A stretch of DNA of 64,000 bases from Magnetococcales bacterium WMHbin3 (GCA_002753185.1 PDZX01000012.1:1-64000); one strand, 5' to 3'. Positions 1-64,000 are shown, numbered from the stretch's first letter. Program-made: numbers and translations. Notes: a model not told the origin generated them from the letters alone.

Positions 1-2
1 GT

Positions 3-848
3 GGCCGGGTGGAGTGGCTGGTGCGGAATGGCGAGGAGGGTTTTCTCCTGTTGTCCGACGAGATGAACAAGGAGATGGATCGCATTCGCCGGCAGATTCG
101 CGAGGCGGCCGGAGAGGTGGCGGTTCACGCGCGGGATCTGGTCGAGCGGAGCGGGACGCGGGGCGAGGAGAATCTGCGGGAGCTGGTGGGTGGGGTGACC
201 GAGGAGGTGAAATCCACCTTGCGGGTTCTGGAAGAGAGCCGGGCGCATCGGGACGTGGAGCGGGAAACCCTGTTGCTGGAGCGTCTGCTGACCCGGCACC
301 GGGAGCAGGTGGACGGGGTCCGGGACGCGGTGCGCGAGGAGCTGAACGAGACCGCCCGGCGGCTGGATCTGGCGCGGGAGGAGTCGGGCCGGGAGGTGGT
401 GGACCTCATCGCGCAGCGCGTGGAGGGCGCCTTTGGTGGCGTGGCGCTGGAGTTGGCCGAGATGCGGGACCGGCTGGCCGAAGAGCGGCAGGGGATGGAA
501 AACACGCTGCGGGAGTGGGTGCAAGAGGCCTCCCGTACCTCCATCGAGGAGAACAGTGTGCTGGAACGGCGCATCCAGGAGGTGCGGGCCGATCTGGACG
601 AACGGCATATGGGGATCATCGGGGTGATCGATCAGCTCGGTCAGGGGCTGGAGGACGATCTGGACCGGTTGCGGGACGGGTTGATGCACAAGAACGAGGA
701 GTCGTCACAACATGTGGAGCAGCATTTGAAGGACCTCGGTTCCCTGTTGGAAGGGGTGGTGACCAGTCTCGGTCGCGAGCAGGCGGTTTTCATCGAGATG
801 CTCGGCGAGCGGCTGGACACCTTGCGGCGGCGTTTGAAGGTCAAGTAG
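3..848 (+). CDS. Long coiled-coil protein, 5' end outside window; possible tail of a MotA/ExbB-type motor subunit
   Basis: The reading frame is open to the window edge, so the true start is probably upstream. The internal GTG at position 9 is not a convincing start. The visible 280 or so residues are almost entirely charged heptad-like helix rich in Glu, Arg and Leu, with no membrane segment and no catalytic motif, as in a cytoplasmic coiled-coil domain. It ends 10 bp before the CYTH-CHAD gene, which in turn is 10 bp before a MotB/OmpA-type gene, so the three are probably one operon. In ZorAB-like and other MotA/TolQ-family pairs the MotA-like partner often carries a long coiled-coil tail. 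Assigning this gene to that role is inference from context only, because the diagnostic membrane part would lie outside the window. Confidence 0.6.
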   Translation, partial: GRVEWLVRNGEEGFLLLSDEMNKEMDRIRRQIREAAGEVAVHARDLVERSGTRGEENLRELVGGVTEEVKSTLRVLEESRAHRDVERETLLLERLLTRHREQVDGVRDAVREELNETARRLDLAREESGREVVDLIAQRVEGAFGGVALELAEMRDRLAEERQGMENTLREWVQEASRTSIEENSVLERRIQEVRADLDERHMGIIGVIDQLGQGLEDDLDRLRDGLMHKNEESSQHVEQHLKDLGSLLEGVVTSLGREQAVFIEMLGERLDTLRRRLKVK

Positions 849-858
849 GGGCGGCGTT

Positions 859-2403
859 ATGGCGTATCGCACCTTGCGTTTGGCGATCGGGGATGGCGGG
901 CGGGCCTTCACCCTGGAGGAGCACCCGATGGTGCGCATGGCGTTGGTGGGCAAGCCGCGCCGGGTGGAGCGGGCCGAGACCTTTTTCGACACCCCGGATC
1001 TGCGGCTGCGGCAGTCGGGTTGGACGCTGACCCTGCGTCGGCGGGGGGAGCGGTGGTTCGGCTGCGCCACCTCGACCCGCGAGGAGAGCGAGGGGGTCGG
1101 GGAGTGGGAGTGCGGCCTTGGCGAGGCCACGCCCGACTGGGGGGAGATTCGTCGTCATCTGCCGGAGGCGGCGCGGGAAGGGATCCGGGGCAGAAAGCCG
1201 GAGGCCTTGTTCGAAATGACCTGCGTGGAGGAGCGGGTACGGCTGGAGTTTCCGGACGGCACGCGGATCCAGGCGCGGGAGTTGCGCGGCGAGTCGCGGC
1301 GCGACGGGGTGGTGGAGGAGCGGTTTCACGAGTTGATTCTGGATGCCTTGTCCGGCGCGCCGCAGCGGTTCTTTCATGCCGCGCTGGCCCTGGCTCGGCA
1401 CTATGCCGCGCATCTGGAGCCGATGAGTCCGGCCGATCGTGGGTTTGTCCGTCTCGATGCCGGCTGGCTCGCGCCGGTCCCCCGCCGGGACGCCGGGGTG
1501 GGGCGGGGCGCCGGGGTCCTGGAGGCCTTTACGCTGGCGGGGAGCGGTCTGTTGCAGGAGATTCTGGACAATCTCGCGCCGTTGGCCCACGGTTCCGGGG
1601 CGGTTCGTTTGGCGGCCGCCGAGCGGGTGCGGGGGGCGATGGCGCGTTTGGCGGGGTTGTTCGGTTTGTTTCATCCGCTGTTGCCCGACAAGGTGCGGCG
1701 TGAGCCGGAGGCCGAACTGAACTGGCTGCTGGGCGAGCTGGAGCCTCTGGGGGAGTGGCTGGCGCTGGAGCGGCAGGTGTTGCTTCCCATGCGCGGGCGT
1801 TGCGCGGAGTATGTCCAGCTCGATTCGATCCTCGAAAAACATGGCAGGAAACGCCAATTGGCCGCCGAGCGGGTGGCCGGGGTGGTGGCCTCTGTCCGTT
1901 TCACCCAGTTGATGCTGGGCTTTGCCGGCTGGCTGGTGGGGGTGGAGGAGTTGCGCAACTCCCTGTTGGCGGCCGAGCCGCTGTTGCGGGATCGGTTGAA
2001 CGGGAGCGGGGAGGGGCTGGCGCGGGAGGGGTTGCGTCGCTTGCACAAGCTGCTGGTTGAGCAGGGGGGCAGGTACTGGGAGGCGGAGGGGGCTTTCCGT
2101 GAGCCGGTGGAGCCGCTGGCCCGGGCCGAGGCGATCGCCCATGCCCTGGAGCTGTTTCCCGCCTGGTTCGAGGAGAAGAGGGCGCGTCCCTATCGGGAGG
2201 CCCTGGACGGGGTGGTGGGGAGGTGGCGTGCCCTGGTGGGTCTGGCCGACGCCCGCAGGCTGTGGGACGATCTGGACTCCGGGCGGGACGAGGCGTTGCG
2301 GGCGTTGTTCGCCGGGTGGCATGGGGCGCTGCTGGAGCGGGAGTGGGAGGATGGCCGGCGGGCATGGGGTCAATTCCTCTCTGCTGCGGCGCCGTTCGGG
2401 TGA
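859..2403 (+). CDS. CYTH-CHAD domain protein (predicted triphosphate/polyphosphate-binding)
   Basis: 514 residues. The N-terminal part (about 1-190) looks like a CYTH/triphosphate-tunnel fold: the segment FFDTPDLRLRQSGWTLTLRR is the typical DTPD..L...G..LR.R strand pair, followed by Glu/Arg-rich alternating strands such as VRLEFPDGTRIQARELRGE. The C-terminal part (about 220-510) is all-helical and resembles CHAD, with R..M.RL..L..LFHPLLP and LNWLLGELEPLGEW. CHAD domains bind polyphosphate and CYTH enzymes bind or hydrolyse triphosphates; which applies here is not shown. The gene lies between a coiled-coil gene and a MotB-like gene with 10-bp gaps, which suggests co-expression. Histidine content of the CHAD part looks low, so its polyphosphate affinity is uncertain. 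Confidence 0.75.
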   Translation: MAYRTLRLAIGDGGRAFTLEEHPMVRMALVGKPRRVERAETFFDTPDLRLRQSGWTLTLRRRGERWFGCATSTREESEGVGEWECGLGEATPDWGEIRRHLPEAAREGIRGRKPEALFEMTCVEERVRLEFPDGTRIQARELRGESRRDGVVEERFHELILDALSGAPQRFFHAALALARHYAAHLEPMSPADRGFVRLDAGWLAPVPRRDAGVGRGAGVLEAFTLAGSGLLQEILDNLAPLAHGSGAVRLAAAERVRGAMARLAGLFGLFHPLLPDKVRREPEAELNWLLGELEPLGEWLALERQVLLPMRGRCAEYVQLDSILEKHGRKRQLAAERVAGVVASVRFTQLMLGFAGWLVGVEELRNSLLAAEPLLRDRLNGSGEGLAREGLRRLHKLLVEQGGRYWEAEGAFREPVEPLARAEAIAHALELFPAWFEEKRARPYREALDGVVGRWRALVGLADARRLWDDLDSGRDEALRALFAGWHGALLEREWEDGRRAWGQFLSAAAPFG

Positions 2404-2413
2404 GGGGGGAGTC

Positions 2414-3229
2414 ATGATCGAGCGCATGCGTCAGGCCCGGCGGGGCGGGGATGATGGACCGGGCAATCCGTTCTGGATCAGCTATGCGGATCTGATGACC
2501 GCGCTGGTGATGCTGTTCCTGGTGGTGATGAGCCTTTCCATGGTGACGATCGCCTCGCGGCCGATGGTGGAGAAGAAGCAGCGCGCCGGGGACATCCGGA
2601 CGATTCTGGTCCGTCTGGATCTCATGGCCGAGGAGGTGGGGCTGGACGTGCAGGTCAACCAGGAGGATTTTTCCATCGGTTTCGGCGAGCGGGCGCGTTT
2701 TCCCTTCAACAGCTACCAGTTGACCCCGGAGGCGGTGGAGATCTTGCGTTCGTTCGTGCCGGTTCTGCTGGCGACCCATGCGCGGCCCGACGGGGAGCGC
2801 TGGCTGGAGCGGGTGCATATCGAGGGATACACCGATGCGGTGGGGAGCTATCTGTACAATGTGGACCTCAGCCTGAAGCGGGCCGAGGCGGTATTGTGCG
2901 CCCTGCTGTCGGCGGACCTCCCTCCGGAGCAGTTGCGGCGCTTGCAGGAGTTGCTGGTCATCGACGGGGCCTCGGTGACCGCCATCCAGCCCAGTCCGGA
3001 GGAGAGCCGGCGGGTGGAGGTACGGTTGGAGTTCCGCCGTACCGACGACATCCGCCGCGCGCGTGTTTCCCCGGATCTGCCCCTGGGTCGTTGCGCCATT
3101 CCCATGGAGGAGGCCAGGAAGGGTGGCGTGGCCTCCTCCGAGAAGGGCGTGATGCGCGAGGCCGGGCCGGAGTCGTTGTTTCCTCCCGGCATGGGGATCT
3201 GGTTGGATCAGTTGCGGGAGGCCCCGTGA
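2414..3229 (+). CDS. MotB/OmpA-family stator-like protein
   Basis: 271 residues from the ATG preceded by a GGGGGGAG ribosome site; an upstream extension of the frame overlaps the previous gene and was rejected. Residues about 17-40 form one membrane helix beginning FWISYADLMTALVMLFLVVM. The Asp in the YADLMT segment is the position of the proton-carrying Asp in MotB and ZorB. A linker and an OmpA-like peptidoglycan-binding domain follow, with FPFNSYQLTP, EGYTDAVGSYLYN..LS..RA and a closing ESRRVEVRLEF. The family works with a MotA/ExbB-type channel to convert ion flow into movement. The Y.YN.DLS..RA and ESRRVE motifs recall ZorB-type proteins more than flagellar MotB. The accompanying CYTH-CHAD gene is not a Zorya component. 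Confidence 0.85.
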   Translation: MIERMRQARRGGDDGPGNPFWISYADLMTALVMLFLVVMSLSMVTIASRPMVEKKQRAGDIRTILVRLDLMAEEVGLDVQVNQEDFSIGFGERARFPFNSYQLTPEAVEILRSFVPVLLATHARPDGERWLERVHIEGYTDAVGSYLYNVDLSLKRAEAVLCALLSADLPPEQLRRLQELLVIDGASVTAIQPSPEESRRVEVRLEFRRTDDIRRARVSPDLPLGRCAIPMEEARKGGVASSEKGVMREAGPESLFPPGMGIWLDQLREAP

Positions 3230-3239
3230 CGGGGGTGGT

Positions 3240-3638
3240 TCATGCCGCCGCTTCCACGGTCACCTCGGTGGGATCTCCCTCCCAGAGGCCGTGTTTGGTG
3301 CAGTAGGCCAGGGCAGTGAGGCGCATCCGGGTTCCGCCTGGCACCACATGGAAGGTCACCTCCGCCTGACTTTTTTGTCCGGTCCCGCCCAGGGTGCCGG
3401 AGGGGAAGTTGGCCTCCGCCAGCAGGGTCTGGCCATCGTAGAGTTGAATCGATTTGATGTAGTGTTCGGCATCGTCGGGATGGCTGTACTCCGTGCCGAC
3501 GCGCACGGTCACGGGGAACTTCGTGCCGGCCTTGGCGCGTGCGTCGCATTGGATGAAGGGGGAGTGGCGGTCGATGTAGTCTTTTTTGGTCTCCCGTTCC
3601 ACGGTGGAGATATCGATGTAGCGGTTGATCGTTGGCAT
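3240..3638 (-). CDS. Superoxide reductase (neelaredoxin/desulfoferrodoxin type)
   Basis: 132 residues from an ATG preceded by CGGAGA; the longer open frame upstream has no ribosome site. Superoxide reductase reduces superoxide to peroxide at a mononuclear Fe(His)4Cys centre without making oxygen. All five expected ligands are visible: His in DRHSPFIQC, two His in YSHPDDAEHY, and Cys and His in YCTKHGLW. No N-terminal desulforedoxin Cys4 domain is present, so this is the single-iron class. The usual Glu-Lys before the first ligand His is Asp-Arg here, a conservative change. The gene stands alone, convergent with the stator-like operon. It suits a microaerophile. Confidence 0.88.
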   Translation of the reverse strand: MPTINRYIDISTVERETKKDYIDRHSPFIQCDARAKAGTKFPVTVRVGTEYSHPDDAEHYIKSIQLYDGQTLLAEANFPSGTLGGTGQKSQAEVTFHVVPGGTRMRLTALAYCTKHGLWEGDPTEVTVEAAA

Positions 3639-3795
3639 GTTTTTTCTCCGGTTGGTGATACAGTTGAAGGACGCGGCCATTTTCCCGGAAATGCGCCCAG
3701 AATTGCAAGTCAAATCGGCCTTGACCCTCATCTCGGCCACTTCCATTCCCATCACACGGCAACCAACCATGGTTTCGGTATCGCTATATAGCGGA

Positions 3796-4189
3796 TCAAC
3801 GAGGCAACAATTTTAATTCCAACCGGCAACCCACGGCAGCGGCATACCGGCGTAGCGTGGCCAGGGATGGCGACATTCGTCCATTCCCAAGCGAGGATTC
3901 CAGGCGGGAAATTACGTTTTTTATCGTGCCCATGCGGCTGGCAATCTCTTCCTGGGTCCTCCTTCTGGCGCTTGCGTGCCAAATCCAATTCAGGTTTCGG
4001 GGTTTCCGGTGTTTTTTTGATAAACGAATGCAATACCACGATTGCTCGACCGACCTGGGTGCAATAAAAAACACGTCCGATCCCCTCAGGGCCTTTCGGG
4101 CGCAACTCGAAGAGACCATCACCCAAAGCGGTTCATGCCGGAATGCGCAGCGGCGGACGTTGATCCCGTCTCTTTGATTCATCCTTCAT
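3796..4189 (-). pseudogene. Decayed HigB/HigA-type toxin-antitoxin fusion remnant
   Basis: Two out-of-step reading frames on the minus strand give pieces of one module. One frame encodes LGDGLFELRPKGPEGI and then RVFYC, followed by LDLARKR, typical of the phage-derived Gp49/HigB toxin, but it has an in-frame TGA just before this stretch (preceded by LRIPA) and no toxin N-terminus. The other frame gives a helix-turn-helix antitoxin end: TQEEIASRMGTIKNVISRLE, then SPSLATLRRYAAAVGCRLE. The toxin's C-terminal LARKR and the antitoxin's TQEEIA occupy the same bases in different frames, so the normal junction seems to be deleted. A 128-aa frame with an ATG at 4182 reads through the antitoxin part, but its first 70 residues are out-of-frame toxin sequence. 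Confidence 0.65.
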
Positions 4190-4367
4190 GGAGGGCGACC
4201 TCCGCCGTTGTCACGGGCTGGGCGGAATCGAAATCCGCGTTGCCCCACGCCGCCGCAGTGAGGACCTCCCGGATGTGGATGTCCACGGGCACACCGCGCG
4301 CCTCGGCTTGTAGCCACAATTGTTCGATCACCTCGTCGTCCACGTTGCGAATTTGTAAATGGCCCAT
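4179..4367 (-). CDS. FitA/CopG-like ribbon-helix-helix antitoxin (toxin partner missing)
   Basis: 62 residues from an ATG preceded by GAGGAGA at good spacing. The start GHLQIRNVDDEVIEQLWLQA followed by EARGVPVDIHIREVL matches the arc/MetJ-like RHH fold of FitA-type antitoxins, which bind their own promoter and neutralise a PIN-domain FitB/VapC toxin. No PIN toxin follows; the next sequence is the remnant of a different (HigBA-type) module, overlapping by a few bases. It is probably an orphan left by loss of the toxin. It could still act as a small DNA-binding repressor. Confidence 0.6.
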   Translation of the reverse strand: MGHLQIRNVDDEVIEQLWLQAEARGVPVDIHIREVLTAAAWGNADFDSAQPVTTAEVALHEG

Positions 4368-4788
4368 TTCAATCTCCTCGCGGCGGTAGTAGGGGTGCAG
4401 GATTCTCTGCATTGTAGCATTTTGCTGCACATGGTGTCATTGTCTGTTCAAGTATGTTTGTGTGTATTTAATTTTGTTTTAATAATACAAAAAAATCAAT
4501 CAGATAAAATCAAAGCCAGGGTGTTGCGTTTTGCTGCACCCTCGGACAAACCTACGAATTGCGGCAGAGGATTACGGAATCCGGTTGCGCGGGACCCACT
4601 TTGCGCGCACGTTTTGCTGCATCCTGGTCCAAATGGCCCTTGCGTGCCTCGAATACGGCAACCCCTTGCGATTCCGGCCTTTTTGATCGGAAGCGCATTC
4701 TGGCCTGCTTCTTGTAGTATATAGAGCCAAGCAGGAGGGAAAAACAAGCCCGGATACCAATAACCCTCAACCCGCGAGACCGAATAAA
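4368..4788. other. AT-rich intergenic region upstream of the DUF47-Pit operon
   Basis: About 420 bp without a gene. It holds three copies of TTTTGCTGCA and one inverted GGTGCAG (annotated separately) and AT-rich DNA. A weak sigma54-like sequence, TGGCCTG with GG-N10-GT to TTGTA, lies at 4701-4716 about 75 bp before the first DUF47 start. The last base differs from the -12 consensus, so it is only a candidate. Confidence 0.6.
4394..4624 (+). repeat. Three direct copies of TTTTGCTGCA plus one inverted half
   Basis: Copies are at 4420-4430 (TTTTGCTGCAC), 4529-4540 (TTTTGCTGCACC) and 4612-4624 (TTTTGCTGCATCC). An inverted GGTGCAG lies at 4394-4400. The reverse complement of the same motif occurs three times before phoB (13336-13496). 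A 10-base word should occur by chance far less than once in this window, so clustering at two phosphate-gene promoters suggests an operator for a shared regulator. No known regulator is assigned. Confidence 0.6.
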
Positions 4789-5469
4789 ATGCCCAATCAA
4801 TCTTTCCTGTTGTTCGGAAAGAGCATGAATCTGGACAAGCAGATCGAGGAATTTCTGAATCTGTTGTCCGAGGCCAATATTATTTTTCGGGGCGGGATCG
4901 GGTTTTACCTGGAAGAGGGGTCGGCTGGGGTGCGGTTTCAGGCCCGTTTGCAGCTTTCCCTGCATCACGAACGGGAAATGGATGCCCTGAGTCGCTTCAT
5001 CGAGGCCCAGTTGCGCACCCAGTTGATCGTGCCCGACCTGCGTGGTGACGTGCTGCAACTGTTGGAACAGCTCAGCCGTCTGCAAAGAATCCTGGTGCGC
5101 AACCTGGATGACGTCAACGTGGAGGCCCCGCTCTTTCCGGCCCCGCTCCATGCGCGCCTGAACGAGTTGTCCCACGCGGTCTCCCTGGCTGTGGAAACCT
5201 GCGTGGAAGCGGGACGGGTCTATTTCAACGAGACCGAAAAGGTGGGTGAATATCTGAGCAAGGTGGCCTTCTACGAAAAGGATGCCGACAAGCTCACCAC
5301 TGCCCTGGTCAAGGAGATCTTCGCTGCCGATCTCCCCCTGGACAGAAAGATGCACCTGCGCCGCTTCGCGGAAAAAGTGGACGAACCCGCCAACAAGGCG
5401 GAAGAGATCGCGGCATGGCTGGCCATCGTCTGCATGAGATATGCCCCCATGCAATCGGCAGTGAATTGA
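4789..5469 (+). CDS. DUF47 (PhoU-like) protein, divergent copy
   Basis: 226 residues, all-helical and soluble, of the DUF47/PhoU-like family that usually accompanies Pit phosphate transporters and is thought to control them. It keeps the family layout: an N-terminal helix pair (IEEFLNLLSEANIIFRGGIG), a middle region resembling ...DDVNVEAPL in place of the usual DREDI, and a C-terminal MHLRRFAEKVDEPANKAEEI bundle. It is clearly more divergent than the four other DUF47 proteins here, lacking their HxIVVQ tail. It is first in a probable operon with a second DUF47 gene and a Pit gene, and its upstream region carries the TTTTGCTGCA repeats. A distinct sensing role is possible but not shown. Confidence 0.75.
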   Translation: MPNQSFLLFGKSMNLDKQIEEFLNLLSEANIIFRGGIGFYLEEGSAGVRFQARLQLSLHHEREMDALSRFIEAQLRTQLIVPDLRGDVLQLLEQLSRLQRILVRNLDDVNVEAPLFPAPLHARLNELSHAVSLAVETCVEAGRVYFNETEKVGEYLSKVAFYEKDADKLTTALVKEIFAADLPLDRKMHLRRFAEKVDEPANKAEEIAAWLAIVCMRYAPMQSAVN

Positions 5470-5526
5470 ATACAAAACAACCAAACAAAAACAAAACACA
5501 ACATCAAAAACCTGAAGGAGAAAAAA

Positions 5527-6222
5527 ATGGGCGGTTCCAGCACGACTTTTTCCAAATTGACCAATCGCGTTTTCCCCCGCATGCCGAATTTCTACGGACT
5601 GATCCTCGAGCAGTGTGATCTGGCCAACCAGGCCGCCGCCCTGCTGGAAGAGTATGTCCAAACCGGCAACAAGTCCCGCGCCGACCAGATCCTCAAGCTG
5701 GAGCAGGATGCCGAGGTGATGCGCCAACGCAACCTGGATGTCCTCAAGAATGCCTTCGCCACTCCCATGGACCGCGAGGACATCTATCGCGCCTACACCA
5801 CCGTGGACTGCATCATCAGCTATGCCCACAACATCGTCTCCGAGATGGACACCCTGAACATCAAGACCGACCAGTACATCACCGACATGGTGGCCACCCT
5901 GCGCAACTCCGTCGAAATCCTGGGCGCCGGCTACAAGAAGCTCTCCTCCTCCCCGGCCGATTCGGACAAGGATGCCCAGCTCGTCGGCGCCGCCCGCAAG
6001 AAGATCGAAAAATCCTATCGCGCCGCCATCGCCAAGCTCTACCAGGGGGACACCTATGTCCAGAAGATGCAGCAGAAGCAGGCCGGCGCGGAAGCCGAGG
6101 CCATGTCCTATGTCCTGGATATCTTCAAACGCCGCGAAATCTATCGTCATCTCTTCGATGCCGCCATCGACATGGGCAGCGCCGGCAAGGTTCTCCATGA
6201 CATCGTGGTTCAGGTCGCCTGA
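5527..6222 (+). CDS. DUF47 (PhoU-like) protein
   Basis: 231 residues from an ATG after GAAGGAG. It is typical DUF47: the central TPMDREDIYRAYTTVDCI motif carries the conserved acidic metal-site residues of PhoU-like bundles, and the C-terminus RREIYRHLFDAAIDMGSAG then VLHDIVVQ is shared with three other genes in this window. It lies 57 bp after the divergent DUF47 gene and 55 bp before a Pit transporter, so it is probably its dedicated partner. Known family members modulate Pit-type transport; the molecular action is not established. Confidence 0.88.
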   Translation: MGGSSTTFSKLTNRVFPRMPNFYGLILEQCDLANQAAALLEEYVQTGNKSRADQILKLEQDAEVMRQRNLDVLKNAFATPMDREDIYRAYTTVDCIISYAHNIVSEMDTLNIKTDQYITDMVATLRNSVEILGAGYKKLSSSPADSDKDAQLVGAARKKIEKSYRAAIAKLYQGDTYVQKMQQKQAGAEAEAMSYVLDIFKRREIYRHLFDAAIDMGSAGKVLHDIVVQVA

Positions 6223-6277
6223 TTCCTGATCCAAAACCCATCAATCGGCCTGTTCGCCAAAAGAGATAGGGAATCCA

Positions 6278-7321
6278 ATGGACGCATCATCTATTCACAT
6301 TCTAATGTGGACGACTATTGTCGTCGTATTGATCTTTGACTACACCAACGGCTTTCATGATGCCTCCAACATCATCGGCAGCATCATCGCCTCCCGTGCC
6401 ATGACCCCGATCCAGTCGGTCGTCGTGGTCGCTGTTTTCGAAATGCTCGGCCCCATGTTGGCAGGGACCGCCGTGGCCAACACCATCGGCAAGTTCATCA
6501 CCATCGGGGATCTTCCAGCATCGGTCTCGATTGTGGTGCTGCTGTGGGGAATTTTCGGGGCCATCTTTTGGAATCTCCTGACCTGGTGGTTCGGTTTGCC
6601 GTCCTCTTCCTCGCATGCCCTGGTGGGAGGATTGCTGGGTGCCGTGGTCATGGCCGCCGGCAGCGACCATGTCTTGTGGGGATTCAAGGAGTTTTTCGCA
6701 ACCGGCAAGCTGACCGGTGTGAACAAGGTGGTCATCGCCTTGATCCTTTCACCGATCCTTGGGTTCATCTTTGGTTATGTGTTCAATAATCTGGTCGGTT
6801 TCCTGCTGACCCCCTGCAAACCCGTGGTCAACAACTGGCTGAAGCGGTTTCAATATCTCAGCGCTGCCACCTTGGCCTTTTCGCATGGGTCCAATGATGC
6901 GCAGAAGAGCATGGGTATCGTTACGCTTTGTCTGGTGTTGGGTGGCGCCCTGCCCAAGTTCGATGTGCCGTTCTGGGTCATTATGGCCTGTGCCGTCTGC
7001 ATCACCCTGGGGATCCTCTCCGGTGGGTGGCGTATCGTGCGTACCGTTGGATTCGGCATCTACAAGGTGCGTCCTCAGCACGCCTTTTCCGCTCAGCTCA
7101 CCGCCGGTACGTTGATCTTCGGCGCTGCCATCTGGGGCGCACCGGTCTCCACCACCCACGTCGCCAGCTCGTCCATCATGGGCGTCGGGACCTCCGACCG
7201 GCCCAAGGCGGTTCGCTGGGCCAAGGCCTCGGAGATCGTTTCCACCTGGGTGATCACCATTCCCGGTTCCGGCCTGGTCTCCGCGATGACCTACTGGCTG
7301 TTCGCCAAGATCGTCTATTGA
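6278..7321 (+). CDS. Pit-family inorganic phosphate transporter
   Basis: 347 residues with about ten hydrophobic helices. Both halves of the Pit/PHO4 family carry the signature: FDYTNGFHDASNIIGSIIAS near the N-terminus and FSHGSNDAQKSMGIV near residue 205. The WGAPVSTTHVASSSIMGVGT segment near the C-terminus is also family-typical. It imports phosphate (or metal-phosphate) with protons across the inner membrane. It follows two DUF47 genes and ends at a strong rho-independent terminator. A second Pit paralogue is at 17484-18539. Confidence 0.93.
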   Translation: MDASSIHILMWTTIVVVLIFDYTNGFHDASNIIGSIIASRAMTPIQSVVVVAVFEMLGPMLAGTAVANTIGKFITIGDLPASVSIVVLLWGIFGAIFWNLLTWWFGLPSSSSHALVGGLLGAVVMAAGSDHVLWGFKEFFATGKLTGVNKVVIALILSPILGFIFGYVFNNLVGFLLTPCKPVVNNWLKRFQYLSAATLAFSHGSNDAQKSMGIVTLCLVLGGALPKFDVPFWVIMACAVCITLGILSGGWRIVRTVGFGIYKVRPQHAFSAQLTAGTLIFGAAIWGAPVSTTHVASSSIMGVGTSDRPKAVRWAKASEIVSTWVITIPGSGLVSAMTYWLFAKIVY

Positions 7322-7333
7322 TTCCAACTGCCC

Positions 7334-7368
7334 TGCCGGTGGAGGTTCGCCTCCACCGGCATTTTTTA
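7334..7368 (+). terminator. Rho-independent terminator after the Pit gene
   Basis: Perfect 12-bp stem TGCCGGTGGAGG / CCTCCACCGGCA with a TTCG tetraloop, followed by a run of Ts. It separates the DUF47-DUF47-Pit unit from the PPK2 gene, which therefore probably has its own promoter. Confidence 0.92.
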
Positions 7369-7509
7369 TAAATGGTCATAATGGGGTTGCATCGTTCCCA
7401 GGCATGAAAGATAATTTCAAATAATTCGAAGCGGGGCGGGCGCAGATTGGCGCGGCATTCCTCTCCCTTCTTTCACCATAACCCGACAGTTTTTTGAGTG
7501 AGGAATGAC

Positions 7510-8352
7510 ATGAGCAACAGGGATCACCACCCGACACGCAACCACCCGGTCGTCCTGGGGACCGGGAGCATGCAGGCGCAACGCTCCGCACCGCCGAAGG
7601 TGAAAAAGATCTCCGAGGCGAAATACCTGGAAATCATCAGCCCGCTCCATATCGAGCTGGTCAAGATGCAAAACTGGGTCAAGGAGAACGGACTCAAGGT
7701 CATCGCCCTGTTCGAGGGTCGCGACGCCTCCGGCAAGGGTGGCACCATCAAGCGGTTCATCGAACACCTGAACCCCCGCGGCTGCCACGTGGTCGCCCTG
7801 GACAAGCCCACCGACCGGGAACGGGGCCAGTGGTACTTCCAGCGCTATGTCGAACACCTCCCCTCGGCGGGCGAGATTCGCATGTTCGACCGCAGCTGGT
7901 ACAACCGTGCCGGGGTGGAACGGGTGATGGGGTTCTGCACCAAGGATCAGGTGCGCGACTTCCTGCGCACCGTGCCGGAATTCGAGCGGATGCTGGTCGC
8001 CTCCGGGGTCATTATTTTCAAGTTCTACTTTTCGGTGAGCAAGGAGGAGCAACTGCGCCGCTTCAACAGCCGCCTGGAGGATCCCCTCAAGCACTGGAAA
8101 CTCTCCCCGGTGGACAAGGAGTCCCAGGACAAGTGGGACGATTACACCAAGGCCAAGGAGGACACGTTTTTTTACTCCTCCACGCCCCACTGCCCGTGGA
8201 CCATCATCAAGTCCAACGACAAGAAACTGGCCCGCATCAACAGCATCAAGTACTTCCTGAGCCGGCTCCCCTATACCGGGAAGAACGAAGAGCTGTTGGA
8301 TTACGACAAACGCATCGTGCGCACGGTCTTCGAGGAGATCGGCATCGATTAA
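7510..8352 (+). CDS. ppk2: Polyphosphate kinase 2 family protein
   Basis: 280 residues from the ATG at 7510; an in-frame GTG four codons earlier is less likely because the GAGG site fits the ATG. The P-loop FEGRDASGKGGTIKRF (about residue 75) and the lid/Walker B region MFDRSWYNRAGVERVMGF are diagnostic of single-domain PPK2. These enzymes move phosphate between polyphosphate and nucleoside diphosphates or monophosphates. The length fits the one-domain class I type; substrate preference (ADP or GDP) cannot be read from sequence here. It lies between the first Pit operon and the sigma54 regulator gene, with which it converges almost end to end (stop codons overlap by 4 bp). Confidence 0.92.
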   Translation: MSNRDHHPTRNHPVVLGTGSMQAQRSAPPKVKKISEAKYLEIISPLHIELVKMQNWVKENGLKVIALFEGRDASGKGGTIKRFIEHLNPRGCHVVALDKPTDRERGQWYFQRYVEHLPSAGEIRMFDRSWYNRAGVERVMGFCTKDQVRDFLRTVPEFERMLVASGVIIFKFYFSVSKEEQLRRFNSRLEDPLKHWKLSPVDKESQDKWDDYTKAKEDTFFYSSTPHCPWTIIKSNDKKLARINSIKYFLSRLPYTGKNEELLDYDKRIVRTVFEEIGID

Positions 8353-9803
8353 GGTTCCCAACCCGGGTCGCTGTTCTTGGTGCGCATGTTGACGACGCGC
8401 CGGTTCAGGGATTGACGGGTGATCCCCAGCAGCGTGGCGGCGATCCCCTGGTTGTTGTTGGCGCGCCGCATCGCTTCGAGAACGATGGCGTCTACCCCTT
8501 CCTTGAGCGTCGGAAAGGGTCCGGCGGAAAAGAGCATGGCTGGCGACTGGCCGGTGGCGCTCTTTTCCGCCGGTGGTTCGCCACCGGGCTTGCTGTTGGC
8601 GCGGATGGCCTGGTGAAAACTCTCCATGGCCAGGGTCGGCCCGCCCGGATGACGCGCCACGGCATCGAACACCAGGGCGCGCAACTCCCGGACGTTGCCG
8701 GGAAAATGGTAGGCCGCCAGCAGACTCAGCAGTTGGGGCGGGGTGTTGGGCACCGCCTTGTTCATGGCCTTGGCCGCCTCCTGGGTGAAAAAGCCCAACA
8801 GTAGCGGAATATCCTCGCTGCGTTCGCGCAAGGGGGGGATGTCGATGCGGTGGGAGGTGAGCCGGTAAAAGAGATCCTGGCGGAACTCTGCGGTGGTGAT
8901 CATCTTGCGCAGATCGCAGTTGGTGGCCGCCACGATGCGGGCGCTGCTCAGCTTGGGCACGTCGGAACCCAGAGGGTAGTAGCTCTGCTCTTGCAGCAGG
9001 CGCAACAGCTTCACCTGGGAGGCGGGCTTGAGGTCGCCGATCTCGTCCAGGAAGAGCGTGCCGCCGGCCGCCCTGGCCACCAGACCGTCGCGGTTGGCGT
9101 CGGCCCCGGAAAAGGCCCCCTTGCGGTGGCCGAACAGGGTGTCGGAAAACAGGGTGTCGTCCAGGCCCGCCGCATTGAGGGAGACGAACTCCCCGGAGCG
9201 GCCGCTGACGCGGTGAACGGATTCGGCCAGCAGCCCCTTGCCCACGCCGGTCTCGCCGGTGATCAGGATGGTCTCGCCGCTGCCGGCCACAGCCTCGATG
9301 TATTGAAATATCCCCTTGATCTGGCTGGAATTGGTCAGAAAACGGCTGAAGGCTTCCTGGTGGTTCAGGCCACCATGAATAAGATAACTTTTGAGAGCAT
9401 GCACTTCATGGCGTAACATGTAGGTGTCCACCGCGCGCCGCACGCTGGTGACGAAGCGGGTTTTTTCGATGGGTTTCACCAGATAGTCGAAGGCCCCCTC
9501 CCGCATGCAGACCACGGCGGTTTCCACCTCCTGGGAGGCGGTGGCCACGATCACCGGGACCTCCGGAAAGTGGCGGATGATCTCCGGCAGCAGTTCGAGA
9601 CCGGAGAGATTGGGCATGAAGAGGTCGAGGATGACGGTCATCGGTTTTTGTCGCAGCATCATGGGCATCAGTTCGCGGCTGTCTTGCACCGTGACCACGT
9701 CCTTGATCCCGGAGCTGCGCAGGAACAGGCTCAGGCTGTTGAGGACGTGCTCCTCGTCATCGACGAGAAACACCGGTTGCGTGGATGGACTGCCCTCGCT
9801 CAT
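8349..9803 (-). CDS. Sigma54-dependent response regulator (REC-AAA+-Fis)
   Basis: 484 residues. The receiver domain (about 10-125) has the acidic pair in VDDEE, the phospho-acceptor Asp in VILDLFMPN and Lys in LVKPI. The AAA+ domain (about 155-390) has Walker A GETGVGKG, GHRKGAFSGA, Walker B GGTLFLDEIGD and the arginine-finger region. The C-terminus ends in a Fis-type helix-turn-helix (AATLLGITRQSLNRR). The sigma54-contact loop is GAFSGA, with Ser in place of the usual Thr. It is transcribed after its histidine kinase with a 4-bp overlap. Its location inside the phosphate island suggests control of those genes, but no target is proven. Confidence 0.93.
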   Translation of the reverse strand: MSEGSPSTQPVFLVDDEEHVLNSLSLFLRSSGIKDVVTVQDSRELMPMMLRQKPMTVILDLFMPNLSGLELLPEIIRHFPEVPVIVATASQEVETAVVCMREGAFDYLVKPIEKTRFVTSVRRAVDTYMLRHEVHALKSYLIHGGLNHQEAFSRFLTNSSQIKGIFQYIEAVAGSGETILITGETGVGKGLLAESVHRVSGRSGEFVSLNAAGLDDTLFSDTLFGHRKGAFSGADANRDGLVARAAGGTLFLDEIGDLKPASQVKLLRLLQEQSYYPLGSDVPKLSSARIVAATNCDLRKMITTAEFRQDLFYRLTSHRIDIPPLRERSEDIPLLLGFFTQEAAKAMNKAVPNTPPQLLSLLAAYHFPGNVRELRALVFDAVARHPGGPTLAMESFHQAIRANSKPGGEPPAEKSATGQSPAMLFSAGPFPTLKEGVDAIVLEAMRRANNNQGIAATLLGITRQSLNRRVVNMRTKNSDPGWEP

Positions 9804-11935
9804 GGGTGGGACTCCTGATAGGGGATGTGAACGAATACCGTGGTGCCGATGTTGGGCTGGGACTCGAAGCGCAGGCGACCGCCGTGATTCTTGATGATCG
9901 ACGAGGAGATCGACAGGCCCAGGCCGGTCCCGCCCTGTTCCAGGCGCGTGGTGAAGAAGGGTTCGGTGACTTTTTCCAGGATGGCCGGCGGGATGCCGAT
10001 CCCCTCGTCGCGGATGATGAGGATCACCTCGCGGGAGGAATCGTCCATCGTGGCTTCGAGCCGCACCTCCCGATCACGATCGGGCAGGGCTTGCAGGGCG
10101 TTGAAGAGGATGTTGATCAGCACCTGTTCGATCTGCTGGGCATTGCCGGTCACCATGGGCAGGCGAGGGGGCAGGAGCGTGCGGAAGCGGTCGGTGTGTT
10201 TCAGGATGGTGTTGTTGAGCAGCACCAGCGTCCCCTGGATCGTCTGCAGCAGATCCACCGGCTGGTTGACGTTGCCCGCCTCGTTGCGCGCGAGATGTTT
10301 CAAAAGTTCGACGATTTTCTTGATGCGGTTGGTGTTGTCGATGATCCAGCCGATGGTCTGGGGGAGCTTGTCGCGCATCTCCTCGTAGGGGAGGCCGGCG
10401 ATGGCGAAATCGCCGTTTTCCCGGTAGAAGGCCTCCAGGATGGAGCGAACGGTCGGCCAGGCCTCCTGGAGCAGGTTGGCGTTGTAGTAGATGGAGTTGT
10501 TGGGGTTGTTGATCTCGTGGGCCACGCCGGCGGCCATCAGCCCCAGGGAGGCCAGGCGGGCGTTTTTGCTGGCCTGCTCTTCGAGCATCTTGTTTTCCGT
10601 GATGTCGGTGGCCACCACCATGGCGTTGACGATGCGGCTCTCCTCCTGGAGCGGCACCACGCGGATCTCCCACCAGGTGTTTTCCGGGGATCGGTAGTGG
10701 AAATGATTGATCTCGTGGTTGGTGAAGGCCAGCTCCAGGGTGTGGAGATAGAGGTTGCGGAATTCGTTGTTGGGTCCGGTGAGCCGATCGGTGGGGTCGA
10801 TCTCCTGTCCGGCGGGGGTGCGGTTGACCAGGATGGAGTGACCCTGGCGGTCCACCAGGCGGATGATGTCCGGGGATTGCTGGAACAAGGCGCTCAGGAG
10901 ACGCTCGGATTCCTGCAACTGGTTGGCCATGCCGGTGCGGATCTCCAGGTCGCGCCGGATGCGGGTCAGGTAGTAGAGGAGCCAGCCGGTGAGGGCGAAG
11001 CCGGTCAGCAGGGTGATCCAGTGGCCGAAGGTGAACCACTCGGCAGTGCGGAAGTGGTCGGTCTGGGCGCAGGTGACCGACCAGGAACGGTTGCCGATCC
11101 GGGTTTTGGTAATGGATTTGCTGTCCGATCCCCCCAACCAGAGTTGCCATTCCAGCGGGTCGTTGAAGCGGAAATGGGCCGGGGAGAGGCGCGAGGCGTA
11201 GAAGTTGAGGAAACGTTCCTCCTCTGTCGCGCTGTCGTCCAGGATCATGCACTCCACGCCGCGGGGTTCCAGCATGGCGATGGCATGTTGGGCCAGGTTG
11301 GAGAACTGGAAGAAGCCGATGATGAAGCCGGCCAGGTTGGCGTGCCTTTCCAGGATCGAGGAGATCGGGGCGTCGGGACGGTAGACCGGATGGATGGCCA
11401 GGAAGCCGAAGCGTGGCGGGGAGGTGTTTTCGATGAGGATGCGCCCGCTGATGGTCAGACGGCCCGTATCCCTGGCCTCGTTGAGGGTTTGCGCGAGTCT
11501 GGGGTTGGCCAGGTAGTCGTCGCCGATGCGGGAGAGGGGGCTGGTGGCGGGTTCCATGAGGGTGATGATGGCCGTTTCCCGGTCGCCCTTCCTGGCGAGG
11601 GGGACCCATTGCAGATTCTCGACCCCCATCTGCCGGGAGCGGATGAGGGTGGCGAATTGGTAAAACACCTCCGGATTGACCGGCTGGGCGGACTGGTAGA
11701 GGTCGTTCATTTCGTAGACCGCGCCCATGGCGATTTCCAGGCCCTTGAGGACCGCCTTCTGGCGGTTTTGCGCCACCCATTCGAACTCCTGGTGGAGGTG
11801 ATGGGTGATTTGCAGGCGCACGCTGTGGAAGGTCAGCAGGGAGAAAAGCACTCCCCCAACGGCCACCAGCAGCAGCATGCCGTTTTTGCGAAAGAAGGAC
11901 CAAATCGGGTGGTGTCGCGTCGTGACCGTGTGCAT
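9800..11935 (-). CDS. Membrane sensor histidine kinase (CHASE-like sensor, PAS, HisKA, HATPase)
   Basis: 711 residues. A first membrane helix lies at about 18-38 and a second at about 300-320, enclosing a periplasmic domain that looks CHASE-like (YQFATLIRSRQMGVENLQWV). A PAS domain follows at about 350-460. The H-box is GLMAAGVAHEINNPNNSI, with the phospho-acceptor His near 471. The ATPase has NILFNALQAL, IRDEGIGIP and GGTGLGLSI. It overlaps the downstream sigma54 regulator by 4 bp, so the pair is translationally coupled. It is divergent from a DUF47 gene 128 bp away. The ligand is unknown. Confidence 0.92.
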   Translation of the reverse strand: MHTVTTRHHPIWSFFRKNGMLLLVAVGGVLFSLLTFHSVRLQITHHLHQEFEWVAQNRQKAVLKGLEIAMGAVYEMNDLYQSAQPVNPEVFYQFATLIRSRQMGVENLQWVPLARKGDRETAIITLMEPATSPLSRIGDDYLANPRLAQTLNEARDTGRLTISGRILIENTSPPRFGFLAIHPVYRPDAPISSILERHANLAGFIIGFFQFSNLAQHAIAMLEPRGVECMILDDSATEEERFLNFYASRLSPAHFRFNDPLEWQLWLGGSDSKSITKTRIGNRSWSVTCAQTDHFRTAEWFTFGHWITLLTGFALTGWLLYYLTRIRRDLEIRTGMANQLQESERLLSALFQQSPDIIRLVDRQGHSILVNRTPAGQEIDPTDRLTGPNNEFRNLYLHTLELAFTNHEINHFHYRSPENTWWEIRVVPLQEESRIVNAMVVATDITENKMLEEQASKNARLASLGLMAAGVAHEINNPNNSIYYNANLLQEAWPTVRSILEAFYRENGDFAIAGLPYEEMRDKLPQTIGWIIDNTNRIKKIVELLKHLARNEAGNVNQPVDLLQTIQGTLVLLNNTILKHTDRFRTLLPPRLPMVTGNAQQIEQVLINILFNALQALPDRDREVRLEATMDDSSREVILIIRDEGIGIPPAILEKVTEPFFTTRLEQGGTGLGLSISSSIIKNHGGRLRFESQPNIGTTVFVHIPYQESHP

Positions 11936-12063
11936 GGGATTGATCGTGAAGGTCGCCTGAGGGTACGGAGGATGATTTTACCATCCTCTCGATTTTCATC
12001 AAGGCGCAAGATGCGTCCTGATTACCATTTCACCAATTGAACGGAACACAAGGAGAGAGCGAA

Positions 12064-12756
12064 ATGAGTATCCATGCGAGTTTTGGCAAGGTTTTGGACC
12101 AGGTGTTGCCCCCCATTCCCCCCTTTTTCGAGATGATGGTCGCGCAGGCGGATGTTCTGACCGAAGGGTTTGCACTGGCGGCGGACTTTTTCGCCGAAGC
12201 GGGCGCCATTCCGGTACGGGATGTGGCGGGTATCGAGGAGAAGGGCAAGGTGCTGCGCAAACGGCATCTGGACAAGCTGTATCAATCCTATTCCACGCCC
12301 GTGGATCGGACGGATCTGTTGGAGGCCATCAATACCCTGGAGGCGCCTTTGGGTTCGTTGCGTCTGTTGCTGGAGGAGATGGAGGCGCTGGGGATCGGTT
12401 CGGATCCGTTTTTGCTGGAGATGGCGGTGGTGCTGCGCGAGTCTGCCGGGGCGCTGCGGCGTGGCTATGCCAAGCTGGCCGACACGCCCGCCATGGCCGA
12501 CCCGGACGCCGAGACGGGGATGCGCTGCCTGGCGAGTGTGGATCAGGTCTGCCGCAAGGCGCTGGGTTCGTTGTACACCATCGACGAGATGACGCTCCGG
12601 TTGCAAGAGCAGGCGGGCGAGGAGCGGATCAGCGCCTATCGTCAACTGGTGGATCTGCTCAAGAAGCGTGAGGTCTACCAGCATTTCCGGTCCATCGCGG
12701 GCGAGATGCACGCGGCGGCTTCCGTGCTGCACACCATCGTGGTGCAGATCGGCTGA
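12064..12756 (+). CDS. DUF47 (PhoU-like) protein
   Basis: 230 residues from the ATG preceded by AAGGAGAGAG; an upstream in-frame start at 12037 has no ribosome site. It resembles the DUF47 genes at 16432 and 18579 along its whole length, starting with a FGKVLDQVLPPIPPF block, carrying STPVDRTDLLEAINTLEAP in the middle and ending RREVYQHF with AASVLHTIVVQIG. It has no adjacent Pit gene: it is monocistronic, divergent from the sigma54 kinase operon and followed by a terminator. It may be a free-standing regulator or may serve either Pit transporter. Confidence 0.85.
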   Translation: MSIHASFGKVLDQVLPPIPPFFEMMVAQADVLTEGFALAADFFAEAGAIPVRDVAGIEEKGKVLRKRHLDKLYQSYSTPVDRTDLLEAINTLEAPLGSLRLLLEEMEALGIGSDPFLLEMAVVLRESAGALRRGYAKLADTPAMADPDAETGMRCLASVDQVCRKALGSLYTIDEMTLRLQEQAGEERISAYRQLVDLLKKREVYQHFRSIAGEMHAAASVLHTIVVQIG

Positions 12757-12772
12757 TTCTTGCCGGGCCTTG

Positions 12773-12820
12773 CCGCCGTCGCTTCGTGCCGTATTGGCGA
12801 AGCGACGGCGGTTTTGTTTT
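12773..12820 (+). terminator. Rho-independent terminator, probably bidirectional
   Basis: Perfect 14-bp stem CCGCCGTCGCTTCG / CGAAGCGACGGCGG with an 11-nt loop, followed by TTTTGTTTT. It lies between the DUF47 gene and the convergent 122-aa exported protein, whose stop codon touches the T tract. Confidence 0.9.
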
Positions 12821-13187
12821 ATTCGTATTTGGCGGTTGTCTTGTCGGCGTCTCGGTTGTAGAAGATGGTGATCTTGGAGACCGAGCAGAGGTCGATGTCG
12901 TGCCAGACCGCCGTTGAGTCGTCATCCGTGTAGACCACCTTCAAGTCCCAGGTGCAGGTGGTGGTGCCGCGCGAAAAGTGGATCGGCACCGTTTCGCCAT
13001 CCGCCATGGTTTCCCGGCCCAGGACGTCGTCTTCCCAGTCGTCGGACTTGGAGGGGGAAACGAAGACCTTGTCGAGGGTATAACCGGTTTTGTTGACCAG
13101 GGTGAAGTCCTGGTTGGCTCCGGCCAGCAAGGCGCCGGACAGCAGGGTGGTGGAAAGCAGGGCGCCGAGGGCTGCGATACGTTTCAT
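12819..13187 (-). CDS. Small exported protein of unknown function
   Basis: 122 residues from the ATG at 13187; the longer frame to 13256 lacks a ribosome site. A clear signal peptide (MKRIAALGALLSTTLLSGAL with cleavage near LAGA-NQ) precedes a small beta-rich domain: FTLVNKTGYTLDKVFVSPSK, then DDWEDDVLG, and later TCTWDLKVVY with DLC near the C-terminus, giving two mature cysteines. This is a recurring family of uncharacterised secreted proteins whose function I do not know. It is divergent from phoB and shares the intergenic region with the GGTGCAGCAAAA repeats, so phosphate control is plausible. Confidence 0.7.
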   Translation of the reverse strand: MKRIAALGALLSTTLLSGALLAGANQDFTLVNKTGYTLDKVFVSPSKSDDWEDDVLGRETMADGETVPIHFSRGTTTCTWDLKVVYTDDDSTAVWHDIDLCSVSKITIFYNRDADKTTAKYE

Positions 13188-13539
13188 GGTGTGTTCCTTT
13201 TGAAGGTGTTGCGGTTTGTATCCGCCAATTGTTAAATGTCTTGCCATGAAATGCAACCAAAAAAAAGAGGCGGCGGTATCGATCTTGGGATATAAATATT
13301 CTTTTAATAATTTTTAATAATCTCTTTATTATAGTGGTGCAGCGATCGGCGCTCCGCTTGAGCGACGCATCAGATAGGGGTGCAGCAAATCGTGCTTTCA
13401 TAATGTATTTTAACTTTTTGATTTTATTGATAAAAGAAAAAAATTCAAAAAAAGTTCAAATTTAATTTATTTTGCTTGCTCCTGGGTGCAGCAAAATGTT
13501 ACAGTACATCCATCCCAGAGAACACATTAAAATTGGAAA
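13188..13539. other. Divergent promoter region between exported protein and phoB
   Basis: About 350 bp without a gene, very AT-rich in its middle. It carries three copies of the GGTGCAGCAAA motif (annotated separately), of which 13484-13496 lies about 45 bp before the phoB start. I saw no CTGTCAT-type Pho box. Confidence 0.6.
13336..13496 (-). repeat. Three copies of GGGTGCAGCAAAA upstream of phoB
   Basis: Copies at 13336-13345 (GGTGCAGCGA, weakest), 13377-13389 (GGGGTGCAGCAAA) and 13484-13496 (GGGTGCAGCAAAA). Their reverse complement is the TTTTGCTGCACC element before the DUF47-Pit operon, so the same word is present three times at both sites, in opposite orientation relative to the downstream gene. 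Confidence 0.6.
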
Positions 13540-14256
13540 ATGACACCACAGATGAGCGGATTGCGTTCCCAGGTCTTGATCATTGATGATGAATCCCCCA
13601 TCCGCGACACCATCTGCCTGATCCTGGCCAAGGCCGGACTGGTCAGCATGGAAGCCTCCAGCGTACAGGAGGCGACAAATATCCTGAAAGACAATATGCC
13701 CAACCTCATCCTGCTGGATTGGATGCTCAAGGGCGCCTCCGGTATCGATTATCTCCGCCTTCTCAAGAAGGACGACTCCACCCGCGCCATCCCGGTCATC
13801 ATGCTCACCGCCAAGAGCGAGGAGATGGACAAGGTGACCGGCCTGGAACAAGGCGCCGACGACTACATCACCAAACCCTTCTCCCCCAGGGAACTCCTGG
13901 CCCGCATCAAGGCCGCCCTGCGCCGGGTCGACCCGCAAAGCACTCTGGACGAGGTGAGCTTCGATGGCCTGGTCCTCAACCGGGCCAAACACACCATCAG
14001 CATCAGCCACTACTCCCTCAAGTGCAGTTCCATGGAGTACAAACTGCTGGGGTTCTTCATGACCCATCCGGATCGGGTCTATCACCGCGACCAACTCCTC
14101 GACCTGGTGTGGGGCCGCAACGTCCATGTCGGCGATCGCACCGTCGATGTCCATGTGCGCCAGATCCGCAAACTTCTGGAACCATTCGGCAAGGACGTGC
14201 TGCTGCAGACCGTGCGGGGGGCAGGATACATGTTTTCCGCCAAGCGGCATTCATGA
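13540..14256 (+). CDS. phoB: Phosphate-type response regulator PhoB (OmpR family)
   Basis: 238 residues. The receiver domain (about 12-125) has IIDDESP, the acceptor Asp in LILLDWMLKG, Thr in MLTAKSEE and Lys in YITKPFSPREL. The C-terminal winged helix (about 140-235) has HRDQLLDLVWG, DRTVDVHVRQIRKLLEP and TVRGAGYMF. The DWMLP-like context and the VDVHVRQIRKLL helix fit PhoB. It is followed with a 4-bp overlap by a PhoR-like kinase and then pstS, which strongly supports a phosphate-starvation role. The distal region of its promoter holds the GGTGCAGCAAA repeats. Confidence 0.9.
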   Translation: MTPQMSGLRSQVLIIDDESPIRDTICLILAKAGLVSMEASSVQEATNILKDNMPNLILLDWMLKGASGIDYLRLLKKDDSTRAIPVIMLTAKSEEMDKVTGLEQGADDYITKPFSPRELLARIKAALRRVDPQSTLDEVSFDGLVLNRAKHTISISHYSLKCSSMEYKLLGFFMTHPDRVYHRDQLLDLVWGRNVHVGDRTVDVHVRQIRKLLEPFGKDVLLQTVRGAGYMFSAKRHS

Positions 14257-15524
14257 CCTCGCGCACCTGGCTCACCGGTCTGGCGCTGCTCTCCTTCGCT
14301 CCCGCCATTCTGATCACGCCGTTCCATCCGCATTGGGTCCTCTGGATCCTGCCACTGACGGCCACCTTCCTGATCACACGGCAGTGGCAGCCCGTTGCCC
14401 ATCCCCAACCGGATTCCATCGATGTCCCGCCGGAATTCTCCCTGGCGCGCCGCTCCCACACGCCCCGCGAACAGTGGCAAACCACCGTGATGCGCTGGCG
14501 CGCCGCCATCGAAACCCTCCCGGAAGGGGTCATGATCCTCGATCACCAGTTCGCCATCTCCTGGTTCAATCCCGAGGCCCAGAACCTGTTGGGCCTGTTC
14601 GCCAAGCGGGACCTCGGACAATCGGTCCTCTACCCGCTGGGACAGCCCGTCCTGGATGACTACATCCGCAACGGGGATTTCTCCCGTCCCCTCGACATCC
14701 CATCCCCGCTCAACGGCAACCGGATGCTCAACATCCGCTTCATCCCCATGGAAAACGCACAGTCGTGGCTGGTCCTGGTGCGCGATATCACCAGTTGCTA
14801 CCAGATCGATCGCCAGCAAAGCGATTTCCTGGCCAACGTCTCCCACGAACTCAAAACCCCCCTGACCGTGTTCCGGGGCATGCTGGAGCTGTTGCCCGAA
14901 TTGACGCCCGACTCCGAGCAGTGGCACAGCGCCCTGAATCTGATGCAAAAACAGGCCGACCGCATGCAGGGCGTGATCGAGGACCAGACCGCCCTGCTGC
15001 GCCTTGGCTCCCGCCACGACTATCCGGTTCGCCCCATCGACATGCGCGCCTTCCTGGACGACCTGGTGGAGGAGGCCAGGGCGCTGAGCGGGGAGCGGCG
15101 CCACGAGTTCCTGCTTTCCGTGGAGACCGGGTTCGCCTTCGCGGGCAACCGCGAACTGATACGTTGCGTGGCCAGCAACCTGCTTTTCAATGCCGTCCAT
15201 CACACCCCCCCGCAATCCGAGGTGCGCGTGGTCTGGCAAAAGGACCAGCACGACCAACCCACCCTGATCATCAGCGACAACGGCCCCGGCATCGCCGCCT
15301 ATCACCTGCCGCGCCTGACGGAAAAGCATTATCGGGTCACCTTTCAGCCATCCATGGCCATCGACCATCTCCCCCATCAAGGGACCGGTCTCGGTCTGGC
15401 GCTCGTCAAACAAACCATGGACCGCTGCTGCGGCAAACTGGAAATCGCCAGTCAACCCGGCATCGGCAGCCGTTTCGTCTGCCGTTTCCCTTCCACCTCT
15501 GATGATAAGGCAACCCGATCATGA
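14253..15524 (+). CDS. phoR: PhoR-like sensor histidine kinase
   Basis: 423 residues starting at the ATG that overlaps the phoB stop by 4 bp. Two hydrophobic helices (about 5-23 and 28-45) are joined by a very short loop, so there is no real periplasmic sensor, as in PhoR. A PAS domain lies at about 85-190 (AIETLPEGVMILDHQFAISW). The H-box [16 protein letters not shown] is followed by an ATPase with NLLFNAVHHTP, IISDNGPGI and GTGLGLALV. PhoR normally responds to a PstSCAB-PhoU complex; here only pstS and DUF47 genes are nearby. Confidence 0.9.
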   Translation: MTSRTWLTGLALLSFAPAILITPFHPHWVLWILPLTATFLITRQWQPVAHPQPDSIDVPPEFSLARRSHTPREQWQTTVMRWRAAIETLPEGVMILDHQFAISWFNPEAQNLLGLFAKRDLGQSVLYPLGQPVLDDYIRNGDFSRPLDIPSPLNGNRMLNIRFIPMENAQSWLVLVRDITSCYQIDRQQSDFLANVSHELKTPLTVFRGMLELLPELTPDSEQWHSALNLMQKQADRMQGVIEDQTALLRLGSRHDYPVRPIDMRAFLDDLVEEARALSGERRHEFLLSVETGFAFAGNRELIRCVASNLLFNAVHHTPPQSEVRVVWQKDQHDQPTLIISDNGPGIAAYHLPRLTEKHYRVTFQPSMAIDHLPHQGTGLGLALVKQTMDRCCGKLEIASQPGIGSRFVCRFPSTSDDKATRS

Positions 15525-16396
15525 ATCCTAAAAATGCATTCATCTCCTTGTGCGTCGGTCTGGCAGTGGGTTGGACGGTGCGCACCGACGCCCGCGTCAT
15601 GATTCAGAACAAAGGCTCGGATACCCTCTTCACCGTGGCGCAGGCCTGGTCGGAGGGTTACGGCAAACGCTATCCGGACGTCGCAGTGGTGGTGACCGGC
15701 GGCGGCTCCGGCACCGGCATCGCCAACCTGATCAACGGCAACGCCGACCTGGCCAACTCCTCCCGCGCGCTGCTCCCCCAGGAGATCGCCGAGGCCCACA
15801 AGAAGAACATCAACATCGTCGAACACATCATCGGTCACGACGCCTTGGCCATCTACGTCAACGCCGCCAATCCGCTCCCCTCCATCACCCTCAAGCAGCT
15901 CGCCGAAATCTACGGCGACGGCGGATCAATCCGTGAATGGAACCAACTGGGGGTCACGATTCCCGGATGCAAGCCGGACAAGATGATCCTGGTAAACCGG
16001 CAGAACAACTCCGGATCCTACATTTATTTCCAGGGCGCGGTCTTCGGCGGTGGACGCGACTTCCGCCTCGGCACCCTGGACCTGGAAGGCTCCAAGGAGG
16101 TGGTGTCGGTGGTGGAAAAAACCCCCTGCGCCATCGGCTACAGCAGTCTTTCCTTCGCCACGCCAGGCGTCAAGAGCATCCCGGTGGCCAAGGAGACCGG
16201 TTCCCCGCCTGTGGAAGCGAACATGGCCACCGTGGCCAGCCGCTCCTATCCCATCTGGCGGCCTCTGTTCATCCTCACCAGGGGCGAAGCCCACGGGGAG
16301 GTCAAACGCTATCTCGACTGGATCAAAAGCGACGCGGGACAATGCGTCCTGCGCAAGAGGGGCTTTGCCACGCTGCATGAAGCGCGGTGCGACTGA
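15521..16396 (+). CDS. pstS: PstS-like periplasmic phosphate-binding protein (no pstCAB nearby)
   Basis: 291 residues with a probable signal peptide (about 1-24, ending TDARV). The solute-binding fold has GSDTLFTVAQAW, the anion-binding GGGSGTGIANLINGNADLAN followed by SSR, and GHDALAIYVN, all typical of phosphate-binding PstS-like proteins. The start codon overlaps the phoR stop by 4 bp, so it is made together with the kinase. No PstC, PstA or PstB gene is in the 64 kb; the next genes are DUF47 and Pit. It might deliver phosphate to a distant Pst system or act as a sensor for PhoR; the latter is inference. Confidence 0.88.
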   Translation: MNPKNAFISLCVGLAVGWTVRTDARVMIQNKGSDTLFTVAQAWSEGYGKRYPDVAVVVTGGGSGTGIANLINGNADLANSSRALLPQEIAEAHKKNINIVEHIIGHDALAIYVNAANPLPSITLKQLAEIYGDGGSIREWNQLGVTIPGCKPDKMILVNRQNNSGSYIYFQGAVFGGGRDFRLGTLDLEGSKEVVSVVEKTPCAIGYSSLSFATPGVKSIPVAKETGSPPVEANMATVASRSYPIWRPLFILTRGEAHGEVKRYLDWIKSDAGQCVLRKRGFATLHEARCD

Positions 16397-16431
16397 TTTA
16401 TCCCAAACACCACAAACACAAGGAGACCCCC

Positions 16432-17124
16432 ATGAGCAGCAATTCCACTCTCGGCAAAATGTTGGATCATGTCTTGCCCCCCATGCCCCCCTTTCTGGAC
16501 ATGATCACCGCCCAGGCCGAAACCCTGGTCAACAGCATGGCGGCTGCGGTCCTGTGTCTCTCCGAACCGGGCCAGCAGTCGGTGCTGGCGCTCTCCGCCC
16601 TGGAGGAACAGGCGCGCAAGGAGCGTATGCACCACCTCGACAAACTCAACAACTCCTACTCCACCCCCATCGACCGCGCCGACTTGTTGCAAGCCATCAA
16701 TTCCCTCGCCAAGCCGGTGGGATCGATCCTGTTGCTGGTGGAAGAGATGCAGGCGCTCAAGATCACCTCCGACAATTACTGCCTGGAAATGGTGATTGTG
16801 CTGCGCGAAACCGCCAGCGCCCTGCATCGCGGCTACGCCAAACTGGCCACCACCCCCGGCCTGGCCCAAGCCGACGCCATGACCGGCATGCAGTGCCTCT
16901 CCAGTGTGGATCGGGTCTACCGCAAGGCGCTAGGCCATCTGTTCACCATCGACGAGGACCTGAAAAACATGCAGGCCAGGCAGGGCGAGGCCAAGATCGA
17001 TGCCTTCATCCACGTCGTGGATATGCTCAAGCGGCGCGAGTCGTACCGCCATCTGCGCAACGTCGCCTCCTCGATGCAGGAAGCCGCCTCGGTGTTGCAC
17101 GCCATCGTCGTGCAAATCGGCTAA
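16432..17124 (+). CDS. DUF47 (PhoU-like) protein
   Basis: 230 residues from an ATG preceded by AAGGAGACCCCC; the frame upstream is untranslated leader. It has the FPx-type start (MLDHVLPPMPPFLDMITAQA), the central YSTPIDRADLLQAINSLA and the shared tail RRESYRHLRN with ASVLHAIVVQIG. It is 35 bp after pstS and so is probably the last gene of phoB-phoR-pstS, placing a PhoU-like protein under PhoBR co-expression. In classical systems PhoU represses PhoR signalling, so a similar role is a reasonable hypothesis. Confidence 0.87.
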   Translation: MSSNSTLGKMLDHVLPPMPPFLDMITAQAETLVNSMAAAVLCLSEPGQQSVLALSALEEQARKERMHHLDKLNNSYSTPIDRADLLQAINSLAKPVGSILLLVEEMQALKITSDNYCLEMVIVLRETASALHRGYAKLATTPGLAQADAMTGMQCLSSVDRVYRKALGHLFTIDEDLKNMQARQGEAKIDAFIHVVDMLKRRESYRHLRNVASSMQEAASVLHAIVVQIG

Positions 17125-17483
17125 CATTCTCCTGTAGCCATCCTTAACACTGCCGCGTTGCCATTACTTGGTCTGGGTTTACAAAAATGCTGGAGAGAAT
17201 CAATTTCTCCAGCATTTTTTTATTTTAATAATAAATTATTATTAAAATTTTATTTTTTTTTGATTCTATTGATCAAACAATTTCTTTAAATTATTTTTTT
17301 TTGATCTATTTTTAACAAATCCTTCATTTGCAGCTAACACAATCTCCTTACAATCCCCACGCAATCGCTTAACAAAGCGCACACAAAAAGGTTTAGGCAA
17401 CATTCAATCAGGAAGAAAGGGGAAGCGCGCAATGGAGAACATCGCATTACGAACACTCAGAAAGAAATACGAGGTGAGCCGCC
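17125..17483. other. AT-rich intergenic region with terminator, before second Pit gene
   Basis: About 360 bp without a gene. A strong terminator is at 17183-17222. The rest is AT-rich and ends in GAGGTGAGCC, the ribosome site of the Pit gene. No TTTTGCTGCA copy or convincing Pho box was found. Confidence 0.6.
17183..17222 (+). terminator. Rho-independent terminator after phoB-phoR-pstS-DUF47
   Basis: Stem AAAAATGCTGGAGA / TCTCCAGCATTTTT with a 9-nt loop, ending in a T run. The symmetric A and T tracts mean it can also work on the other strand. Confidence 0.9.
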
Positions 17484-18539
17484 ATGGATAACAGTGTATT
17501 GGTCATGATGTGGACAGCGGTCGTCGTCGTCCTCATCTTCGATTTCACCAACGGCTTTCACGATGCCTCCAACATCACCGGGTCCATCATCGCCTCGCGC
17601 GCCATGACCCCCATCCAGGCCGCCCTCCTCACCGGGGTGTTCCACTTCATCGGTCCCATGCTGGGCGGAACCGCCGTGGCGAACACCATCGGCAAATTCG
17701 TCAAGATCGACGACCTCAACGCCCACATGTCGTTGATGATTTTGTTGTGCGGAATCTTCGGCTCCATCTTCTGGAACCTGCTCACCTGGTGGTTCGGACT
17801 GCCCTCCTCCTCGTCCCATGCCCTGGTGGGCGGCGTGGCCGGCGCGGTGCTCTTCGCCGCCGGCGCCAATCACGTCATGTGGGGCTGGGAAGACCTGATC
17901 ATGAAGGGTAAGCTCTCCGGGGTGATGAAGGTGGTGCTCTCCCTGTTCGTCTCGCCCATTCTGGGCTTCTGGCTGGGCTGGATCTTCCAGAAGGTGGCAC
18001 GCAGACTGGTGGCCAACGCCCGGCCCAAGGTGGACCGGTTCTTCAAGCTCTCCCAGTGGGCGAGCGCCGCAGCCTTGTCCTTCTCCCACGGCACCAACGA
18101 CGCGCAAAAGAGCATGGGCATCATCTCCCTGGCCCTGCTGCTGGGGGGTGACATCCAGAAATTCCACGTCCCCTTCTGGGTGATCGTGATCTGTGCCGCC
18201 TTCATCACGGCGGGCAACATGTTCGGCGGCTGGCGCATCGTCAAGACCGTGGGCTTCGGCATCTTTCGGGTGCGGGCCATCCACTCCTTCAACGCCCAAT
18301 TGACCGCCGCCGCCGTCATCTTCGGCGCGGCGACCATGGGCGCGCCGGTCTCCACCACCCACGTGGCCTCGTCGAGCATCATGGGCGTGGGCACCGCCGA
18401 ACAGCCAAAAGCCGTCAAGTGGCGCAAGGGCAAGGAGATCTTCGCCACCTGGATCCTGACCATCCCCGGCTCCGGCCTGGTGGGCGGGGCGACTTACCTG
18501 CTCGCGGACCTGCTCTTCAAGGTCAGCGGCGTCAAATGA
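17484..18539 (+). CDS. Pit-family inorganic phosphate transporter, second copy
   Basis: 351 residues with the same helix plan as the copy at 6278: FDFTNGFHDASNITGSIIAS at the N-terminus, FSHGTNDAQKSMGIISL in the second half, and MGAPVSTTHVASSSIMGVGT near the end. It is preceded by GAGGTGAGCC and followed 39 bp later by its own DUF47 gene. The two transporters probably differ in expression or affinity, since each sits with its own DUF47 partner and a different promoter region. Confidence 0.93.
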   Translation: MDNSVLVMMWTAVVVVLIFDFTNGFHDASNITGSIIASRAMTPIQAALLTGVFHFIGPMLGGTAVANTIGKFVKIDDLNAHMSLMILLCGIFGSIFWNLLTWWFGLPSSSSHALVGGVAGAVLFAAGANHVMWGWEDLIMKGKLSGVMKVVLSLFVSPILGFWLGWIFQKVARRLVANARPKVDRFFKLSQWASAAALSFSHGTNDAQKSMGIISLALLLGGDIQKFHVPFWVIVICAAFITAGNMFGGWRIVKTVGFGIFRVRAIHSFNAQLTAAAVIFGAATMGAPVSTTHVASSSIMGVGTAEQPKAVKWRKGKEIFATWILTIPGSGLVGGATYLLADLLFKVSGVK

Positions 18540-18578
18540 TAACCAACATCCCCAATACGAGATGATAAGGAGATTTCC

Positions 18579-19274
18579 ATGAGCGGTGCCAATTCCCCCT
18601 TCACCAAGATGCTGGACAACGTCTTTCCCCGCATCCCTCCCTTCCTGAGCATGATCACCCTGCAGGCCGAAGCCCTGTCCAAGGGGATGAGTACGGCGGT
18701 CGATTACATGTCGGAACCCACCACCGCCCGTTTTCATGAAATCATGAAAATCGAAACCCTGGCCCACGAGTTGCGCGAAAAACATCTGGATGTTCTCAAC
18801 AACGCCTTCTCCACCCCCATCGATCGGGAGGATGTGTTGCGCTCCATCATCACCCTGGAGATCCCGGTCGCCTCGATCCGGGTGGTGGTGGAAGAGATGG
18901 AGGCCCTCAAGATCAAATCCGACAACCAGCTTCTGGAGATGGCGGTGATCCTGAGAGAGTCGGCGGCGGCGCTGCAACGCGGCTTCTCCAAGCTGGACAC
19001 CTCCCCCGCCCAGGCCGATCCGGACGCCCAGGTGGGGTTGCAATGCCTGACCAACGTGGACCGGGTCTACCGCAAGGCGCTGGTGCAGCTCTACACCATC
19101 GACGACGACCTCAACAAAATGCGCACCCACGCCGACGGGGCCGAGGTGCAGGCCATGATCCACGTGGTGGAAATGCTCAAACGCCGCGAGATCTATCGCC
19201 ACCTGCGCAACATCGCCGGCAAGATGGGCGATGCCGCCTCCGTGCTGCATGCCATCGTGGTGCAGATCGGCTGA
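18579..19274 (+). CDS. DUF47 (PhoU-like) protein
   Basis: 231 residues after a GATAAGGAG ribosome site. It starts SPFTKMLDNVFPRIPPFLSM, has FSTPIDREDVLRSIITLEIP in the centre and ends RREIYRHLRNIAGKMG with ASVLHAIVVQIG. It is the fifth DUF47 gene of the window and lies directly downstream of the second Pit gene. An imperfect palindrome at 19286 follows it. Confidence 0.87.
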   Translation: MSGANSPFTKMLDNVFPRIPPFLSMITLQAEALSKGMSTAVDYMSEPTTARFHEIMKIETLAHELREKHLDVLNNAFSTPIDREDVLRSIITLEIPVASIRVVVEEMEALKIKSDNQLLEMAVILRESAAALQRGFSKLDTSPAQADPDAQVGLQCLTNVDRVYRKALVQLYTIDDDLNKMRTHADGAEVQAMIHVVEMLKRREIYRHLRNIAGKMGDAASVLHAIVVQIG

Positions 19275-19285
19275 TCCCTTCGCAA

Positions 19286-19313
19286 TCCCGCTCCGCCTCC
19301 CGGCGGGGCGGGA
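19286..19313. repeat. Palindromic repeat unit, copy 1
   Basis: TCCCGCTCCGCC, a 4-nt loop, then GGCGGGGCGGGA: a 12-bp stem with one G-T pair. There is no T run. A near-identical palindrome is at 22357-22392, also just after a gene, so this is a small dispersed REP-like unit or a shared terminator-like hairpin. Confidence 0.6.
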
Positions 19314-19405
19314 ACTCCCGTTCGCTTTCGTCTTGACTTCGCGCCAGCAGGGGATCATCATTACGATAATCCATTCTGGCCAACATCGAGCGAAAAGAAC
19401 GCAAA

Positions 19406-20167
19406 ATGACCGGGAACCCTACCGCCGATCTGCTCACAATCCATAACCTCTCCAAGGGATACCGGATGGGGAGTCAAACCCTGAGCGTCCTGAACGGCTT
19501 CTCGTTGCAGGTCGCGGAAGGGGAGATGGTGGCCATCATGGGGCCGAGCGGCTCCGGCAAGACCACGCTCCTCAACGCCATCGCCGGGATCGACCCCCCG
19601 GATGAGGGATCGATCGCGTTGCGGGGCGAACGGATCGACATGTCGTCCGAACGACGGCGCACCACGCTGCGTCGCCACGACATCGGCATCGTGTTCCAGT
19701 TCTTCAATCTCCTCCCCGCCCTGACCGTGCGGGAGAATGTCCATCTCCCCCTGCTGGTCCAATCCTTTCGCGACCACGCCCATCGCCGGGAAGAGGTCGA
19801 GGCCATGCTTGCGCGGATCGGCCTGGCGGCGCGGGCCGACCACTACCCCGCGCAACTTTCCGGCGGCGAGATGCAACTGGTCTCCATCGCCCGCGCCCTG
19901 ATCCACCAACCGGCCATGGTGCTCGCGGACGAGCCGACCGGCAATGTCAATCCGGCGGCCGGGCGCGCCATCATGCGCATCCTGCGCGCCACGGTCAAGG
20001 AGCGGCGCACCGGTCTCATCCTGGTCACCCACAGCCCGGAACACGCGGCCTGGGCCGATCGGATCGGCTTTCTCCAGGAGGGGCGCATCGTGGATTTTCT
20101 CACCCATGACGGCGCAGCGGAGGATGCCGCGCCGATTCACCGGAAACTGCTGGAGTTGGGCATATGA
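19406..20167 (+). CDS. LolD/MacB-type ABC transporter ATP-binding protein
   Basis: 253 residues. Walker A is GPSGSGKTTLL, the signature is LSGGEMQLVSIARAL, and Walker B is PAMVLADEPTGN, the form usual in LolD/MacB/FtsE ATPases. The family works with FtsX-like permeases to move or release lipoproteins, peptides or other substrates at the inner membrane. It overlaps the permease gene by 4 bp. It begins a new rightward unit, 130 bp after the last DUF47 gene. Confidence 0.92.
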   Translation: MTGNPTADLLTIHNLSKGYRMGSQTLSVLNGFSLQVAEGEMVAIMGPSGSGKTTLLNAIAGIDPPDEGSIALRGERIDMSSERRRTTLRRHDIGIVFQFFNLLPALTVRENVHLPLLVQSFRDHAHRREEVEAMLARIGLAARADHYPAQLSGGEMQLVSIARALIHQPAMVLADEPTGNVNPAAGRAIMRILRATVKERRTGLILVTHSPEHAAWADRIGFLQEGRIVDFLTHDGAAEDAAPIHRKLLELGI

Positions 20168-22341
20168 ACCGGCCGGACGCACGGCTCCGGCTCACCTTCC
20201 ATCTGGCGATCCGGAGTCTCCGGCGTCAACCGGGCGCCACCCTGGCCGCCATCTTCGGCGTGGCAATCAGCATGCAGGTGGCCGGCGCGGTCCTGATCGT
20301 GGACCACAATACCGCCCATACCAAGGAACAGCAGGAACTCCTGGCCCGGCAACGGCAAGGCGATGCCTTCGCACCCGCGTCCCCCCCGGTCGTCAACCCG
20401 CTGGAGGCAAAACTGCTCGTCGAGTCGGTCACGGTGCTCCCAGCCGGCCAGGGTCAACAGACAATGGCCGCATCCGCCGCCAGCGGGGAAGGGGGGCGAG
20501 AGGAGAATTCCCTGCGCCGGTTGCCTCAAAAGCAGGATCAGAGCTTCCCCGCCATGCGGCTGGCGATCCGGCTCTCCTCGTTGCTGGCCTTCCTGGTGGG
20601 CGCGGTGATCATTTTTCATACCCTGCGTCACGCCGTGGCCAAACGGCGGCGGGAGTTCGCCCTGCTGCGCTGTCTTGGCGCCACCAGCGGCAACGCCGTC
20701 TTCTCTCTGCTGGCGGAAGCCGCGATTCTGGGCATCGCCGGAACCCTGTGCGGGACGGCCCTGGCCCTGGGCACCGCCCGGCTGCTGCTCGCCATGGAGA
20801 TCTCCACCAACGGCCTGCATCCTCTGCTCGGCTTTGCCATCCCCTGGTCGGAGCTGGCGGTCATGATCCCGGTCGGCATCTCCATTGCCCTGTTGGGGGC
20901 GATCGGACCCGCCCTGCGCCTCTGGCGTCTCGACGTGGCCGCCACGCTCAAGCCGGATTTTTTCAAGGACCGGGCCGAACCGCTCGTCATGATGGGCCGG
21001 GATTTCTCCTGGCTGATCCCGCCGTTGCTCATTGCCTCCTATGTTATGGTCCGTCCGTTGTTCGCCTCCTGGCTGCCGGTGGCGATCTTCTTTTTCGTCG
21101 AGGCGGCCTTCGCGGTGGTTGCCATGCTGCTCACCCTCTGGCTGCTCCGTCCCATGCTGCATGGTCTGCTCCGGATCTTCGAGCACCTGCTGACGCCTGT
21201 GATTCCCCTGGCCGCCTTTCTGGCCGGACGGCGCATGCGTTTCGCCTCCTCGCGCCTGGCCTTCGTGGTCGCGGGCGTTGCGCTGGCCTTTGCGCTGCTG
21301 GGCGCGCTTCACGTCGTCACCCGCTCCCTGGCAGAGGAGATCGGCGCATGGTCCGCGCGCACCATGCATCCATACGGTTTTTATGCGCGCAACTCCGAGG
21401 TCGAAGCGTCTGCCGATCCGGACGTGGTCACCCGCATGGCCAGGAAAAACGAGGTTCACTTCTTCCGCGTTTCCATCAAAAGCCGTGGCAGATTGCCGGC
21501 CCGGCTCGTCCTTTCCAGGGATGTCAACCCGTTTCTGGCCGACCAGGGGTTGCCGCCCCTGGGCGTGGGCCGGGTGATTCTGTCGCCGCTTTATGCCACG
21601 CGGCTGGCCGCCCGTCCGGGAGATACCCTGCTTGTCCGCACGCTGGAAGAGCGGGAATACCGGTTCGAGATCATCGCTATTTCCGATGTTATCGGCATTC
21701 ACCATGAAAATATTTCTTATATTGACTTGAAGTCGCAGGCGCTCTTCTCCGAGGGGAATCCACTCTTCATCGATAATCTGGAGCGGTCGCTGGGGGATCT
21801 GGCCGTGGCGCGCAATCGTGATCCGGGGCGCCCGCCACTCCATCTCGACAAGCATCGCCGGCTCTTTCCCGTACCCTTGTATCACTTCAGCGCCACCGGC
21901 GACGGCTTCGAGCAGTGGCAGACCACGGAAATCCACAAGGATTTTCTCATTTTCGATTTTATTTTGTTCATGACCACCGTGCTGGCCGCCCTGGGGGTCA
22001 CCAACACCCTGCTGATCCAGGCATTCGAGAAGCGTCGGGAGTTGGCGGTGCTGAAGTCGGTGGGGATGCGGCGGCGCGATCTGATGAAGCTGGTCCTGAC
22101 CGAAGGGTTGATGGTCGGCCTGCTGGCGGCCTGCTGCGCGGCCCTGCTGGGACAGTTCCTGGGGTACTCCGCCGTGATGTTTTTGGCGCAATCGACCGGT
22201 TTTGATTATTTTTATAATTTTGCCCCCATGCATCTCCTGGCCTTGACCTCGTTGGCGCTCGCCGTCAGCCTGACGGCCTCGCTGCCCCCCGCGCTGAGCG
22301 TGTCCAAGGTCTCCTCGGCGGAGTCCCTGCATTATGAATGA
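20164..22341 (+). CDS. FtsX-like ABC transporter permease
   Basis: 725 residues. An N-terminal helix (about 20-40) precedes a periplasmic segment, then hydrophobic helices around 135-160, 185-210, 235-260, 280-330 and 365-390, a large soluble region (about 400-575) and a final set near 600-710. The AKRRREFALLRCLGATSGN and FEKRRELAVLKSVGMRRRD segments are the two repeats of the FtsX coupling region, so this is a fused pair of FtsX/MacB-type halves in one chain. Its substrate is unknown. It overlaps its ATPase gene by 4 bp. Confidence 0.9.
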   Translation: MNRPDARLRLTFHLAIRSLRRQPGATLAAIFGVAISMQVAGAVLIVDHNTAHTKEQQELLARQRQGDAFAPASPPVVNPLEAKLLVESVTVLPAGQGQQTMAASAASGEGGREENSLRRLPQKQDQSFPAMRLAIRLSSLLAFLVGAVIIFHTLRHAVAKRRREFALLRCLGATSGNAVFSLLAEAAILGIAGTLCGTALALGTARLLLAMEISTNGLHPLLGFAIPWSELAVMIPVGISIALLGAIGPALRLWRLDVAATLKPDFFKDRAEPLVMMGRDFSWLIPPLLIASYVMVRPLFASWLPVAIFFFVEAAFAVVAMLLTLWLLRPMLHGLLRIFEHLLTPVIPLAAFLAGRRMRFASSRLAFVVAGVALAFALLGALHVVTRSLAEEIGAWSARTMHPYGFYARNSEVEASADPDVVTRMARKNEVHFFRVSIKSRGRLPARLVLSRDVNPFLADQGLPPLGVGRVILSPLYATRLAARPGDTLLVRTLEEREYRFEIIAISDVIGIHHENISYIDLKSQALFSEGNPLFIDNLERSLGDLAVARNRDPGRPPLHLDKHRRLFPVPLYHFSATGDGFEQWQTTEIHKDFLIFDFILFMTTVLAALGVTNTLLIQAFEKRRELAVLKSVGMRRRDLMKLVLTEGLMVGLLAACCAALLGQFLGYSAVMFLAQSTGFDYFYNFAPMHLLALTSLALAVSLTASLPPALSVSKVSSAESLHYE

Positions 22342-22356
22342 GCGGGGTCCGGCACC

Positions 22357-22392
22357 AACTCCCGCTCCGCTTTTCCCGGCGGGGCGGGAGTT
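22357..22392. repeat. Palindromic repeat unit, copy 2
   Basis: AACTCCCGCTCCGC, an 8-nt loop, then GCGGGGCGGGAGTT: 14-bp stem with one G-T pair. It shares CCCGCTCCGC and GGCGGGGCGGGA with copy 1 at 19286-19313 and follows the permease gene. Confidence 0.6.
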
Positions 22393-22404
22393 CCTTGTTT
22401 GTGG

Positions 22405-22617
22405 TTATCCTTCATCCACCCATTCGTCCGTGTCGCTGGAAAAGTCCAACGACGACGCTTCGGTCGGAATGGCCAAATACGCATCCCGATTGGCTTCGGA
22501 CTCGAAATGGACCGTCAGGAAATTATCCCCCTCTCCATCCACGTAACAGGGCAGACCATCCGTGCGGCCATGCAGGTCCTTCATGCTGATCGGATCCGTC
22601 GTCGAGCAAATATCCAT
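22405..22617 (-). CDS. Small acidic protein of unknown function
   Basis: 70 residues from an ATG preceded by AGGAGGTTGTG, an excellent ribosome site; a GTG one codon earlier is less well spaced. It is very acidic, ending DFSSDTDEWVDEG, with segments LPCYVDGEGDNFLTVHFESE. I recognise no domain. It begins 42 bp after the Crp-like gene's stop on the same strand, so it probably belongs to that sigma54-driven transcript. Confidence 0.7.
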   Translation of the reverse strand: MDICSTTDPISMKDLHGRTDGLPCYVDGEGDNFLTVHFESEANRDAYLAIPTEASSLDFSSDTDEWVDEG

Positions 22618-22658
22618 CACAACCTCCTGTTAATTGTCATGATCCGATTCCGGAGGCG

Positions 22659-23303
22659 CTAGCCTTGCATGCGACGCAGGCTGGACAGGATCCGGGCGGA
22701 TTGGTGGCTTTTATCGTATACTGACAACTTGTCTTTAAGACTTAAGGTATCCAGCACCAGCAGGTCACACTCTCCTTCCGAAATCGCGGTCCTGGAATGA
22801 CGGGGTTCACGGGTCGGCACGAGGCAACCCAGACAATGGCTCACCGTGCAGACCTGATAGTCTTTCCACACCGGCGCCATATCCTCGTCCATGTTGATCA
22901 TGCCGTAGGGGCCGAAATCCATCCAGAATGGCTTGCGGGCCGTCTCGCCCAGTTTGACCTTGCCATCCAGAATGAGGAAGATGGCATCGTTGCACTCTCC
23001 CTCGCAGAATAACTGTTGACCGTCGTGGGTATGCGTCACCCGGCCCACTTGCATCAGCAGGTTCAGATCCTGTTCCTGCAGTCCGAATGCATGGGCCTTG
23101 CTGCAAAAGGCTCCCCACGCCTTTTTGAAGTGATCCCTGGTATTGCCTGTTTCGTTTTGCGGTGTCGTCCGGTCGGGCCTTTCCCGTCTGTTTCTTGCCT
23201 GCTCCTTGCCCGAAACGCTGGTTGCGGTCTTGAAATGGTCAGTGACTGCGGTTTTGGTCCCGGTCGTTTCGACAATTTGTTCCATGGTTTCGCTCCTTTT
23301 CAT
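22659..23303 (-). CDS. Cyclic-nucleotide-binding-like (Crp-type) effector protein without DNA-binding domain
   Basis: 214 residues from the ATG at 23303 (preceded by a G-rich GGGGGGGG stretch); the longer frame reaches 23426. After about 60 polar residues comes a Crp/Fnr-type beta-roll: MQVGRVTHTHDGQQLFCEGE, then NDAIFLILDGKVKL and GMINMDEDMAPVW. The C-terminal 30 residues are too short for a winged helix, so it cannot bind DNA the usual way. Several cysteines occur (FCEGEC, QVCTVSHCLGC, GECDLL). A sigma54-type promoter lies upstream. It may transduce a signal to a partner such as the neighbouring hybrid kinase. Confidence 0.72.
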   Translation of the reverse strand: MKRSETMEQIVETTGTKTAVTDHFKTATSVSGKEQARNRRERPDRTTPQNETGNTRDHFKKAWGAFCSKAHAFGLQEQDLNLLMQVGRVTHTHDGQQLFCEGECNDAIFLILDGKVKLGETARKPFWMDFGPYGMINMDEDMAPVWKDYQVCTVSHCLGCLVPTREPRHSRTAISEGECDLLVLDTLSLKDKLSVYDKSHQSARILSSLRRMQG

Positions 23304-23389
23304 TATGTTTCCCCCCCCCTGTCGGGAGAAATGCCCGATCATGCGGCGGGGGCAGTACGTTTCATCGTTCTTGTTATCGAAAGAACAAA

Positions 23390-23406
23390 GCAACGAAAAT
23401 GCCAAA
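23390..23406 (-). promoter_or_regulatory. Sigma54 -24/-12 promoter for the Crp-like gene
   Basis: On the minus strand TTTGGCATTTTCGTTGC: TGGCAT-N5-TTGC with exact GG-N10-GC spacing. Predicted start of RNA is near 23378, giving about a 75-nt leader before the ATG at 23303. A sigma54 activator gene (28034-29455) and its probable kinase lie next door. Confidence 0.7.
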
Positions 23407-23580
23407 CCGTTCACGTAAGCCACCACATGCCGCGTGCCGGTTCGAGAAGGGGGGAAGGGGGGAAAGATTATTTGTCGCCGCAGGGGATCGGATGGATAAA
23501 CGCCAATTCAACCTGTTGCCAATAATGATAAAATCCAGAGGGGAAAGTTTTCGGACATGTTGTCTTTTCCGAGCATGGTT

Positions 23581-26500
23581 TCAGTCTTCTGCCACGGATT
23601 GCGCCCGTGGGGGGAATGCCTCTCGCAACTGCCGCACAACGGTCGCGGCCTGATCCATGTCTCCAACGAACAAACACTCCATCACTCTTTCGAGATCCTG
23701 CAACCAGACGGTGGTCACGAGATGACGCTGCAAGAGTGAAATCTCGTGCATCGCCTCGACGATATCCCGTTGTCGCACCATCTCTTCCAGAGCGTCCAGG
23801 TGATGCCAGGAGCGATCCAAGGCTTCCGGGTCCAGGAAACGGCCGTCCCCGTCGTAGCTTGCCAGCGACTCCACGGAGGCAAGCACTTGAGACAGACAAG
23901 AGAGGAATCGGTTCAAGGCGTCCGTCACGTCCGGCATGTCCAGATGGAATCCCGGCACGCAGAGCCGTTCCAGCGCCTTGCAGGCGGTGGTCAACTCCTG
24001 CGCCCCCACGTTGCCCGCCACGCCCGCCAGGGCATGCAGCGTGCTTTTGAGTTGGCCGTCATGCCCGTCTGCCAACAATTGACGGACCTCCATGCCAGAG
24101 GCGGCGTAAGTCTGCCCGAACCGGCGCAACAAAAGACGATACAACAATCGGTTGTCGAGCACCCTGCCCAGCCCCGAACCCATGTCGATGCCCGGCAGTT
24201 GTGCCGGCAACAGGCCATCTTCCCACGGACCCGTGCGGGTATCGGGAATGGACTCACGACCGGACGGCTGGTTGGCCAGGGACCGGATCCAACGCCTCAG
24301 GACGGCATACAGCAAAGTCCGGTCGATGGGTTTGGCCAGGTGGTCGTTCATGCCGGACTCCAGGCAGCGCTGACGATCACTGTTGAAGGCATAAGCGGTC
24401 ATGGCGACGACGGGCATTTCGCCCAACCCGGCCATGGCTCTCAGACGACGCGTCACCTCGAACCCATCCATATCCGGCATCCTCAGGTCCAGCAGCACCA
24501 GATCGAATGCATGATCCTCCAGGAGTCGCAATGCCCGCGACCCGCTGTCGGCGATCCGGACCTGTACGCCCACCCGCTGCAACAGCTCCGTGATGATCAT
24601 CTGGTTGATCTCCACATCCTCGACCACCAGCACGCGCGCACCCGTCAGATGCGCCTGGATGGTCTGGAGATCATCCAGGCCCTCCATCTCTTCCGCGTCC
24701 GGTGGCAGCTCCGCCAGACCGAAACGAGCCGTGAAGGTAAAGGCGCTGCCCTGACCGGGCTGACTGCTGACCGTGATGGTCCCGCCCATTTCCTCAACCA
24801 GATGACGACAGATGGCCAGACCCAGACCGGCCCCGCCGGCCCGGCGCGCCGGGTCGCTCCCGGCCTGGTAGAACGGCTGAAAGATCCGTTGCAACTGACT
24901 GGTCTCCATGCCGCATCCGGTGTCCGTCACCGTGAAGCGCAACACCACCTCTTCTGCCCCCGTTTGCATCGGTTCCACCCGCAGGACCACACGCCCCCGC
25001 TCGGTGAATTTGATGGCATTGCTCATCAGATTCAACAGCACCTGTCCCAGTCGCTGCGGATCACCCCGCAACGCCAGGGGCATGCCCGGATCCACCTCGA
25101 TGCGCACCGCCAACTGTCTGGGATTCAGCGCGCCGGTCAGGGTCATCAGGTTGTTCAACACGTCCGCCAGCCGGAAAGGGACATGCTCCATGACCAGCGT
25201 GCCAGCCTCCACCTTGGCGAGATCCAGCAGGTCGTCGATGATCCTGGCCAGGGCTTTGCCCGCCTCCTGGATCTTGAGGAGATACGACTGGATCATCGCA
25301 TCCCCGGTCTTCTGGGAGGCCAGAAAACCCAGATTGATCACGGCATGTAGCGGATTTCTGATTTCGTGGCTCATATTCGCCAAAAAGATGTTTTTGGCGT
25401 TATTGGCTCGCACTGCCTCGTCCTTGGCGTTTTGCAGGGCCGCTTCGTTCGCCTTGCGCGCGGTGCTGTCGGTGATGATGGCGATCACGCTGTTTTCCAT
25501 GTCGGGCTGATCCGGCATCCGTCTTCCCATCAGCTGTCCCCAAAAGGTGGATCCGTCCCGTCGCACATAGAGCCGCTCCGCATCCACCCGGGTCGCCAAG
25601 GCAAGCGTATTCCTGGCGACATCATGGAGATCGGAATGCAGCAGATCGAAATAGTTCATCTCCGACAACGCGTCCATGGAATAACCGAACATCTCCACCG
25701 TGCTCCGGTTGGCCAGCAGAATCCGTCCGGAAAGGTCCATCTGGAGGATCGCCGCGATGGAGGCGTCGAAGATGGCCTGCAGTTGGGAACGGTGACGATA
25801 GATCGCCAACTCGTCCTGCCGCTGCCTGTGGCGCAGTTGCAATAAATGCAGGCTATAGGCCACATTGTCGGCGATCTCGCTGAGCAGTTGCACCTCTTCG
25901 TCCACGAAGGCGTAGGGCTGAGAGGCATAAACGTTGAGCGCGCCCGAACAGTGACCGGCGTAACGGATGGGAAAGGCGGCGGAACTGGCGAATCCGCGCT
26001 GATCCGCGCTTTTCAGCCAGGGCGTGAACAGCGGATTGGCGCTGGCGTCCTGATTCAACACGGGTTGACCCATGCGGATCGCCTGCCCGGTCGGCCCCTG
26101 TCCCAGTTCCGAATCGTCCCAGGAGATGTTCAGTTGCTCCAGATACCCCGCCTCGAAGCCGGCATGGGCGACGGGCCGCACCTTGCGACCGGCTTCATGG
26201 TCGGCCATGCCGATCCACACCAGGCGATAACCGCAACACTCCTGAATGATGGCGCAGATGTCGCGGAACAGTTGCGTTTCGTCCTGGGCATGATAGACGA
26301 TCGCATTGCAACGGCTCAGCGCGCGATAGGCGCGGTTGGACTTTTCGAGTTGCCGGATGTAATAGCGCTCCTGCTCTTCGGCGCTGCGGCGCTCGGTCAC
26401 ATCCAGCAACACCCCGATCACCCGTTTGATCTGGCCCGTTTTGCCCCGAAAGACCAAACCTTTCTCCAGAACGTAGCGCAGTTGTCCATCGGGCCGAATG

Positions 26501-27873
26501 ATGCGGTAGGAACGCATGAAGTGATCTGCACGTTCGATCCGATCGTACAACTCCCACATGACGCGCGAGCGGTCGTCCGGATGAATGCACTTCTGAAAGG
26601 CGATCCGGTTGGCGCCCGCCTCCCCAATCGACAGGCCCAACAGGGAATACAGCGTCTCGGACCACACCTCCCGATCCGGATAGGGATCCCAGTCCCAACT
26701 GCCCACCAGCGCCAACTGCTGGGAGAGGTTGAGACGATCCATGCTTTTGCGCATCAGGGCCTGAGTGCTGTTGACCCACCATAATCGCAAACCGATGGCC
26801 GCCATGGCCAGCACGAACAGGATCCCCACGACGGAAAACCAGGTTTGCAGCCGCAACGGGGCGTACACCTCCTCCTGGTCGATTTTGGAGACCATGATCC
26901 AGGGCATGCGACGAATGGGAATGGTGGCGGCCAACACCGGTTCGTGACGGTAATCCAGCCCTTCCATGATGCCCTGTTCGCCCAACACGCCACGCACGGC
27001 GGGAACAGGGCTGTTGGCGGTGATTGGCAAACGGAATTGCAGCGCGGAATGCTTGCGATGACGCAACTCATTGAGAAACAGCACTTCTTCCCCGTCCCGG
27101 GTCGCCAGGAGCGTTTCGGCGCTGGCACTGGGGGTTGGCCATGCGCTCACCAGGGGATAGAGGAACTGATGCACGTCGATGGACAGGAGCAACGCGCCGA
27201 TCCGGTCGCTGCCTTCCGGTTGCTGCGGATCGAGCGGTACGATCACATCCAAACGAATGCGATTCGGGGCGACGGGATCCAGATGAATCGACGAAAAACG
27301 GATCTGTCCATCCACCATGGCATCCCGGAGCAGGCGTTTGCTCTCCGCGTCGGAGCCGATCACGGACCCGACGGACAGCAACACCTCGCCGGTTTGCGAC
27401 AAAAAAAGAATATCAACATATTTTAACAGGGATATTCTGTGTTGCAACTGCCCCAGGAGTTTTTCGGGCAAGCCATTCGCCTGCCCCCCTTGTCGCAACC
27501 ACAGTTGTATCTCATGAGACAATATCGTATTATTCTGCAACAACAAGGCGTCACGATAGTACTGCTCCACCCAGTCGTCGATCTGACGCGCCTTCAAGGT
27601 GCCGATCGCCAACAACTTTTCCTGGAATTCCCGCTTCAGATTGTCCTTCTGCGTTTGCGCGAACCCCACGATGGTCCCGACGCTCGCCATCAGCAACCCC
27701 AGGAAGACGAGCAACGGCAACGAACCGAACACCGGACGATCGAGGGAGCGGATCACCGACTCCCGTTTTTTGCCACCCAGCACAGCAAACACAGGCCTGC
27801 CTCCATCCTCTCGTCGCCCTGCGGGGGACACCACTACAAACCTGGTGTCACCGGAGCATGCTACCGCACCCAT
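23581..27873 (-). CDS. Hybrid sensor histidine kinase (Cache, PAS, GAF, PAS, HisKA, HATPase, REC, HPt)
   Basis: 1430 residues. Membrane helices at about 50-70 and 345-365 enclose a Cache-like periplasmic sensor. PAS (about 385-505), GAF (about 525-690) and PAS (about 705-825) domains follow. The H-box LANMSHEIRNPLHAV has its His near 834, and the ATPase ends with GGAGLGLAICRHLVEEMGG. The receiver (about 1077-1195) has VVEDVEIN and LVLLDLRMPD. An HPt-like domain near 1260-1340 has LKSTLHALAGVAGNVG. It is thus a complete four-step phosphorelay chain. It is divergent from a sigma54 activator, its likely output. The N-terminal start is uncertain; GTG codons at 27792 and 27783 are alternatives. 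Confidence 0.92.
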   Translation of the reverse strand: MGAVACSGDTRFVVVSPAGRREDGGRPVFAVLGGKKRESVIRSLDRPVFGSLPLLVFLGLLMASVGTIVGFAQTQKDNLKREFQEKLLAIGTLKARQIDDWVEQYYRDALLLQNNTILSHEIQLWLRQGGQANGLPEKLLGQLQHRISLLKYVDILFLSQTGEVLLSVGSVIGSDAESKRLLRDAMVDGQIRFSSIHLDPVAPNRIRLDVIVPLDPQQPEGSDRIGALLLSIDVHQFLYPLVSAWPTPSASAETLLATRDGEEVLFLNELRHRKHSALQFRLPITANSPVPAVRGVLGEQGIMEGLDYRHEPVLAATIPIRRMPWIMVSKIDQEEVYAPLRLQTWFSVVGILFVLAMAAIGLRLWWVNSTQALMRKSMDRLNLSQQLALVGSWDWDPYPDREVWSETLYSLLGLSIGEAGANRIAFQKCIHPDDRSRVMWELYDRIERADHFMRSYRIIRPDGQLRYVLEKGLVFRGKTGQIKRVIGVLLDVTERRSAEEQERYYIRQLEKSNRAYRALSRCNAIVYHAQDETQLFRDICAIIQECCGYRLVWIGMADHEAGRKVRPVAHAGFEAGYLEQLNISWDDSELGQGPTGQAIRMGQPVLNQDASANPLFTPWLKSADQRGFASSAAFPIRYAGHCSGALNVYASQPYAFVDEEVQLLSEIADNVAYSLHLLQLRHRQRQDELAIYRHRSQLQAIFDASIAAILQMDLSGRILLANRSTVEMFGYSMDALSEMNYFDLLHSDLHDVARNTLALATRVDAERLYVRRDGSTFWGQLMGRRMPDQPDMENSVIAIITDSTARKANEAALQNAKDEAVRANNAKNIFLANMSHEIRNPLHAVINLGFLASQKTGDAMIQSYLLKIQEAGKALARIIDDLLDLAKVEAGTLVMEHVPFRLADVLNNLMTLTGALNPRQLAVRIEVDPGMPLALRGDPQRLGQVLLNLMSNAIKFTERGRVVLRVEPMQTGAEEVVLRFTVTDTGCGMETSQLQRIFQPFYQAGSDPARRAGGAGLGLAICRHLVEEMGGTITVSSQPGQGSAFTFTARFGLAELPPDAEEMEGLDDLQTIQAHLTGARVLVVEDVEINQMIITELLQRVGVQVRIADSGSRALRLLEDHAFDLVLLDLRMPDMDGFEVTRRLRAMAGLGEMPVVAMTAYAFNSDRQRCLESGMNDHLAKPIDRTLLYAVLRRWIRSLANQPSGRESIPDTRTGPWEDGLLPAQLPGIDMGSGLGRVLDNRLLYRLLLRRFGQTYAASGMEVRQLLADGHDGQLKSTLHALAGVAGNVGAQELTTACKALERLCVPGFHLDMPDVTDALNRFLSCLSQVLASVESLASYDGDGRFLDPEALDRSWHHLDALEEMVRQRDIVEAMHEISLLQRHLVTTVWLQDLERVMECLFVGDMDQAATVVRQLREAFPPRAQSVAED

Positions 27874-28033
27874 CCCGATACCGCAAGAGCGCGAACCACC
27901 GCAAACCGCTTGTCACCCTGCCGGAAAGCGCTGGCATTTTCGCGGCCATTCGGCTATGCTGACACGGTGTTGCCAACCCATTGCAGGAGTCTCCCGGCAG
28001 GCCAACCCTTTTTTCCGACAGGATGATGACCGC

Positions 28034-29455
28034 ATGACAATCCGTTGCACCCCCGGCACGATTGTCCTGGTGGACGACGACGACTGGATCCTGAACACCA
28101 CACGCTTATGGCTGCTGAATGCCGGCTACAGCGCCATCGAGGTCCTGAACGACAACCGCAACCTCCTGCCCATGCTGCGCGACCGGCCGGTGGGCGTGTT
28201 GGTGCTGGATTTGATGATGCCCCACTGCTCCGGGCAGGAACTCCTTCCGGAGATCACCCGGTTGTATCCGGAGGTGCAGGTGATCGTGATGACCAGTTCC
28301 CAGGAGATCGATGCCGCAGTCACCTGCATGAAATACGGCGCTACCGATTATCTGCTCAAGCCCGCCGATCCCGATCGTCTGGTCACCTCCGTGCAGAATG
28401 CCATGCGGATTTACAATCTGCATGGGGAGTTGCAAGCGATACGGCGGCAAATGAATACCGCATCGCCTGCCGATTCCTCCGCGTTCGCGTCGATCCTGAC
28501 CCGCAGTCGGATGATGCAGCAGTTGTTCCGATACATCGAAGCCGTATCCCGATCGCCCGAACCTCTGCTGATCACCGGGGAAACCGGCGTCGGCAAGGAA
28601 CTGTTCGCCCGCGCCTGCCATGACGCGTCAGGTCGCAACGGACTGTTCGTCGCCGAGAATGTCGCCGGCCTGGACGAACTGGTTTTCACCGACACCCTGT
28701 TCGGTCATCGCCGTGGCGCCTTCACCGGGGCGGACCAGGACCGGAAAGGGTTGGTGGCCCAGGCGGCGGGAGGCACGCTTTTTCTGGACGAAATCGGCGA
28801 CATCGGCGCGACCGCCCAGATCAAGTTGCTGCGTTTCCTCCAGGAGAAGCAATATCTGCCTTTGGGCATGGATCATCCGGTGCGCACCGATGTCCGGATC
28901 GTGGCCGCGACCCATCGGGACCCGAACGAACTGGTGGCTTCGGGGGTGCTCAGACGCGATCTCTACTACCGCCTCTCCTTTCACCAGTTGCATATTCCAC
29001 CGTTGCGGGAGCGCAAGGAAGACATCCCCCTGCTGACGGTTCGTTTTCTGGAAGAGGCCGCCACTGCCCTCGGACGCCCTACTCCCACGCCTCCACAAGC
29101 CCTGTTCGACCATTTGGCGGTCTATCCTTTTCCGGGCAATGTGCGTGAACTCAAGGCCATGGTCTTCGACGCCGTTTCCCGACATCAGGGCCGCGTGATG
29201 TCGCTGGATTGTTTTCGTGCCCTGCAAGCGGGCCGCAACAGTGCATCCCCCCCCTCTTTTCGCCTGGCCGATCAGGGGCCACCCATTCAATTTTCCCAAA
29301 CCTGCTTTCCCACCCTCAAGGAAGCGGAGGAACTGCTCATCAAGGAAGCGCTGCAGCGATCCGAAGGCAAGAAAAGCGTTGCCGCCTCCATGCTGGGTAT
29401 CACCCGCCAGGCCCTGTACAGCCGTCTGTCCGGCAACAAGGCCGCCTCTCCCTGA
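28034..29455 (+). CDS. Sigma54-dependent response regulator (REC-AAA+-Fis)
   Basis: 473 residues from the ATG at 28034; upstream in-frame sequence overlaps the divergent kinase gene and was excluded. The receiver has LVDDDD, acceptor Asp in LVLDLMMPHCSG and Lys in LLKPAD. The AAA+ domain has GETGVGKELFARA, the canonical GAFTGA loop and GGTLFLDEIGD. The C-terminal Fis-type helix-turn-helix is ASMLGITRQALYSR. It is a paralogue of the regulator at 8349-9803. Two sigma54 promoters flank this locus (29655-29670 and 23390-23406), which are its most likely targets. Confidence 0.93.
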   Translation: MTIRCTPGTIVLVDDDDWILNTTRLWLLNAGYSAIEVLNDNRNLLPMLRDRPVGVLVLDLMMPHCSGQELLPEITRLYPEVQVIVMTSSQEIDAAVTCMKYGATDYLLKPADPDRLVTSVQNAMRIYNLHGELQAIRRQMNTASPADSSAFASILTRSRMMQQLFRYIEAVSRSPEPLLITGETGVGKELFARACHDASGRNGLFVAENVAGLDELVFTDTLFGHRRGAFTGADQDRKGLVAQAAGGTLFLDEIGDIGATAQIKLLRFLQEKQYLPLGMDHPVRTDVRIVAATHRDPNELVASGVLRRDLYYRLSFHQLHIPPLRERKEDIPLLTVRFLEEAATALGRPTPTPPQALFDHLAVYPFPGNVRELKAMVFDAVSRHQGRVMSLDCFRALQAGRNSASPPSFRLADQGPPIQFSQTCFPTLKEAEELLIKEALQRSEGKKSVAASMLGITRQALYSRLSGNKAASP

Positions 29456-29654
29456 TCCCGGCCTGCCGAACCCTGTAAAGATTTATTGATGTTCGCAGAA
29501 TTGTTGTCACACGGTCGGCTTCGGTCGCGGCATTTTGATTTTTTGTATCTTTTACGTGCATTCCCATGCCGGGTGTCAGCAACTGTCAAACAATCTTTCC
29601 AGGTTTTGCCGAGCCGCCCGCGAAAAAAACGCCACGGGTTACAATAATCCATTT

Positions 29655-29670
29655 TGGCGCTCCTTTTGCT
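29655..29670 (+). promoter_or_regulatory. Sigma54 -24/-12 promoter for the REC-histidine kinase gene
   Basis: TTGGCGCTCCTTTTGC matches TGGC[AG]C-N5-TTGC with exact GG-N10-GC spacing. RNA should start near 29682, about 45 nt before the ATG at 29726. It follows the sigma54 activator gene directly. Confidence 0.78.
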
Positions 29671-29725
29671 TGCTCAATAAGCAAAGCATGAATATCAGAC
29701 CGCCACCATTGGGGAGCACGCCATT

Positions 29726-30856
29726 ATGAACAACCAGGAATCTTCCGTGACGAACGCGGCCAAACCCACCCTCCTGATCATCGACGACCAGCCCGCCAGC
29801 ATTTTCATTCTGGGCCAGATGCTGCGACAGGAGTATCGGGTGGATTTCGCGACCGGAGGTATGGAAGGCTTGCGCAAGGCGCGACAACTGCAACCGGATC
29901 TGATCTTGTTGGATGTCTCGATGCCGGATATGGATGGCTATACCGTATGCCACCATCTGAAAGACGAGGAGAATACACGGGACATACCGGTTTTGTTCAT
30001 CACCCTGTTGAACGATACCGAACACGAGAGCCTTGGCCTTCAACTGGGTGCGTTGGATTATATTACCAAACCATTCGATCCGGAAACCATTACCAGGAAA
30101 ATAAAGAATCACATGCAAACCTATAAACAACTGCGCACCCTGACCGCCTTGAACCAGACCATGGCGCAGCAGGCCCAATCCAGGGATCGGGCGGAGAAAC
30201 TCACGCTCCACGATCTGAAGAGTCCCCTGGGTTTGATCATCAATCTCCGTTCCCTGCTGGCAGAGCTGGAAGGCACGACCAACGCCCACATGGAAGTGGC
30301 GTCCATGGTGGAAAAAGCGGGCTATCGCATGCTGGACATGATCAAACACGCCACGGATCTGTACAAACTGGAAAACCACGAGATGACGCTCCCCAACGAA
30401 TCGATCGATCTGGCCGCACTGATCGAGCAGGTCTGTCACGACATGCAGCCGGTGGCGTCCATGCGCAAGGTCAACGTGAGGATCGTGAATGGACAGCAGG
30501 TCGGGTATCGAGTGCAAGGCGCCTACCATCTCCTGTATTCGCTGTTTTGCAATCTGCTCAAGAACGCCATCGAGGCCTCTCCGGTCCGGAAGGATGTCAC
30601 CATCCGGCTGCATGCCGGGCATTCGGTCCATATTCATAATCATGGATCGGTACCCGATACGATCCGAGGGAGTTTTTTCGAAAAGTTCGTGACAAACGGC
30701 AAAAGACACGGCTCCGGCCTGGGCACCTATGCCGCATCGCTGATCTGCAGGCTGCACAGAGGGGAAATCGTGCTGTGCGCCGGCATGGATGAAACCGAGA
30801 TTGCCGTCCAGTTGCCTCCGTTGCAACTGCCGCAGCCTGAAGATGCCCGTTTTTGA
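29726..30856 (+). CDS. Receiver-histidine kinase (REC, HisKA-like, HATPase), soluble
   Basis: 376 residues with no membrane helix. The N-terminal receiver (about 15-130) has LLIIDDQPAS, acceptor Asp in LILLDVSMPDMDGY and Lys in YITKPFDP. The kinase part has KLTLHDLKSPLGLIINL, with His near 165, and an ATPase with CNLLKNAIEASPV and a weak G box (GSGLGTYAASLIC). Such REC-HK proteins link one phosphorelay to another. A strong sigma54 promoter lies 55 bp upstream, so it is probably made only when the neighbouring activator is on, giving a feedback or relay step. Confidence 0.9.
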   Translation: MNNQESSVTNAAKPTLLIIDDQPASIFILGQMLRQEYRVDFATGGMEGLRKARQLQPDLILLDVSMPDMDGYTVCHHLKDEENTRDIPVLFITLLNDTEHESLGLQLGALDYITKPFDPETITRKIKNHMQTYKQLRTLTALNQTMAQQAQSRDRAEKLTLHDLKSPLGLIINLRSLLAELEGTTNAHMEVASMVEKAGYRMLDMIKHATDLYKLENHEMTLPNESIDLAALIEQVCHDMQPVASMRKVNVRIVNGQQVGYRVQGAYHLLYSLFCNLLKNAIEASPVRKDVTIRLHAGHSVHIHNHGSVPDTIRGSFFEKFVTNGKRHGSGLGTYAASLICRLHRGEIVLCAGMDETEIAVQLPPLQLPQPEDARF

Positions 30857-30861
30857 GGGAG

Positions 30862-31764
30862 TCAGCCCGGCCAGAGCCAGGCCGCGCCCCGCACGCCACT
30901 GGAGTCCCCGAAGCGTGCCTGCACCAGCCGGGTGACCGGATGATCGCAGAAGATGTGCCGGCGCCAGCGATCGGGAACGTTCCGGTAGAGGCGCGTCAGG
31001 TTGGACATGCCCCCGCCCAGCACCACCACATGGGGGTCCAGGATATTGATCACCCCGGCCAGGGCGCGCGCCAGGCGATCCTCGTAGTCGGACAGCAGCC
31101 GTTCGGCCTGGGGGTCCCCCTGGTCCGCCAGGGCGGCGATTTCGGCGGGGGCGCGACGGATGCCGGTCAAAGCCTCGCAGGCCCGGCTCAGGCCGGGACC
31201 GGACAGAAAGGTCTCGATGCAGCCGCGCTGACCGCAATAACACGGCGGGCCGGGCAGTTCGTCGGGCAACGGCCAGGGGAGGGGGTTGTGACCCCACTCC
31301 CCGGCAATGGCGTTGGGACCGGAGAGCAGTTGCCGGTGGATCACCACCCCGCCACCCACCCCGGTGCCCAGGATCACGCCAAAGACGATCCCATCCCCCG
31401 CCCCGGCCCCGTCCGTGGCCTCGGAGAGGGCGAAACAGTCGGCGTCGTTGGCCAAACGCACCGGACGTTGCAATAAATGGGTCAAATCCCCGGCCAGATC
31501 CTCACCGATCAGGCAGACCGAATTGGCGTTGCGCACCCTGCCGGTGACCGGCGAAACCGACCCCGGAATGCCGATCCCCACGGGAATCCCGCCGACAAGA
31601 GCCAACGCGCTCTCCGCATCACGCACCAGACCGGCCACCACATGCAACGTGGCGGCATATTCCCCTTGCGGGGTGGGGCGGCGTTCCCGATAGCGGATTC
31701 CGCCGTCCGGATCCAACAGGACGATCTCGATTTTGCTCCCCCCAAGATCGATGCCGATGCGCAT
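30862..31764 (-). CDS. ROK-family sugar kinase (fructokinase/N-acetylglucosamine kinase-like)
   Basis: 300 residues from the ATG at 31764, which is 7 nt after GGAGAG; ATG at 31770 and GTG at 31779 are in frame but badly spaced. The N-terminal phosphate loop RIGIDLGGSKIEIVLLDPDG, the catalytic region ANDADCFALSEA, and GEWGHNPLP followed by CYCGQRGCIETFLSGP, the ROK zinc motif (His and three Cys), are all visible. ROK kinases phosphorylate hexoses or amino sugars. The substrate cannot be fixed. It is convergent with the REC-kinase gene, divergent from the helicase gene. Confidence 0.88.
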   Translation of the reverse strand: MRIGIDLGGSKIEIVLLDPDGGIRYRERRPTPQGEYAATLHVVAGLVRDAESALALVGGIPVGIGIPGSVSPVTGRVRNANSVCLIGEDLAGDLTHLLQRPVRLANDADCFALSEATDGAGAGDGIVFGVILGTGVGGGVVIHRQLLSGPNAIAGEWGHNPLPWPLPDELPGPPCYCGQRGCIETFLSGPGLSRACEALTGIRRAPAEIAALADQGDPQAERLLSDYEDRLARALAGVINILDPHVVVLGGGMSNLTRLYRNVPDRWRRHIFCDHPVTRLVQARFGDSSGVRGAAWLWPG

Positions 31765-31861
31765 GGCCATTCTCTCCACGAGCGGTTTTTTTTACTGTTA
31801 TTTTTCCAGTTTAAACGATAGTATCGATCATTTCTGGCGCAATTTCCATGGATGACGAGAC

Positions 31862-33898
31862 ATGAAGGACGACAGCAGCGCCGTGACCGGCTGGATCCGG
31901 GAGTGGCAGGAACTCATGGAGGCCTTGACAGCGTGGCATGCCAATCTGACCCGCGTGCCGGCGCTGCAATCCGACGAGGAACTGCGCACCCTGCTGGTCC
32001 GCCGGGAGCGGCTGGTGGACCAACGCCGCGCCGTGCGTCGTCTGGCGCGCGAAGAGGAACGGGAACTCCCGGAGATCGATCCCGACCCGTGGCGCTTCGC
32101 CCTGCGCGACTTCCGCCGCCAGCGTTACGCGTCGCTCCTCGCCGAGGCCGGCGAAGAACCAGGCGAGGAGAGCCGCGCCGCCGACCACCACCTGGTGCGC
32201 GAGGAGCTGGAAAACCACCCGGACGGAGTGTTCCTGCTGCCCCATTGGCACTACTTCGGCAGGATGCACAAGGCTCTGGATCACGCGCGGGTGCAACGGG
32301 AGACCACCGCCGTCACCCGGATCCACGAATTTCACTCCCTGTTCGCCGCCCGCGAGCGGTTTCGGCATGTCACCCTCTATCTGGGACCGACCAATTCGGG
32401 CAAGACCTACCAGGCCCTGCGGCGACTCGCCGAGGCGGCCAACGGCATCTACCTGGCCCCCTTGCGGCTGCTGGCCCTGGAGGTGGCGGAAACCCTGAAC
32501 GCCTGGGGGGTCCCCTGCAACATGATCACCGGTGAGGAGCGCATCGAGGTGGAAGGGGCGCGCCATACCGCCTGCACCATCGAAATGCTCCCCCTGGACC
32601 GGCGCTACGAGGTGTGCGTCATCGACGAGGCGCAAATGCTGGGCGATTCGGGCCGGGGATGGGCCTGGACCCAGGCGGTCCTGGGCGTGGCGGCGGACGA
32701 GGTGAACATCGTCGGCGCGCCGGAGTCCCGACCCGTCCTGGAAAAACTCCTCGCCCTCACCGGCGACCCCTACGAAGTCCAATACCTGGAGCGGCTGGCG
32801 CCCCTGCAACTGCTGCGCAAGCCGGTCAAGGGGATCCGCGACCTGGAACCGGGCACCGCCATCATTCTTTTTTCCCGCCAGGGGGTGCTCAACCTCAAGG
32901 CGGAGATCGAACGCACCACCGGTACCCCCACGGCAGTGCTCTACGGCGCCCTGCCGCCGGAGGTGCGCCGACGTCAGGCGCAACTCTTCGCCTCCGGGGA
33001 GACCCCGCTCCTGGTGGCCACCGACGCCATCGGCATGGGACTCAACCTCCCCATCCGCACCCTGCTGTTCGCCCAGGACACCAAGGTCATCGATCGCCAG
33101 GAACACCCCCTCACCCCCATGGAGGTGCGGCAGATCGCCGGACGCGCGGGCCGCTTCGGCAAGAACGAAGTGGGATTCGTCGGCACCTACCTGATCCCCA
33201 TGAACCACATCGCCACCGCCTTCCGCCTGACCCCCCATCCGGTCAAGCGCGCCCACCTGGCGCCCAATCTCGACCACCTGCTGGCCATCGCCTCGTTGAA
33301 GGGGGAACGCAATCCCGCCCTGGCCCGCCTGTTTGCCACCTTCGTCCAGACCGTCAAGCCCGACCCGGAGGTCTACGAACTGGCCGACCTGGAGGATCAG
33401 ATCGTCCTGGCCCGCATTGCCGACCGGCACCGCAATCTCGGCCTGGCCACCCGCTTCGCCCTTTCTGCGGCCCCGGTCCCGCTGCGGGAGGCCAGCGTGG
33501 TCGCCGCCTTCGAGACCATGACCGCCACCGTGGCGCGTGGCCGGGTCCTCTCTCTGGCCAAGGTGCTCCCGGAGCAGGCGCAAGGCGTGGTGGGAGGAGG
33601 GCGGCTGGGACTCCTGGAGGCGGCCATGCGCGTGGTCACCCTCTATTGCTGGCTCCATTTCCGTTTTCCGGAGCAGTTTCCGGAAATCGAGGAGGCCGAG
33701 ATCCAGCGCCGCAAGATCAACCAGGAGATCGGCACCCTGTTGAAACGGGAACGGCATCGGGAACGGACCTGCTCGATCTGCGCGAGCGCCCTGCCGCCCA
33801 AACACGAACATGCCATCTGCGATCCCTGTTTCGTGGCCATGCGCTCGCGCTCGCGACCGCGCCGCCGGCCCCCGTACCGGCGCGTCCCGCGCGAGTGA
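31862..33898 (+). CDS. Suv3-like DExH helicase
   Basis: 678 residues. Walker A is LYLGPTNSGKTYQAL (about residue 175) and motif II VCVIDEAQML (about 250). The second RecA domain has LFASGETPLLVATDAIGMGL and QIAGRAGRFG. These are typical of the Suv3/MgpS family of RNA/DNA helicases, common in alphaproteobacteria and mitochondria. A C-terminal zinc ribbon follows (CSICASALPPKHEHAICDPC) and then a basic tail. The N-terminal 170 residues are not part of the helicase core. It starts a rightward cluster with the spermidine-synthase-like gene 9 bp on. Confidence 0.9.
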   Translation: MKDDSSAVTGWIREWQELMEALTAWHANLTRVPALQSDEELRTLLVRRERLVDQRRAVRRLAREEERELPEIDPDPWRFALRDFRRQRYASLLAEAGEEPGEESRAADHHLVREELENHPDGVFLLPHWHYFGRMHKALDHARVQRETTAVTRIHEFHSLFAARERFRHVTLYLGPTNSGKTYQALRRLAEAANGIYLAPLRLLALEVAETLNAWGVPCNMITGEERIEVEGARHTACTIEMLPLDRRYEVCVIDEAQMLGDSGRGWAWTQAVLGVAADEVNIVGAPESRPVLEKLLALTGDPYEVQYLERLAPLQLLRKPVKGIRDLEPGTAIILFSRQGVLNLKAEIERTTGTPTAVLYGALPPEVRRRQAQLFASGETPLLVATDAIGMGLNLPIRTLLFAQDTKVIDRQEHPLTPMEVRQIAGRAGRFGKNEVGFVGTYLIPMNHIATAFRLTPHPVKRAHLAPNLDHLLAIASLKGERNPALARLFATFVQTVKPDPEVYELADLEDQIVLARIADRHRNLGLATRFALSAAPVPLREASVVAAFETMTATVARGRVLSLAKVLPEQAQGVVGGGRLGLLEAAMRVVTLYCWLHFRFPEQFPEIEEAEIQRRKINQEIGTLLKRERHRERTCSICASALPPKHEHAICDPCFVAMRSRSRPRRRPPYRRVPRE

Positions 33899-33907
33899 GC
33901 CGCCGCC

Positions 33908-34708
33908 ATGCAGACACTCTACCACAAGCAGCATCGCGACGGCCTGGTCGAGGTGGTCGAGGATGGGGAGCACCGCACCCTCAGCTTCGACTCCCACCTG
34001 GTGCAAAGCCGCATGTTCCTCGCCGATCCCATCGCCCTGGCCCTGAATTACACCCGCTGCATGATGGCCGGGTTGCTCCTCGGCGAGGCCAAGGGACGCG
34101 ATACCCCGTTGCGCGTCCTGATGATCGGTCTGGGCGGGGGATCGATGGCCAAGTTCCTGCTGCGCCATTTCCCCGCCTGCCGCATGGACGTGGTGGAACG
34201 GGACCCGGATATCCCGCCGTTGACCAGGGAGTATTTTCACCTGCCGGACTCCGACCGCCTGACCCTTTTTTTGGAGGACGGGGCCAGCTTTCTGGATCGC
34301 CGGGCCGCGTCCGGCTATGATCTGATCCTGGTGGATGCCTACGACCGGGAGGGGATGTCGAGTTCGGTGTATGCCATGCGTTTTTTCGCCGCTCTGGAGG
34401 CGCATCTGACCTCGCGGGGGGTGGTGGCCGTCAATTTCGTGCGCGGGGAGGCCAACCTGTTTCGCCGTTGCACGGAGTTTCTGCTGGAACGGTTCGCGGG
34501 ACGGGTGTTGAGCCTGCCGGTTCCGGGGAGCAGCAACGAGATCGGCTTTGCCGGTCCTGGGGTGGAGGCGTGGGAGGACCGGCGCGAGATCGATGCCAGG
34601 GCATGGGAACTGGAGGATTGGTTGGGGCTGGATTTCGCCATGTTCGTCCGGGAGATGCGGCTGATGGAACTGCCGGCCGGGCCGTGGCGCTGGCTGGGGT
34701 TGCGCTGA
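33908..34708 (+). CDS. Spermidine-synthase-like methyltransferase-fold protein
   Basis: 266 residues. A Rossmann SAM-binding motif is visible (LRVLMIGLGGGSMAKFLL), followed by VVERDPDI and, at motif II/III, YDLILVDAYDREGM, as in spermidine synthase and its relatives. True spermidine synthases have a longer N-terminal beta domain; here the first 60 residues are only partly similar. It may be an aminopropyltransferase or a related methyltransferase. It is 9 bp after the helicase gene. Confidence 0.78.
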   Translation: MQTLYHKQHRDGLVEVVEDGEHRTLSFDSHLVQSRMFLADPIALALNYTRCMMAGLLLGEAKGRDTPLRVLMIGLGGGSMAKFLLRHFPACRMDVVERDPDIPPLTREYFHLPDSDRLTLFLEDGASFLDRRAASGYDLILVDAYDREGMSSSVYAMRFFAALEAHLTSRGVVAVNFVRGEANLFRRCTEFLLERFAGRVLSLPVPGSSNEIGFAGPGVEAWEDRREIDARAWELEDWLGLDFAMFVREMRLMELPAGPWRWLGLR

Positions 34709-34726
34709 GGGAGGGAGAGCGGGGGC

Positions 34727-35236
34727 ATGATGCGATTCTTGTTGGTGGTGCTGGTGCTGGCGGGATTGGCGGCGGGCGCGGTGGTGGCGCGTCAGGAAAA
34801 GATGGCCCTGGAACAGCGCCTGGCGCTTCTGGAAACCCGGTCGCAACAACAAAAGGAGCATTGGGACGGACAGATGGCGGAACTCGACGCCATGACGAAG
34901 CGTCTGCAAGAAGCGGAGGCCAATGCCACGCGGGAGCCGCCGTTGCGCCTGGAGCAGGGCAGCGTGGCCGCAAAACCGGAGGATCGGGAGTGGAAGCTGG
35001 CCAACCTCTTTTCCCGCACGCGGGAGTTTCGTGGGCGCGTGGCGTTCGCCTCTCCCTTCGCCAGGCCCCCGCAAGTGATGCTGGGGATCGTTCTGCTGGA
35101 TGTGCAGCACGACAAGATCCGCTTTCATGCCACGCCGGAGGCCATCGATGAGAGCGGCTTCACCATGCTCTTCGAAAGCCGTTCCGAGGAACGGCCCCGC
35201 GAGGTCAAGGTGGCGTGGCTGGCCTTTGGCCGCTGA
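34727..35236 (+). CDS. Membrane-anchored coiled-coil protein with H-type lectin-like domain
   Basis: 169 residues. Residues about 2-20 are a hydrophobic N-terminal anchor (RFLLVVLVLAGLAAGAVV), then a coiled coil (about 25-65) rich in Gln, Glu and Leu, then a C-terminal domain beginning RVAFASPFARPPQVMLGIVL and ending VKVAWLAFGR. The F..PF..PP.V..GI..LD and WLAFG pattern resembles H-type lectins, which bind N-acetylgalactosamine-type sugars. Function unknown. Its 3' end overlaps the convergent glycosyltransferase gene by 32 bp. Confidence 0.7.
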   Translation: MMRFLLVVLVLAGLAAGAVVARQEKMALEQRLALLETRSQQQKEHWDGQMAELDAMTKRLQEAEANATREPPLRLEQGSVAAKPEDREWKLANLFSRTREFRGRVAFASPFARPPQVMLGIVLLDVQHDKIRFHATPEAIDESGFTMLFESRSEERPREVKVAWLAFGR

Positions 35237-36443
35237 CCTCGTATAGTACCGTGCGCCAGGCCGCCACGGCGTGGGTGCGGTCGAAACGCTCTTCCAGCAT
35301 GCGGCGCGCCCGGTTGCCCATCTCCCGGCGCAGCGCCGGATTGTCGCGCAACAGACGAATCTTTTCCGCCAGTTGTCCGGCGTCCCCCGGCGGCACGGTG
35401 AAACCGCATGCGTGGCGTCGCAACTCCTGTGCGATGGCCCCGTCTTCCGCCCCGATGAACAGGATCGGCCGGCCAGCGGCGGCGATGCCGTAGAACTTGC
35501 TCGGCACGATCATCCCTTCCAGTTCCGGCGCCAGGGAGATCCAGTGGATGTCCGCCGTGCCCAGCGACCAGGAGAGCCGCTCCTTGGGCTGATAGGGCAG
35601 AAAACGCATGCCGTCGATCCCCGTCAACCCGGCCTGATGGCGCAACTCCGCGTGACGGGCGCCCCCGCCGATGAACAACCACACCGGATCCCCCGGCCCG
35701 TTCAGCAGACGCGCGGCCCCAAGCGCGGTGGCGAACTCGTGCGCCCGTCCCAGATTGCCGGAATAGCCGATCACGCAACGATCGGTCAGGCCCCATTCCT
35801 GGCGCAACGGATTTTCCTCCGGGGGCACTGGCCGGATTGTCTCCTGGTCCGCCCAGTTGTGAATCACCCGGATGGTGGCTTGCGGGATCCCCTCCGCGAT
35901 CAGCCGGTGGGCCATGCCGTCGCTCAACACCACGTTGACCTTTGCCGCGCGCAGCGAAGCGTTGCGCAAACGGCGCGGCAGGGCGGCAAGCGAGGTGTTC
36001 ATGCCCGCCACCCCCAACGCTTGTGCCACTTCGGGGAAGAGATCCTGGATCCAGTTGATGAGGATCCCTTGTTTCCGCCGGGCGATCCATGCGGCCACCA
36101 GGGAGATCAGGGGGGGATCGGTCATGGCCACCAGCAGATCCCTCGGCCGGACATGCCGCCACAAGGCCGGGATCACCGCCAGATGAAAGGAGAGATAATC
36201 GATGGCGCGCCCTCCCAGGTGAAAACGACCGAAGCGGGAGGTGGGCACGCGCAGAATGTCGATCCCTCGCCAGTTCTCCCGTGGCGGGAGGGAGGCATCG
36301 GGGTCGTCATAACGTTGACGGCTGGTGATGACGCAGACCCGTTCCCCTCCGGCCACCAGGTCGATGGCCAGTTCGGTCAGCAGTTGACTGGTGGCGGAGT
36401 GGTCGGGATGAAAATAGCGGTTCAGGAAGAGGATGCGGCGCAC
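35205..36443 (-). CDS. GT4-family glycosyltransferase (WcaI/WbuB-like)
   Basis: 412 residues. It starts MRRILFLNRYFHPDHSATSQ and has the N-terminal domain features of WbuB-type transferases (DLLVAMTDPPLISLVAAW). The C-terminal nucleotide-sugar domain has IGYSGNLGRAHEF, FIGGGARH, and EGMIVPSKFYGIAAAGRPIL, which contains the family E-x7-E-like region. It transfers a sugar in polysaccharide or O-antigen synthesis. It is transcribed 8 bp after the lytic transglycosylase gene. Confidence 0.88.
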   Translation of the reverse strand: MRRILFLNRYFHPDHSATSQLLTELAIDLVAGGERVCVITSRQRYDDPDASLPPRENWRGIDILRVPTSRFGRFHLGGRAIDYLSFHLAVIPALWRHVRPRDLLVAMTDPPLISLVAAWIARRKQGILINWIQDLFPEVAQALGVAGMNTSLAALPRRLRNASLRAAKVNVVLSDGMAHRLIAEGIPQATIRVIHNWADQETIRPVPPEENPLRQEWGLTDRCVIGYSGNLGRAHEFATALGAARLLNGPGDPVWLFIGGGARHAELRHQAGLTGIDGMRFLPYQPKERLSWSLGTADIHWISLAPELEGMIVPSKFYGIAAAGRPILFIGAEDGAIAQELRRHACGFTVPPGDAGQLAEKIRLLRDNPALRREMGNRARRMLEERFDRTHAVAAWRTVLYEVSGQRPATPP

Positions 36444-36451
36444 CGGGCCGG

Positions 36452-37249
36452 TCAGCCCGCGACCTTGCCGTCCACCATCCCCATGATGCGGGAGACGTAA
36501 CGGCGGGTTTCGCCAGGCATGGCGGAGGCGGGCTGGCGCTCCAGATTGCCCATGCCCCAGTTGTAGGCGGCCAGGGCGGAACGGATGTCCCCGTCGTAGC
36601 GGTCGAGCAGGCGGCTCAGATAAAGGGTGCCACCCATGATGTTCTCCTCGGCGTCGAAGGGATCCTGAACCCCCAGTTCTTTGGCGGTTCCGGGCATGAG
36701 CTGCATCATGCCCTGGGCGCCGGCGGGGGAGACCGCCTTGGGATTGAAGCTGCTCTCCACCTGGATCACGGACCGGATCAGATCGGCGTCCACGCCATAG
36801 CGCTCGCTGGCCCGCTGGACGATCTCGTCGTAACTCCCCCCCTCGCGCTGCAAGGAGATCTTGAGGGCGGGATCAATGGAGGGCTTGGGCGGTTTGGCAT
36901 GCTTCATGGCGTTGGTGTTGACCAGATTCGGCGGACTGGAGACAAATGGCCGTCCCTCCTCGATGCCGGAGAGACCGCCGCCGGGAAGTGAGGTCGGCAA
37001 CCCGCCGCCGCCATGCACGGAGTCCTTGGCCTGTCGCAGGGCGCTCACCACTGCCTCCACCAGGGCATTGATCTTGGAATGGGAAAGGGGATCGCTGTTT
37101 TGGGAGATGCCGCCGCGCTCTCCCACGGCCTGCAAGAGCAGTTCGTTGAAGCTGTTCACATCCGCTTGCGGCTGGAGACGTCCGCGTCCCTCCTTCTGGC
37201 CGGCGGCGTGAATGGCAAAATTCGACATGGTGATGGGGGTGGTCGTCAT
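36452..37249 (-). CDS. Lytic transglycosylase, SLT (goose-lysozyme-like) type
   Basis: 265 residues. The first 135 residues are a polar, Gly/Pro-rich, low-complexity region without a signal peptide. The catalytic domain (about 140-260) has VIQVESSFNPKAVSPAGAQG (catalytic Glu in IQVES) and MMQLMPGTAKELGV, then AALAAYNWGMGNL. Such enzymes cut the peptidoglycan glycan chain, and leaderless ones often belong to flagellar or secretion assembly. A possible sigma54 promoter lies upstream, consistent with a flagellar link. Confidence 0.88.
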   Translation of the reverse strand: MTTTPITMSNFAIHAAGQKEGRGRLQPQADVNSFNELLLQAVGERGGISQNSDPLSHSKINALVEAVVSALRQAKDSVHGGGGLPTSLPGGGLSGIEEGRPFVSSPPNLVNTNAMKHAKPPKPSIDPALKISLQREGGSYDEIVQRASERYGVDADLIRSVIQVESSFNPKAVSPAGAQGMMQLMPGTAKELGVQDPFDAEENIMGGTLYLSRLLDRYDGDIRSALAAYNWGMGNLERQPASAMPGETRRYVSRIMGMVDGKVAG

Positions 37250-37289
37250 TTCGTCACCTGTTGGTGGTTTTGGTTTGTTTTACCAATTT

Positions 37290-37304
37290 GCAAACTTTGG
37301 ACCA
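37290..37304 (-). promoter_or_regulatory. Possible sigma54 promoter of the lytic transglycosylase gene
   Basis: On the minus strand TGGTCCAAAGTTTGC: GG-N10-GC spacing and TTTGC are right, but the -24 box is TGGTCC rather than TGGCAC. It lies about 40 bp before the start codon. Confidence 0.4.
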
Positions 37305-37398
37305 GAGTTGACTGACCGTGCGCAATTGACGGCGTGCCATGATGGGGCCTAGAATTTATCGGCGGATCAATTCAAATGGGGTTGGAGGATCGCACGGC

Positions 37399-40300
37399 AT
37401 GCGCTTTTTCGCGGATTTGCACATCCATTCCAAATACTCCCGCGCCACCAGCCGGGATGCCGATCTGGCGCCCCTGGCGCTGTGGGCCAGGAAGAAGGGG
37501 ATCACGGTGCTGGGGACCGGGGATTTCACCCATCCCGCCTGGATCGCCCGCATCGCCGAACTGACCGTCCCGGCGGAACCCGGCCTCTTGCGGCTGCGGC
37601 CGGGACTGGAGGAGGGCGTCTCGGAGGATCTGCGCGCCCTGGGGATGCGCTCCGGCGAGGGAATGGGGGTGCGCTTTCTCTTGTCGGTGGAGATCTCGAC
37701 CATCTACAAAAAGGGGGATGCCACCCGCAAGGTGCATCACCTCATCTGCGTGCCGAGCCTGGAGGCGGCGCGGCGGCTGAATCTGCGCCTGGCGCGCATC
37801 GGCAATATCGCCTCGGATGGCCGTCCCATTCTGGGCCTGGACTCACGCGATCTGCTGGAGATCACCCTGGAAAGCGATCCCGACGCCTTCCTGATTCCCG
37901 CGCACATCTGGACCCCCTGGTTTTCGGCGCTGGGGTCCAAGTCGGGTTTCGACTCGATTCAGGAGTGCTATGGGGACCTGGCGGGACACATCATGGCCGT
38001 GGAGACCGGACTCTCCTCGGACCCGCCCATGAACTGGCGGGTGAGCAGCCTGGATCGCTACCGGCTGGTGTCGTTCTCGGACGCCCACTCGCCGATGAAG
38101 CTGGGCCGCGAGGCCACGGTGTTCGAGACGGATCTGGACTATTTCGCCATCCGCCGGGCACTGGAGAGCGGCGTCGGCTACGCGGGCACCGTGGAGTTCT
38201 TCCCGGAGGAGGGCAAGTACCACCTGGACGGCCACCGCAACTGCCATGTGGTCCTGGAGCCGGAGGAGACCAGGCGGCTGGCGGGGATCTGTCCGGCGTG
38301 CGGCAAGCCGTTGACCGTGGGGGTCTTGAACCGGGTGGAGTTGCTGGCGGATCGGCCTGAGGGGGGCGAGCGCCCGGCGACGGCGGCGCCGTTTCGTTCC
38401 CTGATCCCTTTGACGGAGATCATCGCCGAGATCGAGGGGGTGGGGCCGGGGTCGGGTCGGGTGAACCGCATCTACGAGGAGATGCTGTGCGCCCTGGGGC
38501 CGGAGTTGTCGATTCTGGAAGCGTTGCCGGTGGAGGAGATCCGGCGCGCCGGCTCCATCCGGCTGGCCGAGGCGATCGAGCGGGTGCGGCGCGGCGAGGT
38601 GATCCGCCAGGGGGGATACGACGGGGAGTATGGGGTGATTCGGGTTTTTTCACCGCGTTCCCCGTCCGTGAAGGCGCAATCGGTGGTCAAGGCGGTCCCC
38701 AAACCGGTGGAGGCGGTCACGGTTGCCCCGGCGGCCATGGAGGAGCAGGGGCTGGACCCGGAGCAGGAGTCCGCCGCCGCGTATGCCGGGGGACCCTTGT
38801 TGATTCTGGCCGGTCCCGGCAGCGGCAAGACCCGTACCCTGACCCATCGTCTGGCGCGGGTGATTGGCGACGGGGCGGTGCCGGAGGCGTGTCTGGCGGT
38901 CACCTTCACCCGGCGCGCCGCCCAGGAGATGCGGGAACGTCTGGCCTCCCTGCTGGGCGAGGCAGTGGCCGGGCGGGTGCCGGTGATGACCTTTCATGCC
39001 CTGGGGTGGATGCTGGTGCGGGAGCGCCAGCCCGGCTGGAGCATCGCCAGCGAGGCCGAGGTGGCGGGTTTGCTGCAACAGAGTGGCCTGACGCGAACCG
39101 AGGCGATGCAGCGCTTGAGCCGTTTTTCTTCCTTGCGGCGCGGCGTGACGGACGCGGACACCTCCGCACTGGAGGCCCATCGTGCGCTGTTGCGTCAGCG
39201 GGGTTGGGTGGAGATGGAGGATGTGATTTTGTTGCCCGTGGCCTGGATGGAGGCCGATGCCGATTTGCGGCAGGCCTGGCGGGGCCGTTGGCGGCGGTTG
39301 TTCGTGGACGAATTCCAGGACATCGACGCCGGCCAGTATGCCTTGATGCGGCATCTGGTGTCCGAGGAGGGCGAGTTGTGCGTGATCGGGGATCCGGATC
39401 AGTCGATCTACGGATTTCGGGGTGGCGATCCCCGTTTTTTTCAGGAGTTGGCGCGTGATTTCGACAATTTGCGCACCGTGCGCCTGACGCGCAACTACCG
39501 TTCGGGCCAGGCGATCCTGCGCGGGGCATTGAATGTGATCGCCCATGCCACCGAGCGTCGCGAGCGGGAGTTGACCGCCATGCGGGAGGACGCGCGCCGC
39601 ATCGTCATTCACGAGGCGGCGGACGAGGGGGCCGAGGCCCGTTACGTGGTGCGGACACTGGAAAAAATGATGGGGGGTCATGCCTTTCACTCCCTGGACA
39701 GCGGTCGGGTGGACGGGCATGGCGGCGGGAATTACTCCTTTGCCGATTTCGCGGTGCTGTATCGCTCCGATTCCCAGTCGGTGGCCTTGCGTCAGGCCTT
39801 CGAGCAGGCCGGGATCCCGTACCGGAAGCGCGCCCATGGCCGTTTGACCGAGCATCCCGGCGTGCATCCCCTGTTGGAGCGGATGCGTTCGGACGCCGCT
39901 GGTGGTTCGCTCGCGGAGCGTCTGCGCCGTGCCGTTCCCCCTGGCGAGGTGGAGATGGCCGACGCCCTGGAGTGGCTGACCCCCCTGGCGTTGCGCCATG
40001 GCGAGAACGAGGCCGCGTTCCTGACCGCCCTGATCCATGGCGAGGAGTTGGACTGGTGGGATCCCCGTGCCCAGCGGGCATCGTTTCTGACCCTGCACGC
40101 TTCCAAGGGATTGGAGTTCCCGGTGGTGTTCATCACCGGCTGCGAGGACGGCCTGACCCCCTGGCGCTGGGGTGGCGAGGTTTCCGAGGCGGCCCTGGAG
40201 GAGGAGCGTCGTCTGTTTTTCGTGGCCATGACCCGCGCCAGGGAAACCCTGATCCTGACCCGCGCCAAACGCCGCTTGTGGCGTGGCGTGGCCCGCGACA

Positions 40301-40428
40301 TGGTCATTTCGCCATTTTTGACCCAGATCCGCGAGGAGCTTCTGGAGCATCAACGCGCCATGGCCGGTCGTCCCCCGAAGAGACCCGCCGCCGCTGCCAA
40401 ACAGTTGACCTTGAATTGGGATGATTGA
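37399..40428 (+). CDS. PHP-domain and UvrD-type helicase fusion protein
   Basis: 1009 residues from the ATG at 37399 (GGAGG ribosome site 10 nt before). The N-terminal 400 residues are a PHP phosphoesterase-like domain: ADLHIHSKYSRATS, GDFTHP, HHLICVPSLEAA and SFSDAHSP. A Cys pair in ICPACGKPL follows. From about 445 on is a UvrD/PcrA-type helicase: Walker A GPGSGKTRTLTHRLARVIG, motif II FVDEFQDIDAGQYAL, YRSGQAIL and TLHASKGLEFPVVFITGC. It probably processes DNA ends or repair intermediates. The PHP metal site looks largely intact. Confidence 0.9.
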   Translation: MRFFADLHIHSKYSRATSRDADLAPLALWARKKGITVLGTGDFTHPAWIARIAELTVPAEPGLLRLRPGLEEGVSEDLRALGMRSGEGMGVRFLLSVEISTIYKKGDATRKVHHLICVPSLEAARRLNLRLARIGNIASDGRPILGLDSRDLLEITLESDPDAFLIPAHIWTPWFSALGSKSGFDSIQECYGDLAGHIMAVETGLSSDPPMNWRVSSLDRYRLVSFSDAHSPMKLGREATVFETDLDYFAIRRALESGVGYAGTVEFFPEEGKYHLDGHRNCHVVLEPEETRRLAGICPACGKPLTVGVLNRVELLADRPEGGERPATAAPFRSLIPLTEIIAEIEGVGPGSGRVNRIYEEMLCALGPELSILEALPVEEIRRAGSIRLAEAIERVRRGEVIRQGGYDGEYGVIRVFSPRSPSVKAQSVVKAVPKPVEAVTVAPAAMEEQGLDPEQESAAAYAGGPLLILAGPGSGKTRTLTHRLARVIGDGAVPEACLAVTFTRRAAQEMRERLASLLGEAVAGRVPVMTFHALGWMLVRERQPGWSIASEAEVAGLLQQSGLTRTEAMQRLSRFSSLRRGVTDADTSALEAHRALLRQRGWVEMEDVILLPVAWMEADADLRQAWRGRWRRLFVDEFQDIDAGQYALMRHLVSEEGELCVIGDPDQSIYGFRGGDPRFFQELARDFDNLRTVRLTRNYRSGQAILRGALNVIAHATERRERELTAMREDARRIVIHEAADEGAEARYVVRTLEKMMGGHAFHSLDSGRVDGHGGGNYSFADFAVLYRSDSQSVALRQAFEQAGIPYRKRAHGRLTEHPGVHPLLERMRSDAAGGSLAERLRRAVPPGEVEMADALEWLTPLALRHGENEAAFLTALIHGEELDWWDPRAQRASFLTLHASKGLEFPVVFITGCEDGLTPWRWGGEVSEAALEEERRLFFVAMTRARETLILTRAKRRLWRGVARDMVISPFLTQIREELLEHQRAMAGRPPKRPAAAAKQLTLNWDD

Positions 40429-41116
40429 ATCTTTGTATTTTTTGGTGATTATTTGGACGTGAGTCTGTTTTTATCCATTCGTGAGGTGAACAGAGTATTG
40501 ATCGAAGAGGCTGTGATGTAGGGGGGTGGGGCGAAAGGATCGTGGATTTTGGGTAGATGCGACAGTTTGCTTTTGAAAATACTCTCTCGACGGAATATTT
40601 GACGATTCCGGTCTGGGGTGCGAAACTCATCTTGCCAACGTTATCTCTGCCCTGTTTCAGGCGCACGGGGCTTTACTTCCATAAGCAAGAAGAGTTGCTT
40701 GTCTTGGTTTGGCGTATATGCGTCAACCGCCGACTGAGCTGTACGCCATTGCTTCGATGGCTATTGAACCCAGCAGTAACGTTGCCACAAAGATCCATTT
40801 TTTGAGTCTGTTGCACATTGTTAATTCCTCCGAAGCAGGTTGGTCCGCTTTGTTGATACTGAGACTAGCATGTGTAGTTCGTGAAGGTCAAGCGATTTTT
40901 GCGATAGGATGATGATGCGGTTTGTATCTGGGGGAGGTAGTTGTCTTGGATCGGTTTGGCAGAGGGACAGGTTCGACATGAGGATATGAGTGTTAGTTTC
41001 TATTTCAAAGAATTGCTTGGATGTCTCTGTATGTATATGATTATATATTTATACAAGCCGGTTTTGCAATTTGTTTATCAATCTTGCGACAGATGGCGTT
41101 TGAGTTGACAATTCAC
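40429..41116. other. AT-rich intergenic region, start of a probable acquired island
   Basis: About 690 bp of notably lower GC than the flanks. Apart from the 31-residue peptide gene at 40723-40818 on the minus strand I see no gene, RNA or clear repeat. Confidence 0.55.
40723..40818 (-). CDS. Predicted 31-residue exported/membrane peptide
   Basis: A short reading frame with an excellent GGAGG ribosome site 8 nt before the ATG. The peptide starts MCNRLKKWIFVATLLLGSIA and continues IEAMAYSSVGG: a basic N-terminus, an 11-residue hydrophobic core and an AMA signal-peptidase-like site, then only six residues. It could be a small membrane peptide, a leader or a toxin. The N-terminal Cys is not in a lipobox. 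No family is recognised. Confidence 0.55.
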   Translation of the reverse strand: MCNRLKKWIFVATLLLGSIAIEAMAYSSVGG

Positions 41117-42835
41117 TTATTTTATCGATGTTTGCAAAACAACAATATGTCGTTGAACGAGTTTGATAGATCTTTCCTTTACTTTTTTATCAATTTTGTT
41201 TGTAAAGGTTTCGCCAAATTCTCTATTCTTATAATCATTTTCTGGTATATCTGATGCCTTTCTTGCTTGACTGTATTGTTGCTTGTGAAGGTCCAAGAGA
41301 AAAATTTCTAATGCGTCAATTGAATTCTTGACGGTTAGACGAAACTCAGCAAGAGAGATTTTCTGTGTGCTGTATTCATGCGCCTTTATTGTTGCGATCT
41401 GCATGGCAAGCGTATCTCGTGCGTCTTGAGTGTATTGTATGTTATTAGCTGATTTCTTTTCTTCTTGTTTGCACGCTTCATTCAGCGTATGATAGCTTTT
41501 TATAAATGTATCAAAATATTGGTGTATTTTTTTAGGGTTCCCTAGAAAAAAATTAGTATAAGAAGCCGCTCTGATATTGTATATAGCGATTAGGCGTTGA
41601 TTAAGACTATTTTTGTAACTTTTTATTTTCTTATCCTCATTTTTTTCATTTGCGTTTATGAAATCCAATCTGCTTTGCACGGATTCGATGGATTTATTAA
41701 TGTAATCTGTAAAAGTATCAATTGAGAAGTCAGTTTTGTCGGTGGTGGAGATGGCGTCCGCAAACCATAGCGCGGAATACATATTGACAGTCGGGTCTTT
41801 GTTTGGGTCGATTTTGCTGAGCACCTGAAGTGCAATGTCAATGTCCCCGGACGCCACATTCAGATATGATTGCACGAGATATAGATAGTTATCAAATTCA
41901 TAGTTGAAGTGTCTTGCGGTTCCATTTGCGTCATGTACTTTATTATCAGGATAATTTTCAATTGCTGTTTTGATTTTTTGATCAATAAGATTTTTCCAAA
42001 CAGAAGAAGCAAACTGTATAGGTCTCTCGCACGAATTATTTTTAGTTTGGAGACATTTGAGATAAATTGAAATGTTTGCAAAAAACTCCATGACGAATGG
42101 TTTGCTATGCCCTTGATTTTCCAAATAAAGTACAGCTAATACGTATTGATATATATAATCTGTATAAAATTTACGAAACTCAACTAATTGCTTTAACGCA
42201 AGTTCTGTCGATTTTTTGTCGGCATCGCTATCGTGGATAAGTTTCCATTCCAAATAATCCTGTTCGTTACGCAGACGGTCAACAAGTTTCAATAATGCCA
42301 GTCGCGATGATTCCTGATGCAGGGATGTAGCCTCTGGGACAGCGATGAGGGAGTGGGTTGCTCGTTTTAGATTCAACTCAATAGACAGTCCGCCTCCTTG
42401 AAAATTGACAGTGGAGATCTGATTGAGGAGAAATTCAGCGCTAAAAACTATAACTGCAAATGCAATACTGAATATATAAAATTTAAACTTTTCTAAAAAA
42501 GGCGTGGAGGTTGCTGCATCAAGTAATCTGCCATAATGATGCCCAAAAAATATCGCAGCAAATCCAATAGTAAGTATCTCAATTAAATTTATCGGATTTG
42601 TGAAGAGATAATATTTAATGATTTTATTAATTGTTCCTATTGTTGTTTCTTCCTTTAATAACTTATTTAATTCATATGCTGTATTCAGTTCTGAATAAAT
42701 AAAATGTTTAAATAGAATTACATTGACAAATGTCGCGAGCACCCCCATTCCGACCTTGGATGGCTTTGAACGGCAAAAGAAATACGCAAGCCCGATCATG
42801 AAATTGATTGACGCGATCTTTAATAATATTTCCAT
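41117..42835 (-). CDS. Large membrane protein of unknown function
   Basis: 572 residues from the ATG at 42835, 7 nt after GGAGG; a frame to 42976 lacks a ribosome site and runs into the inverted repeat. Four hydrophobic helices lie in the N-terminal 140 residues (about 5-22, 28-46, 88-105 and 120-138). The rest is helical and rich in Lys, Asn and Ile with TPR-like amphipathic repeats (VQSYLNVASGDIDIALQVL, KSYHTLNEACKQEEKK). No family is recognised. Codon use and GC are far lower than in neighbours, suggesting recent acquisition. A probable promoter (TTGACA-18-TATCAT) lies upstream. Confidence 0.8.
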   Translation of the reverse strand: MEILLKIASINFMIGLAYFFCRSKPSKVGMGVLATFVNVILFKHFIYSELNTAYELNKLLKEETTIGTINKIIKYYLFTNPINLIEILTIGFAAIFFGHHYGRLLDAATSTPFLEKFKFYIFSIAFAVIVFSAEFLLNQISTVNFQGGGLSIELNLKRATHSLIAVPEATSLHQESSRLALLKLVDRLRNEQDYLEWKLIHDSDADKKSTELALKQLVEFRKFYTDYIYQYVLAVLYLENQGHSKPFVMEFFANISIYLKCLQTKNNSCERPIQFASSVWKNLIDQKIKTAIENYPDNKVHDANGTARHFNYEFDNYLYLVQSYLNVASGDIDIALQVLSKIDPNKDPTVNMYSALWFADAISTTDKTDFSIDTFTDYINKSIESVQSRLDFINANEKNEDKKIKSYKNSLNQRLIAIYNIRAASYTNFFLGNPKKIHQYFDTFIKSYHTLNEACKQEEKKSANNIQYTQDARDTLAMQIATIKAHEYSTQKISLAEFRLTVKNSIDALEIFLLDLHKQQYSQARKASDIPENDYKNREFGETFTNKIDKKVKERSIKLVQRHIVVLQTSIK

Positions 42836-42909
42836 ATTTTTTCCTCCATGTTGCTTATAAAAAATAAGAAAAATATTTTTTATCAAACAATATTCCATTG
42901 ATTTACAAT

Positions 42910-42939
42910 ATGATATCTTGATTGCGCAGAGGCTGTCAA
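42910..42939 (-). promoter_or_regulatory. Probable sigma70 promoter of the 572-aa membrane protein
   Basis: On the minus strand TTGACA (42939-42934) is followed after 18 nt by TATCAT (42915-42910). The start would be near 42903, about 70 nt before the ATG. The -10 box lies inside the left arm of the 17-bp inverted repeat, so a protein binding that arm would affect this promoter. Confidence 0.6.
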
Positions 42940-43052
42940 GCAATCTTTGTAAGTTCGCGGAACCTGACAAGCGCAATTTGCGGGGACTGGTTCCGGTGAT
43001 CCATCGGAGAGAGGAGAACGCCCAGGGCGTGTCATCGCAATCAAGATATCAT
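42910..43052. repeat. 17-bp perfect inverted repeat bounding a 143-bp segment
   Basis: ATGATATCTTGATTGCG at 42910-42926 and CGCAATCAAGATATCAT at 43036-43052, perfectly complementary and separated by 109 bp. The inner DNA is much more GC-rich than the surrounding island. No target-site duplication is obvious. It could be a MITE-like element, an integration remnant or paired operator sites. Confidence 0.6.
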
Positions 43053-43135
43053 TGCTTCTTGGACACCAATCACACGGCAATATTTGAGTCGCTTCTTTTT
43101 GATTAATATTCTTTATTCTCTATGGAGCAGTCCAA

Positions 43136-43558
43136 TCAAGAAAAAAAATACAATATCACCAAATACCTCGCCCCCTTGCCAATGGCGACCAGCATGCTGA
43201 AACTGGCGAAAGAGACCGCGAAACTCCCGGCGATGAAGGTGAGGGGGTCGCCGATCACCGGCACCCAGGCGAACAACAGGCTCCATTGGCCCCAGCGCTG
43301 GAAACGGGTTTGCGCCAGTTCCATCTGCTGCGGGGTGATGGGAAACCATCGGCGGGAGTGGAAACGCATGCAGTAACGGCCCAGGAACCAGTTGATCTGC
43401 GCGCCCAGTACATTGCCCACGGTGGCGGTCAGCCAGATCGACCACGTCGGCCACTCCCCGGACATGACCGCCGCCGCCACCATCGCCTCCGAGGAAAACG
43501 GCAATACCGTTGCCGCCAGCAATGCCCCGAAAAAAAGTGAGGTCAACCCGAAATCCAT
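43136..43558 (-). CDS. YqaA/DedA-family membrane protein
   Basis: 140 residues from the ATG at 43558; an in-frame GTG at 43576 is an alternative. Four hydrophobic stretches occur, and the GNVLGAQINWFLGRY and GDPLTFIAGSFAVS motifs are those of the YqaA branch of the SNARE-associated/DedA family. Family members act in inner-membrane lipid or ion handling. One copy of a 28-bp repeat ends 17 bp before the start. It stands alone at the right edge of the AT-rich island. Confidence 0.85.
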   Translation of the reverse strand: MDFGLTSLFFGALLAATVLPFSSEAMVAAAVMSGEWPTWSIWLTATVGNVLGAQINWFLGRYCMRFHSRRWFPITPQQMELAQTRFQRWGQWSLLFAWVPVIGDPLTFIAGSFAVSFASFSMLVAIGKGARYLVILYFFS

Positions 43559-43574
43559 GAGGTCCACTTCCACC

Positions 43575-43603
43575 AAAAATCCCCCTTATCGGATGTATCG
43601 GTT
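43575..43603 (-). repeat. Direct repeat copy 1 (CCGATACATCCGATAAGGGGG)
   Basis: On the plus strand 43575-43603 reads AAAAATCCCCCTTATC and then GGATGTATCGGTT. It starts 17 bp upstream of the YqaA start codon and is followed on the plus side by a short CCCG/CGGG palindrome. Confidence 0.55.
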
Positions 43604-43785
43604 TACCCGACCCCCGGGTTGAGGGGAAAATCACCTCCCTGAAAAAAATCCCCTTCACCCCCCCCGCATTCCCCCTGCCAGAATCTTTTCGACCAATCCC
43701 GCCCGGTTCCGGCTGCGCCGTGTCCGGTCATTGTTGATTAAATTATTGAAAAAAATAAAAAATTTCTTTTTATGCCTGTTTCGTA

Positions 43786-43813
43786 AAAATCCCCTTATCG
43801 GATATATCGGTTG
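43786..43813 (-). repeat. Direct repeat copy 2
   Basis: AAAAATCCCCTTATC and then GGATATATCGGTT, one base shorter than copy 1 and differing at one other position. It too is followed by a short palindrome (CCGCGATTCGCG) and TTGAG. The unit, repeat plus hairpin, is thus present twice 211 bp apart. Confidence 0.55.
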
Positions 43814-44073
43814 CCGCGATTCGCGACTTGAGAAGTTTAAAAATACTGTATTTGATACTGAAAAAATCAACCAACTACGATAAAATCAACTTGTCAAGGT
43901 TGGTTTTGTCCAGAAAAAGTGCCCTGGCTCACGATTTTTTGTTCAAGCTTTTATTGAAGCATGACGATGAATAGTGCAAAGACGGCACGGGAACGGCGCC
44001 TTGACTCAGTACAAATCAACTCGCCATCCCCGCCAGACACGAGAACGTCCCATTGCACAAGGAGAATCAGGAA

Positions 44074-44928
44074 ATGGCCCTTTCCATCAATTCCAATATG
44101 ACCAGCATGCTGGTCAGAAACAGTCTGCAAAAAAACAACACCGCCCTGGGCAAATCCATGCAACGACTTGCCAGTGGATTGAGAATCAATACGGCTTCTG
44201 ATGACGCTGCGGGCCTGGCGGTGGCCACCCGCCTCACCACCCAAATCCGCAGCGCCAATATCGTCAGGCAGAACGCCAACGATGGCATCTCCTTGACCGA
44301 GGTGGCCGCGTCCGCCCTGGACGAAACCACCAATGCCCTGCAAGGCATCCGTGATATCGCCCTTCAGGCGAAAAGTTATACCCAGTCCAACGCCGATCGC
44401 ACCGCCTTGCAGTTGACCGTCACCGAACTGCTGACCGAAATCCAACGCATCGCCACCAGCACGAAATACAACTCTTCCGCGCTGCTCACCGGCTCGTTCG
44501 CCGCCCGGTCCTTCCAGATCGGCACCAACCCCGGCGATGTCATTCAGATCACCATCGGCACGGCCAGTCTGGTGGGACTCGGCTTGAAAGTCGTGGGTGG
44601 CCCCATCTCAATGGTAGTCAGCGCCCCGACTGCGGCTGACGGCCTCGCAGCGGCCAGCCGCACCATCCTGCTCGCGGACAGCGCACTGAACTCCATCAGC
44701 AGCCTGCGCGCCTCCCTCAGCGGTGCCCAGAGCCGCTTCGAATCGATCATCAATACCCTGACATCCCTTTCGGACGCTTATACCACCGCCCGCTCCGGCA
44801 TCATGGATACCGATGTCGCCATGGAATCGGCCAACCTCGCTCGCGGTACCATCATTCAGCAGGCCGGCATCGCGGTCCTCTCCCAGGCCAATCAAATGTC
44901 ACAACAATGGCTGAAATTGCTCGGATGA
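44074..44928 (+). CDS. fliC: Flagellin
   Basis: 284 residues from the ATG after AAGGAGAATCAGGAA; upstream codons are leader. The N-terminal D0/D1 region is typical: MALSINSNMTSMLVRNSLQK, then RLASGLRINTASDDAAGLAV. The C-terminal D1/D0 region ESANLARGTIIQQAGIAVLS followed by QANQMSQQWLKLL is equally clear. The central variable domain is short, about 90 residues, so this is a small flagellin. It polymerises into the flagellar filament after export by the flagellar type III system. No other flagellar gene is next to it. Confidence 0.95.
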   Translation: MALSINSNMTSMLVRNSLQKNNTALGKSMQRLASGLRINTASDDAAGLAVATRLTTQIRSANIVRQNANDGISLTEVAASALDETTNALQGIRDIALQAKSYTQSNADRTALQLTVTELLTEIQRIATSTKYNSSALLTGSFAARSFQIGTNPGDVIQITIGTASLVGLGLKVVGGPISMVVSAPTAADGLAAASRTILLADSALNSISSLRASLSGAQSRFESIINTLTSLSDAYTTARSGIMDTDVAMESANLARGTIIQQAGIAVLSQANQMSQQWLKLLG

Positions 44929-44948
44929 GCCTTGCGAGTCTCCCTGGT

Positions 44949-44975
44949 CCTCCCCCCGGCGTGTCGGGGGGGAGG
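44949..44975. terminator. GC-rich hairpin between convergent flagellin and ABC-F genes
   Basis: CCTCCCCCCG and CGGGGGGGAGG pair with one bulged G around a 6-nt loop. There is no T run, so intrinsic termination is uncertain, but it sits exactly between two convergent genes. Confidence 0.45.
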
Positions 44976-44977
44976 GG

Positions 44978-46990
44978 TCAGGCGCGCAACCGCGCCAACT
45001 CCTCTTCCACCGCCGCCTCGCATGCCGCGAGCGCCAACGAGAGCGCCTCCCACTCCTCCATGGCGGCGTGCAATGCCTGTTCCACCTGGCCGGCGCGGGT
45101 CAGCTTCTCTTTCAGACCTTCTCGCGACGCGGCGGCATAGGCATCGGGGTCGGCAAGTCCTGCTTGCAGATCCTGCTGTTCCCCCTCCAGCAGGGCAATG
45201 GATTTTTCCAGTTTCTCCAAACGTGCCCGCTGACCGGCGGTCTCCCGGCGCATCCGGTCGCGGGTCTGGGCGGACAGACGCCGCAACTCGCGCGCGTCGC
45301 GTGTGCCTCCACCTTCCGTGTTCGCCGGGGAGGCGAAGGCGCGCTCTTCCCGGATCACGTTCGCCAGATAGTCCTCCAGGCCACCCTCCCAGGCGACCAC
45401 CTTGCCACCGGCCACCACCCACAGCCGGTCACAGGCCGCCTCCATGAGATCCCGGTCATGGGTCACCAGCAGCACCGCCCCCGGATAGTCGGTCAACGCC
45501 TCCTCCAGCGCGGCGCGGGCCGCCATGTCCAGATGGTTGGCCGGCTCGTCGAGCAGCAGCAGATTGGCCCCGGACAGAAACATCCGCGCCAGCGCCAGAC
45601 GCACCCGTTCCCCGCCGGACAGGTTGGCGACCCGCGTCTCCACTGCCTCTCCGGAAAACAACAGTCCGCCAAGCAGGGTGCGCAAGGCCGTCAGGCCAAA
45701 TTGATCCGGGGCGGCCTCGGCAGCCGATTCCAGCACCGTCTTGTCGGGGTTGAGGGACTCCAGGGCGTGCTGGGCAAAACGGGCCACCTTGACGCGCTCC
45801 CCAGGAATCACCTCCCCGGCGTCCGCCACGGCCTCCCCGGCGATCAGTTTCAGGAGTGTGCTCTTGCCCGCGCCGTTGATCCCCACCACCCCCACCTTTT
45901 CGCCACGCTCCAGGGTCAGATTCACCCCGGAAAACAGTTCCCGGCCATCGTACCCCTTGGTCAGCCGCCGGATCGCAAGCACCTCCCTGGCGCAGGCGGG
46001 GGGCACGGGAAAACGGATGCGTGGCGGGGGCGGACCCTTGGTGACCGTGGCGACCGGGGCCATCTTTTCCAGCATCTTGACGCGGCTTTGCACCTGCCGC
46101 GCCTTGGTGGCTTTGGCCCGGAACCGCCGAATGAAGCACTCCAGTTCCTCCCGGCGCTTGCCTTGCCGGGCGGCGTTTTTTTCCAGGCTCTCCATGAGGG
46201 CGTTTTTTTGTTCCAGCCAGGCGTCGAACGGTCCCGCAAAGCGGCTCAGGCGGCCCGCCTCCAGTTCCACGGTGATATTGGTGGTTCGGTTGAGAAAGGA
46301 TCGGTCGTGGGAAACCAGGATCATCGCCAGGCCGCCGGGACTTTTCCGGATGCGGTTTTCCAGCCAGGCGGCCGATTCCAGGTCCAGGTGGTTGGTGGGT
46401 TCGTCCAGCAACAAGAGATCGGCGCGGGAAAAGAGCAGCCTGGCCAACTGCGCCCGCATGCGCCAGCCCCCGGAGAAATTCGCCAGGGGACGTTCCAGGT
46501 CCTGGGGCGCGAAACCCAGCCCCATGAGGATCACCGCCGCCCGTCCTTCGGCGGAGTGCGACTCCAGGGTGGTCAGCCGCAGGTCGATCTCGCCCATGCG
46601 CGCCGCCAGCTCCTCGTGATGCGGGCCGGGCCGTTCTTCCAGGAGGTCCGCTTCGATGCGCGCGCGTTCGTCGCGCAAGGTCATCAGTTCCTCGTCCCCG
46701 GCCAGGGTGGTGGCCAGCAGGGTGTACTCGCCATCCAGGATCTCCTGGCGCAACAGACCGATCCGGACGCCACCCCGCATCCGGATCGCCCCTTCGTCCG
46801 CGTCCGTTTCTTGCGCGATCAGCCGCAACAGCGTGGTTTTCCCCGCGCCGTTGGGACCGATCAGGCCAACCCGTTCTCCGGGATGAACCACCAGATCCGC
46901 CTGATCCAGGACCCGGCGGCCTCCGAGGTTTTTGGTGATTTTTTCAATGGTCAGCAATCGGGCATCATCGCAACTTGAGGAGCTGGGCAA
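44978..46990 (-). CDS. ABC-F family ATPase (Uup-like)
   Basis: 670 residues with two ABC domains in one chain and no membrane helix. Walker A motifs are GPNGAGKTTLL (about 47) and GINGAGKSTLL (about 373); signatures are FSGGWRMRAQLARLL and LSGGERVRLALARMF. A long C-terminal coiled coil (about 560-665) follows, as in Uup. ABC-F proteins act on the ribosome or DNA, not in transport. It overlaps the upstream Usp-like gene by 26 bp, so it shares its transcript. Confidence 0.9.
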   Translation of the reverse strand: MPSSSSCDDARLLTIEKITKNLGGRRVLDQADLVVHPGERVGLIGPNGAGKTTLLRLIAQETDADEGAIRMRGGVRIGLLRQEILDGEYTLLATTLAGDEELMTLRDERARIEADLLEERPGPHHEELAARMGEIDLRLTTLESHSAEGRAAVILMGLGFAPQDLERPLANFSGGWRMRAQLARLLFSRADLLLLDEPTNHLDLESAAWLENRIRKSPGGLAMILVSHDRSFLNRTTNITVELEAGRLSRFAGPFDAWLEQKNALMESLEKNAARQGKRREELECFIRRFRAKATKARQVQSRVKMLEKMAPVATVTKGPPPPRIRFPVPPACAREVLAIRRLTKGYDGRELFSGVNLTLERGEKVGVVGINGAGKSTLLKLIAGEAVADAGEVIPGERVKVARFAQHALESLNPDKTVLESAAEAAPDQFGLTALRTLLGGLLFSGEAVETRVANLSGGERVRLALARMFLSGANLLLLDEPANHLDMAARAALEEALTDYPGAVLLVTHDRDLMEAACDRLWVVAGGKVVAWEGGLEDYLANVIREERAFASPANTEGGGTRDARELRRLSAQTRDRMRRETAGQRARLEKLEKSIALLEGEQQDLQAGLADPDAYAAASREGLKEKLTRAGQVEQALHAAMEEWEALSLALAACEAAVEEELARLRA

Positions 46991-47441
46991 AATCCCGGAA
47001 TCCGAAGCGAGTCATCCATGAATGACTCCGTTGCGACGATACCACATGCACCTTGCAAGGCAAAGGGGTGACCGGATGAAAATGCGGCACCCACCCGTTT
47101 TGAATGACGCGCGCCGTGTCGTGGTCCGCCAGGATGAGATCGGCCCCCCAGGCAGTGGCCATGCGTCCCAGTTCCTCGCCAGGGTGGCCAGTGATGACCG
47201 CGCAGTCGGCCTCCTGGTCGCTCGACTGTCCGACATGCCGGCGCAAGCGGTCGCGCAACGCCTCGGCGTGTTCCCGGAAGCGATCTTCCGGGGACGACGC
47301 GGGCGTATCGAGGTGATCGAACAGGGTGACGAACCGCGATTGGGCGCCGCTCTCCCGCGCCAGGCGGAGGGCGGTGCCGGTCACCTCCTCGTTGGCGTCG
47401 AACAGATCAATGACGGCGATGATGCGGCGGAGTCCGTTCAT
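46965..47441 (-). CDS. Universal-stress-protein-like protein
   Basis: 158 residues. Starts NGLRRIIAVIDLFDANEEV, a UspA-type first strand, has a central helix-rich part, then GMATAWGADLILADHD-like text (MATAWGADLILADHDTARVI) that matches the second strand/loop of Usp proteins, and ends with a basic tail. The ATP-binding G-2x-G motif is not obvious, so it may be a non-ATP-binding member. Its ATG overlaps the TauE stop by 4 bp (ATGA), making it translationally coupled to the transporter. Confidence 0.72.
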   Translation of the reverse strand: MNGLRRIIAVIDLFDANEEVTGTALRLARESGAQSRFVTLFDHLDTPASSPEDRFREHAEALRDRLRRHVGQSSDQEADCAVITGHPGEELGRMATAWGADLILADHDTARVIQNGWVPHFHPVTPLPCKVHVVSSQRSHSWMTRFGFRDFAQLLKLR

Positions 47442-48529
47442 GATGGCATGCGGCTCTCGGTGGCCAGTTTCAGATGACTGGGGGAGGTGGGGTGCGCCGC
47501 CTCCCGTCTGCCTTTCAGGATCGCCATCAGGATGATCCCCGCACCCAGGGCCAGGGCCAGGATCATGATGGCGAAGCTGATGTTCTTCAGCATGCTCATG
47601 GTGGACGGTTGCATGGCGTCGATCCACTCCAGTTGGGAGAGGTAGACCGGGATCACCAGCGCCCGGCTGAACATGACCGTCAACATGATCACCGCCATCA
47701 CCAGCTTGATCACGAATGGCTTGACGTAAGTTGTGCCGATCGCCCCCAGTTGGATCCCGAACAGGGACCCGGCCAGGATGATCATGGCCAGACGGATGTC
47801 CACATAGCCGCTCCAGGCGAATTTGATGGTCCCGCCCACTCCCATGACGAAGGCGATCACCAGTTCCGTGGCCGAGGCCATCAGGCTGTTCATGCCCAGA
47901 ACGTAGATCTGCGCCGGCACGCCGATGAAGCCGCCCACGGCGATGGTGGCGGCCAGCATTCCGGTGGCGAACCCCAGAGGAATGGTGAACAGAACGGAAA
48001 TCCGCGTGTTGAGTCCCCGGAAGTAGACCATGGTGCCGGGGATGTGGATGCTTTGCACCCAGAGGGCCAGGCGGCCAGGTTTTTCCTCCTCGGTCATACC
48101 GGATCGATAAGCCTTGAGGGTATCGCGCATCACCAGGGCGCCGACAAAGCCGAGGATCACCACGAAGGCCAGCGAGACGTAGAGGTTGGATCCGGCATCG
48201 CCGAAGCGTTGCTTGATCAATTCCTGATAATAAGCGCCCACCAGCACACCCGCCTCGGCGGACATTCCCATGATGAGGCCCATCTTCAGATCCACCTGAC
48301 CATACTTGGCCCGTTTCATGGCGCCGACCAGGGCCTTGGGAAACTTGTGGCACATGTTGCTGGCCACGGCGACGATCCCAGGCACGCCGAGGCTCATCAT
48401 GGCCGGGGTGAGGACGAAGGCCCCGCCGGAGCCGATGAAGCCGCTCACCAGTCCGCCCACGAACCCCACGATGAAGAGATAGCCAGCGTTGGCCGGATCC
48501 AGCTGAATGAATTGTTGCAGCGCGTCCAT
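47438..48529 (-). CDS. TauE/SafE-family sulfite/sulfonate exporter
   Basis: 363 residues with about eight or nine hydrophobic helices. The start region GYLFIVGFVGGLVSGFIGSG, followed by GAFVLTPAMMSLGVPGIVAV, is the family signature: a GxxxGxxGxGGG-like stretch followed by TP..L. A second half has LGFATGMLAATIAVGGFIGV. Members export sulfite, sulfoacetate or related anions. It is preceded by a small two-helix membrane protein and followed by a Usp-like gene. With dsrA in the window, a role in sulfur-oxidation product export is plausible. Confidence 0.88.
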   Translation of the reverse strand: MDALQQFIQLDPANAGYLFIVGFVGGLVSGFIGSGGAFVLTPAMMSLGVPGIVAVASNMCHKFPKALVGAMKRAKYGQVDLKMGLIMGMSAEAGVLVGAYYQELIKQRFGDAGSNLYVSLAFVVILGFVGALVMRDTLKAYRSGMTEEEKPGRLALWVQSIHIPGTMVYFRGLNTRISVLFTIPLGFATGMLAATIAVGGFIGVPAQIYVLGMNSLMASATELVIAFVMGVGGTIKFAWSGYVDIRLAMIILAGSLFGIQLGAIGTTYVKPFVIKLVMAVIMLTVMFSRALVIPVYLSQLEWIDAMQPSTMSMLKNISFAIMILALALGAGIILMAILKGRREAAHPTSPSHLKLATESRMPS

Positions 48530-48542
48530 GTCGTGATTGTCC

Positions 48543-48776
48543 CTATTTCTTGGCCGTGAAACCCAAACCTTCCCAGAATACGCCGGTGAACTGGCCGTGT
48601 ACGAAGGAAAAGAGGAATGCGATGAGGATCGGGACCACGAAATACCACTTGCCGCGCGCCGACAGGTCGAGAATGGACTTTTCGTAGGCGAACAGCAGGA
48701 TGTAGAGCGTGACGGACAGGCCACCCCATCCCAGGATGGCGCTGAGATGGGATGGCGGTTTGGACGGTACGGACAT
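48543..48776 (-). CDS. Small two-helix membrane protein accompanying TauE
   Basis: 77 residues after an AAGGAGAACACC ribosome site. Two hydrophobic helices are visible: ILGWGGLSVTLYILLFAYE and WYFVVPILIAFLFSFVHGQF. It has no recognised domain. The spacing of 13 bp to the TauE gene and the shared orientation suggest a small accessory subunit of that exporter. Confidence 0.75.
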   Translation of the reverse strand: MSVPSKPPSHLSAILGWGGLSVTLYILLFAYEKSILDLSARGKWYFVVPILIAFLFSFVHGQFTGVFWEGLGFTAKK

Positions 48777-48845
48777 GGTGTTCTCCTTGGCAAGGGGTAT
48801 TGAGTGGACGGGGAGAATCCTGTCGCATCGAACGTTAAGCCAGGG

Positions 48846-49364
48846 TTAAGGGAGGGTTAAGAACCGGTTAAGCAAAGAAAAAAATGTCCCTCCGAACATT
48901 TTTTTCCCGTCCCCGGAGTCGTCATCCGGCACGAACCGCACCGGGCAGGGCAGGGGTTGGGGATGGCGCAGCCATGTGGGGCCGTCGTGGCCGGTGATCC
49001 TGCCATGGTCGCGGCTCGCGGCCAGGATCAGTCTGGCGTTCCAGGAGTTGGCCAGTTCCACGATGCGGTGGTTGGCGATGCCGGAGAGCATGCGATAGCT
49101 GGTGGCGCCGATGCCGATCTTGTGCAGCAGGGTGTGCAGCCTGCCGGCCTGTTCCGCCTCGGTGCGCCGCAGCCACTCCCCTGGCGTCAGGAAGGGAAAC
49201 TGGCTGCTTTCGAAGCCAAGTCCGATATCCTCGTCACAGACATGGAGCCAGAGGATCTCGGTGGGCGTTTGCCGGCGCAGGCAGGCGGCGAATTGCCGCA
49301 CGAGGGGTTCGCCGTGGGGCAGGGGATCGATCAGGGCGAGAATGCGGTCGGGTTGGGGTCTCAT
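48846..49364 (-). CDS. Universal-stress-protein-like protein downstream of SulP
   Basis: 172 residues from the ATG at 49364 after AGGAGATATCCC; the frame continues upstream inside SulP, where it is not used. MRPQPDRILALIDPLPHGEP is a Usp-like first strand, and SWNARLILAASRDHGRI resembles the second half. A weak resemblance to the Usp at 46965 is visible (ADLILADHD against ARLILAASRD). Such proteins may regulate transporters by binding nucleotides. It lies 20 bp after SulP. Confidence 0.65.
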   Translation of the reverse strand: MRPQPDRILALIDPLPHGEPLVRQFAACLRRQTPTEILWLHVCDEDIGLGFESSQFPFLTPGEWLRRTEAEQAGRLHTLLHKIGIGATSYRMLSGIANHRIVELANSWNARLILAASRDHGRITGHDGPTWLRHPQPLPCPVRFVPDDDSGDGKKMFGGTFFSLLNRFLTLP

Positions 49365-49384
49365 GGGATATCTCCTGATCCGGT

Positions 49385-51178
49385 TCAAGCCGCCATGGGG
49401 GAAGGGAACGAAAGCACGCTGTCGTTGTGCAACGCATCGCACTCCTGGAAGACGTGCCGGCTGCACCAGGAGCAGGATCCGGGGGTGAGCCTGGCGAAGG
49501 CGACGCGGATCGCTTCGTTTTTGGAGGAGAAGAGATTTTCCCGACCGATGGTTTCCAGGTAGCCGCCGGCATCGAGGAGCCGGGTGGGACGTTCCTTGAG
49601 GCGCACCAGAAAGAGTCCGCCCCCGGCCTGGCGGCGCTTGACCGCCTCCGACGCCAGGAATTCCGCGCCGGCCAGGTCGATGAAGTTGATGCCGGAGGCC
49701 ACCACGATCAATTGCGTGTCGTGTGGCGCCAACGCCTCGAATTGCGCCTGGATGGACTGGATCGCGGCGAAGAAGAGCGAGCCGTCCACCCGGATCACCC
49801 GTACCTTGGCGCAGGAGTCGCCGGCGAGGGAGGTGGTGAAACGGCGGCGCGGATGCATGGGATCGGGGACGCGGTTGAGCACCATGGGGTTCGAGGTGCG
49901 CGCCAGGTAGATGCCCAGTGACAGCAGCACCCCGAACAGGATGGCGATTTCGAGATTGAGCAGCAGCGTGGCCAGAAAGGTGGCGCTCATGATGATGGTT
50001 TCGGAGTGGCTGGTGCGCAGGGTTTGGTGGATGTGGTGGAAATCGATCAGGCCCCAGGCCACCAGGAACAGCACGCCGGCCATGGCGGCATGGGGGAGCC
50101 AGGCGACCAGCGGGGCGATCAGGATCACGAGTCCCATCAGCATCAGGCCGGAGCTGGCGGCGGCGATGGGGGTTCTGGCCCCGGCGGAGTAGTTGAGGCC
50201 GCTGCGGTTGAAGGAGCCGGTGGCGACATAGGCGGAAAAAAAGCTGCCGATCAGATTGGAGAGTCCCTGGGCCAGGAACTCCTGGTCGGCGTCGATGGTT
50301 TGTCCGCTGCGCAGGGCCATGGCGCGGGCGATGGAGATCGCCTCGGTGAGGGCCAGCAGGGTGACGGCGATGACGCCTGGGGCCAGGGTGCGCAGCGTCT
50401 CCAGCGAGAAATCCGGCATGGACAGGGGCGGCAGGGTGGCGGCGATGGCGCCCACACGGGTGATGCCGCTCTTCATGGCCGGGTCGAGTGCCAGGGCCAG
50501 GAACGTGCCCGCGAGCAGGGCCACGATCATGTAGGGGACGCGTGGCAACCACCGGCGGCAGGCGATGCCGGTCAGGAGTGTTGTCATGCTCACCGCCAGG
50601 ACCAGGGGATCGATCTGCCGCCACCCTTGCCAGGCAAACAGCAGGGTATGGGTGAAATCGGCGCCGCGCGGAATGTGGATGCCGAGAAAGTGGTGAAGCT
50701 GATTGGCGGCGATCAGCAGTGCCGCACCGGTGGTAAAACCGATGACTACCGAATGAGAAATAAAATTGACCAGGACCCCCATGCGCAACAGTCCCAATCC
50801 CAATTGGGTCAATCCCACCAGGAAGGTCATGGTGAGTGCCAGTTGTACGTAGGCGGTGCTGCCCGGTTCGGCATGGCCGCTCAAAAGCGAGAACAGGACG
50901 ATGGATGCGGCGGTGGTCGGCCCGGATACCAGGTGCCAGGAGGAGCCGAAAAAGGCCGCCACGATGGCCGGGATCATGCCGGCGTAAAGTCCGTAGACCG
51001 GCGGCATGCCGGCGATGGCGGCGAACGCCACCCCCTGGGGCAGCACCACAATCGCCCCGGTAAGGCCGGCGAGCAGGTCGGCCTTCAGCGATTCCGGTGA
51101 GACCCGGTTCCACCAGCGCAGCGGCGGCACCAGGCGGTCCCAGGGTATTGGGGCAATGGCGGATGAAGATGTGGACAT
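49385..51178 (-). CDS. SulP-family anion transporter with STAS domain
   Basis: 597 residues. About ten to twelve hydrophobic helices include VLPQGVAFAAIAGMPPVYGL followed by YAGMIPAIVAAFFGSS, the SulP signature. A STAS domain lies at about 445-555 (VRVIRVDGSLFFAA, INFIDLAGAEFLASEA). After it comes a Cys-containing tail, GSCSWCSRHVFQEC. SulP transports sulfate, bicarbonate or other oxyanions. It heads a leftward run with two Usp-like genes and TauE. The C-terminal Cys pair and third Cys are not part of standard STAS and could bind metal or be redox-sensitive. Confidence 0.9.
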   Translation of the reverse strand: MSTSSSAIAPIPWDRLVPPLRWWNRVSPESLKADLLAGLTGAIVVLPQGVAFAAIAGMPPVYGLYAGMIPAIVAAFFGSSWHLVSGPTTAASIVLFSLLSGHAEPGSTAYVQLALTMTFLVGLTQLGLGLLRMGVLVNFISHSVVIGFTTGAALLIAANQLHHFLGIHIPRGADFTHTLLFAWQGWRQIDPLVLAVSMTTLLTGIACRRWLPRVPYMIVALLAGTFLALALDPAMKSGITRVGAIAATLPPLSMPDFSLETLRTLAPGVIAVTLLALTEAISIARAMALRSGQTIDADQEFLAQGLSNLIGSFFSAYVATGSFNRSGLNYSAGARTPIAAASSGLMLMGLVILIAPLVAWLPHAAMAGVLFLVAWGLIDFHHIHQTLRTSHSETIIMSATFLATLLLNLEIAILFGVLLSLGIYLARTSNPMVLNRVPDPMHPRRRFTTSLAGDSCAKVRVIRVDGSLFFAAIQSIQAQFEALAPHDTQLIVVASGINFIDLAGAEFLASEAVKRRQAGGGLFLVRLKERPTRLLDAGGYLETIGRENLFSSKNEAIRVAFARLTPGSCSWCSRHVFQECDALHNDSVLSFPSPMAA

Positions 51179-51548
51179 GTCGGTGAATCCTCTTTCCCAT
51201 GGAGTTTTGGTTTCGATGGGGAGAGCCTATCCGGTCGCATGTTAAGAGGTGGTAAAAGCACCGTTAGAGGGTGGTTAATCCGAAAAAAAATGCGATGCGG
51301 ACGGTCGTGCCGCATTTTTTCTTGCTGGTGATGCGGATTTGGGCTGCCACGCCAACGGGTTGAGAGGTCGTCTTGGGGATGGAGGTCCTGTCCGGTCAGG
51401 GATGGCGGCAAACATGATGTCGCGAAGGCCAACTTGACAATTTCCGGCAAATAGGAGATGCTCTTCATGCGGATGGTATCATAAGAGTTGCGTATTGTTA
51501 CAATATATTATAACAATATTGACGGAATCGAGTGTTAGAAAATAATTG
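51179..51548. other. Intergenic region between SulP and the OLD-like gene
   Basis: About 370 bp. It includes a decayed copy of a histidine-kinase 3' end (annotated separately) and an AT-rich promoter-like stretch (51480-51545) before the OLD-like gene. No other gene seen. Confidence 0.55.
51273..51345 (-). pseudogene. Remnant of a histidine kinase C-terminus
   Basis: On the minus strand it reads QIRITSKKKCGTTVRIAFFF, aligned with KIRVTSQEGCGTAIRIEFFS at the end of the kinase gene at 53285. At the DNA level 51275-51340 and 53286-53350 match closely with one single-base gap. The rest of the kinase is absent. The two copies lie either side of the OLD-like gene. Confidence 0.6.
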
Positions 51549-53258
51549 ATGCGCATCACAAAATTAACATTGAAAAATTTCAAGAGCGTCACCGAACAGA
51601 CCTATGCATTCGGGCTGTTCGATCTTCTGGTCGGACGCAACAACAACGGCAAGAGTACCGTCCTGCAGGCATTGGCCATCTGGCAGTTCTGTGTTGACTT
51701 GTTTCATCATTCGAAGCGCGGCGGCAGCAAGGGCATCCAGGTGGTGCTGCCCAATTTTTCCGCCCTGCCACTGCCGGAATTCAACCTGCTGTGGCGCAAC
51801 AGAACCGACCGTGAATATCCGGAAGTCGATGGCAAAAAATTACAAAAATTTATTTTAATTGAAATTATTATTTATTGGTTGGATCGGGATGGCATCGAAC
51901 AAAAATTTGGCATTGAACTGAGATACCATTCTCCGCAAACCATTTATGCCATTCCATCGAACGGTTGGGACGACTTTCGGGAAAATGATGCGCGGGGCAT
52001 GCCGAGGATTGCCTATATTCCCCCATTTTCCGGCCTGGAACCGGTGGAAAAACGGTTGGATATCGCCCCCATTCGACAGCAGGTCGGCAAGGGCCAGCCC
52101 GGCAGCGTATTGCGCAATCTGCTGCTGAGCGTGAATGCCACCGACGAAACCGGCCCCGGTCGCAATCAGGCATCGGCGGATTGGCGGGAACTGGCGGACA
52201 AGGTCGAGGCATGGTTTGCGGTGAAACTCCACAAGCCACGCTACGACCCGCTCAAGGATGTCTATATCAAAGTGGAGTACGAGCAATTCGGCAAAACATA
52301 CGACATCATCGCCGGAGGAAGCGGGTTTCACCAGACGCTGACGTTGATGGCGTTCCTGTATGGCTACCACCCCACCACGATCCTGCTCGACGAGCCGGAT
52401 GCCCATCTGCATGCCAGCCTGCAACGTGAAATCCTGGATTATTTCAAGCAGAAGTCCCATGCAACCGGATTGCAGTTCCTGATCGCCACCCATGCCGAGG
52501 AGTTCGTCTGCGGCGTGGATGTTTCCCAGATCGTCTCTCTGCTCTCCCACGAACCACGGCGTGTCCCATCGTCGCCGGAGGTGGTCCGCGCCATGTCGGA
52601 ACTCTCCAACACGGAGGTCGAACGTCTTTTGCACTGCACCTGTATCCTCTATGTGGAAGGAAACAGCGACGAACGCATTCTGCGAGCCTGGTCGGCATCG
52701 TGTCAATCTGCGGGAACCTTGGAAAAGATCTATTTCAAAACGATGAACGGCGGCACCAAAAAAGCCATGAAGGAGCACGCCGGGCAACATTTCAAGGCGG
52801 TCAGTCTGATCATCCCCAACCTGCGGTCACTGATGCTGTTCGACTATGACACGACCGACACGGCGTTCCACCCGGAGCCGGACAACCCCGCGCTGATGGA
52901 GTGGCAACGGAAAAATATCGAAAATTACCTTCTGGTCCCGGAGGCATGGAAACGCACCGCGACACAAAAGGCTGGCCCCCTGTTCGCCGCAACCCATCGG
53001 AATCTGATCGACGCATTCTTCGCTGCCGAGAACCTGACGTTACCTCCAAACATCACATGGCGCAATGTCCAGGCCAACATTTTCCGCGCCGTGGATGGCA
53101 AACGGATTTTGTTCGAAAACAATGACTCCCTCTTTCATCGCCTGCGGAATGAGGATTTCTCGGTGGAACTGCTGCGGGAATCGGTTGCGGGCAACATGCA
53201 AGCCGATGAAATTCATCAGGATGTGCATGACTTTTTCCAGCGGCTCAAAAGTCCGTAG
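51549..53258 (+). CDS. OLD-like AAA ATPase with TOPRIM/DUF4435-like nuclease domain
   Basis: 569 residues; TTG at 51546 is in frame but ATG at 51549 is chosen. The ATPase domain has MRITKLTLKNFKSVTEQTYA, Walker A LLVGRNNNGKSTVLQAL, and Walker B ILLDEPDAHLHASLQREILD with ATHAEEFV. A TOPRIM-like domain follows: CTCILYVEGNSDERILRAW (Glu), then MLFDYDTTD (Asp) and NIENYLLVPEAW. OLD-family nucleases cut DNA and some act in phage defence. No partner gene (GajB-like UvrD or reverse transcriptase) is adjacent, so this looks like a single-gene type. Its GC is lower than its flanks. Confidence 0.85.
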   Translation: MRITKLTLKNFKSVTEQTYAFGLFDLLVGRNNNGKSTVLQALAIWQFCVDLFHHSKRGGSKGIQVVLPNFSALPLPEFNLLWRNRTDREYPEVDGKKLQKFILIEIIIYWLDRDGIEQKFGIELRYHSPQTIYAIPSNGWDDFRENDARGMPRIAYIPPFSGLEPVEKRLDIAPIRQQVGKGQPGSVLRNLLLSVNATDETGPGRNQASADWRELADKVEAWFAVKLHKPRYDPLKDVYIKVEYEQFGKTYDIIAGGSGFHQTLTLMAFLYGYHPTTILLDEPDAHLHASLQREILDYFKQKSHATGLQFLIATHAEEFVCGVDVSQIVSLLSHEPRRVPSSPEVVRAMSELSNTEVERLLHCTCILYVEGNSDERILRAWSASCQSAGTLEKIYFKTMNGGTKKAMKEHAGQHFKAVSLIIPNLRSLMLFDYDTTDTAFHPEPDNPALMEWQRKNIENYLLVPEAWKRTATQKAGPLFAATHRNLIDAFFAAENLTLPPNITWRNVQANIFRAVDGKRILFENNDSLFHRLRNEDFSVELLRESVAGNMQADEIHQDVHDFFQRLKSP

Positions 53259-53284
53259 AGAATCGATTGCCGGGGCAGGGATGA

Positions 53285-54556
53285 TCAATCCGAAAAAAAC
53301 TCGATCCGGATGGCCGTGCCGCATCCTTCCTGGCTGGTGACGCGGATTTTCCAGCCGTATTGATCGCAGATGCGCTTGACCAGGGAGAGGCCGATTCCGG
53401 ACCCCCTGGCGTGGGTGATGGCGTGAAATGGAGAAAACAGGATGCGGGCGGTCTGCTCCTCGCGCATGCCGCAGCCGGTGTCGCTGACGGTCAGCGAGGC
53501 GCGATCCTGGGTGATGCGGATCTCGCCCTGTTCCGTGTAGGAAAAGGCGTTGCGGATCAGGTTGGCCACGGCGATGAAGACCAGGCCCCGGTCCACCGGG
53601 ACCGTCAGGTCGGGGCTGGTGGCCACGACCACCTGGATGGGTTTGCTTTTCAGCAGGAAGCGATGTTTTTCCACCGCCTCGTCGACCACATCCGCGACAT
53701 GGGTGGTGGACTCGATGGCCATGGCGTGCCGCTCGCGGGCCATGAGCAGCAGGGCCGTGCCCATGTCCCCCATCTCCCGTGCCGCCCGTTCCACCCGCAG
53801 GACCCGGTTCTTCTGTTTTTCCGTGAGGGTGTCGTCGGACAGGAGAATCTCGGTGGCGCTGGAGATGACCGCCAGAGAGGTGCGCAGTTCGTGGCTCAGG
53901 TCGGCGGTGAAGGCCCGCTCCCGCTCCATGAAGGCGCGGATCCGCCCCAGATGCAGATCGAAGGCATGCGCCAACTCCCCCACCTCGTCGTGGGCGAAGT
54001 CGTCCGCCATGCGCCGGGACCAGTCGTCGGGAGATCGGTTGCGCACCTGTTTGGCCAGCTCGGTCACCGGGGCGATGATCACCCCCACCAGCCAGAATCC
54101 TCCCACGGCCGCGCACAGCACGACGATGAGGATGGCGGCCCCGATCCGCAGGGCGAAGCCGTGCTCCCGCCTTTGCTGCTGGCTGGCGTCGTACAGGAAA
54201 TAATAGCGCTCCTCCCGGTGGTCCGCCACCGCGATCCGATAGGCGAGGGCGCCCACCGTGATGTCGTGGCGGCCGGGGGGGAGGGCGTGAAGATAGGGTG
54301 GGATCTCCTCGGCCTGGTCGTGGCCGGAACGCACGTAGCCGTGCAGGGTGATGGTGTTGGGCGGCTTGGAGTGGGGATTGCGTTCCCGGCGGGCGAAATA
54401 GTCGTCGAGTTCGGCGGTCAGGGTATCGTCGATCAGCCGCTGGCCCAGGTCATGGGCGGCCCATTGCAAAAAGACCCCCATCAAAAAACTGATCAGCGCC
54501 CCGAAGGCGGCGAAGGCGATGGCGACCCTGAGACGCAGATCATGTCTTTTGCGCAT
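53285..54556 (-). CDS. Sensor histidine kinase (TM-HAMP-HisKA-HATPase)
   Basis: 423 residues. A first helix (about 10-30), a periplasmic segment to about 145, a second helix (about 145-170), a HAMP (about 170-225), the H-box FTADLSHELRTSLAVISSAT with His near 222, and the ATPase with ANLIRNAFSYT, SDTGCGM and ARGSGIGLSLVKRI. It overlaps the response regulator gene by 17 bp. The stimulus is not known. It closes a leftward HD-GYP/response regulator/kinase operon. Confidence 0.9.
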   Translation of the reverse strand: MRKRHDLRLRVAIAFAAFGALISFLMGVFLQWAAHDLGQRLIDDTLTAELDDYFARRERNPHSKPPNTITLHGYVRSGHDQAEEIPPYLHALPPGRHDITVGALAYRIAVADHREERYYFLYDASQQQRREHGFALRIGAAILIVVLCAAVGGFWLVGVIIAPVTELAKQVRNRSPDDWSRRMADDFAHDEVGELAHAFDLHLGRIRAFMERERAFTADLSHELRTSLAVISSATEILLSDDTLTEKQKNRVLRVERAAREMGDMGTALLLMARERHAMAIESTTHVADVVDEAVEKHRFLLKSKPIQVVVATSPDLTVPVDRGLVFIAVANLIRNAFSYTEQGEIRITQDRASLTVSDTGCGMREEQTARILFSPFHAITHARGSGIGLSLVKRICDQYGWKIRVTSQEGCGTAIRIEFFSD

Positions 54557-55250
54557 CGGCGAGCGCCAGTTGATAGCCGATGCCGCGCAGGGTATGCAGC
54601 AGGGGGGGCATCCCGGCGTGTTCGATGGCGGAGCGCAGGGTGTGCATGTGAACCCGCAGGGCGTCGCTGTCCGGCGGGGAGTCGCCCCAGACCGTCTGTT
54701 CGATCTCCCGGCGCCAGACCACCGCCGGGGAGCGTTGCATCAGGAGTTCCAGAATCCGCATGGGAATGGCCGGCAGCTCCACGAGCCGCTCGGCCCGTCG
54801 CACCTGCAAGGTTTCCTGATCGAATTCCAGGTCCGCCACCCGCAGGACCCGGCGGGTGAGCATCCCCTTGGCCCGCTTGGTCAGGGCCTGGATGCGCATC
54901 TCCAGTTCCCGGAGTTCGAACGGTTTCACCAGATAATCGTCGGTGCCGCTGGCGAAGCCGGCCACCTTGTCCTCCAGGTCGCCACGGGCGGTCAGCATCA
55001 GGATCGGGGTGGCGATGTTGCCCTCCTGGCGCAGCTTGCGGCACAGGGTGACCCCGTCCATGCCGGGGAGCATCAGGTCCAGGACGATGATGTCGTAAGG
55101 GTTGACCAGGGCCAGATGCAGGCCGGTGATGCCATCCTGGGCCGCGTCGGCCACATGTCCCTTCTCCTCGAAGTAGTCGATGAGGTTGGCCGCCAGGTCG
55201 GCGTGATCCTCGATGAACAGGATGCGCAGCGATGTCGAGGTCCGGGTCAT
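54540..55250 (-). CDS. OmpR-family response regulator
   Basis: 236 residues starting at the ATG whose first bases overlap the HD-GYP gene's stop by 4 bp; the longer frame to 55325 would overlap that gene further. Receiver: FIEDHADL, acceptor Asp in IIVLDLMLPGMDGV, Thr in MLTARGD and Lys in DYLVKPFELREL. Winged helix: SPAVVWRREIEQTVWGD, ALRVHMHTLRSAIEH and TLRGIGYQL. It is probably phosphorylated by the kinase downstream and regulates unknown targets. Confidence 0.92.
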   Translation of the reverse strand: MTRTSTSLRILFIEDHADLAANLIDYFEEKGHVADAAQDGITGLHLALVNPYDIIVLDLMLPGMDGVTLCRKLRQEGNIATPILMLTARGDLEDKVAGFASGTDDYLVKPFELRELEMRIQALTKRAKGMLTRRVLRVADLEFDQETLQVRRAERLVELPAIPMRILELLMQRSPAVVWRREIEQTVWGDSPPDSDALRVHMHTLRSAIEHAGMPPLLHTLRGIGYQLALADAQKT

Positions 55251-56626
55251 GCGGGAGGCTCCGTTTCGCGGATCATGCGGGTGAATCTTTTGACCAGTTC
55301 CGGGTCCCATTGGCCGCGATTCCATTCGGTTTCCAGGATGCCGAGCGCCTTTTCCGGGGGCATGCCCTTGCGGTAGACCCGGTCGCCGGTCATGGCGTCC
55401 CAGGTGTCGGCGATGGAGACGATGCGCGCCAGCAGCGGGATGCTCTCTCCGGACAGGCCGTCCGGGTAGCCGGTGCCATCCCAGTGTTCGTGGTGCCAGG
55501 CGGCGATGTCCAGGAAGTCGTGCAGCCGGTGCAAGGGACGCATGATGGTGGCGGTCAGGGAGGCATGCGTGCGCATGACGGCATATTCTTCATTGGTCAG
55601 GGGTCCGGGTTTGTTGAGGATGGCGTCCGGGATGCCGATCTTGCCCAGGTCGTGCATCAGCGCCCCCTTGTGCAGCACGGAGAGTTTCTCTTCGTCCAGC
55701 CCCAGGTGCCGGCCCAGCATGACCGCGTAGCGCGCCACCCGCGCCGAATGGCTCTGGGTGTAGGCGTCCTTGGCGGAGAGCGCCTTGCCGAGGACCCGCA
55801 TGGTTTGCAGGTAGGCTTCCTCCTGGGCGTTGAGCAGTTTGCCGATGTCGTCGGCCATGGCGTTGAACGTCCGTCCCAGATCGCCGATCTCGTCGTTGGG
55901 CAGCGGCATGGGAATGCGCGCCAGAGGATCGCCGGAGCCGAAGTCATGGGCGGCCCCCGCGAAGGTTTTGACATGCCGGATCACCAGCCGGTGCATCAGC
56001 CACCACACGAACAGGAACAACAGGATGCCGCAGGCCGTGGTCAGGAGGAGGATCCGTTTTTCGTAGGCATTGTCGTTGATCGATATGATCCGCCGCAACT
56101 CCTCCAGGTCGAGTTCCGCCTCCAGGCCGGCGTTGTAACGGTCGCCTCCCAGCCGAACCGGCACGATGATGTCGATGGTGGGATGGCTGGATTGCTCGCC
56201 ATGGATCAGAATGGACGACAAGTCCTTGGATGCGGCGGGTTTGCCCTCCCGGATCACCTTGCCGTAGATGCCGTCCATGGGTTTGTCCAGATAAATCCCC
56301 GGCTCGGAGTGTGCGAGGACCTGGCCGGTGGATGCGTAGAGATAAATCTCCACCGGGGAAAACTGCAACACCCCGTCCTTTTCCAGGGAGAGGCTCTTGA
56401 GCAGGACCGTGCGGTATTGCTCCGGGGGGGCGTCGGCGGGCATGCTTTCCAGATGCAGGGCGATGCCCTGGAGGTAGCTTTGCGCCTGTTTGTAGACCTG
56501 ATCCAGCATGGCCTCCTCCAAAGTGTCCTCGGAGGCGAGCGCCACGAGCAGGATCGTGACGGCGAAACCCGCCAGGGCGAGCAGCAGGATCTTCGGCGTG
56601 AGCGTCAGTCGGAGTGTGGGTGGCAT
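55247..56626 (-). CDS. HAMP-HD-GYP protein (predicted cyclic-di-GMP phosphodiesterase)
   Basis: 459 residues. Helices at about 12-32 and 193-213 bracket a periplasmic sensor (about 35-190); a HAMP follows (about 215-265). The HD-GYP domain (about 275-450) has SHSARVARYAV, the HD pair in LMHDLGKIGIPDAIL, HHEHWDGTGYPDGLSGE and IVSIADTWDAMTGDR. The GYP motif (GTGYPDG) and metal ligands are present, so it should degrade cyclic-di-GMP. It is the first gene of an operon with a response regulator and kinase, which links cyclic-di-GMP turnover to the same stimulus. Confidence 0.93.
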   Translation of the reverse strand: MPPTLRLTLTPKILLLALAGFAVTILLVALASEDTLEEAMLDQVYKQAQSYLQGIALHLESMPADAPPEQYRTVLLKSLSLEKDGVLQFSPVEIYLYASTGQVLAHSEPGIYLDKPMDGIYGKVIREGKPAASKDLSSILIHGEQSSHPTIDIIVPVRLGGDRYNAGLEAELDLEELRRIISINDNAYEKRILLLTTACGILLFLFVWWLMHRLVIRHVKTFAGAAHDFGSGDPLARIPMPLPNDEIGDLGRTFNAMADDIGKLLNAQEEAYLQTMRVLGKALSAKDAYTQSHSARVARYAVMLGRHLGLDEEKLSVLHKGALMHDLGKIGIPDAILNKPGPLTNEEYAVMRTHASLTATIMRPLHRLHDFLDIAAWHHEHWDGTGYPDGLSGESIPLLARIVSIADTWDAMTGDRVYRKGMPPEKALGILETEWNRGQWDPELVKRFTRMIRETEPPA

Positions 56627-56764
56627 GGTTTGATCTGTTGAGTTGGGGGTTTCCCTTGTTCAAGAGTGCCGCCAGCGGCCGGAAAAGTCAACGTCGAATC
56701 CTGGGGGGTTCGTGCGAGGTTGCGCCATGTCCCGGTCTTCGGGATAATGGAATGAGAGGGGGTT

Positions 56765-57976
56765 TTGCTTGGGACAAAGAAAGATCCATTGACCGTATCC
56801 ACTGAATGGGATGTCATCATCCTTGGGGCCGGGGCCGCCGGCCTGATGTGCGCCATGACAGCCGGCAGCCGCAGACGGCGCGTGCTCGTGCTCGACCATG
56901 CCGCGCGCGCCGGGGAGAAGATCCGCGTTTCCGGGGGGGGGCATTGCAATTTCACCAATCTTCATGCCGGGTCGCGCCATTACCTGTCGGAGAATCCCCG
57001 TTTCTGCCAGACGGCCCTGCGCGCCTATGCACCGAGGGATTTCATCGCCCTGGTGGACCGGTACGCCATTCGCCATTTCGACAAGGGGGACGGGGCGATT
57101 TTTTGCACGGGGGCGGCGGACGATATCGTCGCCATGCTGCTGGACGAATGCCGGAAGCATCGGGTCACCTTTCTGCAAGAGACCGCCATCCGTCGGGTCG
57201 AACGGGATCAGGAGGGCTTTCTCGTGCGCACCAGTCGGGGGGATTGGCATGGGGCTGCTCTGGTGGTGGCCCTGGGTGGCCGCTCGATGCCCAAGCTGGG
57301 GGCCACGGGTTTGGGCTGCGAAATCGCCCGCCAGTTCGGGTTGCGCGTCATCCCGGAACGACCCGGCCTGGCCCCCTTGCTGCTTGGCCCGGAGAGTGGT
57401 CCGGGTTGGGGCGCGCTGGCGGGGATCTCCCTGCGTGCTCGCGCCATGTGCGGCACCACCGGTTTCACGGATGCCATGCTGTTCACCCATCGAGGTCTGA
57501 GCGGCCCGGCCATTCTGCGTCTCTCCTCCCACTGGCGGCCCGGTACGGAACTCCTCATCGACCTGGCCCCGGAAATCGACCTCTTCGCCCACCTCCCCTC
57601 CGTCAGACAGACCCATCCCCGGCAGGCCGCCAGCAGCGCCCTGGGGCGATTCCTGCCCGGACGGCTGGCGTGCCATCTGGCTGCCCGCGCCGGGGTGGAT
57701 GGCCATCTGGCCGAAATCGGCAATCAGCGTCTGCGCGCCCTGACCGACACCGTGCATCGCCTGCGGCTGTTGCCCGCCGGAACCGGGGGCTATGGCCGCG
57801 CCGAGGTGACGGTCGGCGGGGTGGATACCCTGCAACTCGATCCCGGCACCATGGCCTGCCGGACCATCGCGGGATTGTATTTCATCGGCGAGGTGGTGGA
57901 TGTGACCGGTTGTCTGGGTGGCTTCAATCTGCAATGGGCCTGGTCGTCTGGATATGTGGCGGGACAGGCCGTCTGA
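56765..57976 (+). CDS. BaiN/HI0933-family NAD(P)/FAD-dependent oxidoreductase
   Basis: 403 residues; TTG at 56765 is an uncertain start and another TTG at 56789 is possible. It has the FAD-binding GxGxxG motif VIILGAGAAGLMCAM, then GEKIRVSGGGHCNFTN, which with GRSMPKLGATGLG and PLLLGPE is typical of the HI0933/BaiN flavoproteins. Near the C-terminus TGGYGRAEVTVGGVDTLQLD and GLYFIGEVVDVTG are the second signature. The reaction is unknown for most members. It stands alone, 135 bp after the HD-GYP promoter region. Confidence 0.88.
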   Translation: MLGTKKDPLTVSTEWDVIILGAGAAGLMCAMTAGSRRRRVLVLDHAARAGEKIRVSGGGHCNFTNLHAGSRHYLSENPRFCQTALRAYAPRDFIALVDRYAIRHFDKGDGAIFCTGAADDIVAMLLDECRKHRVTFLQETAIRRVERDQEGFLVRTSRGDWHGAALVVALGGRSMPKLGATGLGCEIARQFGLRVIPERPGLAPLLLGPESGPGWGALAGISLRARAMCGTTGFTDAMLFTHRGLSGPAILRLSSHWRPGTELLIDLAPEIDLFAHLPSVRQTHPRQAASSALGRFLPGRLACHLAARAGVDGHLAEIGNQRLRALTDTVHRLRLLPAGTGGYGRAEVTVGGVDTLQLDPGTMACRTIAGLYFIGEVVDVTGCLGGFNLQWAWSSGYVAGQAV

Positions 57977-58001
57977 CTTGCGGTAATCTTGGAGGGCGCG
58001 C

Positions 58002-61000
58002 ATGACCGCCGCCGTCGGCGATCGGTTGCTCCTCAATGAGGCGGTTGCGCATCATCGGGCCGGGCGTCTCGCCGAGGCGGACATGGGCTATCGGGAGATC
58101 ATCCGCCGCGCCGCCTGCGACGCGCGGGCCAATCCCGATCCGGGGGTGCTGGTTCGGGTTTATTATAACTATAGTCTTCTGCTGACCGGCATGGGCCGCG
58201 CCGAGGAGGCGGAGAGGGCCTGTCGCGAGGCGTTGCGCCTGCATCCGGGGTTCGCTCCGGCCTGGCACGATCTGGGCAATCTGCTTGCCGGTTGGGGGCG
58301 AGACGGCGAGGCGGAAGCGGCTTGGCGGGAGGCGATCCGTCTGGCTCCGGCCTTCGAGGAGCCACGCATCAACCTGATCAATCTTCTGCATGGCGGGGGG
58401 CGGCTCGCCGAGGCGGAAGCGTTTTGCCGGGAGACGCTGCTGTTGTGGCCGGACCATGCGCGGCTGCATTGCGATCTGGGGGGGATCCTGCATGACCTGC
58501 GACGGTTCGACGCAGCGGAGGCGGCCTGGCGGGAGGCGCTGCGGCTCTGCCCGGAATATGCCCGCGCCCATTGCAACCTGGGCCGGCTGCTGCACGAGGA
58601 ACGCCGCTTGCCGTGCGAGGCCGAGGCGGCCTATCGCGAGGCCTTGCGCCTGCAACCGGACCTGCCGGAGGCCTGGCACAATCTTGGACAACTGCTGTGC
58701 GACCAGAACCGGGTGGCCGAGGCCGAGGCCGCCTGGCAGGAGGCGTTGCGTCTGCGGCCGGGATACGCGGACGCGGCCTGGAATCTGGGTCTGTTGCTTC
58801 TGAGGAGCGGTCGCCTGGCCGAGGGGTGGCCGTTGTACGAATATCGTCATCATCCGCAACGCAAGGATCCTCTCCCCCTGCCGTCCGGGCTGGCGTTCCC
58901 CCGCTGGCGGGGCGAGGCGTTGACCGGCCGCTCCCTGTTGGTGATCGGGGAGCAGGGGTATGGGGACGACATCCAGTTCTGTCGTTGCGTGCCGCTGCTC
59001 GTCGAACGCGGGGCGTGTCGGATCACCCTGGCGGTCAAGCCCCCCCTGGTGTCCTTGTTGGCGACCCTCGCCGGCGTCGATCGGTGGATCGACACCCTGG
59101 ACGACGTGCCCTGGCACGACTATTGGACGCCGTTGATGAGCCTGCCTGGTCATCTCGGCGTCACTCTGGAGACCATTCCGGCCCGGATTCCCTATCTGCA
59201 TCCCCTGCCGGAGCGGGTCGCCCGCTGGCGGGAGATCCTGCCTGCGGGCGGCGTGCGGGTCGGGCTGGTCTGGCGCGGGTCCGTGCTGCACGCCAATCAC
59301 GCCAATCGTTCGTTGCCGTCCCTGGGGGTTCTGGCCCCTTTGTGGGCGTTGCCGGGGGTGGTGTTCGTCAGCTTGCAGGTGGGGGATGGCGAGGAGGAGG
59401 CCAGCGCTCCTCCGGCGGGACAGCCCTTGTTTCACGCGGGGGCCATGATCCGGGATTTCGCCGATACCGCTGCCATCGTGGCGCAACTGGATCTGGTCAT
59501 CGGTGTGGATACCTCGGTCATGCATTTGTGCGGCGCCTTGGGAAAACCGGGCTGGGTGTTGCTGCCGGAGGAGGGGAGCGATTGGCGCTGGCTGAGCGGA
59601 CGCGACGATTCGCCCTGGTATCCCGGCGTGCTGCGGCTGTTTCGTCAAAATCGGCCCGGCGGCTGGCCGGAAGTGGTGGAGCGGGTGGCGCTGGCGCTGG
59701 GCATGGAGTGCGTGATCTCCCGGCGCGCGCAAGGCAGGATCACGGATGCGGAAGGGATGGCCAGGGTGCTGGTGTCGCGCTTCCCCCGCGCCGGCCTCGG
59801 CTGGAAGGCCCTGGCCACCCTTCTGCAAGACCAGAACCGCATGGCCGAGATGTTGACCGTTCTGGAGGAGAGCCTGGCGTGGGTCGCGGATGACGCGGAG
59901 ATTCACAATTATCTGGGCTTGTTGCGCAACGAGGCGAATCGGCTGGAGGAGGCCGAGCGGGCACTGCTGACGGCGATCCGGCTGCGTCCGGACTACCCGG
60001 ATCCTTGGCTCAACCTGGGCAATCTGCTGCATGACCGGCGCTGTATGGCGCGGGCCGAGGCGGCTTATCGGCAGGCCCTGCGCCTGCGCCCGGATTGGCC
60101 CGAGGCCAACAGCTACCTGGGCTTGCTGTTGTTGAGCCTGGGACGCTTCGAGGAGGGGTGGGCGAGATACGAATACCGTTACCATCCCGCGCACCGGAAA
60201 CGGCAAACGCCGCTGCCCGACCTGCCCTTTCCCCAGTGGGAGGGGGAGGATTTGTGGGGCAAATCCCTGCTGGTGATCGCCGAGCAGGGGTTCGGCGACA
60301 CCATCCAGTTTTGTCGCTATTTACCGCTGCTCAAGTTTGCGGGTGTCACCCGGCTGACCCTGGTTTGTCCCCTCCCCTTGCATCCCTTGATGGCTACCTT
60401 GTCCGGCGTGGACGCGCAGTGCGCCGATTTCTCTGCGGCGGGGGAACACGATTTTTGGATCCACCTGCTGAGCCTGCCGGGCAGGCATGCCACCACCCTG
60501 GCCAACCTGCCCGCCCGGATTCCCTATCTGGGCGCGCTCCCCGATCGGCTGGCCAGGTGGCGCGCCCGTCTGCCGGAGGGGGGCATTCGGGTGGGCCTGG
60601 TCTGGAAGGGGTCGTCGTCGCATTTCAACAATCAAAATCGATCGTTGCCATCCCTGGCCACTCTGGCCCCCTTGTGGTCGGTTCCCGGCGTGGTGTTCGT
60701 CGGTTTGCAGAAAGGGGAGGGCGAGGAGGAGGCCCTGGCGCCACCCGCCGGGCAACCCCTGTCGCATCTGGGCGGGGAGATCCGGGATTTCGCCGACACT
60801 GCGGCCATCGTGGCGCAACTGGATCTGGTGATCGGCGTGGATACCGCCGTGGTCCACCTGTGTGGCGCCCTGGCGAAGCCGTGCTGGGTGCTGCTCCCCG
60901 CGTTGGGAACCGATTGGCGCTGGATGTTCGACCGCGAGGATTCGCCGTGGTATCCGGGGGTTGCGCGGCTGTTTCGCCAGGAGGTCGGCGAGGGGTGGCT

Positions 61001-61070
61001 GGAGGTGGTGGTGCGGGTGACCGGGGCATTGGCCGGGTTGGCGGCGTCCAGGGAAAATCATCGACATTGA
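58002..61070 (+). CDS. Tandemly duplicated TPR and glycosyltransferase-like protein
   Basis: 1022 residues after GGAGG. Six to eight TPR repeats (about 40-290; [19 protein letters not shown] and similar) lead into a first glycosyltransferase-like domain (about 305-570): [45 protein letters not shown]. Then a short TPR set (about 590-720) and a second, clearly homologous domain (about 750-1010): [49 protein letters not shown]. So the gene is an internal duplication of one TPR-GT module. The domains resemble heptosyltransferase/GT9 folds. Substrate unknown; protein glycosylation is possible. Confidence 0.88.
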
Positions 61071-61152
61071 TTTTTTTATTCTATACATTAATAAATGTTT
61101 ATGGGATAATGCTTGTCGATGCACACTTTGTCGAGTCGAGGGAGGTGAAGGC

Positions 61153-63492
61153 ATGAAAATCGCCGCGTGGGTGCTGACCGATTTCCCCAAGGCGCAAACC
61201 CGCGCCGAGATGACCGCTGCGGCACGGGAACTGGCGCGGGTGGGCTTTCTGGTGATCTACCGCCAGGAGCGCTACGCCGGGATCCTGACCACCGGCGACG
61301 TGACGGCGGGACGGAGGGCTGTGGAGGGACCGGCGGTGAGCGTCGAGGCGTCCCCCTCCGAAGTCTTGGAACGCATGACGATGAGCGGTCGTCCGGTGTT
61401 GCCGGTGTTCGCGGGCGAGACGTTCCTCGGCGTGGTGACCCGGATCGGCCTGGAGGCGGCGCAAAACCGCAAGAAGGGCAAGAAAGGGACGGACAGCCGG
61501 GAATTGCAGGAACTGAAAAGAAAAAATCTCAAGCTAAGGGAGGAGTTGCTCACACTTCGGCAACTGGCGAGACGCAACGAAAGGACCGCCCAGGCGCGGC
61601 TCGCCATCAACACCCTGCTGCAAACGGCCCTGGAGCCGATCTCCCTGGAAGAACAGCTCTCGAAGGCGCTGGAGATCATTCTGGGGCTTTCCTGGCTGGC
61701 GGTGCAGTCACGCGGGGCGATTTTTCTGGCGGACCCGGAGACCCGGTGTCTGACCCTCAAGGTCCAGAGCGGGCTTTCTCCCATTCTGTTGTCCCACTGC
61801 GCCAACGTGGAGCCGGGTTGGTGTCTGTGCGGACGGGCGGCCAAGTCGGGATCCCTGGTCTTCTCTTCCGATGTGGGGCCGGAGCACGACGTCCGTTACG
61901 AGGGGATGCAACCCCATGGCCATTATTGCGTGCCGATCCTGCTGCGCGGCAGGCTGTTGGGGGTGTGCAATCTCTATCTTGCCGCCGGTCATGCCCGCCG
62001 GGCCGAGGAGGAGGAGTTTCTGGTCGCTGTGGCCAATACCCTGGCCGGCCTCATCGAGCGCAAGCGGATGGAGGTGGCCCTGCGCAATGCCAAGGAGGAG
62101 GCGGAGAGCGCCAACCGGGCCAAGACCGCGTTTTTGGCCAACGTCAGCCACGAGATCCGCACCCCGCTGAACGCCATCGTGGGGTTTTCGCGGATTCTGC
62201 TCAAGCATCAGAGCCAGATCTCCCCCCGTTTTTTGCGCTACCTGGAGAACATCCGCGTCAGCGGGGACAATCTGACCGAGATCATCAGCAACGTCCTGGA
62301 TCTGGCCAAGATCGAGGCCGGCAAGGTCGAGCTGGACCAGGAGGACATCGACATCGTTCTGCTGGTGCAGAGTCTTTATCAGATCACCAAGGACCGCGCG
62401 GCGGAAAAGGGGGTGATGGTGCGTTACGCCGTCGATCCGGACCTGCCGCGTCAGGTCCGTTCCGACCGGACGCGCATCAATCAGATTCTGATGAACCTGA
62501 TGTCCAACGCCATCAAGTTCACCCCGCGCGGCAAGGAGGTGATCCTGCATGCCCGCAGGGACGGCGGGTGGATGGAGTTCGCGGTGGAGGATCACGGCAT
62601 CGGCATTCCCGCCGACCGGTTGCAGGCGATTTTCGAGCCGTTCGAGCAGGCCGACAGTTCGACCACGCGGGTGCATGGCGGCACGGGGCTGGGGCTTTCC
62701 ATCGTGCGGAGCCTGACCGTGATCCTGGACGGGACCGTGAGCGTGGCGAGCGAGGAGGGGATGGGTTCGCGGTTCACGGTGCGCCTGCCCTTGCGGGAGA
62801 CGGATCCGCCCGCTGGAGGGGAGCATCCCGGTCAGAATTGGCGCGCCTATCGGTTCGATCGCGGCGTCAAGCTGCTGATGGTGGAGGACAACGCCATGAA
62901 CCGGGAGATGTTGCAGGCCGTCCTTGACGAGGTGGGGCTGACCGCTGCGGTGGCCGAGGATGGCGGACGTGGCGTGGCAATGGCCGCAGAAATGCGTCCT
63001 GATCTTATCTTGATGGATCTGCACATGCCTGTCATGGACGGCTTGACAGCCACGCGGTTGTTGAAGCAGAATCCAGTGACTGCGTCGATTCCGGTGATCG
63101 GGCTGTCCGCAGACGCCTTCGTGGAACGGGAAAGGGAGGCCCGCGAGGCAGGCGTGGATGCCTTTCTGACCAAGCCTGTGGATCTGGCCAGGTTGATCCC
63201 GCTGATGGCCCACCACCTCGCGCACGCGCGCGGGGATGTGCTTGCCGACGCTCCGGGAGTGGGCACGCCGATGCCGGAGGAGGTTTTCGCCGAGGTGCGC
63301 CGTGGGGTGGCGGAGATCGCGGCGCTGCCTCTGTTCGAATCGGGTCGGATCGTGGCCATCTGCGACGCCCTGGAAGCCAGATGCAACCCCTACGACTCGC
63401 CGGTCGCGGCGATCCCCGGGCGGATCCGCACGGCGGTCTTCACGAGGAATTCCAATAAAATTGCTGATATCATTCAAGAATTCCTCGAATAG
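61153..63492 (+). CDS. CBS-GAF hybrid histidine kinase with receiver
   Basis: 779 residues. N-terminal about 105 residues look like a CBS pair ([13 protein letters not shown] and [20 protein letters not shown]). A coiled coil (about 108-150) leads to a GAF domain (about 150-310) with [12 protein letters not shown]. The H-box is [19 protein letters not shown], His near 334. ATPase: [33 protein letters not shown]. Receiver (about 573-690): [12 protein letters not shown], acceptor Asp in [13 protein letters not shown], Lys in LTKPVD. The C-terminal 90 residues have no HPt His pattern I can see. No membrane helix: a cytoplasmic sensor, perhaps of adenosyl ligands via CBS. It lies 170 bp before dsrA. 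Confidence 0.9.
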
Positions 63493-63588
63493 GGCCTGTT
63501 TGAAAATCATTCCGGGCGCAGTGGAAAAAAAATTCGAATATCGGAATTTTCTGATTTACTAATGAAGCGATTCTGCTTTAAGATTGGC

Positions 63589-63610
63589 GCCGGACTCGAA
63601 AGGGTCCGGC
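63589..63610. repeat. Hairpin upstream of dsrA
   Basis: GCCGGAC and GTCCGGC, 7-bp stem with an 8-nt loop, without a T run. It lies 52 bp before the dsrA start, within its probable leader, so it could be a leader structure or a weak terminator of the kinase gene. Confidence 0.4.
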
Positions 63611-63661
63611 TCATGGATGCGTAGCCTTCACGGCAATTTTTTCTTGAGGAGTATGTGAATA

Positions 63662-64000
63662 ATGAGTGGCAAACATGACAAAAATAAGGCGATGACCCTG
63701 CACACGCCCCTGCTCAACGAGCTGGAATCCGGCCCGTGGCCGAGCTTTTTTTCCGATCTTAAGGAATATTCAAAGAAAAAGCCGGTTGTTGTTCAACTCC
63801 TCAATCAGCTTGAAGAGTCTTATGAAAACCGTTGGAATTACTGGATCGGCAAGGTGCTCAACGCGCCGGGTTATGGCGGCGGCATCATTGCCCGCGTCTC
63901 CGAGAAGGCGGACAAGTATCCCGGTCTGGCCAACTTCCACACCGTGCGCGTGATCGAGCCGCCGGGCTGGGTCTACAACACGGATGCGCTGCGCAACCTG
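63662..64000 (+). CDS. dsrA: Dissimilatory sulfite reductase alpha subunit, 3' end outside window
   Basis: 113 residues visible from the ATG at 63662 (GAGGAG 10 nt before). TPLLNELESGPWPSFFSDLK followed by YGGGIIARVSEKADKYPGL and LANFHTVRVIEPPGWVYNTD match the N-terminus of DsrA. DsrAB holds sirohaem and iron-sulfur clusters and acts reductively in sulfate reducers or in reverse in sulfur oxidisers. The siroheme-cluster Cys motifs lie beyond the window. The reverse, oxidative direction is inferred from the proteobacterial gene style and neighbouring sulfur transporters; it is not shown by this fragment. Confidence 0.9.
   Translation, partial: MSGKHDKNKAMTLHTPLLNELESGPWPSFFSDLKEYSKKKPVVVQLLNQLEESYENRWNYWIGKVLNAPGYGGGIIARVSEKADKYPGLANFHTVRVIEPPGWVYNTDALRNL

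What the first reader, a model, noticed from the sequence alone, without database searches (positions are those of the whole stretch)
3..3229. CYTH-CHAD protein between a long coiled-coil protein and a MotB/OmpA stator-like protein
Seen: three tightly spaced same-strand genes; the third has a single membrane helix with Asp in YADLMT and an OmpA fold with ZorB-like motifs; the second has CYTH and CHAD-like domains. Known: MotA/MotB-type pairs drive ion-powered machines, including Zorya; CYTH/CHAD bind triphosphate and polyphosphate. Inference: an ion-driven envelope machine with a polyphosphate- or nucleotide-responsive component, not matching known Zorya gene sets.
Basis: partly seen in the sequence, partly recalled or inferred. 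Interest (0 to 1): 0.65.

Follow-up and report, generated by a model that had tools for sequence, protein, structure and literature searches.

The report
Zorya-like motor with CYTH-CHAD partner
Magnetic, compass-carrying cocci (Magnetococcales) carry, as an inherited chromosomal gene set, a cell-wall-anchored ion-driven motor built like the anti-phage Zorya motor but without its DNA-attacking parts, and in the window's own genus it sits directly behind a gene for MamK, the actin that lines up magnetosomes.

Summary
The three genes are real and form an operon. Gene 1 is not an unrelated coiled coil: it is the C-terminal part of a ZorA-type motor subunit cut by the contig edge. Its membrane part lies on another contig of the same genome and is complete in a sister species. 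Gene 3 is a ZorB-type subunit; both have the solved ZorAB motor as best structural match. Gene 2 has a true CYTH-CHAD fold (closest: E. coli YgiF), but catalytic and polyphosphate-binding residues are lost, which weakens the triphosphate/polyphosphate-sensor idea. Across Magnetococcales the set is ZorA-CYTH/CHAD-HDOD-ZorB. The window's genus lacks HDOD and has a MamK paralogue 13-85 bp upstream of zorA; one family lacks CYTH-CHAD. No ZorC, D, E, F or G partner was found. The locus follows taxonomy, keeps its flanks between families, and was seen in no other order and on no viral contig. ZorA tails range from about 770 to 2,865 aa but end in one conserved tip motif absent from true Zorya. I read it as an order-specific, probably non-defence ZorAB-type transmission coupling cell wall to cytoplasm, linked to MamK in this genus. 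Its cellular role is inferred, not shown.

The parts
3..848 (+). C-terminal coiled-coil tail (281 codons) of a ZorA-type motor subunit, cut by the contig edge; the membrane part is on contig C143 of the same genome (L212, 3-704 minus)
   Evidence: 94% identity to residues 509-789 of the complete ZorA-type protein L063:1676-4045; C143 N-terminus 91% identical to residues 1-222; ZorA1 PADLOC E=1.7e-55 for the complete protein; A2 profile vs 8qyy/8qyd ZorA E~1e-43
777..845 (+). ZorA tail tip EQAVFIEMLGERLDTLRRRLKVK, conserved in this system and absent from Zorya I and magnetosome-cluster ZorA tails
859..2403 (+). CYTH-CHAD protein (514 aa), YgiF-like fold with degenerate active sites
   Evidence: CHAD Pfam; model pLDDT 90.6; Foldseek YgiF E=8.9e-14; residue loss
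2414..3229 (+). ZorB-type subunit: one transmembrane helix with D26 and an OmpA-type peptidoglycan-binding domain
2489..2491 (+). codon of the invariant transmembrane Asp (D26, YADLMT) expected to carry the ion
   Evidence: invariant in 32 aligned ZorB-type proteins; the matching D24 is essential in Zorya I and II (PMC11890865)

Best explanation
A ZorAB-type ion-driven motor that is not a known Zorya type and is most likely not a defence system. SHOWN from sequence: a ZorA-type membrane subunit with a long tail, a ZorB-type subunit with the ion-carrying Asp and a peptidoglycan-binding domain, a CYTH-CHAD pseudo-enzyme and (in most families) an HDOD protein form one conserved, apparently vertically inherited locus of Magnetococcales; the ZorA tail varies almost fourfold in length but keeps a conserved tip; in the window's genus HDOD is missing and a MamK actin paralogue leads the operon. 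INFERRED: ZorB clamps the wall, ion flow turns or strains ZorA, and the tail carries that motion or signal tens to hundreds of nm into the cytoplasm, where its tip docks a conserved partner. CYTH-CHAD and HDOD act as adaptor and output rather than as enzymes. In the window's genus the output is coupled to a MamK filament, which would tether or move magnetosomes or another cytoplasmic cargo relative to the wall.
For: ZorA/ZorB identity. Invariant D26 and OmpA residues. Four-gene order in families f1 (genus 2), f2, f4, f7, f10, f11, f12; three-gene variants in f8 and in the window's genus. Vertical inheritance: families group in the ZorB tree and are separated from true Zorya ZorB with 100/100 support. 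Shared flanks: ammonium transporter and P-II genes upstream in f8 and f11; fatty-acid hydroxylase and GGDEF-EAL genes downstream in f7 and f11. Loci of this type came only from Magnetococcales in a scan of 84,980 species and from no viral contig. No ZorC/D/E/F/G model hits gene 2 or HDOD. Tip motif specific to this system. Upstream gene matches solved MamK at E~1e-108 and is adjacent in every genome of the genus whose contig reaches far enough.
Against: No functional data. Three Magnetococcales families (f5, f13, f14) lack it although they carry mamK, so it is not needed for magnetotaxis in general. MamK linkage is confined to one genus, and the MamK tree does not put all linked copies in one clade. 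ZorAB proteins of known function are anti-phage. The tail-docking and motion steps are inference.
Confidence: 0.55

Rival explanations
1. A new type of Zorya anti-phage defence in which CYTH-CHAD and HDOD proteins are the effectors recruited by the ZorA tail in place of ZorC/D or ZorE.
For: ZorA and ZorB are closest to Zorya I proteins; all ZorAB pairs of known function defend; HDOD is related to HD phosphohydrolases.
Against: No nuclease or helicase partner; PADLOC blank for gene 2 and no credible hit for HDOD. Order-wide inheritance with shared housekeeping flanks instead of the patchy pattern expected of defence genes; Zorya I loci co-exist in the same genomes (G005, G020, G037).
Confidence: 0.22
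2. One reading: an ion-driven envelope machine gated by polyphosphate or triphosphates through the CYTH-CHAD protein.
For: True CYTH-CHAD fold; magnetotactic cocci are known for phosphorus stores (cited in PMC6783814); a PhoU-like/PiT/PPK2 cluster lies 1.6-5 kb downstream in this genome and G001.
Against: Equivalents of YgiF R56 absent in 24/24 and E160 in 23/24 members, no ExExK; CHAD H253/R256/R260/R296/R418 equivalents not conserved, Lys position mostly acidic; phosphate genes adjacent only in two species; family f8 lacks the protein.
Confidence: 0.12
3. A house-keeping envelope stabiliser like Tol-Pal or a motility accessory stator, unrelated to any cytoplasmic cargo.
For: Wall-binding OmpA domain and single TM helix as in MotB/TolR systems; order-core distribution.
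Against: Long cytoplasmic tail with a conserved tip and two dedicated partners without predicted membrane segments; Pfam MotA_ExbB not hit and ZorA models best by far.
Confidence: 0.11

Closest known systems
Zorya type I anti-phage system (ZorA-ZorB-ZorC-ZorD)
   Same: ZorA membrane core and ZorB (TM Asp, OmpA domain) are clear homologues; long cytoplasmic ZorA tail; compact operon
   Different: No ZorC or ZorD; CYTH-CHAD and HDOD instead; extra N-terminal hydrophobic segment in ZorA; tail 770-2,865 aa total with a different, conserved tip; order-wide inheritance
ZorA-ZorB-ZorC-like trio of Magnetococcales magnetosome gene clusters (seen as EH-signature, MotB and apolipoprotein-like genes in PMC6783814)
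   Same: Giant ZorA-type tail plus ZorB-type partner in the same bacteria
   Different: Only distant similarity (ZorA E 1e-12 to 1e-20, ZorB 1e-3 to 1e-8), different tip, EH-signature third gene, no CYTH-CHAD or HDOD
YgiF (inorganic triphosphatase, CYTH-CHAD)
   Same: Same two-domain fold (Foldseek E=8.9e-14)
   Different: Catalytic and polyphosphate-binding residues not conserved; encoded inside a motor operon
MotAB flagellar stator
   Same: Ion-driven A/B architecture, wall-anchored B subunit
   Different: Not the nearest family; long cytoplasmic tail
MamK magnetosome actin
   Same: Upstream gene in the window's genus is a MamK paralogue (PDB 5jyg/5ljv/5ljw E~1e-108)
   Different: Not the copy in the magnetosome gene cluster (about 51% identical to it)

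Membership tests
ZorAB-type ion-driven motor | ZorA-type MotA/TolQ membrane core followed by a long cytoplasmic tail | tested here: met
   Complete homologue L063: PADLOC ZorA1 1.7e-55; A2 profile vs ZorA 8qyd 1.4e-43
ZorAB-type ion-driven motor | ZorB-type subunit: single TM helix with Asp, OmpA wall-binding domain | tested here: met
ZorAB-type ion-driven motor | 5:2 assembly and ion-powered movement | not testable with these tools
   needs cryo-EM and mutants
Zorya type I | ZorC (EH signature) and ZorD (helicase-nuclease) in the operon | tested here: not met
   No such genes between or directly beside zorA and zorB in loci of this type; they are present in the separate Zorya loci L092-L098 by gene order, confirmed by PADLOC for L095
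Zorya types II and III | ZorE, or ZorF and ZorG, partners | tested here: not met
   PADLOC: no hit for the CYTH-CHAD proteins and only weak unrelated hits for HDOD
Anti-phage defence system | Patchy, mobile distribution | tested here: not met
   Order-wide, groups by family, conserved flanks; none on viral contigs
Anti-phage defence system | Protection against phage | not testable with these tools
   experiment needed
CYTH / triphosphate tunnel metalloenzyme | Tunnel fold | tested here: met
   Foldseek matches to 5a60, 7ns8, 2jmu
CYTH / triphosphate tunnel metalloenzyme | ExExK, catalytic Arg (YgiF R56) and invariant metal Glu (YgiF E160) | tested here: not met
   Profile alignment to YgiF and column check: R56 equivalent Arg in 0/24, E160 equivalent Glu in 1/24
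CHAD polyphosphate-binding module | Two four-helix bundles | tested here: met
   6qv5 E=5.3e-7 and 6qva/6qv7
CHAD polyphosphate-binding module | Basic residues H253, R256, R260, R296, R418 (CtCHAD numbering) | tested here: not met
   the motifs are kept in the genome's other, canonical CHAD protein L001
MamK | Upstream gene of the genus closest to solved MamK among actin-like proteins | tested here: met
   (5jyg, 5ljv, 5ljw; identified as MamK entries from general knowledge)

The most novel reading that the evidence does not exclude
Magnetococcales use ZorAB-type wall-anchored ion motors as part of the magnetoskeleton: the long ZorA tail connects the cell wall to MamK filaments and so tethers, positions or moves magnetosomes in cocci that lack mamJ and mamY. 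The operon-linked MamK in this genus and the separate ZorA-ZorB-ZorC-like trio inside the magnetosome gene cluster would be two outcomes of the same trend.
Probability: 0.2. Interest if true: 0.88.

Novelty: new variant of a known kind. Interest (0 to 1): 0.62.

Why it matters
All ZorAB motors of known function are anti-phage. An order-wide, inherited ZorAB machine with other partners suggests that this motor type also serves ordinary cell biology, and gives a natural experiment on what the long tail is for (free length, fixed tip). The adjacency to MamK offers a concrete, testable candidate for an open question stated in the literature: which protein links MamK to the magnetosomes in cocci that lack MamJ and MamY (PMC6783814). 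It also warns that annotation tools may count these loci as Zorya defence.

Tried and rejected
Pfam alone finds no CYTH in gene 2 and no MotA in ZorA; profile, fold and PADLOC searches were needed. Checked whether gene 2 could be a disguised ZorC: the ZorC structure 8r68 is in the PDB sequence set but not among the 50 best fold matches of gene 2. Thought the downstream PhoU-like/PiT/PPK2 genes might make this a polyphosphate locus: adjacent only in the window genome and G001. Thought CYTH-CHAD might be the ligand of the conserved ZorA tip: rejected as sole ligand, because f8 lacks CYTH-CHAD and keeps the tip; HDOD likewise, because the window's genus lacks it. Search for the system on viral contigs: none. 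Paper searches for a described CYTH-CHAD/ZorAB or Magnetococcus Zorya system found none.

Full report
WHAT IS THERE. The window starts at base 1 of contig C97 of a 4.6-Mb draft genome. Three same-strand ORFs, 3-848 (open at the contig start), 859-2403 and 2414-3229, are separated by 10 bp each and followed by a convergent desulfoferrodoxin gene. The nearest named relatives are Magnetococcales; Ca. Magnetaquicoccus inordinatus UR-1 is in the same family (G015 contig C63 has the length of NZ_RXIU01000155). G027 has the size I recall for Magnetococcus marinus MC-1 (inference).

GENE 1 IS THE TAIL OF A MOTOR SUBUNIT. In sister genome G001 the complete gene is 789 codons (L063:1676-4045). The window fragment is 94% identical to its residues 509-789, and contig C143 of the window's own genome carries residues 1-222 at 91% at its edge; the middle was not recovered. 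The complete protein has four hydrophobic segments and matches PADLOC ZorA1 at 1.7e-55; a profile of 21 homologues matches the solved ZorA of ZorAB (8qyd, 8qyk, 8qyy) at about 1e-43.

GENE 3 IS A ZorB-TYPE SUBUNIT. PADLOC ZorB1 9.9e-63, NCBIfam ZorB1 1.8e-51 (below its cut-off), PDB 8qyd chain F 2.7e-41. D26, in the membrane helix, and several OmpA-domain residues are invariant in 32 homologues including ZorB of Zorya loci. In Zorya I and II the corresponding Asp, peptidoglycan binding and the ZorA tail are all needed for function (PMC11890865).

GENE 2 IS A CYTH-CHAD PSEUDO-ENZYME. The model (pLDDT 90.6) matches YgiF, plant and Chlorobium CHAD domains and several triphosphate tunnel enzymes. 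I aligned the family profile to YgiF and read columns in 24 members, using the YgiF residues defined in PMC4641920: the R56 equivalent is never Arg, the invariant metal Glu (E160) is Glu in one of 24, and there is no N-terminal ExExK. The polyphosphate-contacting CHAD residues defined in PMC6537752 are not conserved, and one of the usual Lys positions is mostly acidic. A canonical CHAD elsewhere in the same genome keeps these motifs (L001). YgiF chain numbering was taken as native plus two, the only small offset that puts Arg at 56 and Glu at 160 and 162.

CONSERVATION. A profile table over the fetched loci shows ZorA, CYTH-CHAD, HDOD, ZorB in that order in Magnetaquicoccus and in families f2, f4, f7, f10, f11 and f12 (in at least two Magnetaquicoccus genomes as two separate pairs); ZorA, HDOD, ZorB without CYTH-CHAD in f8; and MamK, ZorA, CYTH-CHAD, ZorB without HDOD in the window's genus. 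HDOD was identified by Pfam. ZorB of this type is found in 31 of 48 order genomes at about 1e-59 or better. It is not found in f5, f13 and f14, which still have mamK. The ZorB tree groups families f8, f11 and each genus of f1 and separates all rows of this type from Zorya ZorB with full support. Flanking genes are shared between families: ammonium transporter and P-II upstream in f8 and f11, fatty-acid hydroxylase and GGDEF-EAL downstream in f7 and f11. A scan of genome contigs of 84,980 species returned this type only from Magnetococcales; the other hits match only the Zorya-like core, and those with readable downstream genes have ORFs of ZorC and ZorD size, though these were not profiled. 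The scan needed exact matches to two short peptides, so distant versions could be missed. A sample of 398 Pseudomonadota genomes gave only weaker ZorA hits outside the order. No viral contig encodes it.

TAIL AND TIP. ZorA lengths run from 770 aa to an open frame of 2,865 aa, yet the last 25 or so residues (EQxxFIEMLGERLxxLRxRLxxK) are conserved in every family whose tail end could be read (L078 has masked bases there). ZorA tails of Zorya I loci and of the magnetosome-cluster trio end differently. A free-length rod with a fixed end is what one expects of a part that must reach and hold a partner. Because f8 lacks CYTH-CHAD and the window's genus lacks HDOD, neither alone can be the universal partner.

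MamK. In the window's genus the gene upstream of zorA matches solved MamK filaments (E~1e-108). It is on the same contig and strand, 13 to 85 bp from zorA, in G000, G001, G002, G005, G007 and G010, with a fragment in G009. It is an extra MamK copy, about 51% identical to the magnetosome-cluster copy. The MamK tree mixes linked and unlinked copies, so the pairing may involve replacement. PMC6783814 reports a second mamK in UR-1, absence of mamJ and mamY in the available genomes of this group, and that the protein linking MamK to magnetosomes is unknown.

JUDGEMENT. Identity as a ZorAB-type machine outside known Zorya gene sets is firm. A non-defence role is likely but inferred from inheritance, partners and context. 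Coupling to MamK or to any cargo is a hypothesis.

Noticed in passing
L197:5788-12015 (own genome, contig C103), also L199-L210: A second, distant ZorA-ZorB pair followed by an EH-signature (ZorC-like, PADLOC ZorC1 3.8e-46) gene, without ZorD in the stretch read, lies about 8-20 kb from mamK in the magnetosome gene cluster in several Magnetococcales families; PMC6783814 saw these genes but did not call them Zorya-like.
   Followed up: partly
L092-L098: Loci with Zorya type I gene order (ZorA-ZorB-ZorC-ZorD) occur in several of the same genomes, so one genome (G005) can hold three different ZorAB systems; ZorC/ZorD identity was profiled for L095 only.
   Followed up: partly
window 4789-8352: Two PhoU-like (DUF47) genes, a PiT phosphate transporter and PPK2 lie downstream; adjacent also in G001 but not in the other genomes of the genus that were read.
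   Followed up: partly
L213 7334-8473, L214 7820-8959, L215 7302-8384: Further MamK paralogues outside the magnetosome cluster and not next to zorA.
   Followed up: partly
L069 371-1179 and 5705-6450: In G009 both zorA and zorB are broken by frame shifts; either assembly error or decay.
   Followed up: no
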